This document shows positions 1 to 64,000 of a stretch of 64,000 nt of DNA, piece by piece. Below the pieces are notes generated by a model, which saw nothing but the letters and a program-made list of their open reading frames with translations, ran no database searches and had not been told where the DNA came from. This DNA is from Halichondria panicea. Lineage: Eukaryota; Porifera; Demospongiae; Suberitida; Halichondriidae. The stretch is taken from NCBI RefSeq assembly GCF_963675165.1, contig NC_087391.1, positions 3,243,001-3,307,000 on the forward strand, written 5' to 3'. Each line of letters opens with the position of its first letter. Within the stretch, counting starts at the first letter, position 1. A program made the translations under genes and the position numbers.

Positions 1-366
1 TCTTCAAGCAGTGAGTTATTCTAAGTGGAACAGTATTCTAAGTGGAACAGTTTCAGAACTTGAATGTGCAGATATCTTGAATGTGCAGATATTCGACACA
101 GAAGGACATTCTCTAGATTCACATTCTCTAGATTCTTAGGACTCCACGACTCAGACAAAACAACAGATGACCGCAATACATCAAGTGGATTTTTCGATGT
201 ATCATCTAGGCTTGTTTCCTCAAAGGCTGTACTCATACTTGGGGTTGAAATACATGCAGACATGCAGACGAGCTAGTACTGTCACTACAATAGTCAGGAC
301 TTCAGGGTTTTTTCTTTTTCTTGTAGGGATATTCTTTATGTGATAAAACTTCTTTTTTCTCGGCAT
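1..366 (-). pseudogene. Unrecognised transposon-associated protein, decayed copy (left arm)
   Basis: Mirror copy of the coding stretch at 25133-25670. The ATG at 366 begins MPRKKKFYHIKNIP. A later frame gives STPSMSTAFEETSLDDTSKN and KNPLDVLRSSVVLSES. Three exact tandem duplications (about 19-54, 59-93 and 107-136) make it longer than the right-arm copy and break the frame. No domain recognised. The neighbouring RAG1-like remnant and the inverted repeat suggest a mobile-element origin, but that is inference. Confidence 0.5.
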
Positions 367-663
367 ACCTACATGGTATATAATAAAAAAAAAACTCTAC
401 CACCTGATCACCCCACCTAATCACCCAACACCAGGTGGACATACATGCAAACAATGAAAGTCACATTCACATGTACATATCAGGGTAGGTAAGTAACACG
501 TATGTTGGTAGAAACATAATGTAGTCTCAGCACGTTTTACCTGATGCACATGTACATACTCAACATCAACTACTCTCTAACTAGTTTGGAATCTAACATA
601 CATAATAGTTAGGGGTACAAAACTCTAAAAACATAGTTTAATCATCGCTTACCGCTGCTAAAG

Positions 664-1420
664 ATGATTAACATTTATATAATGATAATGTCTGCTTGCG
701 AGTGCAGGCCGAGTGTCAGAGAGAAAGTCCTAAAGGTGTTCGGAAGACAATACAACCCCAACCCTAGAAAGGTGATTGCAAAAGGTGATTGCATCGTGGT
801 CTGCTCACAGCGAGGACAACTGCAGTATTGGTGGGAGGCCAAGCAACTTTATGCAACTGGCAGGCCAGCAAAAGGCTGTCATGCATCCAGTACGTCCACA
901 CGATCGCTCCTCTCACCTTCTGTCACCAAGCAACAGTAATCGAATTTTCGAATGCCCTCTTTGTTTACACAATGTATAGATAAGCCGTAGTCTGGTCTGC
1001 GCAGGTTGTTTGTGCGAGCGCTTAAGAGTATCTCAAAGCCGCACTTCACCACCATACACTCTCCGTCTGAGATCACTCTGAGAAACATGGAGGTCACATG
1101 CAGTATGTGTGTCATCTCAAGGCTCAGCTTTAAGCTCACCTCTCAATGCATTGAGCATACCGGCACCACTTGAGGAGAAGCTGAAATCCAAGCTGATTAA
1201 GCGTAGCATGCACAACTCCCACACTCTAGAAGACACTGTAGAAGTGAAGACAGGAGGGAGGACAGGTGAGAACAATATTATTATTGTTAATATACCATTA
1301 TATAATTTCACAGCCTCGAACCTTGGAGAGTGGCCAGTGCGAGTGCCAGTCAAACCACAGTTCTGAGTTGCTGACGATACGAAAGGGTGGTGAGGAGGAC
1401 GACTAGAAGCTTATCGAGCA
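664..1420 (+). pseudogene. RAG1 N-terminal-like fragment (left arm)
   Basis: The translation gives VREKVLKVFGRQYNPNPRKV, matching in register the VFG and VYNPKKVIATW strings of the longer gene at 45127-48331. It then gives FECPLCLHNV (RING-like start), SLVCAGCLCERLRVSQSR near 990-1040, and finally LIKRSMHNSHTLEDTVEVKTGGR ending at a GT donor near 1265. The next exon (about 1310-1411) contains SSELLTIRK, matching SSELQDIRK of the longer gene. The end of this exon is the last recognisable part; no catalytic core follows. Frames are broken, including an exact 13-bp duplication at about 770-796 absent from the right arm. I call it a truncated pseudogene of a RAG1-like element. Confidence 0.7.
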
Positions 1421-2736
1421 GGTGAAATTCTCGGTGACAGAAATTCAATCAGTCAATCGGTCCTTAATTAAAAAAACAAAATACAGAATAAATACACATT
1501 TTTCTTTAAAAATACATATCTCATGAACAATGTATTGTAATCACTTGCAACTAATCACTTGCAACTATTTCCTACAGGTGGTAGCCCAGATCCTGGGGGT
1601 ACCATGACATCATCATCGTTACCTAGCAACTGACCACCCCCACTAATTAACGATTTTTTTACACATTTCACAAATGAAGGCATGAAGTAACTAAAGACAC
1701 TAACTTAGTGTCCTCAATGTTCTCACCGTAACATGGTTCAATCAGGATCAGCAGAAACTTCTCTGCGAGGTCTGATACATGACAGAGAAAGTAAGTACAA
1801 ACTGATAACAAGACATGAAAGCGGAGTCTTTGTCTTTTTATTTCTTCGAAGCTATACAAGCTAGCTAGAGAGTCCTAGAATGCCTTCATCTAACTAACTC
1901 GTCTTCTCCAGAAATCTTTTACTATGCTTTATGAGTATACGGAGGAAATCAATAATTGAACTTCTTCAATTATTCATGACATTGAGTACAAGGCGAGTAT
2001 CGAACAGACCCTGATGCCAGAGCAGACATCAGAGTCAGACATCAGAGTGAGGACCCCCAAGGCAGAAACGCATTTTTTGACACAAGGGTCCCACCCCTCA
2101 AGTCGCTTTTTCAGAAAATAGAGAGAAAAAAAGAGAATACGGAGAAAGGATTAAATGAAATTGAGCATGGCTCGTTCACACCTCTAGTTTTCTCGGACCT
2201 AGCCACGAAAATAAACGAAAGCTACAGCAGGTGGTAGGCTGGATGAGATTGGATGAGATTGGATGAGACTGGCAAGACCAGCCATACGTTGTGTTCGTTC
2301 CACCCGCAGAAGAGACATTCGCCAGTCTCCAATGGACCTGATCCAAGCACGGTTCGAGACTATACATGTATATACCCAAAGTCTCAAAAATGTGACAGGG
2401 CCTAGGAAAACAACGAGCAAACTAATTAATTGTATTTTATTGCTTAATTAAATAAAGCCACTCACTTTGCACCTTCCTACCCCAAAATATTTTCGGGTGG
2501 AAAGGGGGACAGTATTGACATACCGTTATGCATACCGTTAATGCATACAAGAACAGAAGAACAGCATGAAAAAATTCAATGGCTGCCTTGTAACGGCTAT
2601 GCAAAAAAATTTTCGGATAAAAAATGCTCATTTTACTTCGTAGTCATTTTGTACTGATTGTTTTCCTGTCACAAAATTAATGTTTAGAATACGTACATCT
2701 TTATTTGTCCTTCCATATTGTCGGATTCTTAATTAA

Positions 2737-3428
2737 CAGTGAAGTGAAATGTCGGTTTCCAGAGCAATAAAATGCCTAGCAACCTATACCAATAGAATGT
2801 GCAACATGTGTTGCCATAACAACCACGGTTATTACGCTCACCCGTTTTTATCATTTTAAATGCTCGGCCCGCTGGCCGAGATAAAATCCAAACAATTTTT
2901 TTATGTTATGTTATCATATGGCTTGACTAAGCTTGATTTTCACATCATAGATAATACGTACATGTATTACTATATCGGTGAACGATCTATGAAATTTACA
3001 AGCTCACATAAAGACTGCTATACTATACTTATACTTACACTACTGATATTCTAGCTATACTATACTTAGCTATACTATACTACTTGCCAGAGTCACACAC
3101 TCCTGGTCTTTCACCGTCCTGGTCAGCATCTAGGCCCATGTCATGCATGACAGTTCATCAGCGTCTGGCATAAAGCTGGTACCCTTTGGGAGGTATCCTA
3201 CTATCCCCTCTCCTTCATAGGCACTGTCATCACCAGGCTGTCCTCAAGCACATCGGCCACATCGGCACAAGTAAACAATCTAGCCATAGCTCGTGCGGTA
3301 AGATGATTCTACAGCTCTTCCTCTATACAGGGATGTGCGTAGTTCGAGCTACTTCCTAAGTATCGCACAATTAGAATTTCGCAAAAAAAGTCACTATTGC
3401 GGGCCACGATCGTGGCCCGTGACGGGTG
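2737..3428 (+). mobile_element. piggyBac-type MITE (left arm)
   Basis: Bracketed by TTAA at 2733-2736 and 3429-3432, the target site used by piggyBac elements. The left end begins CAGTGAAGTGAAATGTC. The right end contains the palindrome GGGCCACGATCGTGGCCC before GTGACGGGTG. Both ends match the autonomous element at 4671-8838 (subterminal CCAGAGCAATAAAATGCCTA and TCTATGAAATTTACAAGCTC). An internal part around 3100-3240 is a remnant of an acidic N-terminal exon read on the minus strand. Confidence 0.8.
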
Positions 3429-3879
3429 TTAAAAAAAAATTATTCATGACGTTTGAGCGAACATATCTCCGGATAGAAAATAGCTAGGAGGTCGATCTTG
3501 GTAAGAACAATTCACTTTATCGATTCAACAATAAAAATAAACTCAGGTATATGCTGCAGATGATGTTAAGTTAAGTACAGTTCCAGTGTAAGTACAGTTC
3601 CAGTGTCATATCGCACAAGATAATTGGCACTAATAATCGGCACTATTGCTATTGGCGAAGCATTGAAGATGTTTTATGAAGAAAGGACACAGTCTCTGCA
3701 GAGTCAGCTAGGTTGCTTACTTCACAAACGGGGTGTTGAATTATTGTTGCTGTAGAAAGACTAACAACACCATTCTTGGGACTGCGTACTTATACGACAT
3801 CAATACTACAAATCACATTTTGGTTTCATTGTAAGTTACCATAATAATGTTATAGGTTACATGCACAGCGGCCAAACAT

Positions 3880-4650
3880 GAGGCTAGACTATGATTATTG
3901 CTAAAATATGCCAAAAGTTCAAAGTCTATAAAATTTATTGCAGCATTTTTCATACTTTTGCAGTTCTCTCCTCGCTAGCGCATTATAAGATTCCTGTTGA
4001 GCACAATCTGGATGTTGGGCCAGCAGAGACAAACTCTAATTCGCAACTCCTGCTTTCAGACGAATTTATTTTGCATGAGGTAAGCATTATGACGAAATGT
4101 AATTGTAGTATAATAATAATTATTATACAACTTTTAGGTACAACGTGGACTACTAGGGGATTATTGCGATGGGACCTACTACAAATCACACCCACACCCA
4201 CTTTTCACACCCACTTTTCATGAACAATCCGGAAGCACTCCAGCTAATCATCTACTACGATGATGTAGAGGTTTGCAATCCACTTGGGTCTAAATCTACG
4301 AAACATAAGCTAGGTATTGTAATTACTTGACACCCAAACGAACCACACAGCATTTTCTTGGGCAACGTGCAACCAAGGTATCGTTCTACTGAGAAAAGTA
4401 TTCAGTTGCTGGCAAGTCATCTGTACTAGTTAAATACGGGGCAATTATGGATGAGATAAAGAAACTAGAGGTAAGTTTACTATAAATTATGATGCCTTCA
4501 TTGCTCACTGGAGTAACCCTAAACATCAATGGCAGCTCTCCATTACTTTAGTTCCTGGAGATAATTTAGCCAGTCAGTACCTTGGAGAATGTAGACATTG
4601 CATGGCAGTCAATGAAGACATGCAGACAACCTTGTTTTGTTTTTAATGTT
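3880..4650 (+). pseudogene. Unrecognised transposon-associated gene fragment, YYDDVEVCNPLGS type (left arm)
   Basis: Several exons can be read. The first has FHTFAVLSSLAHYKIPVEHN and ends HEV at a GTAAGC donor near 4080. The second (acceptor TTTTAG near 4137) gives RGLLGDYCDGTYYKSH, then NPEALQLIIYYDDVEVCNPL and GSKSTKHKLG. A third gives FLGNVQPRYRSTEKSIQLLA, then KYGAIMDEIKKLE before a GTAAGT donor near 4472. The last piece reads CRHCMAVNEDMQTT. An in-frame 14-bp duplication (ACACCCACTTTTC) occurs near 4193. I remember similar strings from uncharacterised invertebrate transposon-associated proteins but cannot name the family. The reading ends next to the arm boundary and the piggyBac insertion. 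Confidence 0.55.
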
Positions 4651-4959
4651 GGTTTGCAATCACAGTTTAACCCTAATTGACAGTGAAGTTAAATGTCTGT
4701 AAATTCTCTATCGGGTTTCCAGAGCAATAAAATGCCTAGCAGCCCATACAACACAAAATTGTGTTGCCATAACAACCACGGTTATTACGCTCACCATTTA
4801 AATGCTCGGCCAGCGGAAATCCAAAAAATTTTTTTTATGGATCAGCCATGGTATAACCGATTATACGCCATGACGTAACGTTGCGGGGACACCCCCACAG
4901 CCATATTAATTTTCAAAAAATGCACAAAATTTATTAGTCCGTAGAAAACAGTGCGTAAC

Positions 4960-5110
4960 TCGAAAGCGCTTCGACTTTTGATAGTACAAGTTAGGCTAGA
5001 AAGATATACTAGTCAAAGATCTACAAGATGATGCCTAAATCGCTTACTATCTCGAAGGATTGGCTGTGATCTGCTTCTGTCAAGCGGTAAGTAGTAGTTG
5101 CGTATAATAC
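4960..5110 (+). repeat. Dispersed repeat related to 26513-26630
   Basis: Shares CAAAGATGATGCC, CTATCTCGAAGG, TTGGCTGTGATCTG and GCGGTAAGTAGTAGTT in the same order with 26513-26630. The copies differ by small insertions. Function unknown. Confidence 0.6.
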
Positions 5111-5794
5111 TGCTTTGTTACATGGCTCTTTAGATTCGCTAGAAGCTTTATACAGTCTAATACTCATTGTAGTAAGTATATAGGACGTAGCTGTAGAGTT
5201 TGTAGTGCTGAGAAGCGTTTTTAGCCTTTTTTTTGTGCAAGTACACTAGGTACTAGGTGTGGCTGATCACCAGATGCAGCCTCGTGTAGTCCTAAAGAAC
5301 AAAGAACAGTGGCAATGACAGGAAGGTGAGCCAAGCTATACTAAGCTTCCCAAGTTTATATGTTAACTCTACTGAATGTTTAGAGGCCCTGTATCATTCA
5401 TTATACTTTGATTATGTAAAAAGAGCCTATAAAGTACGCATAATTATAGCCATTGATAGTTGTGTACAGTACTTTGCTAGGAGTGTTTTTAGATTCATTA
5501 GAAGTTATAACTTACTGTATATGGTAGATATTAGTTGGATCTAGAATTTATAATGATGAGAAGGCTTTATTAATTCTCTGTGTACGTGTATGTAACACTA
5601 CTATAATTATAATTATGTACAGCCGGCCATGTGTGACAGTGAACAAAGGCAGCGGCAGCACAAGGTGAGCCTGTATGTTGACGTGACTCTACTGAGCCTA
5701 GCCAATAATTATGTCACCTATTACGTACTTAGATCAGTTTTTACCCTAGCAACATAGTGATAGCAAATAAATATGGGTACACAAGTAAGTACGA

Positions 5795-8007
5795 CTACTG
5801 TTCTCTGTTCTTATGCCATAGGAAAAAGCAGTCTTTCGTTGGGTTGCCATTATGGCAGAGCCACACTCCACATTCTTGGCAAAACCATGTCGTGTCAGTT
5901 CGGTGTCCGTTGTGATCACAGTGCGCACATCTTCCTCTCCTATGTATCGACGGACACGGACCACTCGAATCTTTTACGGGGAAGTGTTGGAGTTGGAGAG
6001 GAACAATCGCACCACCATAACGACCTGCCCGACGCCGACTGCAGTATGATCCGATGAGATTCTGGGCCAATTGAAGGCGGAACTCCTTGATGTTCTTCAA
6101 TTTCGGGTTAGTGTTTTCTTTATATAAAATATAACCATTGGTAATGGCTACATCAAACAAAAAGAAAAAAATGTACTTATAAAACTTTCTGCTCTTTGTT
6201 CGGCAGCTGTAGTAGCCCCTGAGCTGGTCACCCCTGTCAACTCCACCCATGTGCTGGTTGTACGACATAATGGCCTCTGGGCATGGCACATTAATTCTGA
6301 CTCCATCCTTTTGTCGCCGGAGAACGGAACCTATAGCTGTGGGCTGTGTTGTCGTGGAGAGGACGTTCACGATCCTGTTATCCTTCCAGGCGGTTGCTGT
6401 CACGGGGCCCTTCTGGACTGTCTTACTGGTACCTCTGTGTAAAGGTAACGTAGCATTATTAGTGGTTGTGTGAGAGTGCATGTTGCATGGGTGTGTGTGT
6501 GTGGGTGTGTGTGTGTGTATGAGTGTTGCGTGGGTGTGGGTGTGTGTATGAGGGTGTGAGTGTGTGTCTGAGTGTTGCGTGGGTGTGTGTGTTGCGTGGG
6601 TGTGTGTGTGTATGGGTGTGTGTGTGTATGAGTGTTGCGTGGGTGAGTGTGTGTAATTATTTTGTACCTCTGTTTTAGGGAATTTTTTAGGGCAGCTTTC
6701 TTCAATGCAGGAGGAAAACCTTTCCTGTCTCTGCGAGCAGTCCCACAACCATAGATTCCGTCCTCCAACAAATCCTCGAGCAGTTTGACGTTGGTGAAGA
6801 AGTTGTCAAAGTAGACGTGGTGGTTCTTCCTCTTCAACTCGCTTGTCAATTTCTTCACCACGTGTTCCCCGAGGCCGACATGACGTATTTCCTGCTTCCC
6901 CGTATACACATCGAAACGACTGAAGTACCCATTGGTACTATCTCCCAGTACCCACACTTTGATCCCACGCTTGATCGGCTTCATAGGCATATACTGCTTG
7001 AGAGCGGACCGACCCTGAAATTTGATCATTGCTTCATCCACAGCAAGATTCTTGGATGGATTATACAAGGCTGAGAATTGCAAGCTGAAATGATCAATCA
7101 CAGGGCGGACCTTACCCAGCCGATCAAACGTGGGACTTCCTCTCGGAGCAAGATGTTGGTTGTTGACAAAGTGCAGGTACCGAGAGATTTCCCTGAAGCG
7201 CCACCGAGGAATCCTTGTCGTGATGGGGGCGTAGTGTGTAAGAGGGTTAGTCGTCCAGAGATGGTAAGTGGACAATCCCCATAAGAATACAAAAACCCCA
7301 ATACGCTTCCAATTCTTCAGTGTCAATCTTCTTCCATTTATCGTACTTGTCATCTCCCTAACCTCCCTGGCGTATCTATTGCTCTCAGCCACTATTTTCT
7401 CCTGTAGTTCTTCGTTGACGAAGAGGTGAAAAATGTGTAGCGGGCAATCAGAGATCTCTACAGTGGGACCGGTCAGGGATGTGAAGGCGTTTACTGTGAC
7501 AGTCGTCAGATTCTCAGACCATTGGGTAACATTTGCACCTGTTTTTATTTAAAAAATAATAATTTGTTATGAGCCTCTTCTGATGTTATTTTACCTGGAG
7601 GGGGTGGTGGCGGTGGCGGTGGCGGTGGCTGGTGGGGTGGTTGAGAGGGGGGTTGGTGGGGTGGTTGAGAGGGTGGCTGGTGGGGTGGTTGAGAGGGGGG
7701 TTGGTGGGGTGGTTGAGAGGGTGGCTGGTGGGGTGGTTGAGAGGGGGGTTGGTGGGGTGGTTGAGAGGGGGGTTGGGGTGGTGGGTCTAGGCCTGAGTCA
7801 CTCGTATCATCTAAATAATAAGAACAGTGTTCATAATAGTTCTATGATTGTATCAATTATGTATTTACCATATTCGTCGTCGTCCGACTCAAGGTCGGAA
7901 AATTCATAGTCGCTACCTTCCTGCATAGGTTCTTCTGGGTCCTCCTCATCATCGGACAAGATATCCCCAAGTACCTCCTCCACAGTGAAGTGCTGTCTCT
8001 TGGTCAT
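5795..8007 (-). CDS. piggyBac transposase, four exons, apparently intact
   Basis: DDE-type cut-and-paste transposase. My exon model is 8007-7869, 7810-7595, 7538-6668 and 6434-5795, all with GT-AG borders and compatible phases. It sums to exactly 622 codons including the stop, about the usual piggyBac length. Exon 1 is acidic (MTKRQHFTVEEVLGDIL, then SDDEEDPEEP). Exon 2 is a PPSQPPHQ repeat. Exon 3 begins the core with NKWQ-like lead-in, NLAVDEAMIKFQGRS (first catalytic Asp), WVLGDSTNGYFSRFDVYTG and HHVYFDNFFTNVKLLEDLL (second Asp). Exon 4 has NQHMGGVDRGDQLRGYY and a C-terminal cysteine-rich finger (RGRCAHC, WFCQECGVWLC). I saw no stop or frameshift. The intron at 6435-6667 is mostly a TG/CA repeat; read through, it gives a spurious HTHTHTP protein. 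It may be a young active transposon or a domesticated gene; the TTAA ends favour a young element. Confidence 0.88.
6435..6667 (-). repeat. TG/CA microsatellite inside an intron of the piggyBac gene
   Basis: A purine-pyrimidine repeat of GTGTGTGT, TGGGTGTG and TATGAGTG units occupies most of the intron between transposase exons 3 and 4. The donor is AG|GTACAA (reverse strand at 6668) and the acceptor TTACACAG (at 6435). It keeps a frame open without stops by chance. Confidence 0.85.
7600..7790 (-). repeat. Short tandem repeat coding for PPSQPPHQ
   Basis: About six units of roughly 24 bases (GGTGGTTGAGAGGG type on the plus strand) encode the proline/glutamine/histidine-rich linker of the piggyBac transposase exon 2. 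The length is a multiple of three and keeps the frame. Confidence 0.8.
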
Positions 8008-8479
8008 TCTTCAAGTTTTAGATAGTTAGAATTAATTTTACATGTATTTTATTTTATTATGTTGTACTATTGTATTTAATAATATCTGTCAGTATTCAAA
8101 CCGTTTTTGTGCAAAATTTTTATGTGTTACCCCCATGCAATGCTTAGTGTACAGTTACCTTAGCTAGCGCTCTGCCGTTTGCAGTGCTCCAGCAAGCAGT
8201 AGGTCCTCCTCCTTTTGAGATCTTGCAAAAAGAAGACGTTCAACTGCAGCTGCCGCAAAAATGCGTCTATGGCATCCTAGCGACATGATGCATAAATGCG
8301 TCTGCGGCGTATAATCGGATAAAGGCTTGACTAAGCTTGCATCATATGAATGTAATAGTGCTAAGATAATATCAATTTGAAGTAGGTGAACAATCTATGA
8401 AATTTACAAGCTCACACAAAGACTGTTCATTACTGCTAATTCTATTTTAGCTATACTATACTTAGATATTCTAGCTATA

Positions 8480-8655
8480 CTATACTACTTGCCAGAGTCA
8501 CACAGTGAGCCCTCTCTTGGTCTTTCACCGTCCTGGTCCATAGTGCTAGCGTCTAGGTCCATGTCCTCAGTCCCAGACAGTTCATCAGCGTCTGGCATAA
8601 AGCTGGTAGCCGGTATCCTACTATCTCTGTCATCACCAGAGGAGACATCGGCCAT
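8480..8655 (-). pseudogene. Possible extra acidic first exon, MITE-associated
   Basis: Reads MADVSSGDDRDSRI then TSFMPDADELSGTEDMDLD and GSLCDSGK before a GT donor (CAAG|GTAGTATAG). The same string recurs at 34504-34680 and near 37230-37400 in the MITEs and, more decayed, in the arms. It looks like the N-terminal exon of an ancestral piggyBac transposase. It might be an alternative first exon of the gene starting at 8007, or a relic; I cannot decide. Confidence 0.5.
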
Positions 8656-8842
8656 TCGTGCGGTAAGATGCTAATGAAATTTTAATATAGCAACGTGGCT
8701 TGGATGCACGTGATTCTACAGCTCTTCCTCTACAGGGATGTGCGTAGCTCGAGCTACTTCCTAAGTATCGCAGAATTAGAATTTCGCAAAAAAAGTCACT
8801 ATTGCGGGCCACGAACGTGGCCCGTGGCGGTTAAAGGGTTAA

Positions 8843-11270
8843 ACACCTGCAGTTCCTGTCAGAAAAATTCCCCCCAAGGACCAGACAGACACATACACCA
8901 GACAGACACATACAGCACAGTGTGCCACTCTTATGCATGAGCACTATGCTACCACCTACGGGGTGGGGTGCACAGGGATTCTATCCTGACTACTTTCACG
9001 TAACGGAAGGTCTTATGAAGTGCTTGAGGGGGCACTACCACTAGTTGTGAAACAAATGCTAAAAGCTTTTATGGCGAAAAAGTTGCTCTACAAAGGAATT
9101 GATGCAAGAAACAACCTTGTGCAAAGTTCTAGCAAATGATCACTCCTTAAATGTATCGGCACGGTGTATCAATAATAAGTTGTAATCAATAATAAGTTGT
9201 ATCAATAATAAGTATTACTTTCATGTCCGGTACGGAACTTACAGGGTGTATCAATAATTAATAGCTGCATGGTTGCTCCTTAACTACATTGAGTTGTATG
9301 TTCGTGTGAATTGTTCGGAATTGTGTGCAGTCTAATGACTCAACACCAGGAACTAAGTATACGTCCAGGCGTAATAAACTTCACTTTTTTTCACTTGAGC
9401 AGACTTGGAAACTGGGTGTGTTTTCGACCCGGAAGATGATCAAACACTTTACTCCTACTAGAGCAACTGTACGCTTGGAGTGTCTTCTGGAACTTTATTA
9501 GATTCCTATAACTTCATCTATTGAATCTTCGCTATTATTGGGACCAAGCGTCCCCATTTGCGTTTTTACACGCGTGCTCCATATGTGTAATGACGTCATT
9601 TCTGTTCTTAATATTGTAATTGTTTACTGTGAGTTCTTATTACTAGTTAACACTTCTTTTGTATAGGTCTATCTTATTGTTGCCTGCTCCACTGTCTTTG
9701 TTGTCTTAGTAGTCGTCTTAGTAGTCTTAGTATTTACCTTGTCTTAGTATTTACCGTCTATGTTTTGTTAGTTGATCTATGGTTGAATGTTAAATCTTAA
9801 TCCGCACGCTGCTCGATGCACGAACTCAACAATGTGCAAATCCATCGAAATGTGCGTGTTTACCGTCCTCTCCCATACAAGCTGCTCTTTCATGCGTGGC
9901 CTCTCAATCGTATAGACACTTTAAAAATTGAGAGAAATCCTTCTCGCACACCATCAACAAAATCCTTGGCACATTCACGTACAATTATTATCGTACATTA
10001 TAATTGTCTCATCTTCAGTAGTAGGACTGATTGTTGACAATGTGCAAGCTGCAACAACTTCCAGCGTTGATTAGGAGGGCAGTTCTTCTCCGGAAAGAGA
10101 GGACTAGAGACCAAACATTTTCATAGCCATGACACAGAACTACTCTTTTTGGTTTTGCAACAAACGTTTCGGTACCTAGCCTCGGGTCACGGCCTGGTGT
10201 CCGTAGAGAGCCGTTTCCAAATAACCTGCAAAACGAATACAACATTATCTAGGCATTCAGTAAAAACAATTAATATGGACAATCAATTAATATGGACAGC
10301 ATTAATTTATCATAATTAATAATGACTTTTGTATTTACCCCAAGAACCACTAGACTCTCGTGGAACTCTCGTGGAATTCCCTCTGGCACGCTTAGCAGTC
10401 AATATATCACCATGTATGATGGAAGCAATCTGCATGCCCAGTCCTCTCTGTCGTCACTTCTTCAGACACGACTGGTACATAATTCTGACGGCTGCAATTC
10501 ACCAAGTTCGAAGAGATCTAGACTCCTAACTAATCGTAGCTTTCTCCAATTCATTTCGGTCTGTGGAGCGTTTAACTTGCTCTTGCTTCAGATAGAACTG
10601 TACTTTTCCTACATTTAATCCAGCTTGCTAACTGTCACGGACGGAGGAAATCACTAGCAATCTATAGAAGTAGGACAGGTGTATTATATCTTTATGCGGA
10701 TACATGTGATCGTATCTGTTGAAACATATCTTGCGTGAGAACTTTTTGCTGGAATGGAGGCAGTACCAGGGTGAACATTAATTTCAAAAGAAATTTCAGT
10801 ACCAGCAGTTGACGAGTACATCATGCCTACAGTAAGTTAGTGGTATGACCGAGACGAAATCTGATCTAAACAAAACCTTTTGAGTAGCTGGGTTTCTATA
10901 GGCCAATCTGTGGACTTCCTTTCAGAGGATGAGCCCCCAAGGAAGCACTTTTTGTGTAACCCTTTCCATGTATAAAACTATTACTAGTAGCAAATGCGGG
11001 GGATTTAAAATGCAAAGTTGTGTTCATTCCAATATAGTCAGGCAGTACAAACACGTGCTATTCGGAAAGAAAACAAGACTGCTTGGAGCCTCCAACATAC
11101 ACAATAAAACATTCACGTGTTAGTGTAAAACACGGAGTATCAATCTTCAAGCTATGACTTTTTCCTCATTTTAAACACGGAGAATATCCTCGACGGGATC
11201 ATGCCCCTTAGCAGATACGTAAAGTGTAAAAATGGTATCTTGGATGCTTCGCTAGCTACAGAGCACAGCT
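8843..11270. other. No gene recognised
   Basis: Flank beyond the piggyBac right end. Open frames here (for example 9816-10037 and 10322-10618) show no motif I recognise and no supported splice structure. Short duplications (CAATAATAAGTTGTAT at about 9170-9205; TTAGTAGTCGTCTTAGTAGTC near 9705) are present. Confidence 0.5.
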
Positions 11271-12360
11271 AGACTTGAGGCTAGTCACGTAGACCAGGCC
11301 GATTAAAATACAGACATGGATTCGAGGCTGCAAAGTCTAGGCTATATTCGAATCTCTGCGCTTCAACTCATATTATGTGATCGCTGTCTTGCCTTAGATT
11401 ACATTGAAATGAAAGTTTCATCAGACCTAAATAATTTTCTAAAGCAGAAGTTTCCTAATTGTGAGAAGATTTTGTAATCCCATGGCACGTCCAGACTGGA
11501 ACTGCAGTAAGAATGGAACTGCAGTAAGAACGTGGGTAGGTTTTATAGAAACTGGATTCTCAGTACAATTATTGATTATAGGTTGGCCTACCTCCTCTGG
11601 TGAGTGGTGACTACCAGTTAGAAGTATGTGGTTAGAATGTGGTAGGGTTAGAGGTGAAGATTTCTGAGTGGGGTGGCTGTTTACATCCTTTGTTGTTGAA
11701 AAAGGATTGGATTACTGCCAGATAAAATTACGGTAAGGTGCTTTTGAAGTGTTGTGTCGGTAAATTCTCAGAACATAAAACATCAAAAACCACTCTCTCC
11801 CTCTGTCCACACGAATTTGATCCCATAAACCACTCCAATATGAATACATCCAGGCACCATGCAAAAGAGTGACTAACCATTGTTTTGATAGCTGCTACAT
11901 GGGTGACGATTAAATCGATAATGTTGGGTCTAGTATTCTTCATATTAATTTCCCCCTTCTTTTAGGGGGAAGCTCCCCCCTGGCTTTATGTTATGTATAG
12001 CTTCAGCTTCCTGGATACTGAAACAGTTATAAGCAACTAAAAAAACTCGGCAATAATTACATGTTCCAACTTCCACTAACTACAAAAGTATCGTGGACAC
12101 GTACAATGGTATAGCCTCGGTCCCAGACTGATTTTTCCAAAAGGGACGGCCTGGGAATAATTATTGGTGGATATTCATCTCATTTCCGGCGTTCCGCGTC
12201 ACCCAAGTGGCCCCCCCAACCTTTTAACTGTTCCTACTCCACTGAAGCATCGTCAACTATTTAAAGGTCATATTGCATAACTATGCTGCTATACTATTCT
12301 TAGAATAATAGGATAGTAATAGGTTACCAGCTGAAAATGAGCATGTACATGCATGTGGGC
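11271..12360. other. No gene; fragments of the TAGCCTCG-type short element
   Basis: Pieces near 11278-11336 (TTGAGGCTAG, ACCAGGCCGATTAAAAT, ATTCGAGGCT) and 12110-12172 (TAGCCTCGGTCCCAGAC, GGGACGGCCTGGGAAT) resemble the termini of the palindromic element intact at 60805-60908. No coding region supported. Confidence 0.45.
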
Positions 12361-12780
12361 CTACACATATATACCGTACTTCTTCTAAATAAGGCACCTC
12401 TTTTTAATAATTACGATATGAGCAAGGGCCATAATTAGAGACAGATTTGGTCCAGGGAGGCGCGTATTTAGAAGGGCGCCTGGTTATTTGAACAATCTTG
12501 GTATCCCCGATTCCAGGCCGCCTTAGAAACTTGGAAATCGAGGCTAAAGTCTGACAAAATGGCTACCGCCGGTGGAACACCTTTTGAAATGGATGATGCC
12601 ATCCGTGGATACCACGTCTACCAACCATTTGGGCAGCCTCAAGCTTTCTGAAAAAAAATGTGATGTTAGCCTCCATTTACAACGCGCCACCAAGCTCTAT
12701 ATGGAGACTTTAAAATTACTTTTCAGTCTGGGTGGCGTCTTATTTAGAAGTACGATAGCCTGCTACCGGCCTTAGTAGTG
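12361..12780. repeat. Probable MITE remnant
   Basis: The left part (CCGTACTTCTTCTAAATAAG, GGGAGGCGCGTATTTAGAAG, GGCGCC) and right part (GGGTGGCGTCTTATTTAGAAG TACG) share the inverted string TTCTAAATA/TATTTAGAAG with GGCGCC-like cores. The arrangement suggests a non-autonomous DNA element, but exact ends were not resolved. Confidence 0.4.
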
Positions 12781-12791
12781 CATGCATGTAA

Positions 12792-13128
12792 TGCACCTAT
12801 CAATGTCAGTCCCCACTACCCCCCCTGCGGGGCACAGTGGGGACATAGTGGGGTTTTGATTCAGCAAGTAACCCCGAGGTGCGGGATAGGGTGGGGAATT
12901 TGACTTCCTCAATATACAAACTCAATATCCGGAAAAGTATAGCGCATGTACGCGTGCGCGTGTAGTCAAATCCCGAGGTTGTTAAGTGGGGGTATGGGAG
13001 GGAAGTGAGGATTTGATTTCAACCAGGCCCCCTGGGGTGGGGCAGTTGATATTGATGTAAATCAAATCCCCACTAAACCCCGACATAGCACGCATGGGGG
13101 GTAGTGGGGACTGAAATTGATAGGTGCA
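12792..13128. mobile_element. Harbinger-like MITE with 33-bp terminal inverted repeats
   Basis: The left end TGCACCTATCAATGTCAGTC and the right end (reverse complement TGCACCTATCAATTTCAGTC) continue into CCCACTACCCCCC on both sides: 33 bases with one mismatch. The flanks show TAA at 12789-12791 and 13129-13131, a 3-bp target duplication typical of PIF/Harbinger elements. The 337-bp interior has no coding capacity and is G/C-run rich. Confidence 0.85.
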
Positions 13129-13131
13129 TAA

Positions 13132-14480
13132 GAGGGACTCACTGCGCACTTGTTTGGTTTTTCATGAGAGTGGATATTAAAAGGCTTTTTCATTCGGATA
13201 CATGCCTTACCTTCCACATACAGGCCGTAAAGTCCTCAGTTTTCTCCACATGTCGACTTTTGATGTGCTGGACCAGATCCTCTTGCTTGTCACATTTCTG
13301 ATTGCAGCCCTTCCAGATTGCAGCCCTTCCACAAGCACACACACGAAGATTCCATATCTCTTAGCTGTTCAAGTTAGTGGTTGCATGCTCGGGTTAGGCA
13401 AAACTAGGCCTGGTTACTAGTGTCTGCGCATGCCATTGTTACATCTACTCCTTCTTTATAACCTCCAATATCACAGTCTCCTCCCTATTGACATGCTCTG
13501 CAAACTAGACCTACTAGATCTATGTACGTATACTGCAGCAAAAGAATATAAATCTCAGCTTGTAATATCATGGACAGCAACCATCACATGCTCGACCAGA
13601 AACCTCAGACCCTAATGCCTGCACCCTCCACTACAATGCATCTAGGCACTACTAGTAATCTAGTGATGGCCCCTACACCACCACCACGACTTCGGCATTT
13701 AGGTAAGAACTAGGAACAGGACTCTGTAGCTGCATAAGAGCTGGTACATGATATACTATTTTGTATTATAGCTACATGTATAAGTGGGTCTTGTAAAAGG
13801 CTTGTAGATCTATTTCTGCCCTCAGGCTTGTTTGTGTACACTATACCTTGTAGCTAGTGCAGCATGTAACTGTTTCGTTAAAGCTCCTCACTATGGATCA
13901 GTAGGACACAACCACGTGACATGACTGCAGCTCTATAAACGTGATAAAAGGCTAAACTATTATGTTGGAGGGGTTTCCCGCGTGTTGCGCAACCGTAACA
14001 CGGATCAACATCAAAGGCCTTTTTGTGCCATGCTGCAAATGGCTACTTCCGTTTCCAATCCCTCTCCCTCTTCCCTCTTCAATCTATGCATGCACTCTGT
14101 ATTGTAGTACATGAGAGTATAGTAATTTCCACTGTCACAGTACCGAAGAGTTGTGTCCGGTTGTTCGAGTGTTCCTACACGTGAGCAGTGCAAGAGTACA
14201 GCATTGTTTCTAGCAGCTAAATTTATTTTCCGGAACATTGGAGTTGAGCGAAGCAAAACTTGAATGTCAGCTTGTCAGCTTGATAAATTTACTAAAAAGA
14301 TTCCCTGAAACGAGTCCCCGAAACACATTATTCTTCTGCCACCAGTTGTAAAGAGCCACTCATGATCAGAAATTGCCCTCTAGTGTATACTACAAACGGC
14401 TTTAGTGCAGAAGGCTATCCTGCAATAAGAAATATCACCATAGCTACGAAGTAGACTCTAAAACTACACACTACTACAGT
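13132..14480. other. No gene recognised
   Basis: No supported exon chain. A short duplication lies at 13300-13325 (GATTGCAGCCCTTCCA twice). Small open frames look like noise. Confidence 0.4.
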
Positions 14481-14550
14481 ATCAATGTCAATGATGCAAA
14501 ATACTTTCACTGCACTACAGTTTTTGAAATTAACTTGCTACAAGATAATT

Positions 14551-15900
14551 ATGACTAACAACAGTGCTGCTTCATTTGAGTCAAGAGCCGAGGTATACAA
14601 TGCTAACTTCAGAGAAGCGGATTGTCTTCGATTGAAAGACCATACTCTATTTGGTCGATGGTCGAAACATTGAAGACGCATGGTTTATGTACTGCCTGGT
14701 TAATTACCACAACGACTGTGGTAATCTTTTATCAACCAGCTTCGCTACAGATGTTGGCGTAGACGAACTGTACATAACAAGTAAAACCAGTCCGTGGGTG
14801 CACCATCAATGCGACAAGAAAGAATGCACGGAAGGTAAGATATTTCTTACCTTCACCCTCTCCCACTATTATACCTAACTCCTAACCAAACTACCTAACC
14901 ATGACCCTAACTCTACTAACCTAACCCTTACCCTTACCCTAACCCATATACCTAACCATCCCACTAACCTAACCCTAACCTATATACATTACCTAACCCT
15001 CCCCCTAACCCCCTAACCCTAACCCCCTAACCCTTACTCCTAACCCCCCCTAACCCTTACCTACTTAACATCCCCCTAACACATGCTAACCCTACCTTGT
15101 TACCTATACCATTTACCTATATACCCCTTACCTAACCACCCCCCTAACACTAACTCTGTATAATTATACTCACCTTAGTCGCATTATAAAGTTAAGTTAT
15201 TGGAAGTTATAGGTTATTGGAAGTTATAGTGACTGCATGTATAATATTTTTATGCAGTTACTGTTGTTTGGATGGCATTGAGAAGATCTGCCGGCCAATG
15301 TGTGCACTCTAAAGCTAAAGCTGGACAGGATCGTGAGACTCGAGTATTAAATATTACCCAGTGTTGTCCTGAATTGGAGGGAAAGAGTAAAATACCGTCA
15401 AATTTTGCCCAGCACATGGCGAAAACATGCTGAAAAAGCACCTCTTCCTGACAATGATGATGACACTGTTCTGGTGGGTTGTAAGAATATCGATCGTTTT
15501 TATGACCGAACTGCCGGACTTTTCGCTGTGTAAGACCATGTGGATCAACTTTACCGAAATGTTTACATGCCTACATTTTCCTATACACTACGTTTGGTAG
15601 GAACGTACACGATCTTGAAAGATTGAGGGCGTGTGGTTTTCATCTATTTTTGAAGAATTTGGAAGCCAAAGGATCGTTGGGAGCCAAAATACTTCTGAAC
15701 AAAGTCAGGTTTTGTTCCATTGTAACAAGCACACTGTGTGTTGTATGCCTCCTGAGAACCCAATACCCTCTTTCTGCTTTCAGCGAAATCCACGGGGTAA
15801 ATACTGAATGTGCTGAACAAGCTTTCAAGTGGCTCGGTCGGTTTGAATTCCACACGAGGAAAATGACTAGGCACAGATACTGGCAGATGATTTTAACTTG
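14551..15900 (+). pseudogene. KDZ-like transposase, decayed
   Basis: The first part reads SRAEVYNANFREADCLRL, then VDGRNIEDAWFMYCLVNYH in another frame, SFATDVGVDELYITS and WVHHQCDKKECTE. It stops at a GTAAGA donor near 14834. After an intron with telomere-like repeats (acceptor TTTATGCAG near 15257) come DGIEKICRPMCAL, ETRVLNITQCCPELEGKSK, CPAHGEN, CKNIDRFYDRTAGLFAV, then FLKNLEAKGSLGAKILLNKV and FSEIHGVNTECAEQAFKWLG with RFEFHTRKMTRHRY. The cysteine-cluster and EIHGVNTECAEQAFKW strings fit the Kyakuja/Dileera/Zisupton (KDZ) group as I remember it. Several frame changes make it a pseudogene. The family call is moderate; a related unnamed transposase is the alternative. Confidence 0.55.
14865..15170. 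repeat. Degenerate telomere-like CCCTAA array in an intron
   Basis: About 300 bases of CCTAACCCTAA-like units with interruptions (CCTAACCATG, CCTTACCC, TATATACC). The animal telomere unit on this strand is CCCTAA. It sits between the donor at about 14834 and the acceptor at about 15257 of the KDZ-like gene. Confidence 0.8.
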
Positions 15901-16368
15901 CACAATATTCTATTCGTCTCAATATTCGTCTCACAAGAAAGTTTACTTAAATTATCCTCTCATTGTCCTCTTCCACATCATTAATAATTATCTCAGTAAA
16001 ACTTCAGTTATGCACGTCACGGTTCAGTCTTAACAGTCTCAGCTATGGGGGACAATGATAATACACATGCAGCTATTTCATACTGTGTTGCTAATAGCAA
16101 ATAATAGCATGCTATTTCTTATAGGCGCTATTATTTATTTGCTATTTTATATTGTGTCTTTAATATAGGCGCTAATTACATAACATAATGCTGCCTATAC
16201 AGCTGTTTGCATAGACCTTGCAAAATACTAAACCATTCACTACATTACCACAAAACCACCATATTGTAGCTATGCAAACAAATAGTATTACATGTACATG
16301 TAAATTCAAAAAAGAGAATTTAAAGATGTCATAGAACCAAGGCATATGGTGAGGACCTAAAGTGGAGA

Positions 16369-17288
16369 ATGGTCTACCAACGCCTTATGCTGGGACTTTC
16401 ATACCAGCAGATAGCTACTAATCTATGTGTAGACACGTCCACTGTATGGAGAGCAGTGAAGAAGTTTCAGGCTGAAGGAACTGTAAATACAAAGTACTGC
16501 AAAGGACCTCAAACACTGACAGAGTCACAAAAGTTTGTCATTTTACAGATTGTTTTGGAGAAACCTGCTGCTTATCTACGCGAAATATGTTCAGAGTTGT
16601 TGGTCAAGACCGGTAGTACAGTGAGCAAGTCAGCCATCTGCAGGTTCCTTAAGCGCAACAATTTTTCAAGGAAAAAGTTGCACATGGTTGCCAAACAGCA
16701 AAATGAACATCTTACCGGAAATGATGGTGTTTGTAGATGAAACAGGAAATGATGCTAGAGATTCGATGAGGAAATTTGGGTATGCCTTGCAAGGACAACG
16801 TGCTACCTCAAGAAGGATGCTATGTAGAGGGAAAAGGGTAAATTCTGTGGCAGCAATGGATATGAATGGAGTTATTTGTGTTGATAGTATTACAGGAAGT
16901 GTAAATGGTGACGTGTTTTGTGACTTGTTTTGTGACTTTGTGGAGCGATCTCTAATACCTCAACTACTCCCATTCAATGGTAGAAATCCTAGAAGCATTG
17001 TATTTCTTGACAACGCATCCATCCAACGCATCCATCCATCATGTTTCCCGTGCAGTTAGTCTAATTCAGAGTGTTGGTGCGCTAGTACATTTTCTACCCC
17101 CTTATTCACCCGATCTAAATCCCATTGAAGAATTATTTTCCAAGATTAAAGCTGTTTTGAAAGAAAGTGATGAAGCTATTGGACGGATTGGAGCGGCATG
17201 TGCCACTGACATTGTACAAGCAGCATTCTCTTTAGTGACAGCCGATGACTGCTTTGGGTGGTTCAATCATGCAGGATATGTTGGTTGA
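16369..17288 (+). pseudogene. IS630/Tc1-mariner-type DDE transposase, frame-broken
   Basis: The N-terminal helix-turn-helix region reads LGLSYQQIATNLCVDTSTVW and VSKSAICRFLKRNNFSRKKL. The catalytic core reads MMVFVDETGNDARDSMRKFG (first Asp), RSIVFLDNASI (second Asp) and FLPPYSPDLNPIEELFSKIK (Glu), the canonical DDE_3 arrangement. It is broken twice: a frame change near 16700-16720, and an exact 13-bp duplication (CAACGCATCCATC at 17011-17036) in the DNASIHH segment that shifts the frame. A 12-bp in-frame duplication gives FCDLFCDF. Removing one 13-bp copy restores the reading through the Glu motif. It shares an element with the SHOCT-like gene. Confidence 0.85.
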
Positions 17289-17366
17289 ATAAATTTATGT
17301 ATTTTTTTTATATTCATTACAATTAATGCACACTGCACATATTATATACAGTACATGTTCAAAGTT

Positions 17367-18422
17367 TCAGTTTCTTGCATTTATGCTCCTAATGTTGTCT
17401 AAAGCGATTGACTTTTGTTCCATGAATTCATCATCACTGAGTACACCACAATCACGCAGCTGTTGTAGCGATTTTAACTAACCCGGGCTTTGCTCATTGG
17501 GGATACACTGGTGTATTGGGGTTTTTGATGATTGTTGGTTAGTTTGAGGAGAAATAGCTTTTGCAAAAGCCAGCGCTGCACCAGTGATGGCTTCAGAGAT
17601 AGTTTCTTTCCGTGGAAATTTCCGTAGTCCACCAGTTATAAGAGGTACATCAGGAGGATCATCGTAAGATTTCCATTGTTTATTGACTATCATACGACCC
17701 CAAAGGGTCAACTGCCTTTTGTCATAATTTTCTTGATGTTTCTCTTTTAGTTTGTCTGCTGCTTTTTTGACTTCACTCTCGTGGTCTCTCGTGGTCTTCT
17801 ACATCTGAATCTGAATCGTTTTCGCTTTGGTACAGAAATTATAGCTTTTATTTCGCAGTAAAGTGTTATAGGGTCTCCTTTATCAAACTGAGTATACATA
17901 GAGGCAAGATCTAGTTCCTTTTCTTTTCAGTGCCCCTTTTCCCACCTCGTTTCACTATATAACCAAGAACGAACAAGTCAGGATTTGAGGGCAGCTTTTC
18001 CTTGTAGAAATCCATTAGCTTCATCTTGAGTATTGTTGGCGACGTAAATAAGCTATGTTCACCATGCCATTCGAGAGTTATTGCTTCTGTTTTCTTGACA
18101 GGGATGATACGGACAAAGTATTTCATATCGATCTGCACAAATAAACATGTCTGCTTTATACTGATGTGTGCATGTATGTATGTAGGTACACACACAGTAC
18201 AATATGTTTTAATGCACTGCGTGCCTGATGACTAGCACTTACTGGAGAGTCAGGGCGGTTGATATTCACGGATATGCCAACAGATTGTGCTGACTGGTTG
18301 GTTGTAGCAGCAACACCTGTAGTTACAGGATTCATTGCTCCAACAGTAAAACCTGGATGAGGAGCTGCCTGTGGATACACATAATTCAGGCTTGGATGAG
18401 TGTAAGGATAGGAGTAGGCCAT
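17367..18422 (-). pseudogene. Passenger gene of the IS630-type element, SHOCT-like C-terminus
   Basis: Two exons: 18422-18243 (60 codons, donor CCA|GTAAGT) and from 18132 (acceptor TTTGTGCAG), phase 0. The first exon is Tyr/Pro-rich (MAYSYPYTHPSLNYVYPQAA). The second gives MKYFVRIIPVKKTEAITLEW, PTILKMKLMDFYKEKLPSN and ELDLASMYTQFDKGDPITLY, an acidic linker (SENDSDSDVEDHESEVKK), QLTLWGRMIVNKQWKSYDD and, after an in-frame TAG near 17478, LKSLQQLRDCGVLSDDEF then MEQKSIALDNIRSINARN. The last part resembles a SHOCT domain (leucine-rich helix, Gly-[VI]-x-x-[DE]-EF). Breaks: a frame change near 17915, a 10-bp exact duplication (CTCGTGGTCT, 17778-17797) and the TAG. The 60-110 residue part may be PB1- or ubiquitin-like, which is inference. 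The role is unknown; it is likely an accessory protein of the transposon. Confidence 0.65.
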
Positions 18423-18721
18423 TTCTGATTTTTTGTGATCTGGATGGATTCAGCAAACATTCATCACATGGCCTGTACATGAGCTCATGTGATTCTTTGT
18501 GGTTCATCTTTGTGGTTTGTCACTACTTAGTGGTTATACACAGTGTATTTTGCATTTTGCAAGGTCTATGCAAACAGCTGTAAGAAATAGCATTTGTATT
18601 TGCTATTAGCAACACAGTATGAAATAGCGCCTATAAGAAATAATTTGCTAATAGCAACACGATATGAAATAGCATTAATATTAGCATGGCACCTTAATGC
18701 AACTGTACGTAGCGGTAGCGC

Positions 18722-18995
18722 TAGTTGGGTGGAGCCCGACCGCCCCTGACGGGAGGTCGGGTTTCAAATTCAAGCCTATGTGTTTGTCTTTGTCTTGCTG
18801 AATTATGTAACACGCTGATAAGCAGCTATGAATAATTCTATGAATATTATTATTCTGAAGTGGGCTTGCTTGAGGTTGCGCAATCGGACGTGACAGTAAA
18901 CAGTAGAAATGCTGCAATCTGATTGGGCTGCAACTATAGTTGCAGCAAAGACAAATCCTGACATAGGCTTGAAACCGTTCGGGCCCGCCCAACTA
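18722..18995. mobile_element. Short MITE with imperfect terminal inverted repeats
   Basis: Left TAGTTGGGTGGAGCCCGACC; right end reversed TAGTTGGGCGGGCCCGAACG. Both continue into TTTCAAnTTCAAGCCTATG-like sequence, then CAAAGACAAA. The element is non-coding; a 2-bp TA target is possible. Confidence 0.6.
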
Positions 18996-20021
18996 TTACA
19001 GCGCCACCATAATTTAAGCGCCATGGCATCAACATAACTAAAATAAGCGCCAACCGTTCTGGAATCATTTTTTCTGGCGCTTATAAAAAGGCACACAATC
19101 ATCCTGCCATCATATGTTTGTGTAGTATGTTTGTGTAGTATAATATTACCTACACAGTCTGCGACAGGTCAAAAGCCTGTGAAGGTGCCATTATTTCGTG
19201 TTTACATTATTTCGTGTTTACCTTGTGGCTCGCACATTTTTTTCATACAACCTCCCCAATGTGTTCAGTATCCAGGAAGAACTGTCGTCTGGACGGGAGC
19301 TGGCCGATCATCTCAGTAAGATCGGATCGTAGCTACAACATGGGTCAACTGGTAATAATTATAGATTAGTCACTAATGTTTATTGTCCTAGTGAATCTCT
19401 ACTCTACGCAGCTGTGTATTGTCTGCAGGCATCGACCTGTCGCCTTCCGTTCTACAGCTAAGTAGGCCGGGACACCATACCAGCCATTTCCGTAAGCTGT
19501 AGACATTTGGCTATTTTAATGACATTCATTGTTTTGTGACGTCACCCACGCATCCTGTCACGCCTACATTATTGTTGTTGCAAGGGGTGTTGCTGCGTTA
19601 GTTAGCGAGATATTTTCTATCTGCCTACCTATAGCATATGCTGATTATTTCCAAACAAGCCACCACCCTAGTGCCTGTAGTATAATTATTTTATTTGCAA
19701 CTTCAGTGCGTATTCCAGGGCTAGAATGTTTGGACGGTAGAGTTTCTTACGCACAGGGGAATCTCCACTGCTGTGCTGAATTGATCTACCATGTAACATC
19801 ATAATCACTGTAGTCTGAGGTGTCCTTCGATAGAATTGCTTTCTTAACTTCTGCAATAACAATAGCCTCCTCCTGAACAATATTCGTGTGAGCCAATTAT
19901 AATTGTACCATGTACATTACCCTGTGCCGATAGTTACAATAGGTGAAGGGGGTCTTACCTCTTTTTTTCCAACTCAGCAGTTGGCTGTAGATACTGTAGA
20001 TACCAGATACCACACCTTGCT
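18996..20021. other. No gene recognised
   Basis: Non-coding as far as I can see, up to the right-arm boundary. Exact duplications occur at about 19110-19140 (TATGTTTGTGTAGTA) and 19193-19220 (ATTATTTCGTGTTTAC). Confidence 0.4.
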
Positions 20022-20035
20022 TAGTGATTGCAAAC

Positions 20036-20806
20036 CAACATTAAAAACAAAACAAGGTTGTCTGCATGTCTTCATTGACTGCCATGCAATGTCTACATTC
20101 TCCAAGGTACTGACTGGCTAAATTATCTCCAGGAACTAAAGTAATGGCAGCTCCATTGATGTTTAGGGTTACTCCAGTGAGCAATGAAGGCATCATAATT
20201 TATAGTAAACTTACCTCTAGTTTCTTTATCTCATCCATAATTGCCCCGTATTTAACTAGTACAGATGACTTGCCAGCAACTGAATACTTTTCTCAGTAGA
20301 ACGATACCTTGGTTGCACGTTGCCCAAGAAAATGCTGTGTGGTTCGTTTGGGTGTCAAGTAAACACAATACCTAGCTTATGTTTCGTAGATTTAGACCCA
20401 AGTGGATTGCAAACCTCTACATCATCGTAGTAGATGATTAGCTGGAGTGCTTCCGGATTGTTCATGAAAAGTGGGTGTGAAAAGTGGGTGTGGGTGTGAT
20501 TTGTAGTAGGTCCCATCGCAATAATCCCCTAGTAGTCCACGTTGTACCTAAAAGTTGTATAATAATTATTATTATACTACAATTACATTTCGTCATAATG
20601 CTTACCTCATGCAAAATAAATTCGTCTGAAAGCAGGAGTTGCGAATTAGAGTTTGTCTCTGCTGGCCCAACATCCAGATTGTGCTCAACAGGAATCTTAT
20701 AATGCGCTAGCGAGGAGAGAACTGCAAAAGTATGAAAAATGCTGCAATAAATTTTATAGACTTTGAACTTTTGGCATATTTTAGCAATAATCATAGTCTA
20801 GCCTCA
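20036..20806 (-). pseudogene. YYDDVEVCNPLGS-type gene fragment (right arm)
   Basis: Inverted duplicate of the fragment at 3880-4650 with the same exons and the same 14-bp duplication (AAAGTGGGTGTGA repeated near 20466). Sharing that duplication means it predates the arm duplication, unless both are assembly products. Confidence 0.55.
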
Positions 20807-21256
20807 TGTTTGGCCGCTGTGCATGTAACCTATAACATTATTATGGTAACTTACAATGAAACCAAAATGTGATTTGTAGTATTGATGTCGTATAAGTACG
20901 CAGTCCCAAGAATGGTGTTGTTAGTCTTTCTACAGCAACAATAATTCAACACCCCGTTTGTGAAGTAAGCAACCTAGCTGACTCTGCAGAGACTGTGTCC
21001 TTTCTTCATAAAACATCTTCAATGCTTCGCCAATAGCAATAGTGCCGATTATTAGTGCCAATTATCTTGTGCGATATGACACTGGAACTGTACTTACACT
21101 GGAACTGTACTTAACTTAACATCATCTGCAGCATATACCTGAGTTTATTTTTATTGTTGAATCGATAAAGTGAATTGTTCTTACCAAGATCGACCTCCTA
21201 GCTATTTTCTATCCGGAGATATGTTCGCTCAAACGTCATGAATAATTTTTTTTTAA

Positions 21257-21948
21257 CACCCGTCACGGGCCACGATCGTGGCCCGCAATAGTGACTTTTT
21301 TTGCGAAATTCTAATTGTGCGATACTTAGGAAGTAGCTCGAACTACGCACATCCCTGTATAGAGGAAGAGCTGTAGAATCATCTTACCGCACGAGCTATG
21401 GCTAGATTGTTTACTTGTGCCGATGTGGCCGATGTGCTTGAGGACAGCCTGGTGATGACAGTGCCTATGAAGGAGAGGGGATAGTAGGATACCTCCCAAA
21501 GGGTACCAGCTTTATGCCAGACGCTGATGAACTGTCATGCATGACATGGGCCTAGACGCTGACCAGGACGGTGAAAGACCAGGAGTGTGTGACTCTGGCA
21601 AGTAGTATAGTATAGCTAAGTATAGTATAGCTAGAATATCAGTAGTGTAAGTATAAGTATAGTATAGCAGTCTTTATGTGAGCTTGTAAATTTCATAGAT
21701 CGTTCACCGATATAGTAATACATGTACGTATTATCTATGATGTGAAAATCAAGCTTAGTCAAGCCATATGATAACATAACATAAAAAAATTGTTTGGATT
21801 TTATCTCGGCCAGCGGGCCGAGCATTTAAAATGATAAAAACGGGTGAGCGTAATAACCGTGGTTGTTATGGCAACACATGTTGCACATTCTATTGGTATA
21901 GGTTGCTAGGCATTTTATTGCTCTGGAAACCGACATTTCACTTCACTG
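21257..21948 (-). mobile_element. piggyBac-type MITE (right arm)
   Basis: Duplicate of the left-arm MITE in the opposite orientation, bracketed by TTAA at 21253-21256 and 21949-21952. It was presumably copied together with the arm rather than inserted independently. Confidence 0.8.
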
Positions 21949-23289
21949 TTAATTAAGAATCCGACAATATGGAAGGACAAATAAAGATGTACGTATACGT
22001 ATTCTAAACATTAATTTTGTGACAGGAAAACAATCAGTACAAAATGACTACGAAGTAAAATGAGCATTTTTTATCCGAAAATTTTTTTGCATAGCCGTTA
22101 CAAGGCAGCCATTGAATTTTTTCATGCTGTTCTTCTGTTCTTGTATGCATTAACGGTATGCATAACGGTATGTCAATACTGTCCCCCTTTCCACCCGAAA
22201 ATATTTTGGGGTAGGAAGGTGCAAAGTGAGTGGCTTTATTTAATTAAGCAATAAAATACAATTAATTAGTTTGCTCGTTGTTTTCCTAGGCCCTGTCACA
22301 TTTTTGAGACTTTGGGTATATACATGTATAGTCTCGAACCGTGCTTGGATCAGGTCCATTGGAGACTGGCGAATGTCTCTTCTGCGGGTGGAACGAACAC
22401 AACGTATGGCTGGTCTTGCCAGTCTCATCCAATCTCATCCAATCTCATCCAATCTCATCCAGCCTACCACCTGCTGTAGCTTTCGTTTATTTTCGTGGCT
22501 AGGTCCGAGAAAACTAGAGGTGTGAACGAGCCATGCTCAATTTCATTTAATCCTTTCTCCGTATTCTCTTTTTTTTCTCTCTATTTTCTGAAAAAGCGAC
22601 TTGAGGGGTGGGACCCTTGTGTCAAAAAATGCGTTTCTGCCTTGGGGGTCCTCACTCTGATGTCTGACTCTGATGTCTGCTCTGGCATCAGGGTCTGTTC
22701 GATACTCGCCTTGTACTCAACGTCATGAATAATTGAAGAAGTTCAATTATTGATTTCCTCCGTATACTCATAAAGCATAGTAAAAGATTTCTGGAGAAGA
22801 CGAGTTAGTTAGATGAAGGCATTCTAGGACTCTCTAGCTAGCTTGTATAGCTTCGAAGAAATAAAAAGACAAAGACTCCGCTTTTATGTCTTGTTATCAG
22901 TTTGTACTTACTTTCTCTGTCATGTATCAGACCTCGCAGAGAAGTTTCTGCTGATCCTGATTGAACCATGTTACCGTGAGAACATTGAGGACACTAAGTT
23001 AGTGTCTTTAGTTACTTTATGCCTTCATTTGTGAAATGTGTAAAAAAATCGTTAATTAGTGGGGGGTGGTCAGTTGCTAGGTAACGATGATGATGTCATG
23101 GTACCCCCAGGATCTGGGCTACCACCTGTAGGAAATAGTTGCAAGTGATTAGTTGCAAGTGATTACAATGCATTGTTCATGAGATATGTATTTTTAAAGA
23201 AAAATGTGTATTTATTCTGTATTTTGTTTTTTTAATTAAGGACCGATTGACTGATTGAATTTCTGTCACCGAGAATTTCACCTGCTCGA

Positions 23290-24030
23290 TAAGCTTCTAG
23301 TCGTCCTCCTCACCACCCTTTCGTACCGTCAGCAACTCAGAACTGTGGTTTGACTGGCACTCGCACTGGCCACTCTCCAAGGTTCGAGGCTGTGAAATTA
23401 TAATTATAATGGTATATTAACAATAATAATATTGTTCTCACCTGTCCTCCCTCCTGTCTTCACTTCTACAGTGTCTTCTAGGGTGTGGGAGTTGTGCATG
23501 CTACGCTTAATCAGCTTGGATTTCAGCTTCTCCTCAAGTGGTGCCGGTATGCTCAATGCATTGAGAGGTGAGCTTAAAGCTGAGCCTTGAGATGACACAC
23601 ATACTGCATGTGACCTCCATGTTTCTCAGAGTGATCTCAGACGGAGAGTGTATGGTGGTGAAGTGCGGCTTTGAGATACTCTTAAGCGCTCGCACAAACA
23701 ACCTGCGCAGACCAGACTACGGCTTATCTATACATTGTGTAAACAAAGAGGGCATTCGAAAATTCGATTACTGTTGCTTGGTGACAGAAGGTGAGAGGAG
23801 CGATCGTGTGGACGTACTGGATGCATGACAGCCTTTTGCTGGCCTGCCAGGTGCATAAAGTTGCTTGGCCTCCCACCAATACTGCAGTTGTCCTCGCTGT
23901 GAGCAGACCACGATGCAATCACCTTTCTAGGGTTGGGGTTGTATTGTCTTCCGAACACCTTTAGGACTTTCTCTCTGACACTCGGCCTGCACTCGCAAGC
24001 AGACATTATCATTATATAAATGTTAATCAT
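23290..24030 (-). pseudogene. RAG1 N-terminal-like fragment (right arm)
   Basis: Inverted duplicate of 664-1420. It keeps a longer open frame than the left copy because it lacks the 13-bp duplication: VFGRQYNPNPRKVIASWSA then HSEDNCSIGGRPSN, followed by FECPLCLHNV before a stop. The downstream exon with the TVEVKTGGR motif ends at a GT donor near 23438. As in the left arm, the catalytic region is missing. The motif order (VFG, PRKVIASW, C-x2-C finger, GGR) follows the RAG1 N-terminal region and the nonamer-binding GGR element. Confidence 0.7.
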
Positions 24031-24086
24031 CTTTAGCAGCGGTAAGCGATGATTAAACTATGTTTTTAGAGTTTTGTACCCCTAAC

Positions 24087-24860
24087 TAGCCTCTACACAG
24101 GCTCTCCTTTTTCTGTTCTTTATCACATCGTTCAATAAGATAAAATACTGTCTTATCGTTCAATGAGATAAAATACGGTATTAATTGGAGGAATAAAGAA
24201 AGAAATAGACGTAGAGTTAGGAAAAAGGAGAGCCTGTATCGGGAAGTCGCGTGAGGGTAGAAGGGTGGTAGAAGGGTGAAAATGAGCGTGGGCATGCTGA
24301 GCTAGAGATGTTGGACTGCCCACGCAGATATGTATGACTAATAAAACTTTGCCTGCAGCAAGCTGGACATGGACTTGGAACTGGAAGTTTGCAAGCACTA
24401 TAGCTAGCTATATACCTTAGATGATCTACTAGTCTAGATTGTGTGTTCAGATTCTATCAGACTATTACCTTTTCTTGTGTCTTTCTACATGCTAGTATAG
24501 ATCAAGAATAGCTTAAGTTAGTCATCATTATCACATATAGCAGGTAGCTACTGCCACCAGAGCTGGCCACGCTGGTTCTCTGATCTGACTTGCAGCACAG
24601 CTTGGTGGTTGTCTCAGTACATGTACAGTCTTATTAACTCTGAATGCGTGGGAGAATACCTTACGTCACGATTGTGGGCTACATATCGCCCACGTTCATA
24701 AAAATCCTTGTGGATCACGCGATTTCCCAAACCAGGCCTTACTTTTTCTTAACTGTACGCCCATTTCTTTTTTTGCTGCCTCACTAGACTATGTCTTTCT
24801 AGTGATTTATGGATGAACAGTGACAACAGCAAGAAAAAGTAAGGCCTGGGAACGAGGCTA
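24087..24860. mobile_element. Insertion present only in the right arm (TAGCCTC...GAGGCTA ends)
   Basis: Starts TAGCCTCTACACAGGC and ends GGCCTGGGAACGAGGCTA, flanked by the direct repeat ACCCCTAACTA (24078-24088 and 24860-24870, overlapping the element ends). The left arm has one uninterrupted copy at the same place, so this is a clean empty-site comparison. Inside are nested inverted repeats: AGGCTCTCCTTTTT/AAAAAGGAGAGCCT and AGGCCTTACTTTTTCTT/AAGAAAAAGTAAGGCCT. No coding capacity. Terminal sequence links it to the short elements at 60805, 49340, 51825 and 52250. Confidence 0.8.
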
Positions 24861-25132
24861 CCCCTAACTACTATGTATGTTAGATTCCAAACTAGTTAGA
24901 GAGTAGTTGATGTTGAGTATGTACATGTGCATCAGGTAAAACGTGCTGAGACTACATTATGTTTATACTAGCCTACTACCAACATACGTGTTACTTACCT
25001 ACCCTGATATGTACATGTGAATGTGACTTTCATTGTTTGCATGTATGTCCACCTGGTGTTGGGTGATTAGGTGGGGTGATTAGGTGGGGTGATCAGGTGG
25101 TAGAGTTTTTTTTTATTATATACCATGTAGGT

Positions 25133-25670
25133 ATGCCGAGAAAAAAGAAGTTTTATCACATAAAGAATATCCCTACAAGAAAAAGAAAAAACCCTGAAGT
25201 CCTGACTATTGTAGTGACAGTACTAGCTCGTCTGCATGTCTGCATGTATTTCAACCCCAAGTATGAGTACAGCCTTTGAGGAAACAAGCCTAGATGATAC
25301 ATCGAAAAATCCACTTGATGTATTGCGGTCATCTGTTGTTTTGTCTGAGTCGTGGAGTCCTAAGAATCTAGAGAATGTGAATCTAGAGAATGTCCTTCTG
25401 TGTCGAATATCTGCACATTCAAGTTTTGAAACTATTCCACTTAGAATAACTCACTGCTTGAAGATTGACAAAAAATTATCATGGTCACTGTTTGTAAATG
25501 AACATAATTATGAACATATGGTTGAACCAGCAAGTTGTATTGCTCTAAAGGATGTATTGCTCTAAAGGACTTTCCTCAGACATTGGATGCAGAAAATCTT
25601 CGTCGATTGTTAACTAAACTGGATGGTCTCTCAGTTTGTGTAGGACATCCAGACCAGTCAATATAACAAT
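25133..25670 (+). pseudogene. Unrecognised transposon-associated protein, right-arm copy
   Basis: The frame begins MPRKKKFYHIKNIP (basic N-terminus). It then continues in another frame with TAFEETSLDDTSKNPLDVL, LSWSLFVNEHNYEH and DAENLRRLLTKLDGLSV. The frame switch lies near short repeats (TCTGCATGTCTGCATG at about 25233). The strings look coding, with typical amino-acid composition and few stops over about 500 bases. The style resembles proteins that accompany DNA transposons in invertebrates, but I cannot name the family. Past 25670 the reading decays, though weak coding-like strings run to about 25900. Confidence 0.5.
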
Positions 25671-25859
25671 TGTGTTGTCTAATGGGAAAGTTGCAGCCTA
25701 TGTGGATGAAAAACCTTATTATTCGCTTCCCTGATTTCAACAAAATCGTCGTTAACCCTTGTCTTATCCCAGAGCTTCCCCTTTTACCCCCCACATTGTG
25801 TCTGGTCATCGTTGGTTGATTCATCGTGAAAAATCACAACAGTCTTCTCACGTGTATCG

Positions 25860-26985
25860 TATCGGCAGCAATGGCACGGAAAGCTCGGAGCTTGCTCGGA
25901 TGCACAGGTGATTCGGATGCACAGGTGATCATTGTTTTTAAAAAGTTATTTCTATATTCGATTACGCTCATGACTTTAAGTGTAGTTTAATTTAGTGCAG
26001 TAGTTACTATATACGCGCCTAACAGTGGGATCAATGAAAAGTAAGTTATTAGCCTTTACATGCAAAATATTAAGCTGAAAAAGTAGAAAATGTCACCTTT
26101 AGCTCTAACTACACTACACTAAGAAGTAAACACTTAAACTAAGGTTTTACGCTCCGGTATTTGAGTGCATGGCAACAAGCAACCACATGCATATAAAGTG
26201 TATTATCCTGTTCACAGCTGCCTCAGGTTTTACGCTCCGGAATTTGAGTGCATGGCAACAAGCAACCATGCATATAAAGTGTATTATCCTGTTCACAGCT
26301 GCCTCAGGCAGGTCTGATTTCTTTTCTCGTTATAGTGCCACAATCCACCATACTGGCAGTGGGCACCCCCTCCTGCCAGCAGTAAAACAGTCGTGGTAAG
26401 TTGATTCCATGTTGCGTATATATGCCTGTAGCAAGCTAACTACCTCGGTGCGCATGCACAGCTATACACAATTAATCAATCAAAAAGCATCAATCTCAAT
26501 TCAACTTGTTCTTAGAAAACTGTTCGTAGCGCTTTGACTTTTAGTTATACCAGTCAAAGATGATGCCCACTATCTCGAAGGTTTGGCTGTGATCTGGCGG
26601 TAAGTAGTAGTTACGTATAATATGAGAACATGCACTTAATTGGTTAGAACGTTTATTGTTTAATGGTATGTATGTATTTATAGAACTTTAAATCACTGCC
26701 ATGTAATTATTGTCACTTGACTCTAGTGAATTGTAGTTATCGACAAATTGACTTCACAGTGTAGCTTAACCAAATTCTTAGATCGAGGAGCAAAACGTAA
26801 AGTGAGAGTAAAACGTGAAGAGAGGCCTTGAAGAGAGGCCTTAAATACGTGGGGAAGTGGAGCACTAACAATGAGGATTGTTAGAAAAGTATGATATCAA
26901 CATCAACATCAAATCATGGTTAAGGTAGTAGTATAAGGTAGGTTCTAATAAATGTTAATTTAAAGTAAGGTTAAGGTACATTGAG
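25860..26985. other. No gene recognised apart from repeats
   Basis: Contains the tandem duplication at 26143-26305 and the dispersed repeat at 26513-26630 related to 4960-5110. A short CATCAACATCAA repeat and AGAGGCCTTGAAGAGAGGCC (about 26818-26845) are the other features. Confidence 0.4.
26143..26305 (+). repeat. Tandem duplication of about 80 bases
   Basis: The block starting GGTTTTACGCTCCGG and ending CACAGCTGCCTCA occurs twice in a row with only small differences (A/T at one site; CACATG versus CATG). Function unknown. Confidence 0.85.
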
Positions 26986-26989
26986 CGTG

Positions 26990-28740
26990 AACATACCGCC
27001 GGCCAGGACCATCCGGTCTTACAAAACAAAGGGATTTAAAGTTGAAGTATTCATCTATGACCAAAAGATAAGAACGAGTTTGGGCCGTTCCGTTAGTGGT
27101 TCTAATCGTTGCCACGCGTACTAAATTGTCTTTTCCTGGGTGAACTTCGATTACGCGGGATATTAGAGAATCTTCATGGATTACAACTTAATCACCAGGT
27201 TGAATGTTTCGAGTGGGGTGCCGTTAAAGCGTCCAAGTTGGGAGATGTACATCGCGTGTCTGAGTAGAGACTTGCACAGCTGCCAACGCGGAGGTGCATC
27301 CTGTGGTCTAGGAGAGCTGTCAGTGGCTTCCCAATGAGGAAATGACCAGCTTCAATTCGAGTGGAATGAGAGGTCGACTATTGAGGCAAGCTTTTTAGAA
27401 TTCGTCTCAATTAGATTTGACTGCAGATGCCTGAGGTTCGTGCTGGGGAATGAACTTCCAGAGATAGTGACTGACATTTTCTTGACTGGATTGCATTTGT
27501 AGGAATTGGTAGAGATCTTTGAGTTCTCGAGCATCTCCAACAAAGTTTGTGCCGTTATCACTCCAAATGAGCGAGGGCGTCGAGAGATGCGTTTCAGACA
27601 CCCAATAAATGCGTCTGAGGTGAGGTCCACTGTTAGAGAAACTGTTAAAGAAACAAACACACAGATGTAGGCTTCGACTACTGTGGGTTTACAAACGTGT
27701 CCATACTTGATCATCAAAGGACCAGCGCCAAAGACTGAGCCAGGTGTGATCCTTTCGATAGGGAATTGTCCAAGCATCTGAGGTTTGGGTCTTGCTGTGT
27801 ACCTGCGGCAAATAATGCATTTCCTAGCAACTGATCTGACTACCTTGATCTGACTACCTTACGTCCACCAACAATGTGATAACGTCTGGATAACGTCTGG
27901 ATAGGGGTAGAGTAGGACCTGCATGTAGGTGTTCATGTTGGAGAATGTTTTTCATGTAAAATGGACTGATAATTGGAGGTTTGACCTACTCTGAGAATAT
28001 TGTTGCAGAGTGAACTGGAGTTGGAGAGAGTTTGTTGTGAATCTGCAAAGTGAGTTGCTTGAATAACCTTAATCCAGTAATTTTCTGCTGCTTCCAATTC
28101 AGTGGTTGTGAGATGAGTCTTGATCTGTTCTGCTATAATTGTTATTCTTGGTTTGAGAATTTCGATTGAAACGAAGGGTCCAACGTTCCATAGGGTGAGG
28201 TCTTGAGTGAGTACAAGTAGTGAGACTTCTTTTTCATCAATTTCAGGTTTGTTTGGAGGGAGAGGTAGTCTATTAGATGGTGGTTCTTTAAGCCCATTCC
28301 ACCAGAAAGAGTGGTCAAGGGGGTAGAGTCCTCTTGAGGCTAACATGACAAATGAGGGATGAGATCGACCGGATTCTTGTAGCGCCAATTTAGTACAATT
28401 GTGCTGTCGGTCCATGCAGGCAGTACTTGTCTGATATTATGATGGATTAGTCGAGCCAGTAGTTGAGCTCCACAGAGCTCTAGGCGAGGGATAGTTAGCC
28501 GCTGCTCTTAGACATCACCAAAGCAATGTGGATACGATTAGAGGTGCTGCATAAGCAGAGTACCATGGATTTCTGTTGAGAAGGGTTTGGGGGGAATGGG
28601 TATCTGTGAGAGTAGACATTGTAGCCAGGCATCATGGACATGTTCAGGCACTGTCATCCCAGCCTCCTGCAAATTGCGTATATCAACTACTTTCGTATGA
28701 GCATGATCAAGAAGATAATGCTATTCGATATGCAAGTGGA
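26990..28740 (-). pseudogene. BEL/Pao retrotransposon pol remnant 1 (RNase H to integrase)
   Basis: Read on the minus strand: RLTIPRLELCGAQLLARL and AWTDSTIVLNW (RNase H-like, about 28510-28390), ASRGLYPLDHSFWWNGLKEP, then integrase strings VVEAYICVFV and LIWSDNGTNFVGDARELKDL (DNGTNF active-site region), and DSLISRVIEVHPGKDNLVRV with VATIRT near 27190-27090, the small domain after the Pao integrase (DUF5641-like). Frames change several times and a TGA/TAA stop lies near 27195, so it is inactive. Upstream reverse transcriptase is missing; 28550-28740 has weak coding strings only. No LTRs identified. Confidence 0.75.
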
Positions 28741-28870
28741 TATGTGGCGACTTAACACAAGTACATAAAGTGGAATGTAATTCCATATCAATTCAGCAAC
28801 CCTCGGAATTGCCTGAAATTTGGTATGTGGGTAGTGTTTGTGGTTTTAGGAAGTTTCTGAAAATTAAAAC

Positions 28871-29068
28871 TCATAATGTTGTATGGCTTTGTTGTATGGC
28901 GTTGTGGTTATAGCCCACTAAACATTTCCACATTTTGTCTGATTTTACTGCACTGGTCCTTGTAACTTTTGATATAACTTTTGATATAACCTCAGAGCAT
29001 GCTTTCGACTGTATGGCTTCTATAGGGGTGACAGATTCTTTCTGATCTTTCAAAACCTGATCTTTCAA
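28871..29068 (-). pseudogene. Unrecognised short coding-like remnant
   Basis: Reads ESVTPIEAIQSKACSEVISK and KSDKMWKCLVGYNHNAIQ with an exact duplication (CTTTTGATATAA twice at about 28967-28995). No family recognised. Confidence 0.3.
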
Positions 29069-29220
29069 AACCGACTGCTCGGCTTAGGCCCTTATTTATG
29101 AACTGTGAACATTTCATGTTGGGGGTCCATTGGGATTAGAGTACATATAAATTTAATTGTGTGTTTGATCATGCGTTAGATCATGCGTGAATGATAGCTT
29201 GAGCAAGTCCTTTTTCCTTA

Positions 29221-30763
29221 GTGCAACAGCAGTCAATTTTTACAGTGCACTCTAGTGTGTCACATCTGCCTAGCCTACTGCTTACAAAGAAAAACAATGG
29301 CTCACAAGTTCCCTTTGATTTACCTGGGCACTATTGGAGAAGTCGGAAGAACATAAGACCTGTAGACCTGTCACAGAATGGATGTGAGAAATCTCCACAA
29401 CTTTCCAAGATCTGTGACATCTGCCGAAAGAAGATTAGCAAGCAGATACCACCACCTCAACCCCTTCTCCCTGTCCCCATCACCTGAAGTCCCTGACTGT
29501 GACATTGACTATGTGCCAACATCTGTTTCCACCATTAATAAATATTTGGGCCTTATTCCAATTATTCCAAGAGTAAAGCCCGTGGAAAGAGCCAAAAAAT
29601 TAAGAGGATTACAGAAGCAATGCAGCAATGCAGCACACAGTTATCACTGGCAACATTGTGAGATGATTCAACAGCTCAAATAAAAGTTTGAAGTAGTATC
29701 GGTGAACGTTTGCAAATTCTCACTGTTTTCCAAAAGCTGGACAGGTGTGACAAAACACACAGCTCAAAGAAGGTTCTGTCTGGTCATTCACTAGTGGTAG
29801 AAACTGTCGATGTTGTCCACTCATTCTATCAATCTGATGACATCAGCCGAGTGAGTTATGCCTGGTATGAAAGAACGTACCCATATTCAAAAGAGATTAG
29901 TTCGGCATACAGCGAATTTAAGCAGAAATTTCCTGATCAAAAGGTTGAGCTCCGACCAGCAAATGCGCTAGTGGCACACACTCACACACTGAGTGCATTT
30001 AATGTCAGATCTACCAACATACCAGCATTGTTTGGCAAGAATCATGGAATGCGAATGTAAGGCTTGTCTGGGAATTGAAAAACTCAGAGATGACTTCATT
30101 AGGGGACAGATCCACGCTTGAAACTTTTTGTGCAACACCACTCTTTGTAGCTAGTATGCCGACTACAAAGCAGGCCTTAAGCCTGGTGAATTTTTGGTCA
30201 CTGCAGATTTTTCTGAACTATTTTGCAAGATGCTGCCCAGGCCGATTTGGAAGTGATCTAAGTCATTTCTGATTGTCTACATTATGACACTGTAGCTGTT
30301 TATCTTTTTCAGAAACTTTCAGAAACTATTCCTAGGAGCTTGCATCCCAAAGAAATTCTCGGTGCAGCATCCCAGTACAAAAACCGAAAAAACTTCCTCA
30401 ACCTATGCCACCACAAAGACGACTTTGGCACTGAGTGGCACGGAAAAGGTGCTCTAGGTGCTCTAGGTGGAACAGTAAAGCGCCTAGCAGAGACCATACA
30501 ATGACCAAATTATGACGCCTCGCCAGCTGATTGATTGGGCATGCACGAATATACAAGCTGCTGATTTCGGTTATTGTAGCAATGAAGATTATCAGAGGGA
30601 AGAGCAAAATCTGGAGAAACAGAAAAATCTGGAGAAACGTTTCAAAAACTCTCATATATTCCTGGTACTAGAAAGAAGCTGCATTCCTTTGTTCCTGTCT
30701 CAAACACCATTATTCAGCTTCAAAAACTGTGAAGGAACAGAGGGTCAGTTCGGCAAAGAATGA
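29221..30763 (+). pseudogene. Unrecognised DDE-like transposon protein, decayed
   Basis: Plus-strand strings in broken frames: TINKYLGLIPIIPRVKPVER, SSAYSEFKQKFPDQKVELRP, ANALVAHTHTLSAF, a degraded LVTADFSEL stretch near 30190-30220, AASQYKNRKNFLNLCHHKDD, EWHGKGALGALGGTVKRLAE, PYNDQIMTPRQLIDWACTN and FGYCSNEDYQREEQNLEK. The order matches a multi-domain protein I have seen as uncharacterised in many invertebrate genomes, with a DFSE...SDG.AASQ arrangement suggesting a nuclease fold (inference). Exact duplications (GAAACTTTCA near 30310, GGTGCTCTA near 30448, CAGAAAAATCTGGAGAAA near 30618) interrupt it. Confidence 0.5.
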
Positions 30764-30769
30764 TATTCC

Positions 30770-31400
30770 ACGTAATTCAATAGTCCTTTTCACAGTAAGA
30801 ATTTAATTAGTGTTAATTAGTTTTGCTATCTCCCATTTTGGTGACTGCGTTATTACTATCACTGCTATGTAAAATTGATGAACTTCACAAGGTCACAAAG
30901 TACACTTAGTAGCTGCTTGTTCGGATGCCAAAAGAAAATTCAAAGCATGTTCTATTAAATGCACAAAGTCTCGTTCTATATCTGAAGTATACCAGAGTTA
31001 CCACCTACTTACTGAATATCGTAGTAGTGAGTAGAGTAGTGAGTAGAGAGTGAGTAGAGTAGGGGCTGTTTATGATACACATACACCCACTTGTGTTTTA
31101 CCTATACTTATAGCCAGCAACCTGCATTGTTTGCCACTCTACACTCTAAACGTAAGAAAAAGGATGATCGTACTGTTTCGATGTTCAGATTTAATGGTTG
31201 AAACTGAGACGTGAGGACCACATACCCGAGTATCCAGCACCCTCTCAGCCTCCATCTCGTTATACTCTCCGAAGAAGAAAGCTTACCTGACAATCAATCT
31301 CCAGCACCCGTATGTCTTCCATCTTCCCACGGTAGCTCTTTTCATGCACACGGAGAATCTTCCGATACAAATAGCTCCCTATTTGCTTAGTTAGTGACTA
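30770..31400. other. No gene recognised
   Basis: AT-rich spacer with a GTAGAGTAGTGAGTAGAG repeat at about 31021-31062. No coding support. Confidence 0.4.
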
Positions 31401-31439
31401 TAGTGTCCATGAGTTGCCTGGTATGGAGCAGTGTGAATG

Positions 31440-33434
31440 ACTCTGTCTTAGGGCAGCGATGAACGATTCTGCAGTGAGATCCGAAATCAATTCCAAATGA
31501 ACGGCCATGGACACAAACACACCGACATAAGCCTTGATGACGGTTGGCTTTCGAATAGGACCGTACTTAATTAGGACCGTACTTAATATATAGGGGGCTC
31601 AGGTAACACGTTCCATTGGTAATTGACCCATTTTTTGGGGCTGTGGTCTGATGGAACCTCTAAGGCAAGTGATGCACTGTCTCAACACAGATCTCACTGT
31701 TTTTCGACCTGTGACAACGTTGGCTGACCTGCATGAAACAAACGAAGATGCTCCGTACAAATAATCACTCTAGTCAGAGAATGATTTCCATGCAATATAA
31801 TTGGATGAAGGTTTGTATAGGAATTTCCTATGCGTCCGACTCCAAAATTATCCAAGAAGGGATTCAGTTGCACAAGGATACTACGTCGGGAAATGTCAGA
31901 TCCAATCTTGAGACTGTTAATTTCTTACGGGAAGCAAGCACATTGAGATAAGCTAATCCAGTAATTCTCAGCTTTTACAAGTTAAAGTGTTCTGACCGGG
32001 ATTCAACTTACGACAATTGTTCAGAAAACGAATCACCCAAGCTGTGATGCGTTTAAAGCGAGTAAACAAAGAATATCGATTGATGTCGATCTACTGTCAA
32101 AACAGTCTTCAGGTAGTTTCCCGTACTGCACGCAAGAACGCAAGACTGCTCTGGCCATTGTGATGGATCGAGCGGAAGCCAACTTGGTCCACGCACGAGT
32201 TGAGAGGGGAGAATTCCCCTAGATGCACAATCCGCTGGATTGTCAGTACCACTTACATGACTCCACCTACTGGGTGGGATCTGATACTGGGTGGGATCTG
32301 ATCCATTATGAATGAAATTCGATTACCCACAAAGGTTTTTAGACGTCTTGGATTTCCATTCAACCAGCCGAGCACTATCGTGCTGTCCGTCCACGCGAAT
32401 ATGCTATCCATTGAAATAGAAAACAAGTCTCGAACGTGACGTAAGAGTTGGGATGGCTCCAAACGTGGAATCTTAATGGGTGCCACCTTAGTCTTAGCAA
32501 TGACCAGGGAGATATGCACCTTCAAAGCAGAATCGATCGATACACGACACCTGCATATGATGCATCACAAAATCCATGAATCTGAACAGATTGTATCTGA
32601 GCGTCGCTTGGAAAATAGCATCTACAAATTTGATTTCATCAGGGACCCAGTCCACTTTTCTTTCCCATAGCCGTTGCAATAGTTGTATGAGAGTGGGGGC
32701 AAACCATCCGAGAGCATCAAAGGTTTTTGCTATGTCTGACACGAGTGCTCTCTTCGTAATGCAATCGATGGATGGCAGACTAGCGACTGTTAGGTGAAAA
32801 TGATCTGATCGTACAAAACCCAACGTTTTCGTTTGTTGATCAGCATCATGTATGCTGTGCGTCTCCTGGCAATCCCTCAGTTCAGATGAGATGTGATCAA
32901 GAACTGAAGAGTCATTTGAGTTCCACTTGCGTAGGATAAATCCTCCACGTGAGAATAATTCTTGCAGCTGGCTCTGTAATTGGACAGCTTCTTCTCGACT
33001 ATTTGCTCCTGTTAATGCATCGTCCACGTAGAACGATTCTTCTACAGCCTTAACTGCCAAAGGGTATTTATGAGCATGGTCCAAGGACATATTAGCTGCG
33101 AACGAGGATGCAGACACGCCAAAAGTGAGCCTTGTCATACGGAAGTCTTTCAATAAGAAGATCTCCACACAAAACGATGGAAGTTCAGCATATAGCTCGA
33201 CGGCTCGATACATTAATTTTTACTAATGTCAAAAGTTAATGCAATGCGGTGAAACCGAAATCTGAGTAGTACATCTATTAGTTGCGGATGTATCGTAGGG
33301 CCCACTCCAACGCGTTCCACCGAAGCGCTTTGACTAAGCAGCCACCATGGTTGAAGTACCGGAGACAGAAGAGCAACGTCACAAAGAGCGACACTAAACC
33401 AGATGATGTTCCAACTAAATCCATGAATCAGCAA
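31440..33434 (-). pseudogene. BEL/Pao retrotransposon pol remnant 2 (reverse transcriptase to integrase)
   Basis: From 33434 downward: GPTIHPQLIDVLLRFRFHRI (reverse-transcriptase lead-in), MYRAVELYAEL after a frame break at about 33215, DFRMTRLTFGVSASSFAANM, the catalytic box ESFYVDDALTGANS (YVDD), GFILRKWNSN, KTLGFVRSDHFHL, then RNase H-like SLVIAKTKVAPIKIPRLEPS and FAWTDSTIVLGWLNGNPRRL with KTFVGNR. The integrase part (31720-31450) reads RQCITCLRG, KMGQLPMERVT, IKYGPIRKPTVIKAYVGVFV and LISDLTAESFIAALRQS. Stops, frame changes and a 16-bp duplication near 31560-31590 make it inactive. It follows the Pao order RT, A17-type protease region, RNase H, integrase. LTRs were not found. Confidence 0.82.
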
Positions 33435-33473
33435 GGCGCATTTTTGTTTATAAGTTTTTAATTTGTATAGCTT

Positions 33474-34340
33474 AACCCTTTCCCGGCTTTGGACGACATA
33501 TGTCGTCCAGCGGACCGAGATTTTTCACAAATTTGCTGTGCACACTGTGTTGGAGCTATGCGCACGCTGTAGGTACCAGCACATGCGCATTGAGCTGCTC
33601 TTTCACGTGGTATTTTCAACATCTTGCTTCGAGGTACGCTTTGTGCAGTACTGTTGAAAGAAAAGTGACCGTTTGATGATGACTTCAAGATCTTCGTAGT
33701 ACAGCCTCAGTGAGGTGCTAGACAGTGAGAGGTGCTAGACAGTGAGAGTATCGATGGTTATGGCCTTGGTAGAGTGAGAGGACAGTGACTGGGATCGTAG
33801 CTAGCTACCTCAAGCTAAAAAATAAAGAGCCTGAAGGAGCTGGACCAAGTTTCTGGATCTGGTAAGTCTAGAGTAGCATTTGTACAACATACTGTATGCT
33901 TCAGGATAGCTTCAGTATTGGTTTGCTTAGGCTAGTTAGTAAACGTGTGTGTAGGTGAAAAAAACGTTTCCCGGGAAAAGGGCGTCTGCTGATACGACCT
34001 CGCAGAGAAGTTTCGGCATATCCTGATCGAACGAGAACATAACACTTAGTGTCTATAGAGTCACTTTGTGACAATATGTGAATGTTTGTAAACAATCGCT
34101 AATTAGTTGGGAGTGGTCAGTTGCTAGGTAACGATGATGATGTCATGGTACCCCCGGGGTCTGGGCTACCTGTAGGAAATAGTTACAAGTGATTTCAATG
34201 TATGGTTCAGAGAAAGAGAAAAGCAAGCATGTATGAAGCCGGAAAAAGGTTGATTGTTAATTATGCTGGGGGGTGATCAGAAGATAATTTAATTCTAATA
34301 TCCACGTCGGGTGATCATGATGAGTTGAGTTGTATCCCTT
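33474..34340. other. No gene; second type of piggyBac-like end and arm-related sequence
   Basis: TTAACCCTTTCCCGGCTTTG at about 33473, followed by the palindrome GGACGACATATGTCGTCC, looks like a piggyBac-type terminus. A stretch at about 34000-34200 (ACCTCGCAGAGAAGTTTC, GTGGTCAGTTGCTAGGTAAC, ATGATGTCATGGTACCCCC) is a diverged copy of arm sequence 1560-1780. Confidence 0.5.
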
Positions 34341-34352
34341 TTTTGTATTTAA

Positions 34353-35187
34353 CCTTTTTTGCGAATTTCTAATTCTGCAGGAAGTAGTACGCACATCCAG
34401 GAAGAGCTGTAGAATCACATGCAATTTAGTCTAGAAATTTCCAAGCCACGTTGCTATGAAAATTTCATTAGCATCTTAGCACGAATGGCTAGGTTGTTTA
34501 CTTGTGCCGATGTACTTGAACAGCTCTGGTGATGACAGTGCCTATGAAGATAGTAGGATTATGCCAGACGCTGATGGAACTGAGGACATGCATGACATGG
34601 ACCTAGACGCTAGCGCTATGGACCAGGATGGTGAAAGACCAGGAGAGGGCTCACTGTGTGACTCTTGTAAATTTCATAAATCGTTCACCGAGCCCCACCT
34701 TCTCTCAACAACGATGACGGAGATGACGGAGATGAACTTCCTGATGACAAAAGTGTGTCATCGGGTGATGGACTCTTTGCAGTTCTAAAGAGATACCTGG
34801 TGAAAGAGATACCTGGTGGCTGATCATTGTAAACAGTACACCTTATCAAAACAACCAAATGACACCCATCGTTATAATAATTATAGTAATACATGTAAAG
34901 TAAGTAATACATGTACTTCAAACATGTAGATATATCTTAGCACTGTTACATTCATATGATGTGAAAATCAACCTAGTCAAGCCTGCTGATCAATAAAACA
35001 AATCAATAAAACAAATTTTTGGAAGGCGAGCATTTAAAATGACGGGTGGGCGTATTAACCGTAGTTGCTATGGCAACACATATTGCACCATTGGGGCATT
35101 CTATTGGTATATGGTTGCTAGGCATTTTATTGCTCTGGAAACCTGATAGAGACATTTCACTTCAAGGCTTGCACACATGATAAAGGG
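34353..35187 (-). mobile_element. piggyBac-type MITE keeping an acidic exon
   Basis: TTAA at 34349-34352 at one end; the other end reads TAAAGGGTTAGGG near 35181-35192 (target TTAA mutated to TTAG). Subterminal sequences match the MITE at 2737 in reverse. Inside, the plus-strand frame 34504-34680 encodes SSGDDSAYEDSRIMPDAD, EDMHDMDLDASAMDQDGE and GEGSLCDS, the same acidic N-terminal exon seen near 8480-8655. A further acidic string follows at 34690-34790. Confidence 0.7.
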
Positions 35188-35427
35188 TTAGGGTTAGGCG
35201 TCGGTTGTCCATATTCACATTCGCCAGGGGCTTAGTTTCTGCTGACACTTCGACATCTATAGATAATGTGGCCTGTAGCTGGTGATCGTCTTCACTGTTC
35301 ATCACCTGCAAAATTAGGTAATTCATCACTACACTACAAACCTATTCAAGGCAAATTTGGTACCGCTTCCACAGCAAACTTGTCTGCACAGGAAACTGTG
35401 CAATCACCCGTCACTATGTAGGAGTAC

Positions 35428-36417
35428 CAGGGGCGATCCTAGGATTCAGTCAATGGAGGTGCTCATTGCGCGCAAAGCGCGCCGCATAATTTAAACCACG
35501 CCCACTGCCCACTTCCGGGGGTCACGCCCCTTTTGTCGGCAACGCCCACTGTTTTCTAGATGGTGCACAGTACTGACAGTATATACAACAGTGCTAGTCT
35601 AGTGCAGTACAGTGCCATCAGCAAATCAAGAATGTTTATGACCAGAAGCTCAATTCGCCTGGGATGGCAAACTCTATCCAACTCTTCTTAAGGTATGTCA
35701 AATGTCAATGCAATCATGTCTAGTCTAATCTGTAGTCTAATCTGTGTAGAAGTGTAAGTGATGATGTGATGATGTAAGTGATGATAAACGTTTGTTCCTT
35801 TGTTTGATCTGACGACAGTCTTGATTCTTTTCTTTTCAGGCCACTAAAAGATTGATCAGCTTACCAGGAGGTGACAGGCAGCGTACAAAGTATGACCACC
35901 AGTACCTTGATGTTGAGGAAAAGAGACTTTGTAGTTTACATTGCAAACATTGATTATTATTAATTTATTGTACATACATGTAGGCTTAATTATATAATTA
36001 TACTATACATTCATGTACCTCATGTACCTGGATCCAAGAACCTTGTTGTGCTGCATGTTGTGAAGCAATCAAGTGTTCTATGTGTTTGATACAGCAAACC
36101 ACTTCCTGCTGCCTAGCCTTATTATTGAGCCCCTCCCCACTCTTAGCTTTACTAGTTCCCATGGATCCGGATATCCCAGTAACGATCGAAGTTTTTTAGG
36201 CCAGCTTAGCTAGCTAGCTAGATCTAACTGGTATAAAGTTATTGTAACTATCACTATTAAGCTGTAGATAGCTGCAGTAAGTGTAGCTTCCTTCTAGCCA
36301 GCCAGTGATGGTTGAACTATCTACTTGAGCTTCTCTGAGTCTGTATAGGGTGCTGGAGCACCAGAATCTGGATGGGGGTGCTGGAGCACCCTAAGCACCA
36401 CCCTGTGTACGCCCCTG
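35428..36417. mobile_element. hAT-like non-autonomous element
   Basis: Left end CAGGGGCGATCCTAGGATTC and right end (reversed) CAGGGGCGTACACAGGGTGG share the hAT-type CAGGGGCG terminus. The flanks share only AGTAC (35423-35427 and 36418-36422) rather than a full 8-bp duplication, so the call is tentative. No open frame of note inside. Confidence 0.6.
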
Positions 36418-36903
36418 AGTACAATTGCTTGGCCAAAACTGGAAGACCACTACCGCGACAGACACCAGGGAAAAGAATTCTCTATTTTCTGCATTTTATT
36501 AAAGTCTGACTGTCATTAATTAAAGTCTGACTGCAAACAAATGCAATTACTTACCTGGAGAGCACTGATGTATAATCTCAAAATAGTCTGAAAAATGCCA
36601 TTGTAACTGCCATTATGTTACAATAATTATATATAGTCATAATGAATAATGAGGTGCGTACGTGCATACGCTCAGATTCTCAAACTTGATTTTTCCATGG
36701 CGTCTTGAAGGATACACCTCCGTCTCATACACCTCCGTCTCATTCTCAGTCTCATTCTCACTTCAATGACAGGATGTTTGCTGAAAAATTCTCGGCCTAT
36801 ACACATGCCGATAATGGATAATACAAAAAGATACATAATTATGAGGCAGATCGTTCTATAATTAGGAGTGGTCTATAATTAATAAGTTACATGGCAAAAT
36901 TAA

Positions 36904-37492
36904 CCCTTTAACCGTCGTGAAGTGAAAATAATGTCTGTAAATTCTCTATGGGGTCTCCAGAGCAATAATACCAATAGAATACCCATACAACAAGGAATAA
37001 AATGGTGCAACATAACAACCACGGTTATTACGCTCACCCGTTTTCCGCCAGCGGTGAGATAAATTTTTTATGGATCAGCCTGCTTGACTAAGCTTGATTT
37101 TCAATATCAATTTGAAGTACAATACGTACATGTATTACTGTATCGGTGAACGATCTATGAAATTTACAAGCAAGACTGCTAATTCTATTTTAGCTTATAC
37201 TTACACTTCTAGCTATACTATACTACTTGCCAGAGTCACACAGTGAGTCATCTTTCACCGTCCTGGTCCATAGCGCTAGCGTCTAGGTCCATGTCATGCG
37301 TCCCAGACAGTTCATCAGCGTCTGGCATAAAGCTGGTAGAGGTATCCTACTATCCCCTCTGGCACTGTCATCACCAGAGGAGACATCGCCATGCTGTCCT
37401 CAAGCACATCGGCACAAGTAAACAGCGGTAAGATGCTAATGAAATTTTAACATAGCAATAGACTAAATTGCACGTGATCTCTTCCTCTATAT
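36904..37492 (+). mobile_element. piggyBac-type MITE, right end truncated
   Basis: TTAA at 36900-36903, then CCCTTTAACCGTCGTGAAGT, and internal blocks identical in order to the MITE at 2737 (CCAGAGCAATAA, ACCACGGTTATTACGCTCAC, TCGGTGAACGATCTATGAAA). The acidic exon remnant is at 37230-37400 on the minus strand. The GGGCCACG palindrome end is missing. Confidence 0.65.
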
Positions 37493-37589
37493 AGTGCAGT
37501 CCTGCAAAAACTTCCAAAATCATAACTCAGCATTAATTTTGATCACAACTTTACTATGAAACTTGTATTAAAATGAATCTCAGGTGCCT

Positions 37590-38226
37590 TCAATTATTGC
37601 TGAATTTGCAAATTATAAGCCCCGCCCACACGGTCGCCATGGTTCCGCCCACGCGTTCATTACTTCAACGTACCACTCCCTTTTCATTTTGCAGTAATTC
37701 AGCTAGTTTAGAGAAGTGACTTAGTCGGCGTTTAAAACACCCTCTAGTAAAGCTTGCGAGGCAATAGATGACTTCCATAAGCCTTCCTTAGCTGATTTAT
37801 CCTTGTACTTTGTCAAAAAATTGTTGACCGTGTCCCTGGGAAGCCTACTATCCAAGATGAGACTGCTACATCAAACAACTTTCTGTTATTTCTCCCTTGC
37901 AAAGACCAGGAGGGCTAAGCGCTAGAGTGAGTTGTTAGCTTAGATAGAACTAAGTATAATGAGCAGCAGCAATAGCTAGTAGACTTAGTGTTTAAACGCC
38001 GATTTTTCAATAGAAAAGTGAAATAGTGCTTGGACAAAACGGACCACCCCCACTGATCAATTAGTGGGCGGGGCTTCATTTTAATATTTTCCTACAGAAT
38101 GGAAGCCAGTGTTTCATTTCATCATAAAAGTTTTACACAGATTAATATACACAGTAAACAGCAGCAGGTTGAAGTGCCTCTTATAAATGTCTTTTTTATG
38201 TTGGTCCCAGTCCTTAATGCACCTGA
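37590..38226 (+). mobile_element. Truncated copy of the MITE at 53442-54111
   Basis: Nearly identical to 53464-54111 in the same orientation, from CTTCAATTATTGCTGAATTT to CAGTCCTTAATGCACCTGAG. The left terminal repeat is shortened to CTCAGGTG before the interior begins. One single-base indel (AAGCTTGCG versus AAGCCTTGCG) lies inside the interior reading frame. Confidence 0.85.
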
Positions 38227-38379
38227 GATGGTTTGCATTATATATGGTTTGCATTATATAACTACTGTGTGCAATAATTGAGTAAGGGGTTCTGGAGTTT
38301 TTGAACTGCCCACAAAAATTTACAAAATTTTGTGGCTTATGACTCATAATGCGTCATCATTTATGCGTTGCCGTGGTAG

Positions 38380-40207
38380 CACATAGCGCATTTCACTTCT
38401 CCATGTGGTAATATTCAGATGAAATCTTTGCAGCTCCCTTGTAGAGTTTACAAGCCGGCCTCCTAAGACTAAAAGACAGCGCCATTGTGCTATTGCAAGT
38501 GCTGCTGCAGCCAGAAAGCGCTCATCTCACACTCCAACAAGCACCACTACAGTGGAAGCTCCTACTTTGCCTGCTACTTGGCCCTACATTCAGTACAATG
38601 TCAACCACTGCTCCTGCTTCCTTACTGCTCCTGCTCCTGCTTCCTTTAGTCCTCTTACAACTATGAATCCACTTGACGTGTCGACTCTGGCTCTGATGAT
38701 TCATCCGAAGAATCAAGTGATGAAGACGCCAGATCAAAAGACGAAATATTGAAATATTGGACGATTTCTGTGATGAGTGGCTCCATGGATTAGATCGAGA
38801 TACTGAAAAATCACTGGCAATATTTCTGTGTCACACATTTACCAAACACATTTACCAAACACTTAGATATGCGATTTACAGAGTCAGCTCAACTTGCTTC
38901 AAATGTTATTGGAAGATCGGACAGATCAGTACGGAAATGGCGAACAATGGTGATTGAAAAGAAAGGAAAACTTCCCCGGACGAGACAAGGAAAGTATCAA
39001 AGAAAAGGTGTGTTATGGAATAATGAAGAACTATGTAAACTTGCTCGGAAATATGTTACTAACAATTCATCGGTACGGGGAAAACCCAACATGACCACGT
39101 ACGATTTTTGTCGGTGGGTTAATGAGTATCTTTTCCCTATCTGTTTCTACTTGCAAAAGATGGTTGCATGCAATGGGATTTGAAGTAATCACACCGCTCG
39201 ATGGGCATGAGAGGCCGGATGTTGTTGATGACCGCAAAAAGTTTTTAAATAGCTTGATTTTGTTAATTTGCTAAATGCACCCACTATTCCTCAGCCTCCA
39301 ACGGCAAACCGACGGGATAAAACTGTCTATTTTTTTCATGATGAAAGCAGGTTCAATGCCAACGATGATCAAGATTTTAAGTGGGGTTTGAAAGGAGAGA
39401 AGATAATGAGAAAGAAGAGTAAGGGTGCGGGTATAATGGTTTCAGACTTTATTGACGATAAGAATGGATTTTTGATGCTTAATGACGCTGAATACGAAAC
39501 TGCCAAGAAGACAAAACTGCCAAGAAGACAAACCCAAACATAAAGCCATACGCCAGAGAGTTTTTTGGAAAATAAGGAAGGGTATTGGAACCTTTCAAAA
39601 ATGATGGCGCAAATGGAGAGCTGTTGAAATAGCCGAGATTAAATATCCTCGTGAAAATGGTTGGAGATTGTGCTGGGTATTCGACAACAGCAGTGCCATG
39701 GAGGAAAACGCATCGCATTGAATCCACGAAACATGAATGCAAAGCCTGGTGGGAAACAGAAAATCCTTCGAGACACATCCTACAAAGGAAAAGAGCAACG
39801 TATGTACTACTTCAAGATCAACGGAGGGCAAAAATCTCTGGATGAGGGAAACTATATCACAACATGTTGATTTTAAGTTTGAGAAGTCTGAGATCGAAAA
39901 GTTTTTGATTAGACGCGAACTTAATCCTATAGAAAGAGTTTGGGCTCAACTGAAAAGATACACTCGTGCCCACTGTAACTATTCGATACAGTCGCTGCGA
40001 AAAAATATACCAGACGCATATGATTCAGTGACGCTAGAAAACATTCTTAACCATTACAGGAAGGTTAGACATCACATGTTTTGCTACCTGGAAGGAATGG
40101 TTCCTGGAAAAGAGCTTGACGACACGTTAAAACGTTACAAAACTGCTGTCAAATCTCACAGAAGTGAACAGATTACTTCTAACAGATTACTTCTCGCACA
40201 ATGTTGA
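38380..40207 (+). pseudogene. IS630-like DDE transposase in pieces
   Basis: Acidic lead (DSGSDDSSEESSDEDARSKD), then ILDDFCDEWLHGLDRDTEKS after discounting an 8-bp duplication (GAAATATT near 38745), MRFTESAQLASNVIGRSDRS and WRTMVIEKKGKLPRTRQGKY. The core reads VYFFHDESRFNANDDQDFKW (HDES catalytic Asp), SKGAGIMVSDFIDD, NMNAKPGGKQKILRDTSYKG, and RELNPIERVWAQLKRYTRAH (Glu) with QSLRKNIPDAYDSVTLENIL. The segment between the two Asp motifs is damaged and shortened, so the second Asp (usual FDH/DN box) is not visible. A second exact duplication (ATTTACCAAACAC, about 38837-38862) and others interrupt it. It is inactive. Confidence 0.78.
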
Positions 40208-40499
40208 TGCACAGGTGTGGACTGGAAGGCTGTTTAGTCAGCTGGCAGACAGCAAAGCAGGACCAGTGAAGAAAACAGTGTCGATCGATCAGTTTATTGG
40301 AGTTGATTAATGACATGACGAAGTCAAAAAGGCCCCACGTTTCGATTGTGAGTCAAGCTGCCAATTTTCACAGGTTCTAGACAAGCTGAAGAGTATAGAA
40401 AGCTAAAGAGTATAGAGTTCAGTCGCCACTTCTTAAGGTCAAAGGTCAACTAACATGGTCAACTAACATTTACTATTGCCCAATATTATACTCCACTTA

Positions 40500-41205
40500 C
40501 CAATACTCTGATTTGTCATTTATGGCTTCTGCTCCAGTGATTTCTGAATCTGATTTGTTTCCCATGCACTTTCATCACTTGATTCATAATTTGGAAGTTC
40601 AACAAATACAAGAACACATCAATACAGTAATTGTCCAACAGTGTAGGTAGGTCTGACACCCATTCTGATGTTACCACAGTTGAACAGTTCTTGATCACGC
40701 ATTTCCTAATGAAAAAATCATGACAGTTAATTATCGCCTACAGTTAATTATCGCCTTTACACTTGAAATTATTAGGAACCTTGAATACCATCCACTTAGC
40801 TGTGCCCACATACTCTCGACTCTCTGCTCGGTATCCATGAATGTAAGCTATAATGACATACCACATTAGCATGAGAATGGCCTTAGCAGTATCAGTACCA
40901 TTGTACTGACGTTCTCGGTACCGGTACCACAATCCATCCGAACTTTAGTAGGGCTGTTGCAACCCATAAAAATAATAAGAAAAAGTCTTAAGATAGCCAC
41001 CATCTTTCAAATAATATCGTGCAATTACGTCAAGGCAACCCTTATCCATATTATTTTTCTGCTGAACCTGGTGAACAGCACAACACATAACATATAAACA
41101 CTTGTAAGCCATCCACACATCCATGTATTGCAAATCCGAATTGTTTTAGCTTGTCATAACCGTCTATATGCTTGTACCCTACAAATGCAAACGATTAACA
41201 TTATG
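40500..41205 (-). pseudogene. Integrase-like transposon protein fragment (catalytic half)
   Basis: Read from about 41205 downward: AFVGYKHIDGYDKLKQFGFA then IHGCVDG, followed in other frames by DVIARYYLKDGG and WYRYRERQYNG. The HIDGYDKLKQFGFAIHGCVDG string is typical of a retroviral-integrase-like (rve) family frequent in aquatic animals. Frames are scrambled and later motifs are not visible. Its C-terminal counterpart type is seen separately at 52733-53380. Confidence 0.5.
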
Positions 41206-41209
41206 ACAT

Positions 41210-42460
41210 GAATTGCTCATGAATTGCTCCTTCTTTGCAGTCTTCGTGATCTTCGCACCCTAACACCATCTTTGTGCAAAGTACACATACAACCTATTGA
41301 CCCTTGGTGATTAGGAAATACCTCACCTTCCACATAGTACGGTACCCAACAGATTGCATTGATCCTTTCAACTCTTAACAATAACATCGCAATCTACATT
41401 ATGTACATGTACACAAACATTGTATTGGGGGTATACTGTTGGGGTCTCCTTGACAGACAGAGACGTTTAAATTGCTTCCTCAACAGTCAGGTAACACTAT
41501 CATGTCAGTACTTACCACAGAACTTCTTCAATCTCTCTACTATCGGTCGCCAGCAGCTGATTAACACACTATACATAATTATCAGTAATAATTATTAGCT
41601 AACACATCCATCAAGATCTCTTCGCCTACCTTAGCTACTGGCTACTGGGTAGTTTGCCTACCTTAGCTACTTGATAGTTCGCCTAACCTACTGGGTAGTT
41701 CACCTTTGAACTTTATGTTAATTATAATTAATGCCTACACGTGTATAGTAGGTGACTAGCTCGACTACTACCCAGTAGCTAAGGTATCAAGTAGCTAAGA
41801 TGACCGTAGAAAATGGTACTACTGCAAGATTTGTTCAGATATCAAGGTGTGACTGGAGAGAAATTTTCTTGAGTTATCCATGAAGAGTTTGATGGAAGGT
41901 ATATGACCTTGTTTGTGTATAGGTACAACATGCGAGGATCAGCGTTGTTTTGGATAGATTGAATGACCAAGAGTTATCCAGGAAAACATTGCATCGTTGT
42001 TGGTGCAGTCCGCAAAGCTGCTTCTCGATCAGTCCTGAAGACAGACGTGCTGCGAAGACAGACGTGCTGCAATGTTTTCGTTCATGGTAGGACTGTTGCA
42101 GGTCTTGTAACGAACGGAGAGTCTTTAGAATTATAGCTGTCATGTCTGACTCCAGGGCAAAATCTTCTTGTTGATTGATGCGCTAAGCATGACTTATACT
42201 AGTATTATAGTGTCCACTGATGGATCTATCTCTGCTACCATCCACAATCCTCCTGTTCCAATAACTGTGCTACAAGGCTACGTCCAAGCCGTAGCCACCA
42301 ACTTTAGAGTGGTCAGGTTGTGAAATGAAGTGATCGGCGAAATTTTTGGTCACGCCCACTTCCGGTATCGTTAGTTACGCCCCTTGTCTACTACTGAGCA
42401 AAGCAAACATAATCATGTGCTATCTGGCCTGCTATTTGAAATAGAATACTTTCACTGAAA
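41210..42460. other. No gene recognised; short repeats
   Basis: Several near-duplicated strings around 41600-41800 (CTACCTTAGCTACT, CTACTGGGTAGTT and their inverted forms ACTACCCAGTAGC, AGCTAAGGTA) form an imperfect inverted repeat. No coding support. Confidence 0.4.
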
Positions 42461-42467
42461 ATAACAG

Positions 42468-42740
42468 TCATGTGTCCTCCACATTACACTTACATAATAC
42501 TAGAATAGGCTTAGGCTTAACATCACACATAACAATTATTACAGTACCATGCGGAAAGATTGCAAATGTAGAGTTTAAGTCACACATGTCCTGGTGATAG
42601 TGCAGGATCATGAGATGGTTTAGCCTTTCTTGTGTCATTGTGCTTCTCAAATAAGTCTTAATGCGACGAAGTGCACTAAAAGATCTCTCAGAAGTTGCTG
42701 GTAAAATCAGCAACAATAACACTCGTTGGGCAGAAGTCAA
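42468..42740 (-). pseudogene. hAT transposase C-terminal dimerisation region
   Basis: Reads LPATSERSFSALRRIKTYLR then STMTQERLNHLMILHYHQD, the conserved hAT C-terminal (dimer_Tnp_hAT) motif. Only about 60 residues remain; no catalytic part is seen upstream, where a DIRS-like gag follows directly. Confidence 0.8.
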
Positions 42741-43527
42741 GGTAAGAAGTGCAGCTTTGCTTGAGCAACTGATTGATAGAGTTCACTGAATGAGTTCCGG
42801 AAAGGTTGGTATCTCTGCCCCTGCCGCCCCCAGTTCCCGTGAACGGCTCCCTCGAAAAATTGGCTGCTGCTGCCGCCAGAGAAGCCTCCACATGGTTCTT
42901 GAGCTTCTGCTCAAACCCTTCGCATTGGAGCTGATAGGTCATCGGTCATCGTCCTCAGCCAGCTCCCTGGCATCTTTGTTGAGGTCTTTACTACCAGTTT
43001 TCTCCTTTCCTTTGACAGGTTCGCTGAGGCATTTCCTAGCAGCCCGAGAGCTGTTTTCACAGCATTAGCTGACGCCTCAGGTGTGAGGTTTGAAAGTGGG
43101 GCTACTGCATCGCTGTCCTTAGTTGGAGGAGGTTTCCTGAGCGAATGCAGTCTGAAGACTGCAGCAGTGTTCTCTGACACGTCTTCTGGCTCGTCCCAGT
43201 ATCGGTAGGACTCATCCTGAAATCATTTGGGCAGATCGCCCATGAGGTTCCACTCACGATGGGGAGGGCTGGTACTGTAATTCCTCGGTATAGGGTACAG
43301 GGTCCAGTGTTCTCCAGGCGAGTGATCTCAAGGACTCTGTCCAGCTTGTCCTCGGAGCTCTGCTCCACTGTGCCAGGTCTGCTCCAGGTCTGCTCCATTG
43401 GATGATCGAGTATGGCGTCGATCTGTTGCTGGTCTATGCCGACGGAACGGAGGAGCTCTGCTCTTGTTGGGATACTGAGGGATGCGCGACTTTTATAGTG
43501 TGAGTACCACGTGGACAACGTGGGCAA
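42720..43527 (-). pseudogene. DIRS-like gag fragment
   Basis: Two overlapping frames. The first has SIPTRAELLRSVGIDQQQID and AILDHPMEQTWSRPG. The second has NTAAVFRLHSLRKPPPTKDS, then NAVKTALGLLGNASANLSKE and RRKLVVK, followed by GFEQKLKNHVEASLAAAAAN. The ALGLLGNASANLS(K/R)xRR block is, as I remember it, typical of gag proteins of DIRS-type (tyrosine recombinase) retrotransposons. Frame changes include a 10-bp duplication (TAGGTCATCGGTCATCG near 42936). No reverse transcriptase is nearby. Confidence 0.55.
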
Positions 43528-43849
43528 GGACGCACTTTCTATTTAGCTCTAGCTCTATTTAAACGAATGTGTAATCTACAAAAAAGCGGAATTGGAGGAA
43601 GTATAATTCACACACACAACACACCGCCCTTGGACTCCCACCTTTCAAGATGTATCCATCTCAAGTTCTCCCTTAGACATATTTCAGCATTACTGATAAC
43701 ATAGTACAAATCGATACGCTAGGCAACCCCATGACTGCTGAGCTTTTCATAGGGATCCAAAATTATTGGAGTGGTCTACTGATATCACGCGATTGCGTCC
43801 GCCGACTCCAGGCAGCGATCGTTTGGCCAAAGTACTCAACGAGCGCTGT

Positions 43850-44025
43850 GAAGTTGCAGGGAAATAAACCAAGGTTTGGTCCTAGCAGACAGCTCCAATG
43901 GGTGCTACAAGTGTATACAGGGAGAGAAGCCACACCAGAGGCTCGTTGAAAGCACCACCACGTCTATTTTGACAACTTTTTCACGTCTGTCAAACTGTTG
44001 GAAGACTTGGAGCTTAGGCTTCGGT
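43850..44025 (+). pseudogene. piggyBac transposase fragment
   Basis: LQWVLQVYTGREATPEAR precedes HHHVYFDNFFTSVKLLEDLE in another frame, matching the corresponding segment of the intact gene at 5795-8007 (WVLGDS...VYTG, HHVYFDNFFTNVKLLEDLL). It is a different, more diverged piggyBac lineage. No ends identified. Confidence 0.7.
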
Positions 44026-44489
44026 AAGCATAATTGAGGCAGAAAGCAGTAACGAATGGGTGGTGGTAGAACTTTATGAAGCCTCGGAGGAACCGACTTC
44101 GTGCTGGTGCTGGAGTACGCATAGATGCTAAAATATGCGAGAGTACTTCGATCTATTGAGAAGGACGAGTTTGATTTTGCATCGACGGAACGTTGTCCTC
44201 TCTGCTAGAGTCAGCATGCATTTCTACTGTGGTGTGCTATAATTGATGTACAGTTGTCAAATTTATTTATTTGTACTCTGTTCAGATATACCTTTCTTGC
44301 ACAAAAACGAAATATTCAAGATTATTATTTGGATTATTTGGTAAAGGGTTGTCAGACCTGCTGACCTGCTGAGAATGATAGTGTGCTTTAAATTGCACCT
44401 TGTTGCTGAGTAACGGCGGCACACTTTGCTGTAGCTAGTCGATAAGTAAAATGTATAATACAACTGCACCGCAGGTGCTGATGCCTCGG

Positions 44490-44640
44490 CCAAAGCTACA
44501 TAACAAAAAGCAGCACATGATAAACAATTCGATCATGATTGTTGTTAAAAACAAACGATGCAAAAGTTCAAGTCTAAAATTAATGGCTGCATTAGCAGAG
44601 CTAGTGTGCAGAGCTAACTACTATGCACCGCTGTTTCACA
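44490..44640 (+). repeat. Dispersed repeat, inverted copy at 51170-51310
   Basis: ATGATTGTTGTTAAAAACAA, CGATGC and TTAATGGCTGCATTAGCAGAG appear in reverse complement at 51210-51290. Function unknown. Confidence 0.65.
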
Positions 44641-44689
44641 ACAATGAAAATTCACCACTTAGTTTATCAGGATGTAGTACATGATTATG

Positions 44690-45000
44690 ACATGATTATG
44701 ACAAGATGATACATTCCACCAAACCACAAACCAGTGGAAGTTGGGGGCTGTTTTAGAGCATCCCGTTGTGGAGGGGGGGTTCCTAAGTATGTGAAAAATG
44801 TGACTGTGTGGAAGTATAGAGCATATGCTTTCCCTAGATCCAGTTTGATAAAAATTGATCGATCCCAGCACAAGCTGTATTGGTTTGTACAAGTACATCA
44901 TTGTAGACGTCATGTGAGGTGTCTTTGGCAAAAAAGTACCACTGCCGGAGAATGTGTTTCGCAAGACTAGTAACCGTTACTATTTGAAAAAAGTGTAAGC
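44690..45000 (+). CDS. Unrecognised short open frame
   Basis: An open frame of about 80-90 codons reads PPNHKPVEVGGCFRASRCGG, GVPKYVKNVTVWKYRAYAFP and IDRSQHKLYWFVQVHHCRRH. The composition looks protein-like (aromatics, few rare residues), but I know no family. It may be a transposon exon; GT-AG context was not resolved. Confidence 0.3.
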
Positions 45001-45126
45001 TCTTAGGTACCTATTGATAGGCGACTTAAATGGGACAAAATTTTTGTAAGTGAGTTTTAACTATTTCAAAGCAACACTTTTTAACATGTATTTTCTTGTA
45101 CACAATCAGGAATCAAATAAATAAAA

Positions 45127-48100
45127 TCAGTTATCGTTCTTCTTTTGCCTCTTTACAGGTGGAGGTCTGCATGAAATGGTGGATGGTGCTATGTAAACAT
45201 AGTGCAGTTTCATCATACATCGGAGCCTCTCCACACCATTTGGAATGTTGCGATATGTAACTTTTAAATTGTTAAAATAGGCGTGGATCGCCTCAGCCCC
45301 TTGCTCTCCCATGAGTCCTATTCCCACCTGCCACTGGTCCAGCCAATCAACCACATGCTTCTCTAGCATGTGCATCTTTGGTATGACGGTTGCTTGAGGA
45401 AATTGCTCCCGATAAAATGTCATAAAGGTGGAGATGTGAGTACCTTTGGAGTAAATTTACATGGTACGTTGTCATTTTACACAATTTAAATTTACCTAGG
45501 GAAGCAATTTCCTCCTGTGTGATCATATTTGATTATATATATTGTGACACTTGCTTAGGGTGACACAAAACTTCCGCTGGATCTTCTCAGCACTCGTAAC
45601 TATGGACGGCTCATAACTGCTTCTCAATGTTCCTCACCTGTAGAGTGATATTCAAAGTAAGTTTGTTTATAGTTAATAACATACCTGGAGGGTCCGGTTT
45701 ACGTGATTTCCCACAAACGTGCCACCATAGTACGTTTGTCTCCGAACATTGAAGTCTGCATCTAGAGCCTTAACAAAAGGTCCGTCCTCTCTCTTGTACC
45801 CTTTTGCTGTTTTCTTGTTAATGATAGTCCACTCAGCATCCTAATCCATAATTATGTACATAACTCATCGTCTTAGTTTACGCGTGCGAAGCTTTCTCCT
45901 CAAATTCTGAGCGGAGTGCTGTGAGTCGAGGATCGTCTTCCTCCTCACCTCCTCACCTTCACCAAACACACAGAGCAAGGCCACCAGGTCATTGAGTTGA
46001 GCCACTTCTTCGTTTACCCTATACATTTATTTTATTGCTTTATGTGTTCCATGTAAATTTAATCACCTGTCTAGCTCATCCTTGAGGGCTCTCTCTCTCA
46101 CAGAGTCACTCACAGAGGTACTCATGAAGTTTGAGTATGAAGGGCCACCCCTCTCGCGACTATCTTCAAACCATGAGACTGCATTGTCAAGCACATGACT
46201 CCATCAATTGGAAGAGCCGGTAAAATATCCCTAAACTGATGTGCAGGGCAGGCAAACCTGCATTTCCATTTTGGAATAAGGTGGGTGTGAATTAACAATG
46301 TAGATCTTACTTGATTCAAAGGGATGCATTTGAAAAAAGGTTCCCAAACACAATTGTTGAAGCTTTTGACGTTCTTTAGGATCCCTCTGGTGGTCTGTGA
46401 CCATACTGGCAGTGCTTCTGCTTTGAACAGTAGTGGGCAGGTTCCTTAGCTGTTCTGATGTTGTCAAGCACCACAAGTGTCAAGCACCACAAGCAACAGT
46501 GCCAACCTATTCAGAATTTCACGTAAAGTAAGGTATGCGTATATAGTTATTCCTTTTACCTGAAGCACCTGACAGCCCATATATGTTACACAGGAACTCA
46601 CAATCCCCGCTAAGGAATACTTGGATTGTTACAATTATAAAACATTCAGTTTTTAATATTCTGCTTAGTACCTCCATGTCTTGCTCTGTAGGCTGTCCAC
46701 CTCATCTTCGAACCTCTGTAGTGCGATCTTCAGGTTGGTAACGTTGTCGGGAGCCTCAGATATTAACAGGGGAATTAGGATGCTTATCTCCACCCAACTT
46801 GACCCAGAACTTGACCCAGATCTCGTCAGCAGGTATCTTCCCTTCATGCCAAGTAAGCCGGTGCACTCTAAAAAGAATAAAATGTTTGCACAGTCTCTTA
46901 ATTGGTTAATTAAATTGTACCTTCTCTCATCGTCATCATTGGAATTAAGAATGTGTTGGATCTTCTCCCAGAGATGTGGTGTATAACACATGGGAACATT
47001 CTTAATTTTCACAGTGTGCCGGCCATGCTTGACTGGAAATGTGAAGGGAACAAGCTGACACTTAAGATTATCTATTCCTATGAGAGAGTTAGCTTCAGCC
47101 CGCATCTTCTTCTCAGACGCAGAAGGAAAAATTAAAAGAGGTAAGTCATATATACATACATAACATATTCACCTTTTTATGATCCGCAGCTTGTTCCTGG
47201 GAATCATGAGAACAGACTGGATACCTAAACTTCGGCTGACTGAAAACGTAACCTGGAAGCATCAACTTATCCCGATCTTCCTTCCCTGCAGTCTTGACCT
47301 CGTTGCTCACCTCCGCTCACTCTCTTCCTGATGTCCTGCAGCTCACTACTGCGCCGTCTCAGGGTGGGGTGGTTTGGCTTGCAGTGCCGCTGGACACGCT
47401 AGGTGAGCTGACTTGCATCAGCTTGAGAGGCTGCAAAAAATATATAATTATAATTATGTCATTATTGTTTTTATTCTCACCCGTCCCCCTGTCTTCACCT
47501 CCAGAATGCTGGAGTTGCGCATGCTGCGCTTGATGAGGACAGTTTTCAGTTTCTTCAAATGGGGACAAGGACAGTTCTTCAGGTCTGCTGAGGGCTGCTG
47601 GTTTGAAGTGTGTGCATGCACACTTGCTGTCATGGTGGGCCTTGTGGTGTTTTAAGCACCCGTGTTTCCTGCACACACTGCACGTGACTCTCAAAATGAG
47701 GAGGTTGTATTGAGGAGGTTGTATTGCTTCAAGATCATCAAGGTGTCCTGATTGGCAACAAGGGCATGATGTCGTCTGAGACTCTTGTAGACACTGGCAC
47801 AGACAATCTGCACAGACAAGACTACCGCACGTCTTGAGTTCGATAGGTTTGTGTACTATCTTTTTACAGATAGGACAGTCAAAACAACCTTGTGACGGTA
47901 GTACTGTGTCTTGTTCGCAGAAGGAGCTATCAGCTGGATGGCTGACTGAAATGAGCCTTTTGCCGGTCTGCCGTTGCCGGTCTGCCAGGTTTGTATTGCT
48001 TCTTCGGCCTTCCCACCAACACTTAATGCTCGTACACACGGGGCAATCATCTTCTGTGTGACCAGTCCACGTAGCAATCACCTTTTTGGGGTTGTACACA

Positions 48101-48331
48101 GTTTACCCTTCTTGTGTGTGTGTGATATATTATGTTGTTGCATGGGTGGCAGTATGTTTTAGGGTGCATTAAATCCGAGTCATTTGTTACATCTATTCCA
48201 AACACCTCCAGGAGGTCGTCGTGCCTGTCAGAGCAGACATATCTCCGACCTGAGGGACCTTTCTTGTTCTTAAAGAGAGATCCACAAACCCTGCAGTGCC
48301 TGCAAAGTGCCTCAAGATGTTCTTGACTCAT
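45127..48331 (-). pseudogene. RAG1-like multi-exon gene (RAG1 N-terminal region plus DDE-like core)
   Basis: About 11 exons by GT-AG borders: 48331-47481, 47430-47173, 47111-46921, 46867-46672, 46609-46560, 46506-46311, 46257-46067, 46018-45882, 45840-45685, 45637-45496, 45443-45127 (about 895 codons; vertebrate RAG1 is about 1040). N-terminus: CRVCGSLFKNKK, LLEVFGIDVTNDSDLMHP, YCHPCNN, VYNPKKVIATWTGHTEDDC (same order as in RAG1), RING-like CPICKKIV...LVCADCL, CPCCQ, then EVKTGGR|PLKL like the nonamer-binding GGRPR. Core: EIWVK..LGGDK, APDNVTNLKIALQRFEDEV, GDCEFLCNIYGLSGASG, WHCCLWC, LPALHISLGIFYRLFQL, RRQTYYGGTFVGNHVNRTL, PKMHMLEKHVVDWLDQW, GLMGEQGAEAIHAYFNNL. Breaks: frame change in a CA run near 48107, duplications near 47305, 46463 and 45943, and a deletion after GGDK. 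It could be a RAG1-like transposase or an N-RAG-TP/Chapaev-like one with a RAG1 N-terminus. RAG2-like gene and terminal repeats were not found. Confidence 0.72.
47490..48331 (-). other. RAG1-type zinc region in exon 1 of the RAG1-like gene
   Basis: The start ATG at 48331 gives MSQEHLEALCRHCRVCG; an acceptor-like TTCAG just upstream leaves room for an earlier exon. Cysteine pairs in order: CRVC, YCHPC, CPVC, then a RING-type set FDCPICKKIVHKPIELKTCG, LVCADCLCQCL, CPCC, followed by VTCSVC and KHHKAHHDSKCACTH (a C2H2-like finger). RAG1 has the same succession: central zinc-binding region, RING, then C2H2 finger. The exon ends TVLIKRSMRNSSILEVKTGG then R at a GTGAG donor (47481). Confidence 0.75.
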
Positions 48332-48419
48332 TCCTGAAGGTTGATGCAAATGAATTGTCTGTTTTTGTTCATTATATATCAATGTGCATGTGTAAATATC
48401 GTAAATTTGTGTCATGTTT

Positions 48420-49030
48420 CAGACCTATATTGTTGCTGCCAAAAAATTTTGTCCAATACCTGTTGTTGTCGAAACTGTAGTATGGAACTTCCTCTTTCAG
48501 TTGTTGCAAATTCCACTTCAAAGAAACACTCTGGTAAGTCAGTGAGTAGCTATCTTGTAGTTGATACCTTTAACAGGTGCAGTGTTGTTTCTAGCTGCGC
48601 TGTTGTTATGCGGGTGCACATGACACTCATAACTTTCATGTGACTTCAATGAATAACAAACAAGTTGCTATGGGTATAAGTTTGCACAAAACAGGATTGT
48701 TCAAAAACCACACCCACTTTTCAATATTTCGTTGAATTGCAGTCCGTTCTAATTACAAACTAAGTGGAGGTCTTCTGAAAAGGCTGCAATGGCATGGCAT
48801 TCAGCATTATTTTGCAAATCCACGAAAGTAAACTAAACTCTTACTTGCACTTGATTCATCCACTTGATTCATCCTTGAGCAGCCTACACACACACACACA
48901 CACTACCGTATACCTCGCTTGTACTTGTAGAGAGCTTTAGAAGCCTATGCTAGCATCATGAAACTCCCCTAGCTTGCGTATTGACTGAGACAAACAAGAA
49001 TTTGTACACCTTTATATAAAATCCCAACAA
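48420..49030. other. No gene recognised; repeat shared with 50890-51060
   Basis: 48838-48945 (TGCACTTGATTCATCC, CACACACACAC, ACTACCGTATACCTCGCTTG) is an inverted copy of 50895-50995. A CA microsatellite lies within it. Confidence 0.5.
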
Positions 49031-49309
49031 TGAGTGACCAAAGTACAGATTCTGAAACAAATTTAGACGTTGGTTTTGGTGTCGAAAAAGCACAGCAGAA
49101 CACACCCCAATAACAATGTTATCGTTCGTTTGACAAACTAAACTTGCAAAAAATAGACCTATGACACGGAGTTCTTTGTGATTTAACGGTGATTTACGGA
49201 GTAAGTATGCTTACATACACTATTAGCGTTTCTTTTCGCTCCACCTTGCTCAGGTATTCGCGCGAATACCTGAGCAACCACAGCAACCACAGCACATGCC
49301 CAGATACAC

Positions 49310-49410
49310 GCCCAGATACAATCAATACCAGGCCGAGGAGGCGACCTAGCGTTCAATTAGAGACGGATCGGCCTGGGATCGAGGCTAGGTATCATTTTGA
49401 AGCTTAAAGG
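49310..49410. repeat. Copy of the TAGCCTCG-type short element
   Basis: ACCAGGCCGAGGAGGCGACC on one side and GGCCTGGGATCGAGGCTAGG on the other form inverted ends like those at 60805-60908. Confidence 0.5.
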
Positions 49411-49499
49411 ACGCCCTATCTGATTCAACAATAAAAACTGATTCGAAAATGCCCGCGTTAAGGTCCCTTTTCATTGGCACTGTCACAAATATGAACACC

Positions 49500-52240
49500 A
49501 ACATCTCACTTCATTTTCAAAAATGCGGGGGGTGGACCTTGCTACACAAGTAAGTAAAATTAATTTAGAAGTTGAAATTTAACATCATTTTTGTTCATAG
49601 GTTTTGAGTGAGTCTGTTGCGAAGGCTCTTCCATTGCTAATGAAACAGCACTTAATGTGAGCAATTTTACGACTGTTCAATGTAGAAGCTTACAAATCGC
49701 TGATACTGTTTGCCATGATACTGTTTGCCAGTTGCTTGCAACAGAGTATGCTGTATTTCATGCAGATAAATAGAAGCGTTCCTCTTAGTATCTTCTGATG
49801 GTAGCCTTGTATACTGGAAACGTTCCTGAACAGTACAGTCAACATTCAATCTCTTTGCTATCTTTGCACTGGTAGACCTCTCTGATGAACCATCCTCCAC
49901 CTTAAGTCACCTTAAGTCACAAAAACTAATCAAGGCATAGTTTAATCAAGGCAAGAGGACAGAGTTAAGCAGCTGAATATGTGTCCTCGCATCTGCATCT
50001 CCTTCTGGTTAAACAGCAAACTCGAAGGATCTTCCCCATAATTAGATAATTATAAGAATGACACACAAAGGCGATTGCAAAGCCCTTTTGCATTTTCCAA
50101 CTTCAAGGGAATCGACAGAAGGGATGCCACTGCTGTGAAAGAACATACAGATTTTTGTTGGGCTGTCTGAGGATCTGGAATATCGGTTCGATAGGGTGTG
50201 CTTGTCAGTGAGTAAGCCCCTCAGAACTTAAATCCATATAAACGTGGATCTTGGAGGACTATCCAAGATCAGAATTTTATAAAAATAACTCAGTCTGAAT
50301 GAATTCTACATCTATAGTTATATACATAAAATTTTGCACATCCTCCTATATTAGATCCTCTCTGTGAGCAATAGCCAGATTTATAGACTAATCTCATAAT
50401 AATTTTTCTTGTACTGATGCTCTGAATCCACTGAATCCAACGCGTTCCACCTAGGCGCTTTGTCTAAGCAGCCGCCATTACCTGCGCACACCGAGGCATA
50501 ATTAACCCTTTCCCCGCTGAAGCCATCTTTGCTACATGATTGTCATGATTGTCTAAGTTTTGTCTAAGTAAGTACATGATTTTCTAAGTTGGATAGAACA
50601 CTTCCTCTAACCAATCAGATTGCAGTATTTATGGCAAACATGTATTTATGGCAAATATGATCTAATTATGGTTACTATAATAATTACTAGGGATTTATGG
50701 CAGTAAACTCACCACAAGCCATATATATATGAGTCCGCATGCTTAGCTAGGTCCATAGAAAAAGTTTGGGGGGGGGCTACGCATTCAATATACAGTATGT
50801 ACATTGGCTTACCAGTCCGTTAAAGCACAGCTACAATGAGTCAACTAGTACTGTCAACTGAGCTACAGTTTGTAGATCCCCTGATTATATCTTGGTGCGC
50901 ATGCGCAAGCGAGGTATACGGTAGTGTGTTTGTGTGTGTGTGTGTGTAGACTGCTACAGCTGCTCAAGGATGAATCAAGTGCAAGTAAGAGTTTCTATAG
51001 GCTTCTAGTCATGTTTTTCTAGTCATGTTTACTTGGATTTTAATTCGTGGATTTGCAAAATAATGCTTCGTTCTCGAGTTATGCCTAGTTTTGCTTACTT
51101 GGAAAGAAGAGCACGTAGCCAAATTTGTTTACCGAGTGTTGCTACTCTACTTAGTCGTTAGCTCTGCACTAGAACGCTAGCTATTGGTAGCTGCAAGAGT
51201 GAGAAGAGAGCTGCAAGGCTCTGCTAATGCAGCCATTAATTACTTTTGGCATCGATCGTTTTTAACAACAATCATGGTCGATCATTACCCAATCTTTGAG
51301 TTTTTGCATGCAGCAAAATTATATCATGTGCATAAAAGCTATTAGTAGCTTTATGTTATGTAGCTTTGGCATCTCCACCGAGGCATCGGTGCTTTCATTT
51401 TTGTATTCCGAATTTCATGGGTTATATTGCAAAATTCATGGATTGTGTTGATTGCAGATGATTTCATTGATTCAATCCATGAAAATTCATTGATAAATTG
51501 AAACATTCACCTATGAAAATGTCCTATGAAATACCATTGGTTAAGCAGCATTTTCATTTATAATTCATTATGTTTTTAATAGATTTTGCTGACGCCGTTT
51601 GCGACAAAATTCAGGCAGAATGTGATAGGCCAATATAAAATCGATTTTTGAAGATCGATTTTCAATAATCGATTTTTTACAGTTGATTTTTGATTTTCGA
51701 TTTACACGTGTGAGAGTTACACGTGTGACAATCTAATAGATTTTTGATAATCGATTATAATGAAATACAATAATTGATTTTTGATAGAAAATCGATTACA
51801 AAAAATCAATTGCTTGATACTAGCCTCGAATCCAGGCCGATTAAAATGGATTCAAGGCTACAGTTAGGCCGCCCTTGAAACTTAGAAACTCCTTCTCCAC
51901 GGCCTGAATAGATCGTTTTTTGAAACCATTAAAAAGGAGGGCCATAAGTCACAGTAAAAATCATTAATTTTAGAACTGTTCAGGTGTGTGTACTCATAGT
52001 CCATCTGTATTTTAATTGCGCATAATAATTATTAAACAATCTAGATTCAGCTGTTTTTCATGTTTCAAATGTTAGCACGGTAATCCAATTCAAAAATCTG
52101 CGCATAATAAATATTAAACAATCTAGATTCAGCTGTTTTTCATGTTTCAAATGTTAGCACAGTAATCCGGTAATCCAATTCATGTTTCAAATTTCAAACA
52201 GTGAAGCACAGTATTAAATCCAGATTCATGCCTAATTCTA
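49500..52240. other. Repeat-rich stretch without a recognisable gene
   Basis: Contains inverted copies of other window repeats: 50895-51060 (see 48838), 51170-51310 (see 44490) and 51590-51720 (see 61840). AATCGATTTT-like palindromic runs lie at 51640-51810. A minus-strand frame at 49900-49667 (DGSSERSTSAKIAKRLNVDC) is unassigned. A repeated 60-base block occurs at about 52015-52085 and 52100-52165 (ATTAAACAATCTAGATTCAG). Confidence 0.45.
51825..51865. repeat. Minimal TAGCCTCG-type element
   Basis: TAGCCTCGAATCCAGGCC ... TGGATTCAAGGCTA, a short inverted pair. Confidence 0.55.
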
Positions 52241-52247
52241 TTATGTA

Positions 52248-52285
52248 GCCTCGATCCCAGCCCTTCTCTTAGAATCGAGGCTAGC
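52248..52285. repeat. Minimal TAGCCTCG-type element
   Basis: TAGCCTCGATCCCAGC ... TTAGAATCGAGGCTAG; two ends only, about 38 bases. Confidence 0.55.
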
Positions 52286-52732
52286 TATTACCTATGTCAG
52301 GAGTGCATGAATTCACTCCTGCCTATGTCTGTTGTGCACATGCGCAATAATTTGAAATTATTGCGCATGTGCACAACACTAAATGGCATAATAGCTCAGA
52401 TGGAACACATGCAGAGACTCTCTGAGGACATAGGCACGCCTGCAGTAGGTCAAAGCACCTCATGCGGATGGAAACTCCAGAGGTCATGCAGGCACACTTG
52501 CAGCAGTTGACTTTGCCAAAAACGTTGTTTTTCATCAGTCAACAATAAATTATTGGGTCCAGCAAGAGCTCTTGTGTGATAATCTTGCTCCTTCTGTTAG
52601 GCCTTAATTTGATCCATTGTTTTATTTTGGGCAAAATTATTGTTAAGAAGCTGAAGGTTCACTATAATTATAATTATTTTGATGGTCAAAACATACAATT
52701 ATTATACACATATAAGTGCAGGTATTATACCA

Positions 52733-53380
52733 TCACTCCTGATACCATAATAAGTCATACATACCAGAATGCATGTACAAAAAGAACACAGACGACAGTA
52801 AAATAATTCTACAATAGTCTTCTTTGAATGTCCTGAGAGACATGTACCATAGCCTGCACAGAATTTGCAAAGGGTGCGTTGCGTACACACCATTAACAGT
52901 GTAGTTAAACAAATATTCCGGAGATGGTAGGTTCCTCTCCATTTCCACTTGACGTTGAATACACAATTCAGGAGCGTTAATTAACGGGTCAATTCCAAAT
53001 GTAGATACTTCTGTCACCAGCAGCTGGCATAGGCATCTTGCACAGATGGTAATAATGCACAGATGGTAATAAATTATCTGGTATTCTCGCAGCACACATA
53101 TTTCTGCTGGCAATCTCATTTGGTACGCCACGTGTAGGCCCTGCATAATAATTATGATCATGTACTTGAGGTGTATACATACCAGGAATACTCACATGTC
53201 TTTACATGTCTTTGAATCCCAACCTGACACAACTTTCCGCTCATCATTGACACACAAAACTTAGTTGTTGGGCAATCCATGTCTATGAAGTTGTTTTGTT
53301 TTGTTCCAGTAACGTTAATGGGAAAGTTTACTCTACTATTAACTTCCACCCAGTGGCGTTCAGCAAGATGGTTCTAATGA
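52733..53380 (-). pseudogene. Integrase-like transposon protein fragment (C-terminal half)
   Basis: From 53380 downward: VEVNSRVNFPIN, NFIDMDCPTTKFCVSMMSGK, LCQVGIQRH, then GPTRGVPNEIASRNMCAARI, FGIDPLINAPELCIQRQVEM and ERNLPSPEYLFNYTVNG. The VNSRVNYPI...GxPxxx...FGxDPL...PEL order fits the C-terminal half of the rve-like family whose catalytic half is at 40500-41205 (from memory of the family). An exact duplication (GCACAGATGGTAATAA near 53040-53072) and other breaks make it inactive. Confidence 0.45.
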
Positions 53381-53441
53381 AACAGGATCAGGTATGATAT
53401 GAACTACTGATTCAAGATGTACACATTTACAACAAACCTGA

Positions 53442-54111
53442 CTCAGGTGCATTAAGGACTGGGACCTTCAATTATTGCTGAATTTGCAAATTATAAGCCC
53501 CGCCCACACGGTCGCCATGGTTCCGCCCACGCGTTCATTACTTCAACATACCACTCCCTTTTCATTTTGCAGTAATTCAGCTAGTTTAGAGAAGTGACTT
53601 AGTCGGCGTTTAAAACACCCTCTAGTAAAGCCTTGCGAGGCAATAGATGACTTCCATAAGCCTTCCTTAGCTGATTTATCCTTGTACTTTGTCAACAAAT
53701 TGTTGACCGTGTCCCTGGGAAGCCTACTATCCAAGATGAGACTGCTGCATCAAACAACTTTCTGTTATTTCTCCCTTGCAAAGACCAGGAGGGCTAAGCG
53801 CTAGAGTGAGTTGTTAGCTTAGATAGAACTAAGTATAATGAGCAGCAGCAATAGCTAGTAGCCTTAGTGTTTAAACGCCGATTTTTCAATAGAAAAGTGA
53901 AATAGTGCTTCGACAAAACGGACCACCCCCACTGATCAATTAGTGGGCGGGGCTTCATTTTAATATTTTCCTAGAGAATGGAAGCTAGTGTTTCATTTCA
54001 TCATAAAAGTTTTACACATATTAATATACACAGTAAACAGCAGCAGGTTAAAGTTAAAGTGCCTCTTATAAATGTATTTTTTATGTTGGTCCCAGTCCTT
54101 AATGCACCTGA
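53442..54111. mobile_element. MITE with perfect 25-bp terminal inverted repeats
   Basis: The left end begins CTCAGGTGCATTAAGGACTG and the right end is its exact reverse complement for 25 bases. The interior carries a 63-codon minus-strand frame at 53734-53543 (MDSRLPRDTVNNLLTKYKDK, then GFTRGCFKRRLSHFSKLAEL) and a plus-strand frame at 53978. The former looks like a helix-rich coding remnant, perhaps of the parent transposon, but I cannot name it. No clear target duplication. Confidence 0.85.
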
Positions 54112-54114
54112 GGA

Positions 54115-55090
54115 GTTGACTTTGTCTGTCTGTAAGGTTCTCTTTGAGTGTTTGTACGATAAGAAGACAGCATCCTTTGAACATAAAGCGAACTCCCTTC
54201 CACAATCAATTGGTCCCATAGGCTCACTATAGGCCTGCATGCATGTATATAGTATCCCAACAAAGAACAAACACAGCTCACCTAAATAATTCACTGTAAA
54301 TCAACAAATTATTCTTCACAGGCATGGACACAATACCAAGTAGTTTTCCACTAGTTTTCCACTATAGCCATCAGAAGCCGCCACATGCGTCACTCCAAAG
54401 CGAATTAGCTTTTCGTTCTGATCTATGTGCATTTTATGCCCAAAATATTCTGCATAGTGGGAACAGGGTTCATTTGTCGATATGTTCTTTGTTGCCTTTG
54501 TTCCAAGTAGGCTGGGGTTGTTTGTGATAGGGCATGGCGAACTCTCTGTTCACCTACTATGATGCCTCCAGACCTTAAAAGACCATTAAGTGTTCGACGG
54601 CCATATGCAGGGCCTACCTATGAAAAGATTATAGATATAATTCACGTACGTGGTATACATTATGGGATACTTTCGGTGAAGTGGTTCTTGTGAGCAGGAA
54701 TTTTCCTGCGACATTTGATCTAGAAAGCTACTTACCTGAGAAACAGCACGACACTCAGCCTGCTTGCATAGTGGATTCCCTTTAAGGAACAAAATCTTCT
54801 TACACTTCTTACTAGACCTCTACTATTTGGGAATAATTGTTGCTTGTTTCTTGTTTTTCACCCTTGATTCAATACCGGACATTTTCCCACTTGAAAAGAG
54901 AACACGTGCGTGGACAATGGAATGTCAATTAGAGACCACACCCACACTTTTCCATCGCAATCACGTTGTCGTATTTCCTCTGTAGCTTCATCATGTGCTA
55001 AAACCGCGTGCTTGCACGTACAGTAGTATCTGGTGCAGTATAGTTTAATTAGTTTTACACTCCGCTAGTTTTAGCATCACTCAGATAGCT
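54115..55090. other. No gene recognised
   Basis: Open frames here are short. The plus-strand string ELTLSVCKVLFECLYDKKT immediately after the MITE (54112-54170) could be an exon piece of an interrupted gene. Short duplication at 54340-54362 (CTAGTTTTCCA). Confidence 0.35.
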
Positions 55091-55094
55091 AGCC

Positions 55095-56008
55095 ATGGAT
55101 CTAGACTCTAGATCTAGACTAGAGCGTGTAGAAATCTACCGAGAGCAACAATCCCTAATGCTAAAGAAGTGCGATGTAACTGTTCAAGATTGTCCAGTGT
55201 TTTTAAGGTGCGTATTTTAAAATGTATGTATAGCTAAGTAGGCTAGGTACTAATACCAATACTAATACCAATACCAATACCAATACGTATATACTTCATG
55301 TAATAATGTTACTGCATAAAAGTGTTAAAATGAATGCAGGTTAATCCTGAAACTCTTTATCTTGAGGAAGACATCACAAATCATCACAAATCATGTGGAA
55401 TTCCCCGTAGATGGCCTATTTACTTTTGGTGACTTTCCACTTGGTGGTAGGTTCAGAGTAAGTGGAGACACAGCCATCCCTGACACAACCATCCCTGCCG
55501 GCCCTGCTCAAAAGAAGAATCGGCCAAGTTTCCAAGTACCATTGGGATTCCAATCATCCTGGTCAGAACATGGCTGGACAATCTACATCGAAGGGGCCCA
55601 AGTCTTACGAACCCTGCTTCTATTCGACAATGCGGGGATGAGTGATGCAACCATTTCCAACCTTTTCATCAAGATTCCTGATATTTCAGTGTCTCTTGAC
55701 TCGATCCTCTCTGAAGCTGGAACAAAGATAGGCTGTGATCCAAATGAACTCATTCTTCTTGATGTGAAGTTCTTCCCGATTTCTGATGAGAAAGGTATAC
55801 TGATCATGTGCACTGTTATTCGTGGATGTATACATAATTATAATATATAGAGTATTGGAAAGTACCCAGCCGAAAATTCCTTGTTGCTGTGAGTTGCTGT
55901 GAGTTGCTGTGAGAGCTGATTATGAAGAGTTAGTAAAAGTTCGTTCAAGAAACCGACTAAGCTTGGGAAGAAAGAGAAAGCGCAAAAGTCATGTAGTGCA
56001 TGTGGCCT
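55095..56008 (+). CDS. Unrecognised three-exon gene
   Basis: Exon 1 from ATG 55095 reads MDLDSRSRLERVEIYREQQS, LMLKKCDVTVQDCPVFLR and stops at a GTGCGT donor near 55209. Exon 2 (acceptor TGCAG, about 55340) reads VNPETLYLEEDITNH, then VEFPVDGLFTFGDFPLGGRF, FQVPLGFQSSWSEHGWTIYI, RTLLLFDNAGMSDATISNLF and DPNELILLDVKFFPISDEKG before a GTATAC donor near 55795. Exon 3 (about 55855-56008) reads WKVPSRKFLVAV, then RADYEELVKVRSRNRLSLGR and KRKRKSHVVHVA stop. Two exact duplications break it: ATCACAAATC (about 55378-55398) and GTGAGTTGCT repeated (about 55888-55918). Discounting them gives one continuous frame with a basic C-terminus like a nuclear signal. I do not recognise the family; it is either a host gene or a transposon accessory gene. 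Confidence 0.55.
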
Positions 56009-56014
56009 AAAGGA

Positions 56015-57770
56015 GGTAATGTTACTGTTAGTGAAAGTCCTGTTTATTTCCAAAGATCTCATTATTATAATGTCAATTTTGGCTGCTGTGGTAGCTAATT
56101 ACTGTTAAAAATGCTTACCTTGCTGTTGGAGACTCAGGAGTGACATCATTCTGTATAGCTAAGGATTACTACACATTGTGCAATAAACTCAATTATTTTC
56201 GTTAGCCACACCTGATGCATGGGTGTGGCATGCCAGGCCAAGAGTTTCTATAGGCTTCTATAGTCATGTTTTCCTGGATTTGCAAAATACGCCCAACCAC
56301 GCACGTGGTTTTAATCATTGGTTTTATGACTATATAGCTGCAAGACAGAAGACTTACATAGACAAACAGTTCTTCCTTGTTAAATCGGTAGTAGGGGATG
56401 ATCATTTGTATGCTAGAACTTGGATGGTGCCCTGTCTAGAGGACGCATGCCTATACAATCCCTAGCAAATGATTGCCTGTTTGGAAACGAGATTGCTCTA
56501 GCTGTCTCAGGATTGCCTTTATGAAAATGGTTGCCATTCCATCAGGAAAACAAAGCCATGGACCTGCTCATGTAAAGCTGGATAGTGTTGTTCAAACATT
56601 ACCTATAGGGTCACCTTACCAAATCAAAGTCAGCTTGTCAACAAAGGCCACTATAATTATGTGGAGTCATTCCTCCTGAAAAGATATTTAGTGCCAACCA
56701 CCCCTAGCATTAAGATCAATGCTGAATGGTCCAGAGACTCTGAAGAGTTAGTGGATTCATGAAAAATCATGCAGTTAGTGATAGCTTCTGCTGGTGACCC
56801 TTCTAGTGACCTTTCTGGTAATAAACTACTGTTTGTGTTTTGTAAGGATGGCCTTGTTGGTACTGTCCCAGTCTTTGAAGGGTGTTAGCACCTTTGCCTG
56901 AAGATAGGGTAGCTTCAGCATCCCACAGTAGTGCCCACCAACATAGTAATTTGTCTGGGTTAGTTCCTTTGCTACTTAGTCTCCCTGTGTACAATATGTG
57001 ATGGCTTCTCTAGATGTTTAGAGAAATTTGAGAATATGTATAATGGTGATTGTTCAGTAGCTATGCAAAGACTGTGTGCAGTTTTACATTCCATTTGTGT
57101 GTGTTGAAAATGTGCTTAAAACTACTGTATATATATATATCAGTTCATCGTGAGATCATCTAGACAGTGCTCCCTTGGGCTGGCAGACACATCTCCAGTG
57201 CGTTGAAATCTATCAACAACAGTAGCCTCAGCAACAACAATTTATCTGCTGCTTCCTTAAGTTATTTTAGGTTCCCCCATTATGGTTTTGCACAATCAAT
57301 CATGCATTTACAATTTGAAACTGTGAGCATGCCCAGCTGACCATTACTACCAGCTGACCATTACTATATGTACACATACCTGAGGTCAATTAGTGGGAAA
57401 GTGTAAATTTCAAGAGATATACCCCAACCTCTACACACACACACAAACTGCACAAAGTAACGTGACACACACTTAGCATGACACACACTTAATGAAGTAT
57501 TGTAAACTTATTACTAGTAAAAAATCTCTAACTCTAATAACGTTTTTTATAATCGAACAAAGTTGTAGCGCACACTAATATGCAATCTCTTCACAAATGC
57601 ACTCTTCACTCACTTTTAACGTAATGTATGCATCAATTGCATGGGAATTGCTCACGTTCAATTGACAGGATGTCACGTTACTTCGTGCACAGTTTTTGTG
57701 TAGACTCTTGGCGGTAAGATGATTTAATGTTCTGTCATTATATTATATTTATTATTCATAGATTAGAGAA
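56015..57770. other. No gene recognised
   Basis: Short frames only (for example 56223-56465 and 56473-56679). Block 56235-56290 (AGAGTTTCTATAGGCTTCTA, TGGATTTGCAAAATA) is shared with 50985-51060. CA-rich and TATATA runs occur at 57130 and 57430. Confidence 0.4.
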
Positions 57771-57776
57771 AACATT

Positions 57777-57998
57777 TTGGAGATGAAGGCGACTATACAA
57801 ATCAAAGAAGAAGACCGGAAGATACGACATGAAATTGTGCATTCCTTTGAGTGTGAAGATGTGCTGACTGATCCAATCTTGATGATGTGTTGCAAACAGA
57901 TACTTGGATGTCAGCAGATCTGTTTAAGAAACAACGATGTCATTGTTCTGGGATTGGATAGCCTCTTAGCCACTCTCAGGAGTGTCCGTTCCAACTGA
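57777..57998 (+). pseudogene. RING-like fragment
   Basis: Reads EMKATIQIKEEDRKIRHEIV, HSFECEDVLTDPILMMCCKQ, ILGCQQICLRNNDVIVLGLD then SLLATLRSVRSN. The CCKQILGCQQC-type string with FECE.. and DPI.. is like a U-box/RING variant seen in sponge and cnidarian proteins, but several zinc ligands (the C-x2-C of FECE and the final CPLC) are missing, so the fold is probably lost. Its association with neighbours is unknown. Confidence 0.4.
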
Positions 57999-58389
57999 AC
58001 AATGTACAAACTGCCTCATTTATTATTCATATATTATCCACGTTGTTCGTTTTTTCTCTCATTACGTACCTCATTCTTATTCACATTCACCTTCTTATTC
58101 ACCTATCTTTTGCGAGTAGCTTTGTTTGCTTGTTCCATCATCCACTGAAGTTATGACCATTATCTTGTACTTGTTCTTATCGTAGAGCTAAAAGGCAAGC
58201 TTGACAAGTCAGCAAATAATGTATGCTAACCTTACTGACATGATACGTACTTGATAACTAACAGGCTAGCTACATAGAAAAGTGATCTTCCAATAGGGCG
58301 TATGCATTACTACAATTCCTATTATTAGACTTCCGGTCGAAGGGACAGAGCGTTAACTAGAACACATTTTTGTAATAAATCTAATGTAA

Positions 58390-58960
58390 ATGGTTCGTTT
58401 TTGCTGTGTTCCTAATAGGTCTGATAGAGAGTCTCACCTTTCCTATTTTGGTTTTTCTCGAAAGAATCTGTTGATCAACAGCAACACCAAAATCTGCAGT
58501 GAACACTTTGTCAACGCACATAGCAGGCGTCTCTACTCAGATGAGGTCCCCAGTTTGCTTCTACCAGTTGTTGTAAGGGCTAGAAAGGAACCAAGAGAGC
58601 AGAAGAAGGCTTAGATGAATTGGAATTGGAACAAAAAGATGTGTCAACACAAACGGAAGAGGTTGCGTTTAAGGTTTTAGTTGGGATCTCTCCTGACAGA
58701 GCAATTACTTTTGTCTCGTCTTTGTTTCCTATTTCTGATAAGGCATTAACGAGGGAGAGTGGGATATTGGACTTGTTAAGACCTTCTGTTGAGGGGTGTA
58801 CGTCTTAACATTCCACCATTTCTTAGAGGAAAAAAGCAACTTTCAGAGAAAGAACTAGTAGTTACTCGACGCATAGCATCTTTGTGGAACGTGCCATGGA
58901 GAGAATCAAAAATTTTCACATTTTTGACAAGAGTTTACCTGTATCTTTAACTGCTTAAAA
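58390..58960 (+). pseudogene. THAP-domain DDE transposase with internal deletion
   Basis: Begins MVRFCCVPNRSDRESHLSYF with KICSEHF, the C-x2-4-C ... C-x2-H THAP zinc finger, shortened in the middle. Then DEVPSLLLPV (end of THAP), TQTEEVAFKVLVGISPDRA and ISDKALTRESGILDLLRP. After a gap it reads LNIPPFLRGKKQLSEKELVV, TRRIASL and VERAMERIKNFHIFDKSLPV, the C-terminus of a DDE_4 (HARBI-like) catalytic domain. The catalytic Asp region between them is deleted. Frames change at 58613 and 58806. Confidence 0.75.
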
Positions 58961-59078
58961 AAATGATTTGATCATTTCATTACATGCACGGTATTAAACA
59001 TTGATGGAAAGTAGAATAAGAAACAGAAACAAAATTAGATGTACTTCATGCAACTAATTATAGTCGCAACAGCATTGA

Positions 59079-60345
59079 TCACAAGTAATAACTAGGTTTA
59101 TGTTGTGGGTCAATTAATTCTGGTAGAATATGATCAACCTCTTGCCAATGCTCATCAGGTGATATCCGTTCAACAACAACACCTTTTGAGGTATAAACAC
59201 AAAAGTCACACCACTGGGCAGTATATCGTGTAACATAGAGCTGTAGCTGGACTTGGTGGTAGTACGAGTGATTCCTTTTAAGAGATGGTATACCATTCAC
59301 AAGTTGTAAGTAAAACCTCTTCTCTTTACTCTTTACACATTTCCTCAATCGTTTTATCTGCCATACTGTAGGGACATTTGAATTCCGCAATACCAGTAGG
59401 AGTACAATCAATTGACAGATCAAAAACCCAAGCATCAGGGGACGCACCTAGCCAACATTTGTCACTATCAACAACAAACCCTGCTTTCTTTGTGTGTAAG
59501 CCTACATGGTCATTACTTCGCATGTATTTCTCATACTCAATGCGAGCGTTTTCCTCGTGATCTGTTCCCCACCGAATCGCTTTCGGAATGTGCACGAAGG
59601 GCTTGTAGTAAATCGTACACTGAAGAAGTGCTGGTGTCTTTTTTACTTGTTGAAGGATGCGTCCACATTTAGACCCGGTTATTCGGCTCTGTCTTTCGGC
59701 AATCCATAAAGTGCTCGAACTTTGATCTCTAGTTTTCATTTCCAAATCTTCCTGCTGTTTCTTACTAACAGAGAGCTTGTCTAAAATGTCTTCTGCGGTT
59801 ACTCTCTCAGTGACAAACACTTTTGGAACATCAGCAGAATCACAAAATTTGACACTATCATCACACAATCTCACAGAACCAGGCTTCAAACAGTACGTGT
59901 GGTCATTAGCAATTTTGTCAAACGATGGAACAAGTAAATTTAGAAGAGCACATGGTTTGTTGATGCATAGCAACTCGCAACTCACAACGAAGAGCTTCCA
60001 GTGCCAACTTATCAACTTCACGAGTGTGTTGTGGTTGTGGTCGTGGATCATAAACCATCGTGGATCATAAACCATTTGTGAACCCTTTCCACGCATCTTT
60101 GAAGGTAACAGCTCACGCCGACGATCATTTCGACAGGAATTGGATGCACTTTACTGCTGTAGTTGGTCTGTACAGGTTGGTCTGTACAGGTAAGACTTTC
60201 AGGTGCATCTTTAATTCTGAAAAAATCGGCCAGTGCATACGAGAGTGCCCCAATATGCTTACAGCTTCCACAAGGTCCACAACCAGCAGGACAACCACAC
60301 TCAGCACTCAAAATGTCATAGTTGTTCCTATTTAAGCTTATCTCG
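59079..60345 (-). pseudogene. SWIM zinc finger plus YqaJ-like nuclease of the ISL2EU element
   Basis: N-terminal SWIM-type motif SAECGCPAGCGPCGSCKHIG with ALSYALADFF (C-x-C...C-x-H). Then INKPCALLNLLVPSFDKIAN, a long frame with WIAERQSRITGSKCGRIL, KAIRWGTDHEENARIEYEKY, WLGASPDAWVFDL, and GIAEFKCPYSMADKTIEEM. Last, after a frame change, come YYHQVQLQLYVTRYTAQWCD and FCVYTSKGVVVERISPDEHW. G-x(n)-E, LGASPDA, EFKCPYS and HYYQVQxQL form the catalytic signature of YqaJ/lambda-exonuclease folds. A 17-bp duplication (CGTGGATCATAAACCAT, about 60043-60076), a 14-bp one near 60175-60190 and another break the frame. Confidence 0.8.
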
Positions 60346-60804
60346 AGAGAAGAAAGGAAGAATAGGAATCCAGCCTCTATCAGGATAAAAAATCATTTCT
60401 GTGCAGGAAGCATTTGTCCATCCATACTTTATACAAGCGTTTACTCTATGAATCAGTGAAGCGAAAAGTATTTGTAAAGTTAGATAGATCTAGTCTGATA
60501 ATTGCACTCTATAGAGCTGCGTATTTACTTACTGACTGACTAGATCACTTTTATTTCCTTTCGTAGGAGCTCCTCTCTCAATAAGCCAGAACTTCAACTG
60601 CATGGGCTAGATTGCCTTTTTCTGGTTTAAAGTTACTACAACTTTGTACGGTATGAAGTCTTACCACTCATCTATAAATTCATTAATAACTTAGCTCTAT
60701 TCATTTCCTACTCTAGTCCCCTCGACCGGAAGTTCTAATAATACGAATCGTAGTAATGCATACGCCCTATTGGTGCCTGTTGTTTTTATTACAAAGGTAC
60801 GCTA

Positions 60805-60908
60805 TAGCCTAGAGACCAGGCGTTCGTTATCTAGTCTCGAATACCCGCCTCAACATAAAATCTTTTGTTGCGGCGGGTATCGTTTTCTAACGCCTGGTCT
60901 CGAGGCTA
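60805..60908. mobile_element. Intact 104-bp palindromic MITE with 9-bp target duplication
   Basis: Ends TAGCCTAGAGACCAGGCGTT and (reversed) TAGCCTCGAGACCAGGCGTT: 20 bases with one mismatch. The centre is a second palindrome, ATACCCGCC...GGCGGGTAT. The flanks are exact GGTACGCTA at 60796-60804 and 60909-60917. It is the best-defined member of the TAGCCTCG family in this window. Confidence 0.88.
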
Positions 60909-61769
60909 GGTACGCTAAGAGTGTTCTGTATCTGAACATAATTATATTTGCTGACTCAGCGGTTCGAGCATAAAGGGTGTGGTGGCCCGGTGAGCATGAA
61001 GTACAGTGCTAGTGCTAGTGAAGTATGAACAGTTCCAAGTACTGTAGTAGCTATAGCATTAGATATAAGGGGTAGTAGCTAGCTAAAGACTACATAATTA
61101 TAATTATACATATGCAGATACATGAGATACGCAGATACATGAGATACATGTACGTAGCTATTCAGTTAGTGAGAGGCTGTCTTGACTTTTCTCATGACTT
61201 CTTGTGGGATCACAAATGTTAGTGGTAGGGTCACTGTATCAAACAACCTCGATCTTGTATAGGGATGAATCATACATATGTATAATATAGTGATTCCATA
61301 TGTATAATATAGTGATTCCATATGTATAATATAGTGATTCACGATGACAACTAAAAGGAACATGCATGTTCACAGTTGTGATTAGGGGTGGGGTGACTTA
61401 AAGCATTCACTGCATGGCATCAGCAAGAATGTAATTGTAGTGATGATCAAGATAATTTTGTCATTACAATATATACATGCATGCTTATTATTATTTGAAT
61501 CTGGGTGACTGGATTAATTACTGTGCTAAGATTTGAAACTCAAATTTTTGTTATTTAAAATACAGATGGACTATGAGTACACACACCCGTTCAGTTGGTG
61601 CTATTTTATTTAGTTCCTTCGTGCACCCATTTTTGTATGCTTTCTCGCCAGTACTGTTTTATTTGTGTGTGTTTAGAGAAAGAGCTGAGAAAGAGTTTGG
61701 TTATTCCAGATAGTCATGAACAGTGGCTTCTTCAATGCAAAATTTCTCTAAGGATAGTCTCACGTGATA

Positions 61770-61820
61770 CAGCTAGACAGGCCCCCCCCCCTTCAGAGCA
61801 CCCCCCCCCTTCAGAGCAGT
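61770..61820 (+). repeat. Duplicated poly-C tract
   Basis: Two runs of 9-10 C residues, each followed by TTCAGAGCA, make a short tandem duplication. Confidence 0.8.
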
Positions 61821-61834
61821 TCGATTATCAAATC

Positions 61835-61995
61835 AAAAATCTACTATCAGATCGATTGTCAAAGATCGTTTGTCAAAGATCGTTCACGTGTAAATCGAAA
61901 ATCAACTGTAAAAATCGATCTTCAAAAATCGATTTTATATTGGATGTACACGCCTATCACATTCTGCCTGAATTTTGTCGCAAACGGCGTTCCAT
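61835..61995 (+). repeat. Dispersed repeat, inverted copy at 51590-51720
   Basis: CACGTGTAAATCGAAAATCA, ATCGATCTTCAAAAATCGAT, CCTATCACATTCTGCCTGAA and TTTTGTCGCAAACGGCGTT match 51720-51590 in reverse complement. AT-rich ATCGAT palindromes make a fold-back structure likely. No coding capacity. Confidence 0.75.
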
Positions 61996-64000
61996 AAGTT
62001 ACTGGGTCCACTTCTGACCTTGTGTATGCTTTAACTATCTGGTTACAAACAGTTGAAGGTGTTGCCCGCCCTTCTTTGTGTCAGTTGATTTCATGAACCA
62101 CATTTATGGAATGTCTGTACTAAGTTTATTGCGTAGAGTAAGGGCGTGTCCACCGGGTCCACTAAGTTTTATTGATGCACATGTCTTAGTTTGGCTAAAA
62201 ATCAAGTTCAAAATGTACTAAAAATTCACGCTCTCTTGATATTTGGTTCCACCATACTTGTAATTACACCATACTTGACTGTTTGCTTATGTTTGCTTAT
62301 GTTTTGCAGCCAGACTACACCTCAGACAATGCCTCGCGAGAAGAAAGAAGAAAGAACTATTCATTGACTGGCATATGATGTTCACATGTCCATGTCAAAG
62401 CCTCTACTCCACATCAGCTATTAGCCAAGCATTATCGTCATTTATATAGTCCAATCTTTCTAGACACATAGTTTTTGTTATTTTGTGCTATATTGAATCC
62501 CAGAATGCAGTGCCTCCTTGTTATTGTCAGCCTCCATCATCATCGTTCTCAGTCAGAAATGTTCAAAAGTCATCTGAGACGCTCTCAGAGCTGGAACAAC
62601 TAGAGACACACAATCATCATCATCCCAGCCGTTTACGGAGGCGTTTCATATCCATGTAATTTATAGTATTTATGGTTTCAGAAGTGATTCCAGTATTTGT
62701 GATTCCAGTATTTGTAGCCATTTTTTGGCGCATGCTCATTTTACATGCATTTACCACTCAGCTACGTGTATTTGCCACTCAAGATGGAGGCTAACGAGTA
62801 ACATTTTGCGGTTTAGAAAGTGCCACGCCATCGCAAATCCTCTATAACATCCATGTGTTAACAGTATGTATACATTCACACATACTCTCTTTCTCTTTCC
62901 ATGCACCCCTTAGTATGCACCTCTGGACTTCTTTGTAATAGTGCATGGGGAAGAAACTATCGTCGTCATCTACATCTGTGAATTGCTTTGAATAGCAGGT
63001 ACAACGTATAGTGTATACACTTAGCATAGCATATGAAAAGAGAGGTTCTGGGATTGGTTGACAGTTGACACCTCAGGTGTTTTATGATGAATTGACCTTT
63101 AGAAATTTGAATAATTCTTTACACGTACTGTACAATAATTACGCCTATATATACCCTCGGGAGCACTTCTTACACTGCAGTATAGTAGTATACTATGATT
63201 TACCTATTCATCATTTATAGAGGTTGGTTTCATCATCATCATGGGGAAGTGCTCCAATTGAAACCTCATACATAGATCTGCTAGTTAAATAACATAATGC
63301 ATAAAACTACCCACCATTCTATATATAGCGCGAATTTAAATATTTCGTTGAATAAATGTCGTGGGTTAACTGCTCAACATAGATTCTACTCTGTCATCGT
63401 CAAACCTAAAGATGGACAATTTAATATTACATACCTCTTCACTTCCCCCAAACAACTTCTGTCGCACATTCGTCGCACATATGATTGTACAAGTCATAAT
63501 GTAATACGTAGCTGAATAAATCAAGAATACATAGATAAAGACTTACGACGTAGTACTGTGAGCCTGACCATGCATGCGAAAAATAAATTACACCAAGCGA
63601 TAGCTGCTTACATAGCGAAGTGCTTACCACATTTTGACTGTGGTATTTTGACTGTGGTTTCAATTTTTGCTTGTATCACTGCCAGCATAATTTACATTAG
63701 TTTCAGGCAGAGATATCTGAGAGAGTTGATGTACCTAGTGAGTTGTACCTAGTGAGTTGTCCATTAGCTGCTCCGCTTTGCAACTAGCTGACTCTATTCC
63801 AGTTTGACCTGGTATAAAATAATGCCATCACAATTATGCAAAAAATATCTGATTAACTTTCGTATGTAGTGCAGAAAAGCGTTAGTGAGTACGTCTATGC
63901 GTCTATGCGATGAGAAAGATGTATGTCTTTGTTTTAATGCATTGGTTACACTTCTGGTTACACTTCTTTAATACACGTAAATTACCATACCCTTGTCATG

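Follow-up and report, generated by a model that had tools for sequence, protein, structure and literature searches.

The window that we analysed, a stretch of 64,000 nucleotides (C15:3243001-3307000 in a 131-Mb genome of 39 contigs), contains at 44626..48786, on the minus strand, a whole decayed element of 4161 bp, recognised by its alignment to a 4450-bp sibling element in locus L039 (C4:4757001-4763500; element at 1234-5683 of this locus). The gene of the sibling has 11 exons and ten introns, all of them GT-AG; once spliced, its frame is open over 976 aa. Mapped onto the window, these 11 exons run from 48331 down to 45127 (Table 1). All peptides quoted in the earlier note on this DNA are indeed encoded in the order given there, translated from the minus strand, with ends that are exact according to the exon mapping. 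The approximately ten GT-AG introns that it had proposed are found in the sibling; in the window copy, both splice sites are kept in 7 out of 10 introns (exon 3 and exon 5 have lost their acceptors and exon 8 its donor), and some of the joins are frame-shifts. The step from HTHTRR to VYNPKKV, inside exon 1, is such a frame-shift, with no intron.

Table 1. Features of the decayed element and of two related fragments, in window positions.
Feature	Position	Strand	Basis or remark
Terminal inverted repeat CACCGCTGTTTCA, intact	44626..44638	+	End downstream of gene; matched exactly and shared with sibling copies
Exon 11: MHMLEKH (H(4)H pair, on RAG1 H937/H942), GEQGAE (catalytic Glu), stop codon	45127..45443	-	hhalign and mapping
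Exon 10	45496..45637	-	Exon mapping
Exon 9	45685..45840	-	Exon mapping
Exon 8, donor site deleted	45880..46018	-	Exon mapping
Exon 7: LHISLGIFYRLFQ	46067..46257	-	Exon mapping and alignment
Exon 6: HCCLWC = C(2)C zinc pair, on RAG1 C727/C730	46311..46506	-	hhalign and mapping
Exon 5: GDCEF, second catalytic Asp (sibling D566, on RAG1 D708); acceptor deleted	46560..46629	-	hhalign and mapping
Exon 4: LGGDK, first catalytic Asp (sibling D496); 33-bp deletion directly after it in window copy	46672..46867	-	Alignment and mapping
Exon 3, acceptor site deleted in window copy	46921..47120	-	Exon mapping
Exon 2: PLKLM start (completes GGRP), helical pre-core region, start of DUF1280 match	47173..47430	-	Pfam and exon mapping
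Exon 1: Chapa/RAG1-type zinc region (CRVCG, HPKTYCHPC), RING finger, C2H2-like finger, GGR at end	47481..48331	-	Exon mapping and Pfam
Terminal repeat, ruined; CAGCCTTTTCAGA instead of CACCGCTGTTTCA	48774..48786	-	End upstream of gene; exact limit uncertain
Second, more distant Chapaev N-terminal fragment	23656..23934	-	C15:3266656-3266934, 44% identity
Third Chapaev N-terminal fragment, also divergent	779..1051	+	C15:3243779-3244051, 43% identity

Depending on the alignment settings, the window copy and the L039 sibling share 3975 or 3969 matches, with 60 or 84 mismatches and 43 or 41 indels, which corresponds to an identity of 98.5% or 97.9% of aligned sites. The exons of the window copy, mapped from L039, nevertheless contain 20 frame-shifting indels, and GDCEF stands where the sibling has GDYEF. 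With these indels, three lost splice sites and a ruined upstream terminal repeat, the window copy is a relic: it cannot produce a transposase, and only one of its two 5'-CAC...GTG-3' ends remains.

The protein encoded by the sibling matches Pfam DUF1280 (PF06918) at 3e-15, above the cut-off, and RAG1_imp_bd at 5.3e-11. In the window itself, RAG1_imp_bd (PF12560) matches 48047-48418 on the minus strand, in exon 1, at 4.2e-9, which exceeds the curated cut-off. DUF1280 gives 13 matches in the genome. Among the 30 relatives of the sibling protein, the named hosts include Ephydatia muelleri, Hydra vulgaris, Branchiostoma and Lytechinus; we take the Em prefixes to denote Ephydatia and the scpid prefix Sycon. 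PF12560 and PF06918 are both above cut-off in the single predicted proteins P0004, P0008, P0009, P0013 and P0020. The sibling groups with seven Ephydatia rows and one other protein (support 100/99) in a tree built from 28 core rows, which suggests a sponge as the host; an HSP70 search yielded no sponge name. Across the deepest split drawn in this tree, whose root is a midpoint only, Pfam cut-offs are passed by the zinc region of P0013 and the RING of P0027 on one side and by both domains of P0020 on the other.

In the family alignment, D566 is present in 30 of the 30 rows and D496 in 28, the column of the latter containing Ser in the Hydra gene models P0024 and P0028. E918 and E922 are found in every row covering them (25 and 26 rows), and the alignment leaves the equivalent of RAG1 E962 ambiguous between both. 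The earlier note had tentatively placed the second Asp in GDCEF, which holds, D566 falling on RAG1 D708; the Ser of LHISLG, which it had matched to D708, is not catalytic since its column varies (S 9, D 7, L 5, T 2, M 1 and 6 gaps). The C(2)C and H(3–4)H pairs, described as common to Chapaev, Transib and RAG1 in the account consulted (PMC12730594), lie between the second D and the E. GGRP is reduced in the family mainly to G-x-P, G298 and P300 each being present in 20 of the 23 covered rows.

The relation of this protein to RAG1 was assessed by sequence and by fold. With the sibling as query, phmmer finds mouse RAG1 at 8.4e-8 over RAG1 152-398, and a 14-sequence profile finds it at 8.1e-28 over RAG1 101-421, the core obtaining no score against mouse RAG1 in this profile search. 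When the family (24 out of 30 sequences kept) is aligned with mouse RAG1 by hhalign, whose pairwise E-values are indicative only, a colinear alignment of 517 columns is obtained (E 1.6e-21), which pairs GGRP with GGRPR, D566 with D708, and C585/C588 with C727/C730; H896/H901 fall on H937/H942 in a further local alignment, which is weak (E 0.034). A profile search, as the earlier note had suggested, is successful for the N-terminus alone (1-255; 2.3e-23), and weak for the core alone (470-976; E 0.004-0.007, score 30.7-31.4 vs 29.1 for the best of 25 shuffles). The part after the N-terminus (256-976) gives E 0.005-0.009 and a score of 31.0-31.8 vs 23.5 for the best shuffle, the C-terminus (780-976) E 0.003-0.004 and 28.2-28.9 vs 17.6, and the GGRP region alone E 0.05 against RAG1 380-1007 and 0.15 against 380-470. 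The strength of the RAG1 match lies in the N-terminus, with both the zinc region and the RING of RAG1 present in the family, and the core alone is weakly linked by sequence. A structure prediction had also been proposed in the earlier note; the predicted structures of P0008 and P0013, which are relatives (32% and 30% identical to the sibling in A1) and not members of the window family, have the RAG1-type core fold. As to the nonamer-binding domain (NBD), which follows GGRPR in RAG1, one model covers RAG1 from about 391 in some rows, at an rmsd of 7-11; the rows listed for the other model do not cover it. The genome has no match to Pfam RAG1 core (PF12940) or RAG2 (PF03089); both are silent in every control genome too, so that absence is not shown.

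The genome holds many other copies. At E 0.001, there are at least 34 matches to a 247-aa N-terminal frame and at least 38 to a C-terminal frame, some of them pieces of one copy. At 15 places, the window among them (counted by eye; spans of about 2-7 kb), an N-terminal half is accompanied by a C-terminal half on one strand, in an unchanged order, and this co-location, with the Pfam match of exon 1, takes the observation of the earlier note beyond chance. Besides the window copy, nine elements were examined (L039-L046 and a copy at C12:2.58 Mb, the latter taken from two overlapping loci). The terminal sequence of the main family is CACCGCTGTTTCA; a second family has CACAGGTGTTTC. In 7 of the 9, both ends could be placed, with CAC ends in every case, and each of these 7 is flanked by a perfect 4-bp target duplication (ATGT, ACAA, TCAT, GTTA, ATTA, GCTG or ATGG); L040, L045 and the window copy, in which one or both ends were unrecognised, were excluded from this reading. 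Recent jumps are suggested by L041 and L043, which have different target duplications and an identity of 99.7% over 3465 bases and of 98.9% over another 964. Two other features of these loci were observed. The Chapaev copies L015 and L019 (C12:2.46 and 2.58 Mb) have an identical left flank, and for this reason the stretch was probably copied by segmental duplication and not by transposition. In L041, a 69-nt inverted repeat pair of 94% identity (906-974 and 5989-6057), with CTAGTTGGGCGG and with AACATCA at both outer sides, flanks the second-family Chapaev element; this pair is perhaps another transposon, into which the Chapaev element jumped.

Taken together, our results make it very probable that an autonomous DNA transposon of the cut-and-paste type, from the Chapaev superfamily (CACTA-Mirage-Chapaev group), has left a dead copy at 44626-48786 of the window. 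This assignment rests on DUF1280, the termini, the target duplications and the motifs. The earlier note had proposed a relic of a RAG1-like or N-RAG-TP-type transposase: it is a relic, and it has the RAG1 order, but its class is Chapaev. A RAG1-like (RAG1L) gene, or the relic of a RAGL/TransibSU transposon outside Bilateria, would account for the RAG1 N-terminal order and the RAG1 core fold, which are both found; it is nevertheless very unlikely, as target duplications are of 4 bp and not 5 bp in 7 of the 7 elements with both ends, and as the protein belongs to DUF1280 and, in the core tree (which contains no RAG1L), falls inside the other proteins of this kind. Furthermore, the genome search suggested in the earlier note, which yields an intact copy with terminal repeats (L039), yields no RAG2-like neighbour in that element: a single transposase fills the 4.45 kb, and neither a second gene nor a convergent RAG2-like one is present.

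A host gene domesticated from a Chapaev transposase, with a retained cellular role, would fit an architecture kept over long distances, but its probability is minimal given the indels and lost splice sites of the window copy, which is one among many dispersed copies. It is equally improbable that two unrelated neighbours, an N-RAG-TP-like zinc element and a DDE element, were falsely read as a joined gene: elements with only a RAG1-like N-terminus have been reported from Aplysia (PMC8355894), but here the halves recur together at the 15 places, share one inverted-repeat pair and a single spliced frame in the sibling, and are united in the single predicted proteins named above.

The Chapaev reading, on the observed gene structure, termini, target duplications and conserved catalytic and zinc residues, and on the predicted fold of relatives, leads to a possible mechanism. 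The intact sibling encodes a single multi-exon transposase. Its N-terminal half, with the RAG1-type zinc region and then the RING and C2H2-like finger, would probably serve dimerisation and protein or DNA contacts. The C-terminal half, a putative DDE nuclease of the RAG1/Transib fold, would bind the 5'-CAC ends, excise the element and join it to a new target with a stagger of 4 bp. Such a protein may be expected to cleave DNA, to form hairpins like RAG and Transib, and to have RING ligase activity.

The window copy differs from L039 by 84 substitutions, 29 deletions (the longest 33 bp, and five of them 17 bp exactly) and 12 insertions, among which 8 are exact tandem duplications; in partial copies, substitutions and indels number 7 and 5 (L006, 1.96 kb) or 6 and 5 (L011, 1.8 kb). 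Indel decay is about half as frequent as substitutions, or more, in young Chapaev copies. Over the whole window (1-64000), there are 126 exact adjacent tandem duplications with a unit of 7-30 bp, microsatellites excluded, vs 2-6 in ten Markov-1 controls, and 127 with a unit of 7-60 bp. Unit lengths extend from 7 bp to a ceiling of 17 bp, reached 20 times, beyond which there are only single cases of 18, 22, 24 and 48 bp. The same ceiling is seen in 12 other loci (L039-L050, 69.7 kb), with 47 duplications, 7 at 17 bp and one at 34. They are plentiful in the window and in old copies (15 in L046, 6 in L044) and scarce in young ones (0 in L045, 1 in L041), and none above 7 bp was found in the coding parts of three HSP70 genes. 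The pattern resembles that of a mutational process strictly limited to 17 bp, and is perhaps more unusual than the Chapaev finding itself; an assembly artefact could also be its source. The window seems rich in transposons: by eye, we take the frames at 5795-7548 (-), 16324-17059 (+), 27352-28436 (-), 32494-33219 (-) and 59326-60150 (-) to be piggyBac, Tc1/IS630, a retroelement integrase, BEL/Pao and YqaJ-type, respectively.

The Chapaev DNA transposons, of the CMC group, reportedly go back to Kapitonov and Jurka in 2007, and N-RAG-TP of Aplysia is said to come from Panchin and Moroz in 2008. DUF1280 is presented as the Chapaev transposase, in one clade with RAG1 (PMC3985635), and the hallmarks given for Chapaev are 3- to 4-bp duplications and CAC/GTG ends (PMC4079192). 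The family described here has the Chapa zinc domain, RING and DDE core, DUF1280, C(2)C and H(4)H, 5'-CAC/GTG-3' ends and 4-bp duplications; unlike the founding Chapaevs, ascribed to lancelet and sea anemone (PMC4411706), it probably lives in a sponge genome and has ten introns. The family adds a new member to Chapaev, in which an intact copy shows the complete RAG1 order. The window gene has the overall layout of RAG1, by which the antibody genes of vertebrates are cut and joined, and is a Chapaev transposase, not a RAG1 gene. Like vertebrate RAG1, the family has, from N to C, the zinc region, RING, C2H2-like finger, GGRP (in the sibling) and a DDE core with inserted zinc pairs, and the spacings D708-x18-C-x2-C and H-x4-H are identical; unlike it, the element has no RAG2 partner and makes 4-bp duplications, its core sequence is too distant for a convincing match by sequence only, and its NBD is at most putative. 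It also differs from RAG1L of RAGL/ProtoRAG (BbRAGL), in having no second gene and 4-bp duplications, and from Transib (HzTransib), which is described as lacking the N-terminal half and typically giving 5-bp duplications (PMC4411706), so that membership of this core-only group was rejected. N-RAG-TP (PMC8355894) too is a mobile element whose zinc region resembles the N-terminal one of RAG1; it is described as an N-terminus only, and here the core exons continue in the same gene, which speaks against membership.

The origin of the N-terminal half of RAG1 is disputed. In one model, repeated in a 2021 review, Transib captured an N-RAG-TP element (PMC8355894); in the other, the joining is ancestral, as in Chapaev, Chapa and RING being already reported in Chapaev subgroups (PMC4411706). 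The earlier note had rightly seen that this DNA bears on the question, the full RAG1 order being found in the intact sibling. One tentative possibility, to which we give somewhat less than even chances, is that Chapaev keeps the whole body plan of RAG1 (Chapa, RING, C2H2-like finger, GGRP DNA-binding segment and DDE) in non-bilaterians, and that RAG1 inherited its N-terminal half together with its core from a Chapaev-like ancestor predating the sponge split; Transib would then descend from it in a stripped form, N-RAG-TP being a fragment of Chapaev rather than the donor. Presence in sponges alone does not date the fusion, because horizontal transfer of Chapaev is documented (PMC4079192). With the Ephydatia and Hydra proteins and the intact sibling, the ancestral-joining view becomes testable with full-length sequences and experiments. 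Finally, as the near-identical L041 and L043 suggest recent movement, the biochemistry of a RAG1-like transposase that has an N-terminal RING of its own could be studied without RAG2.
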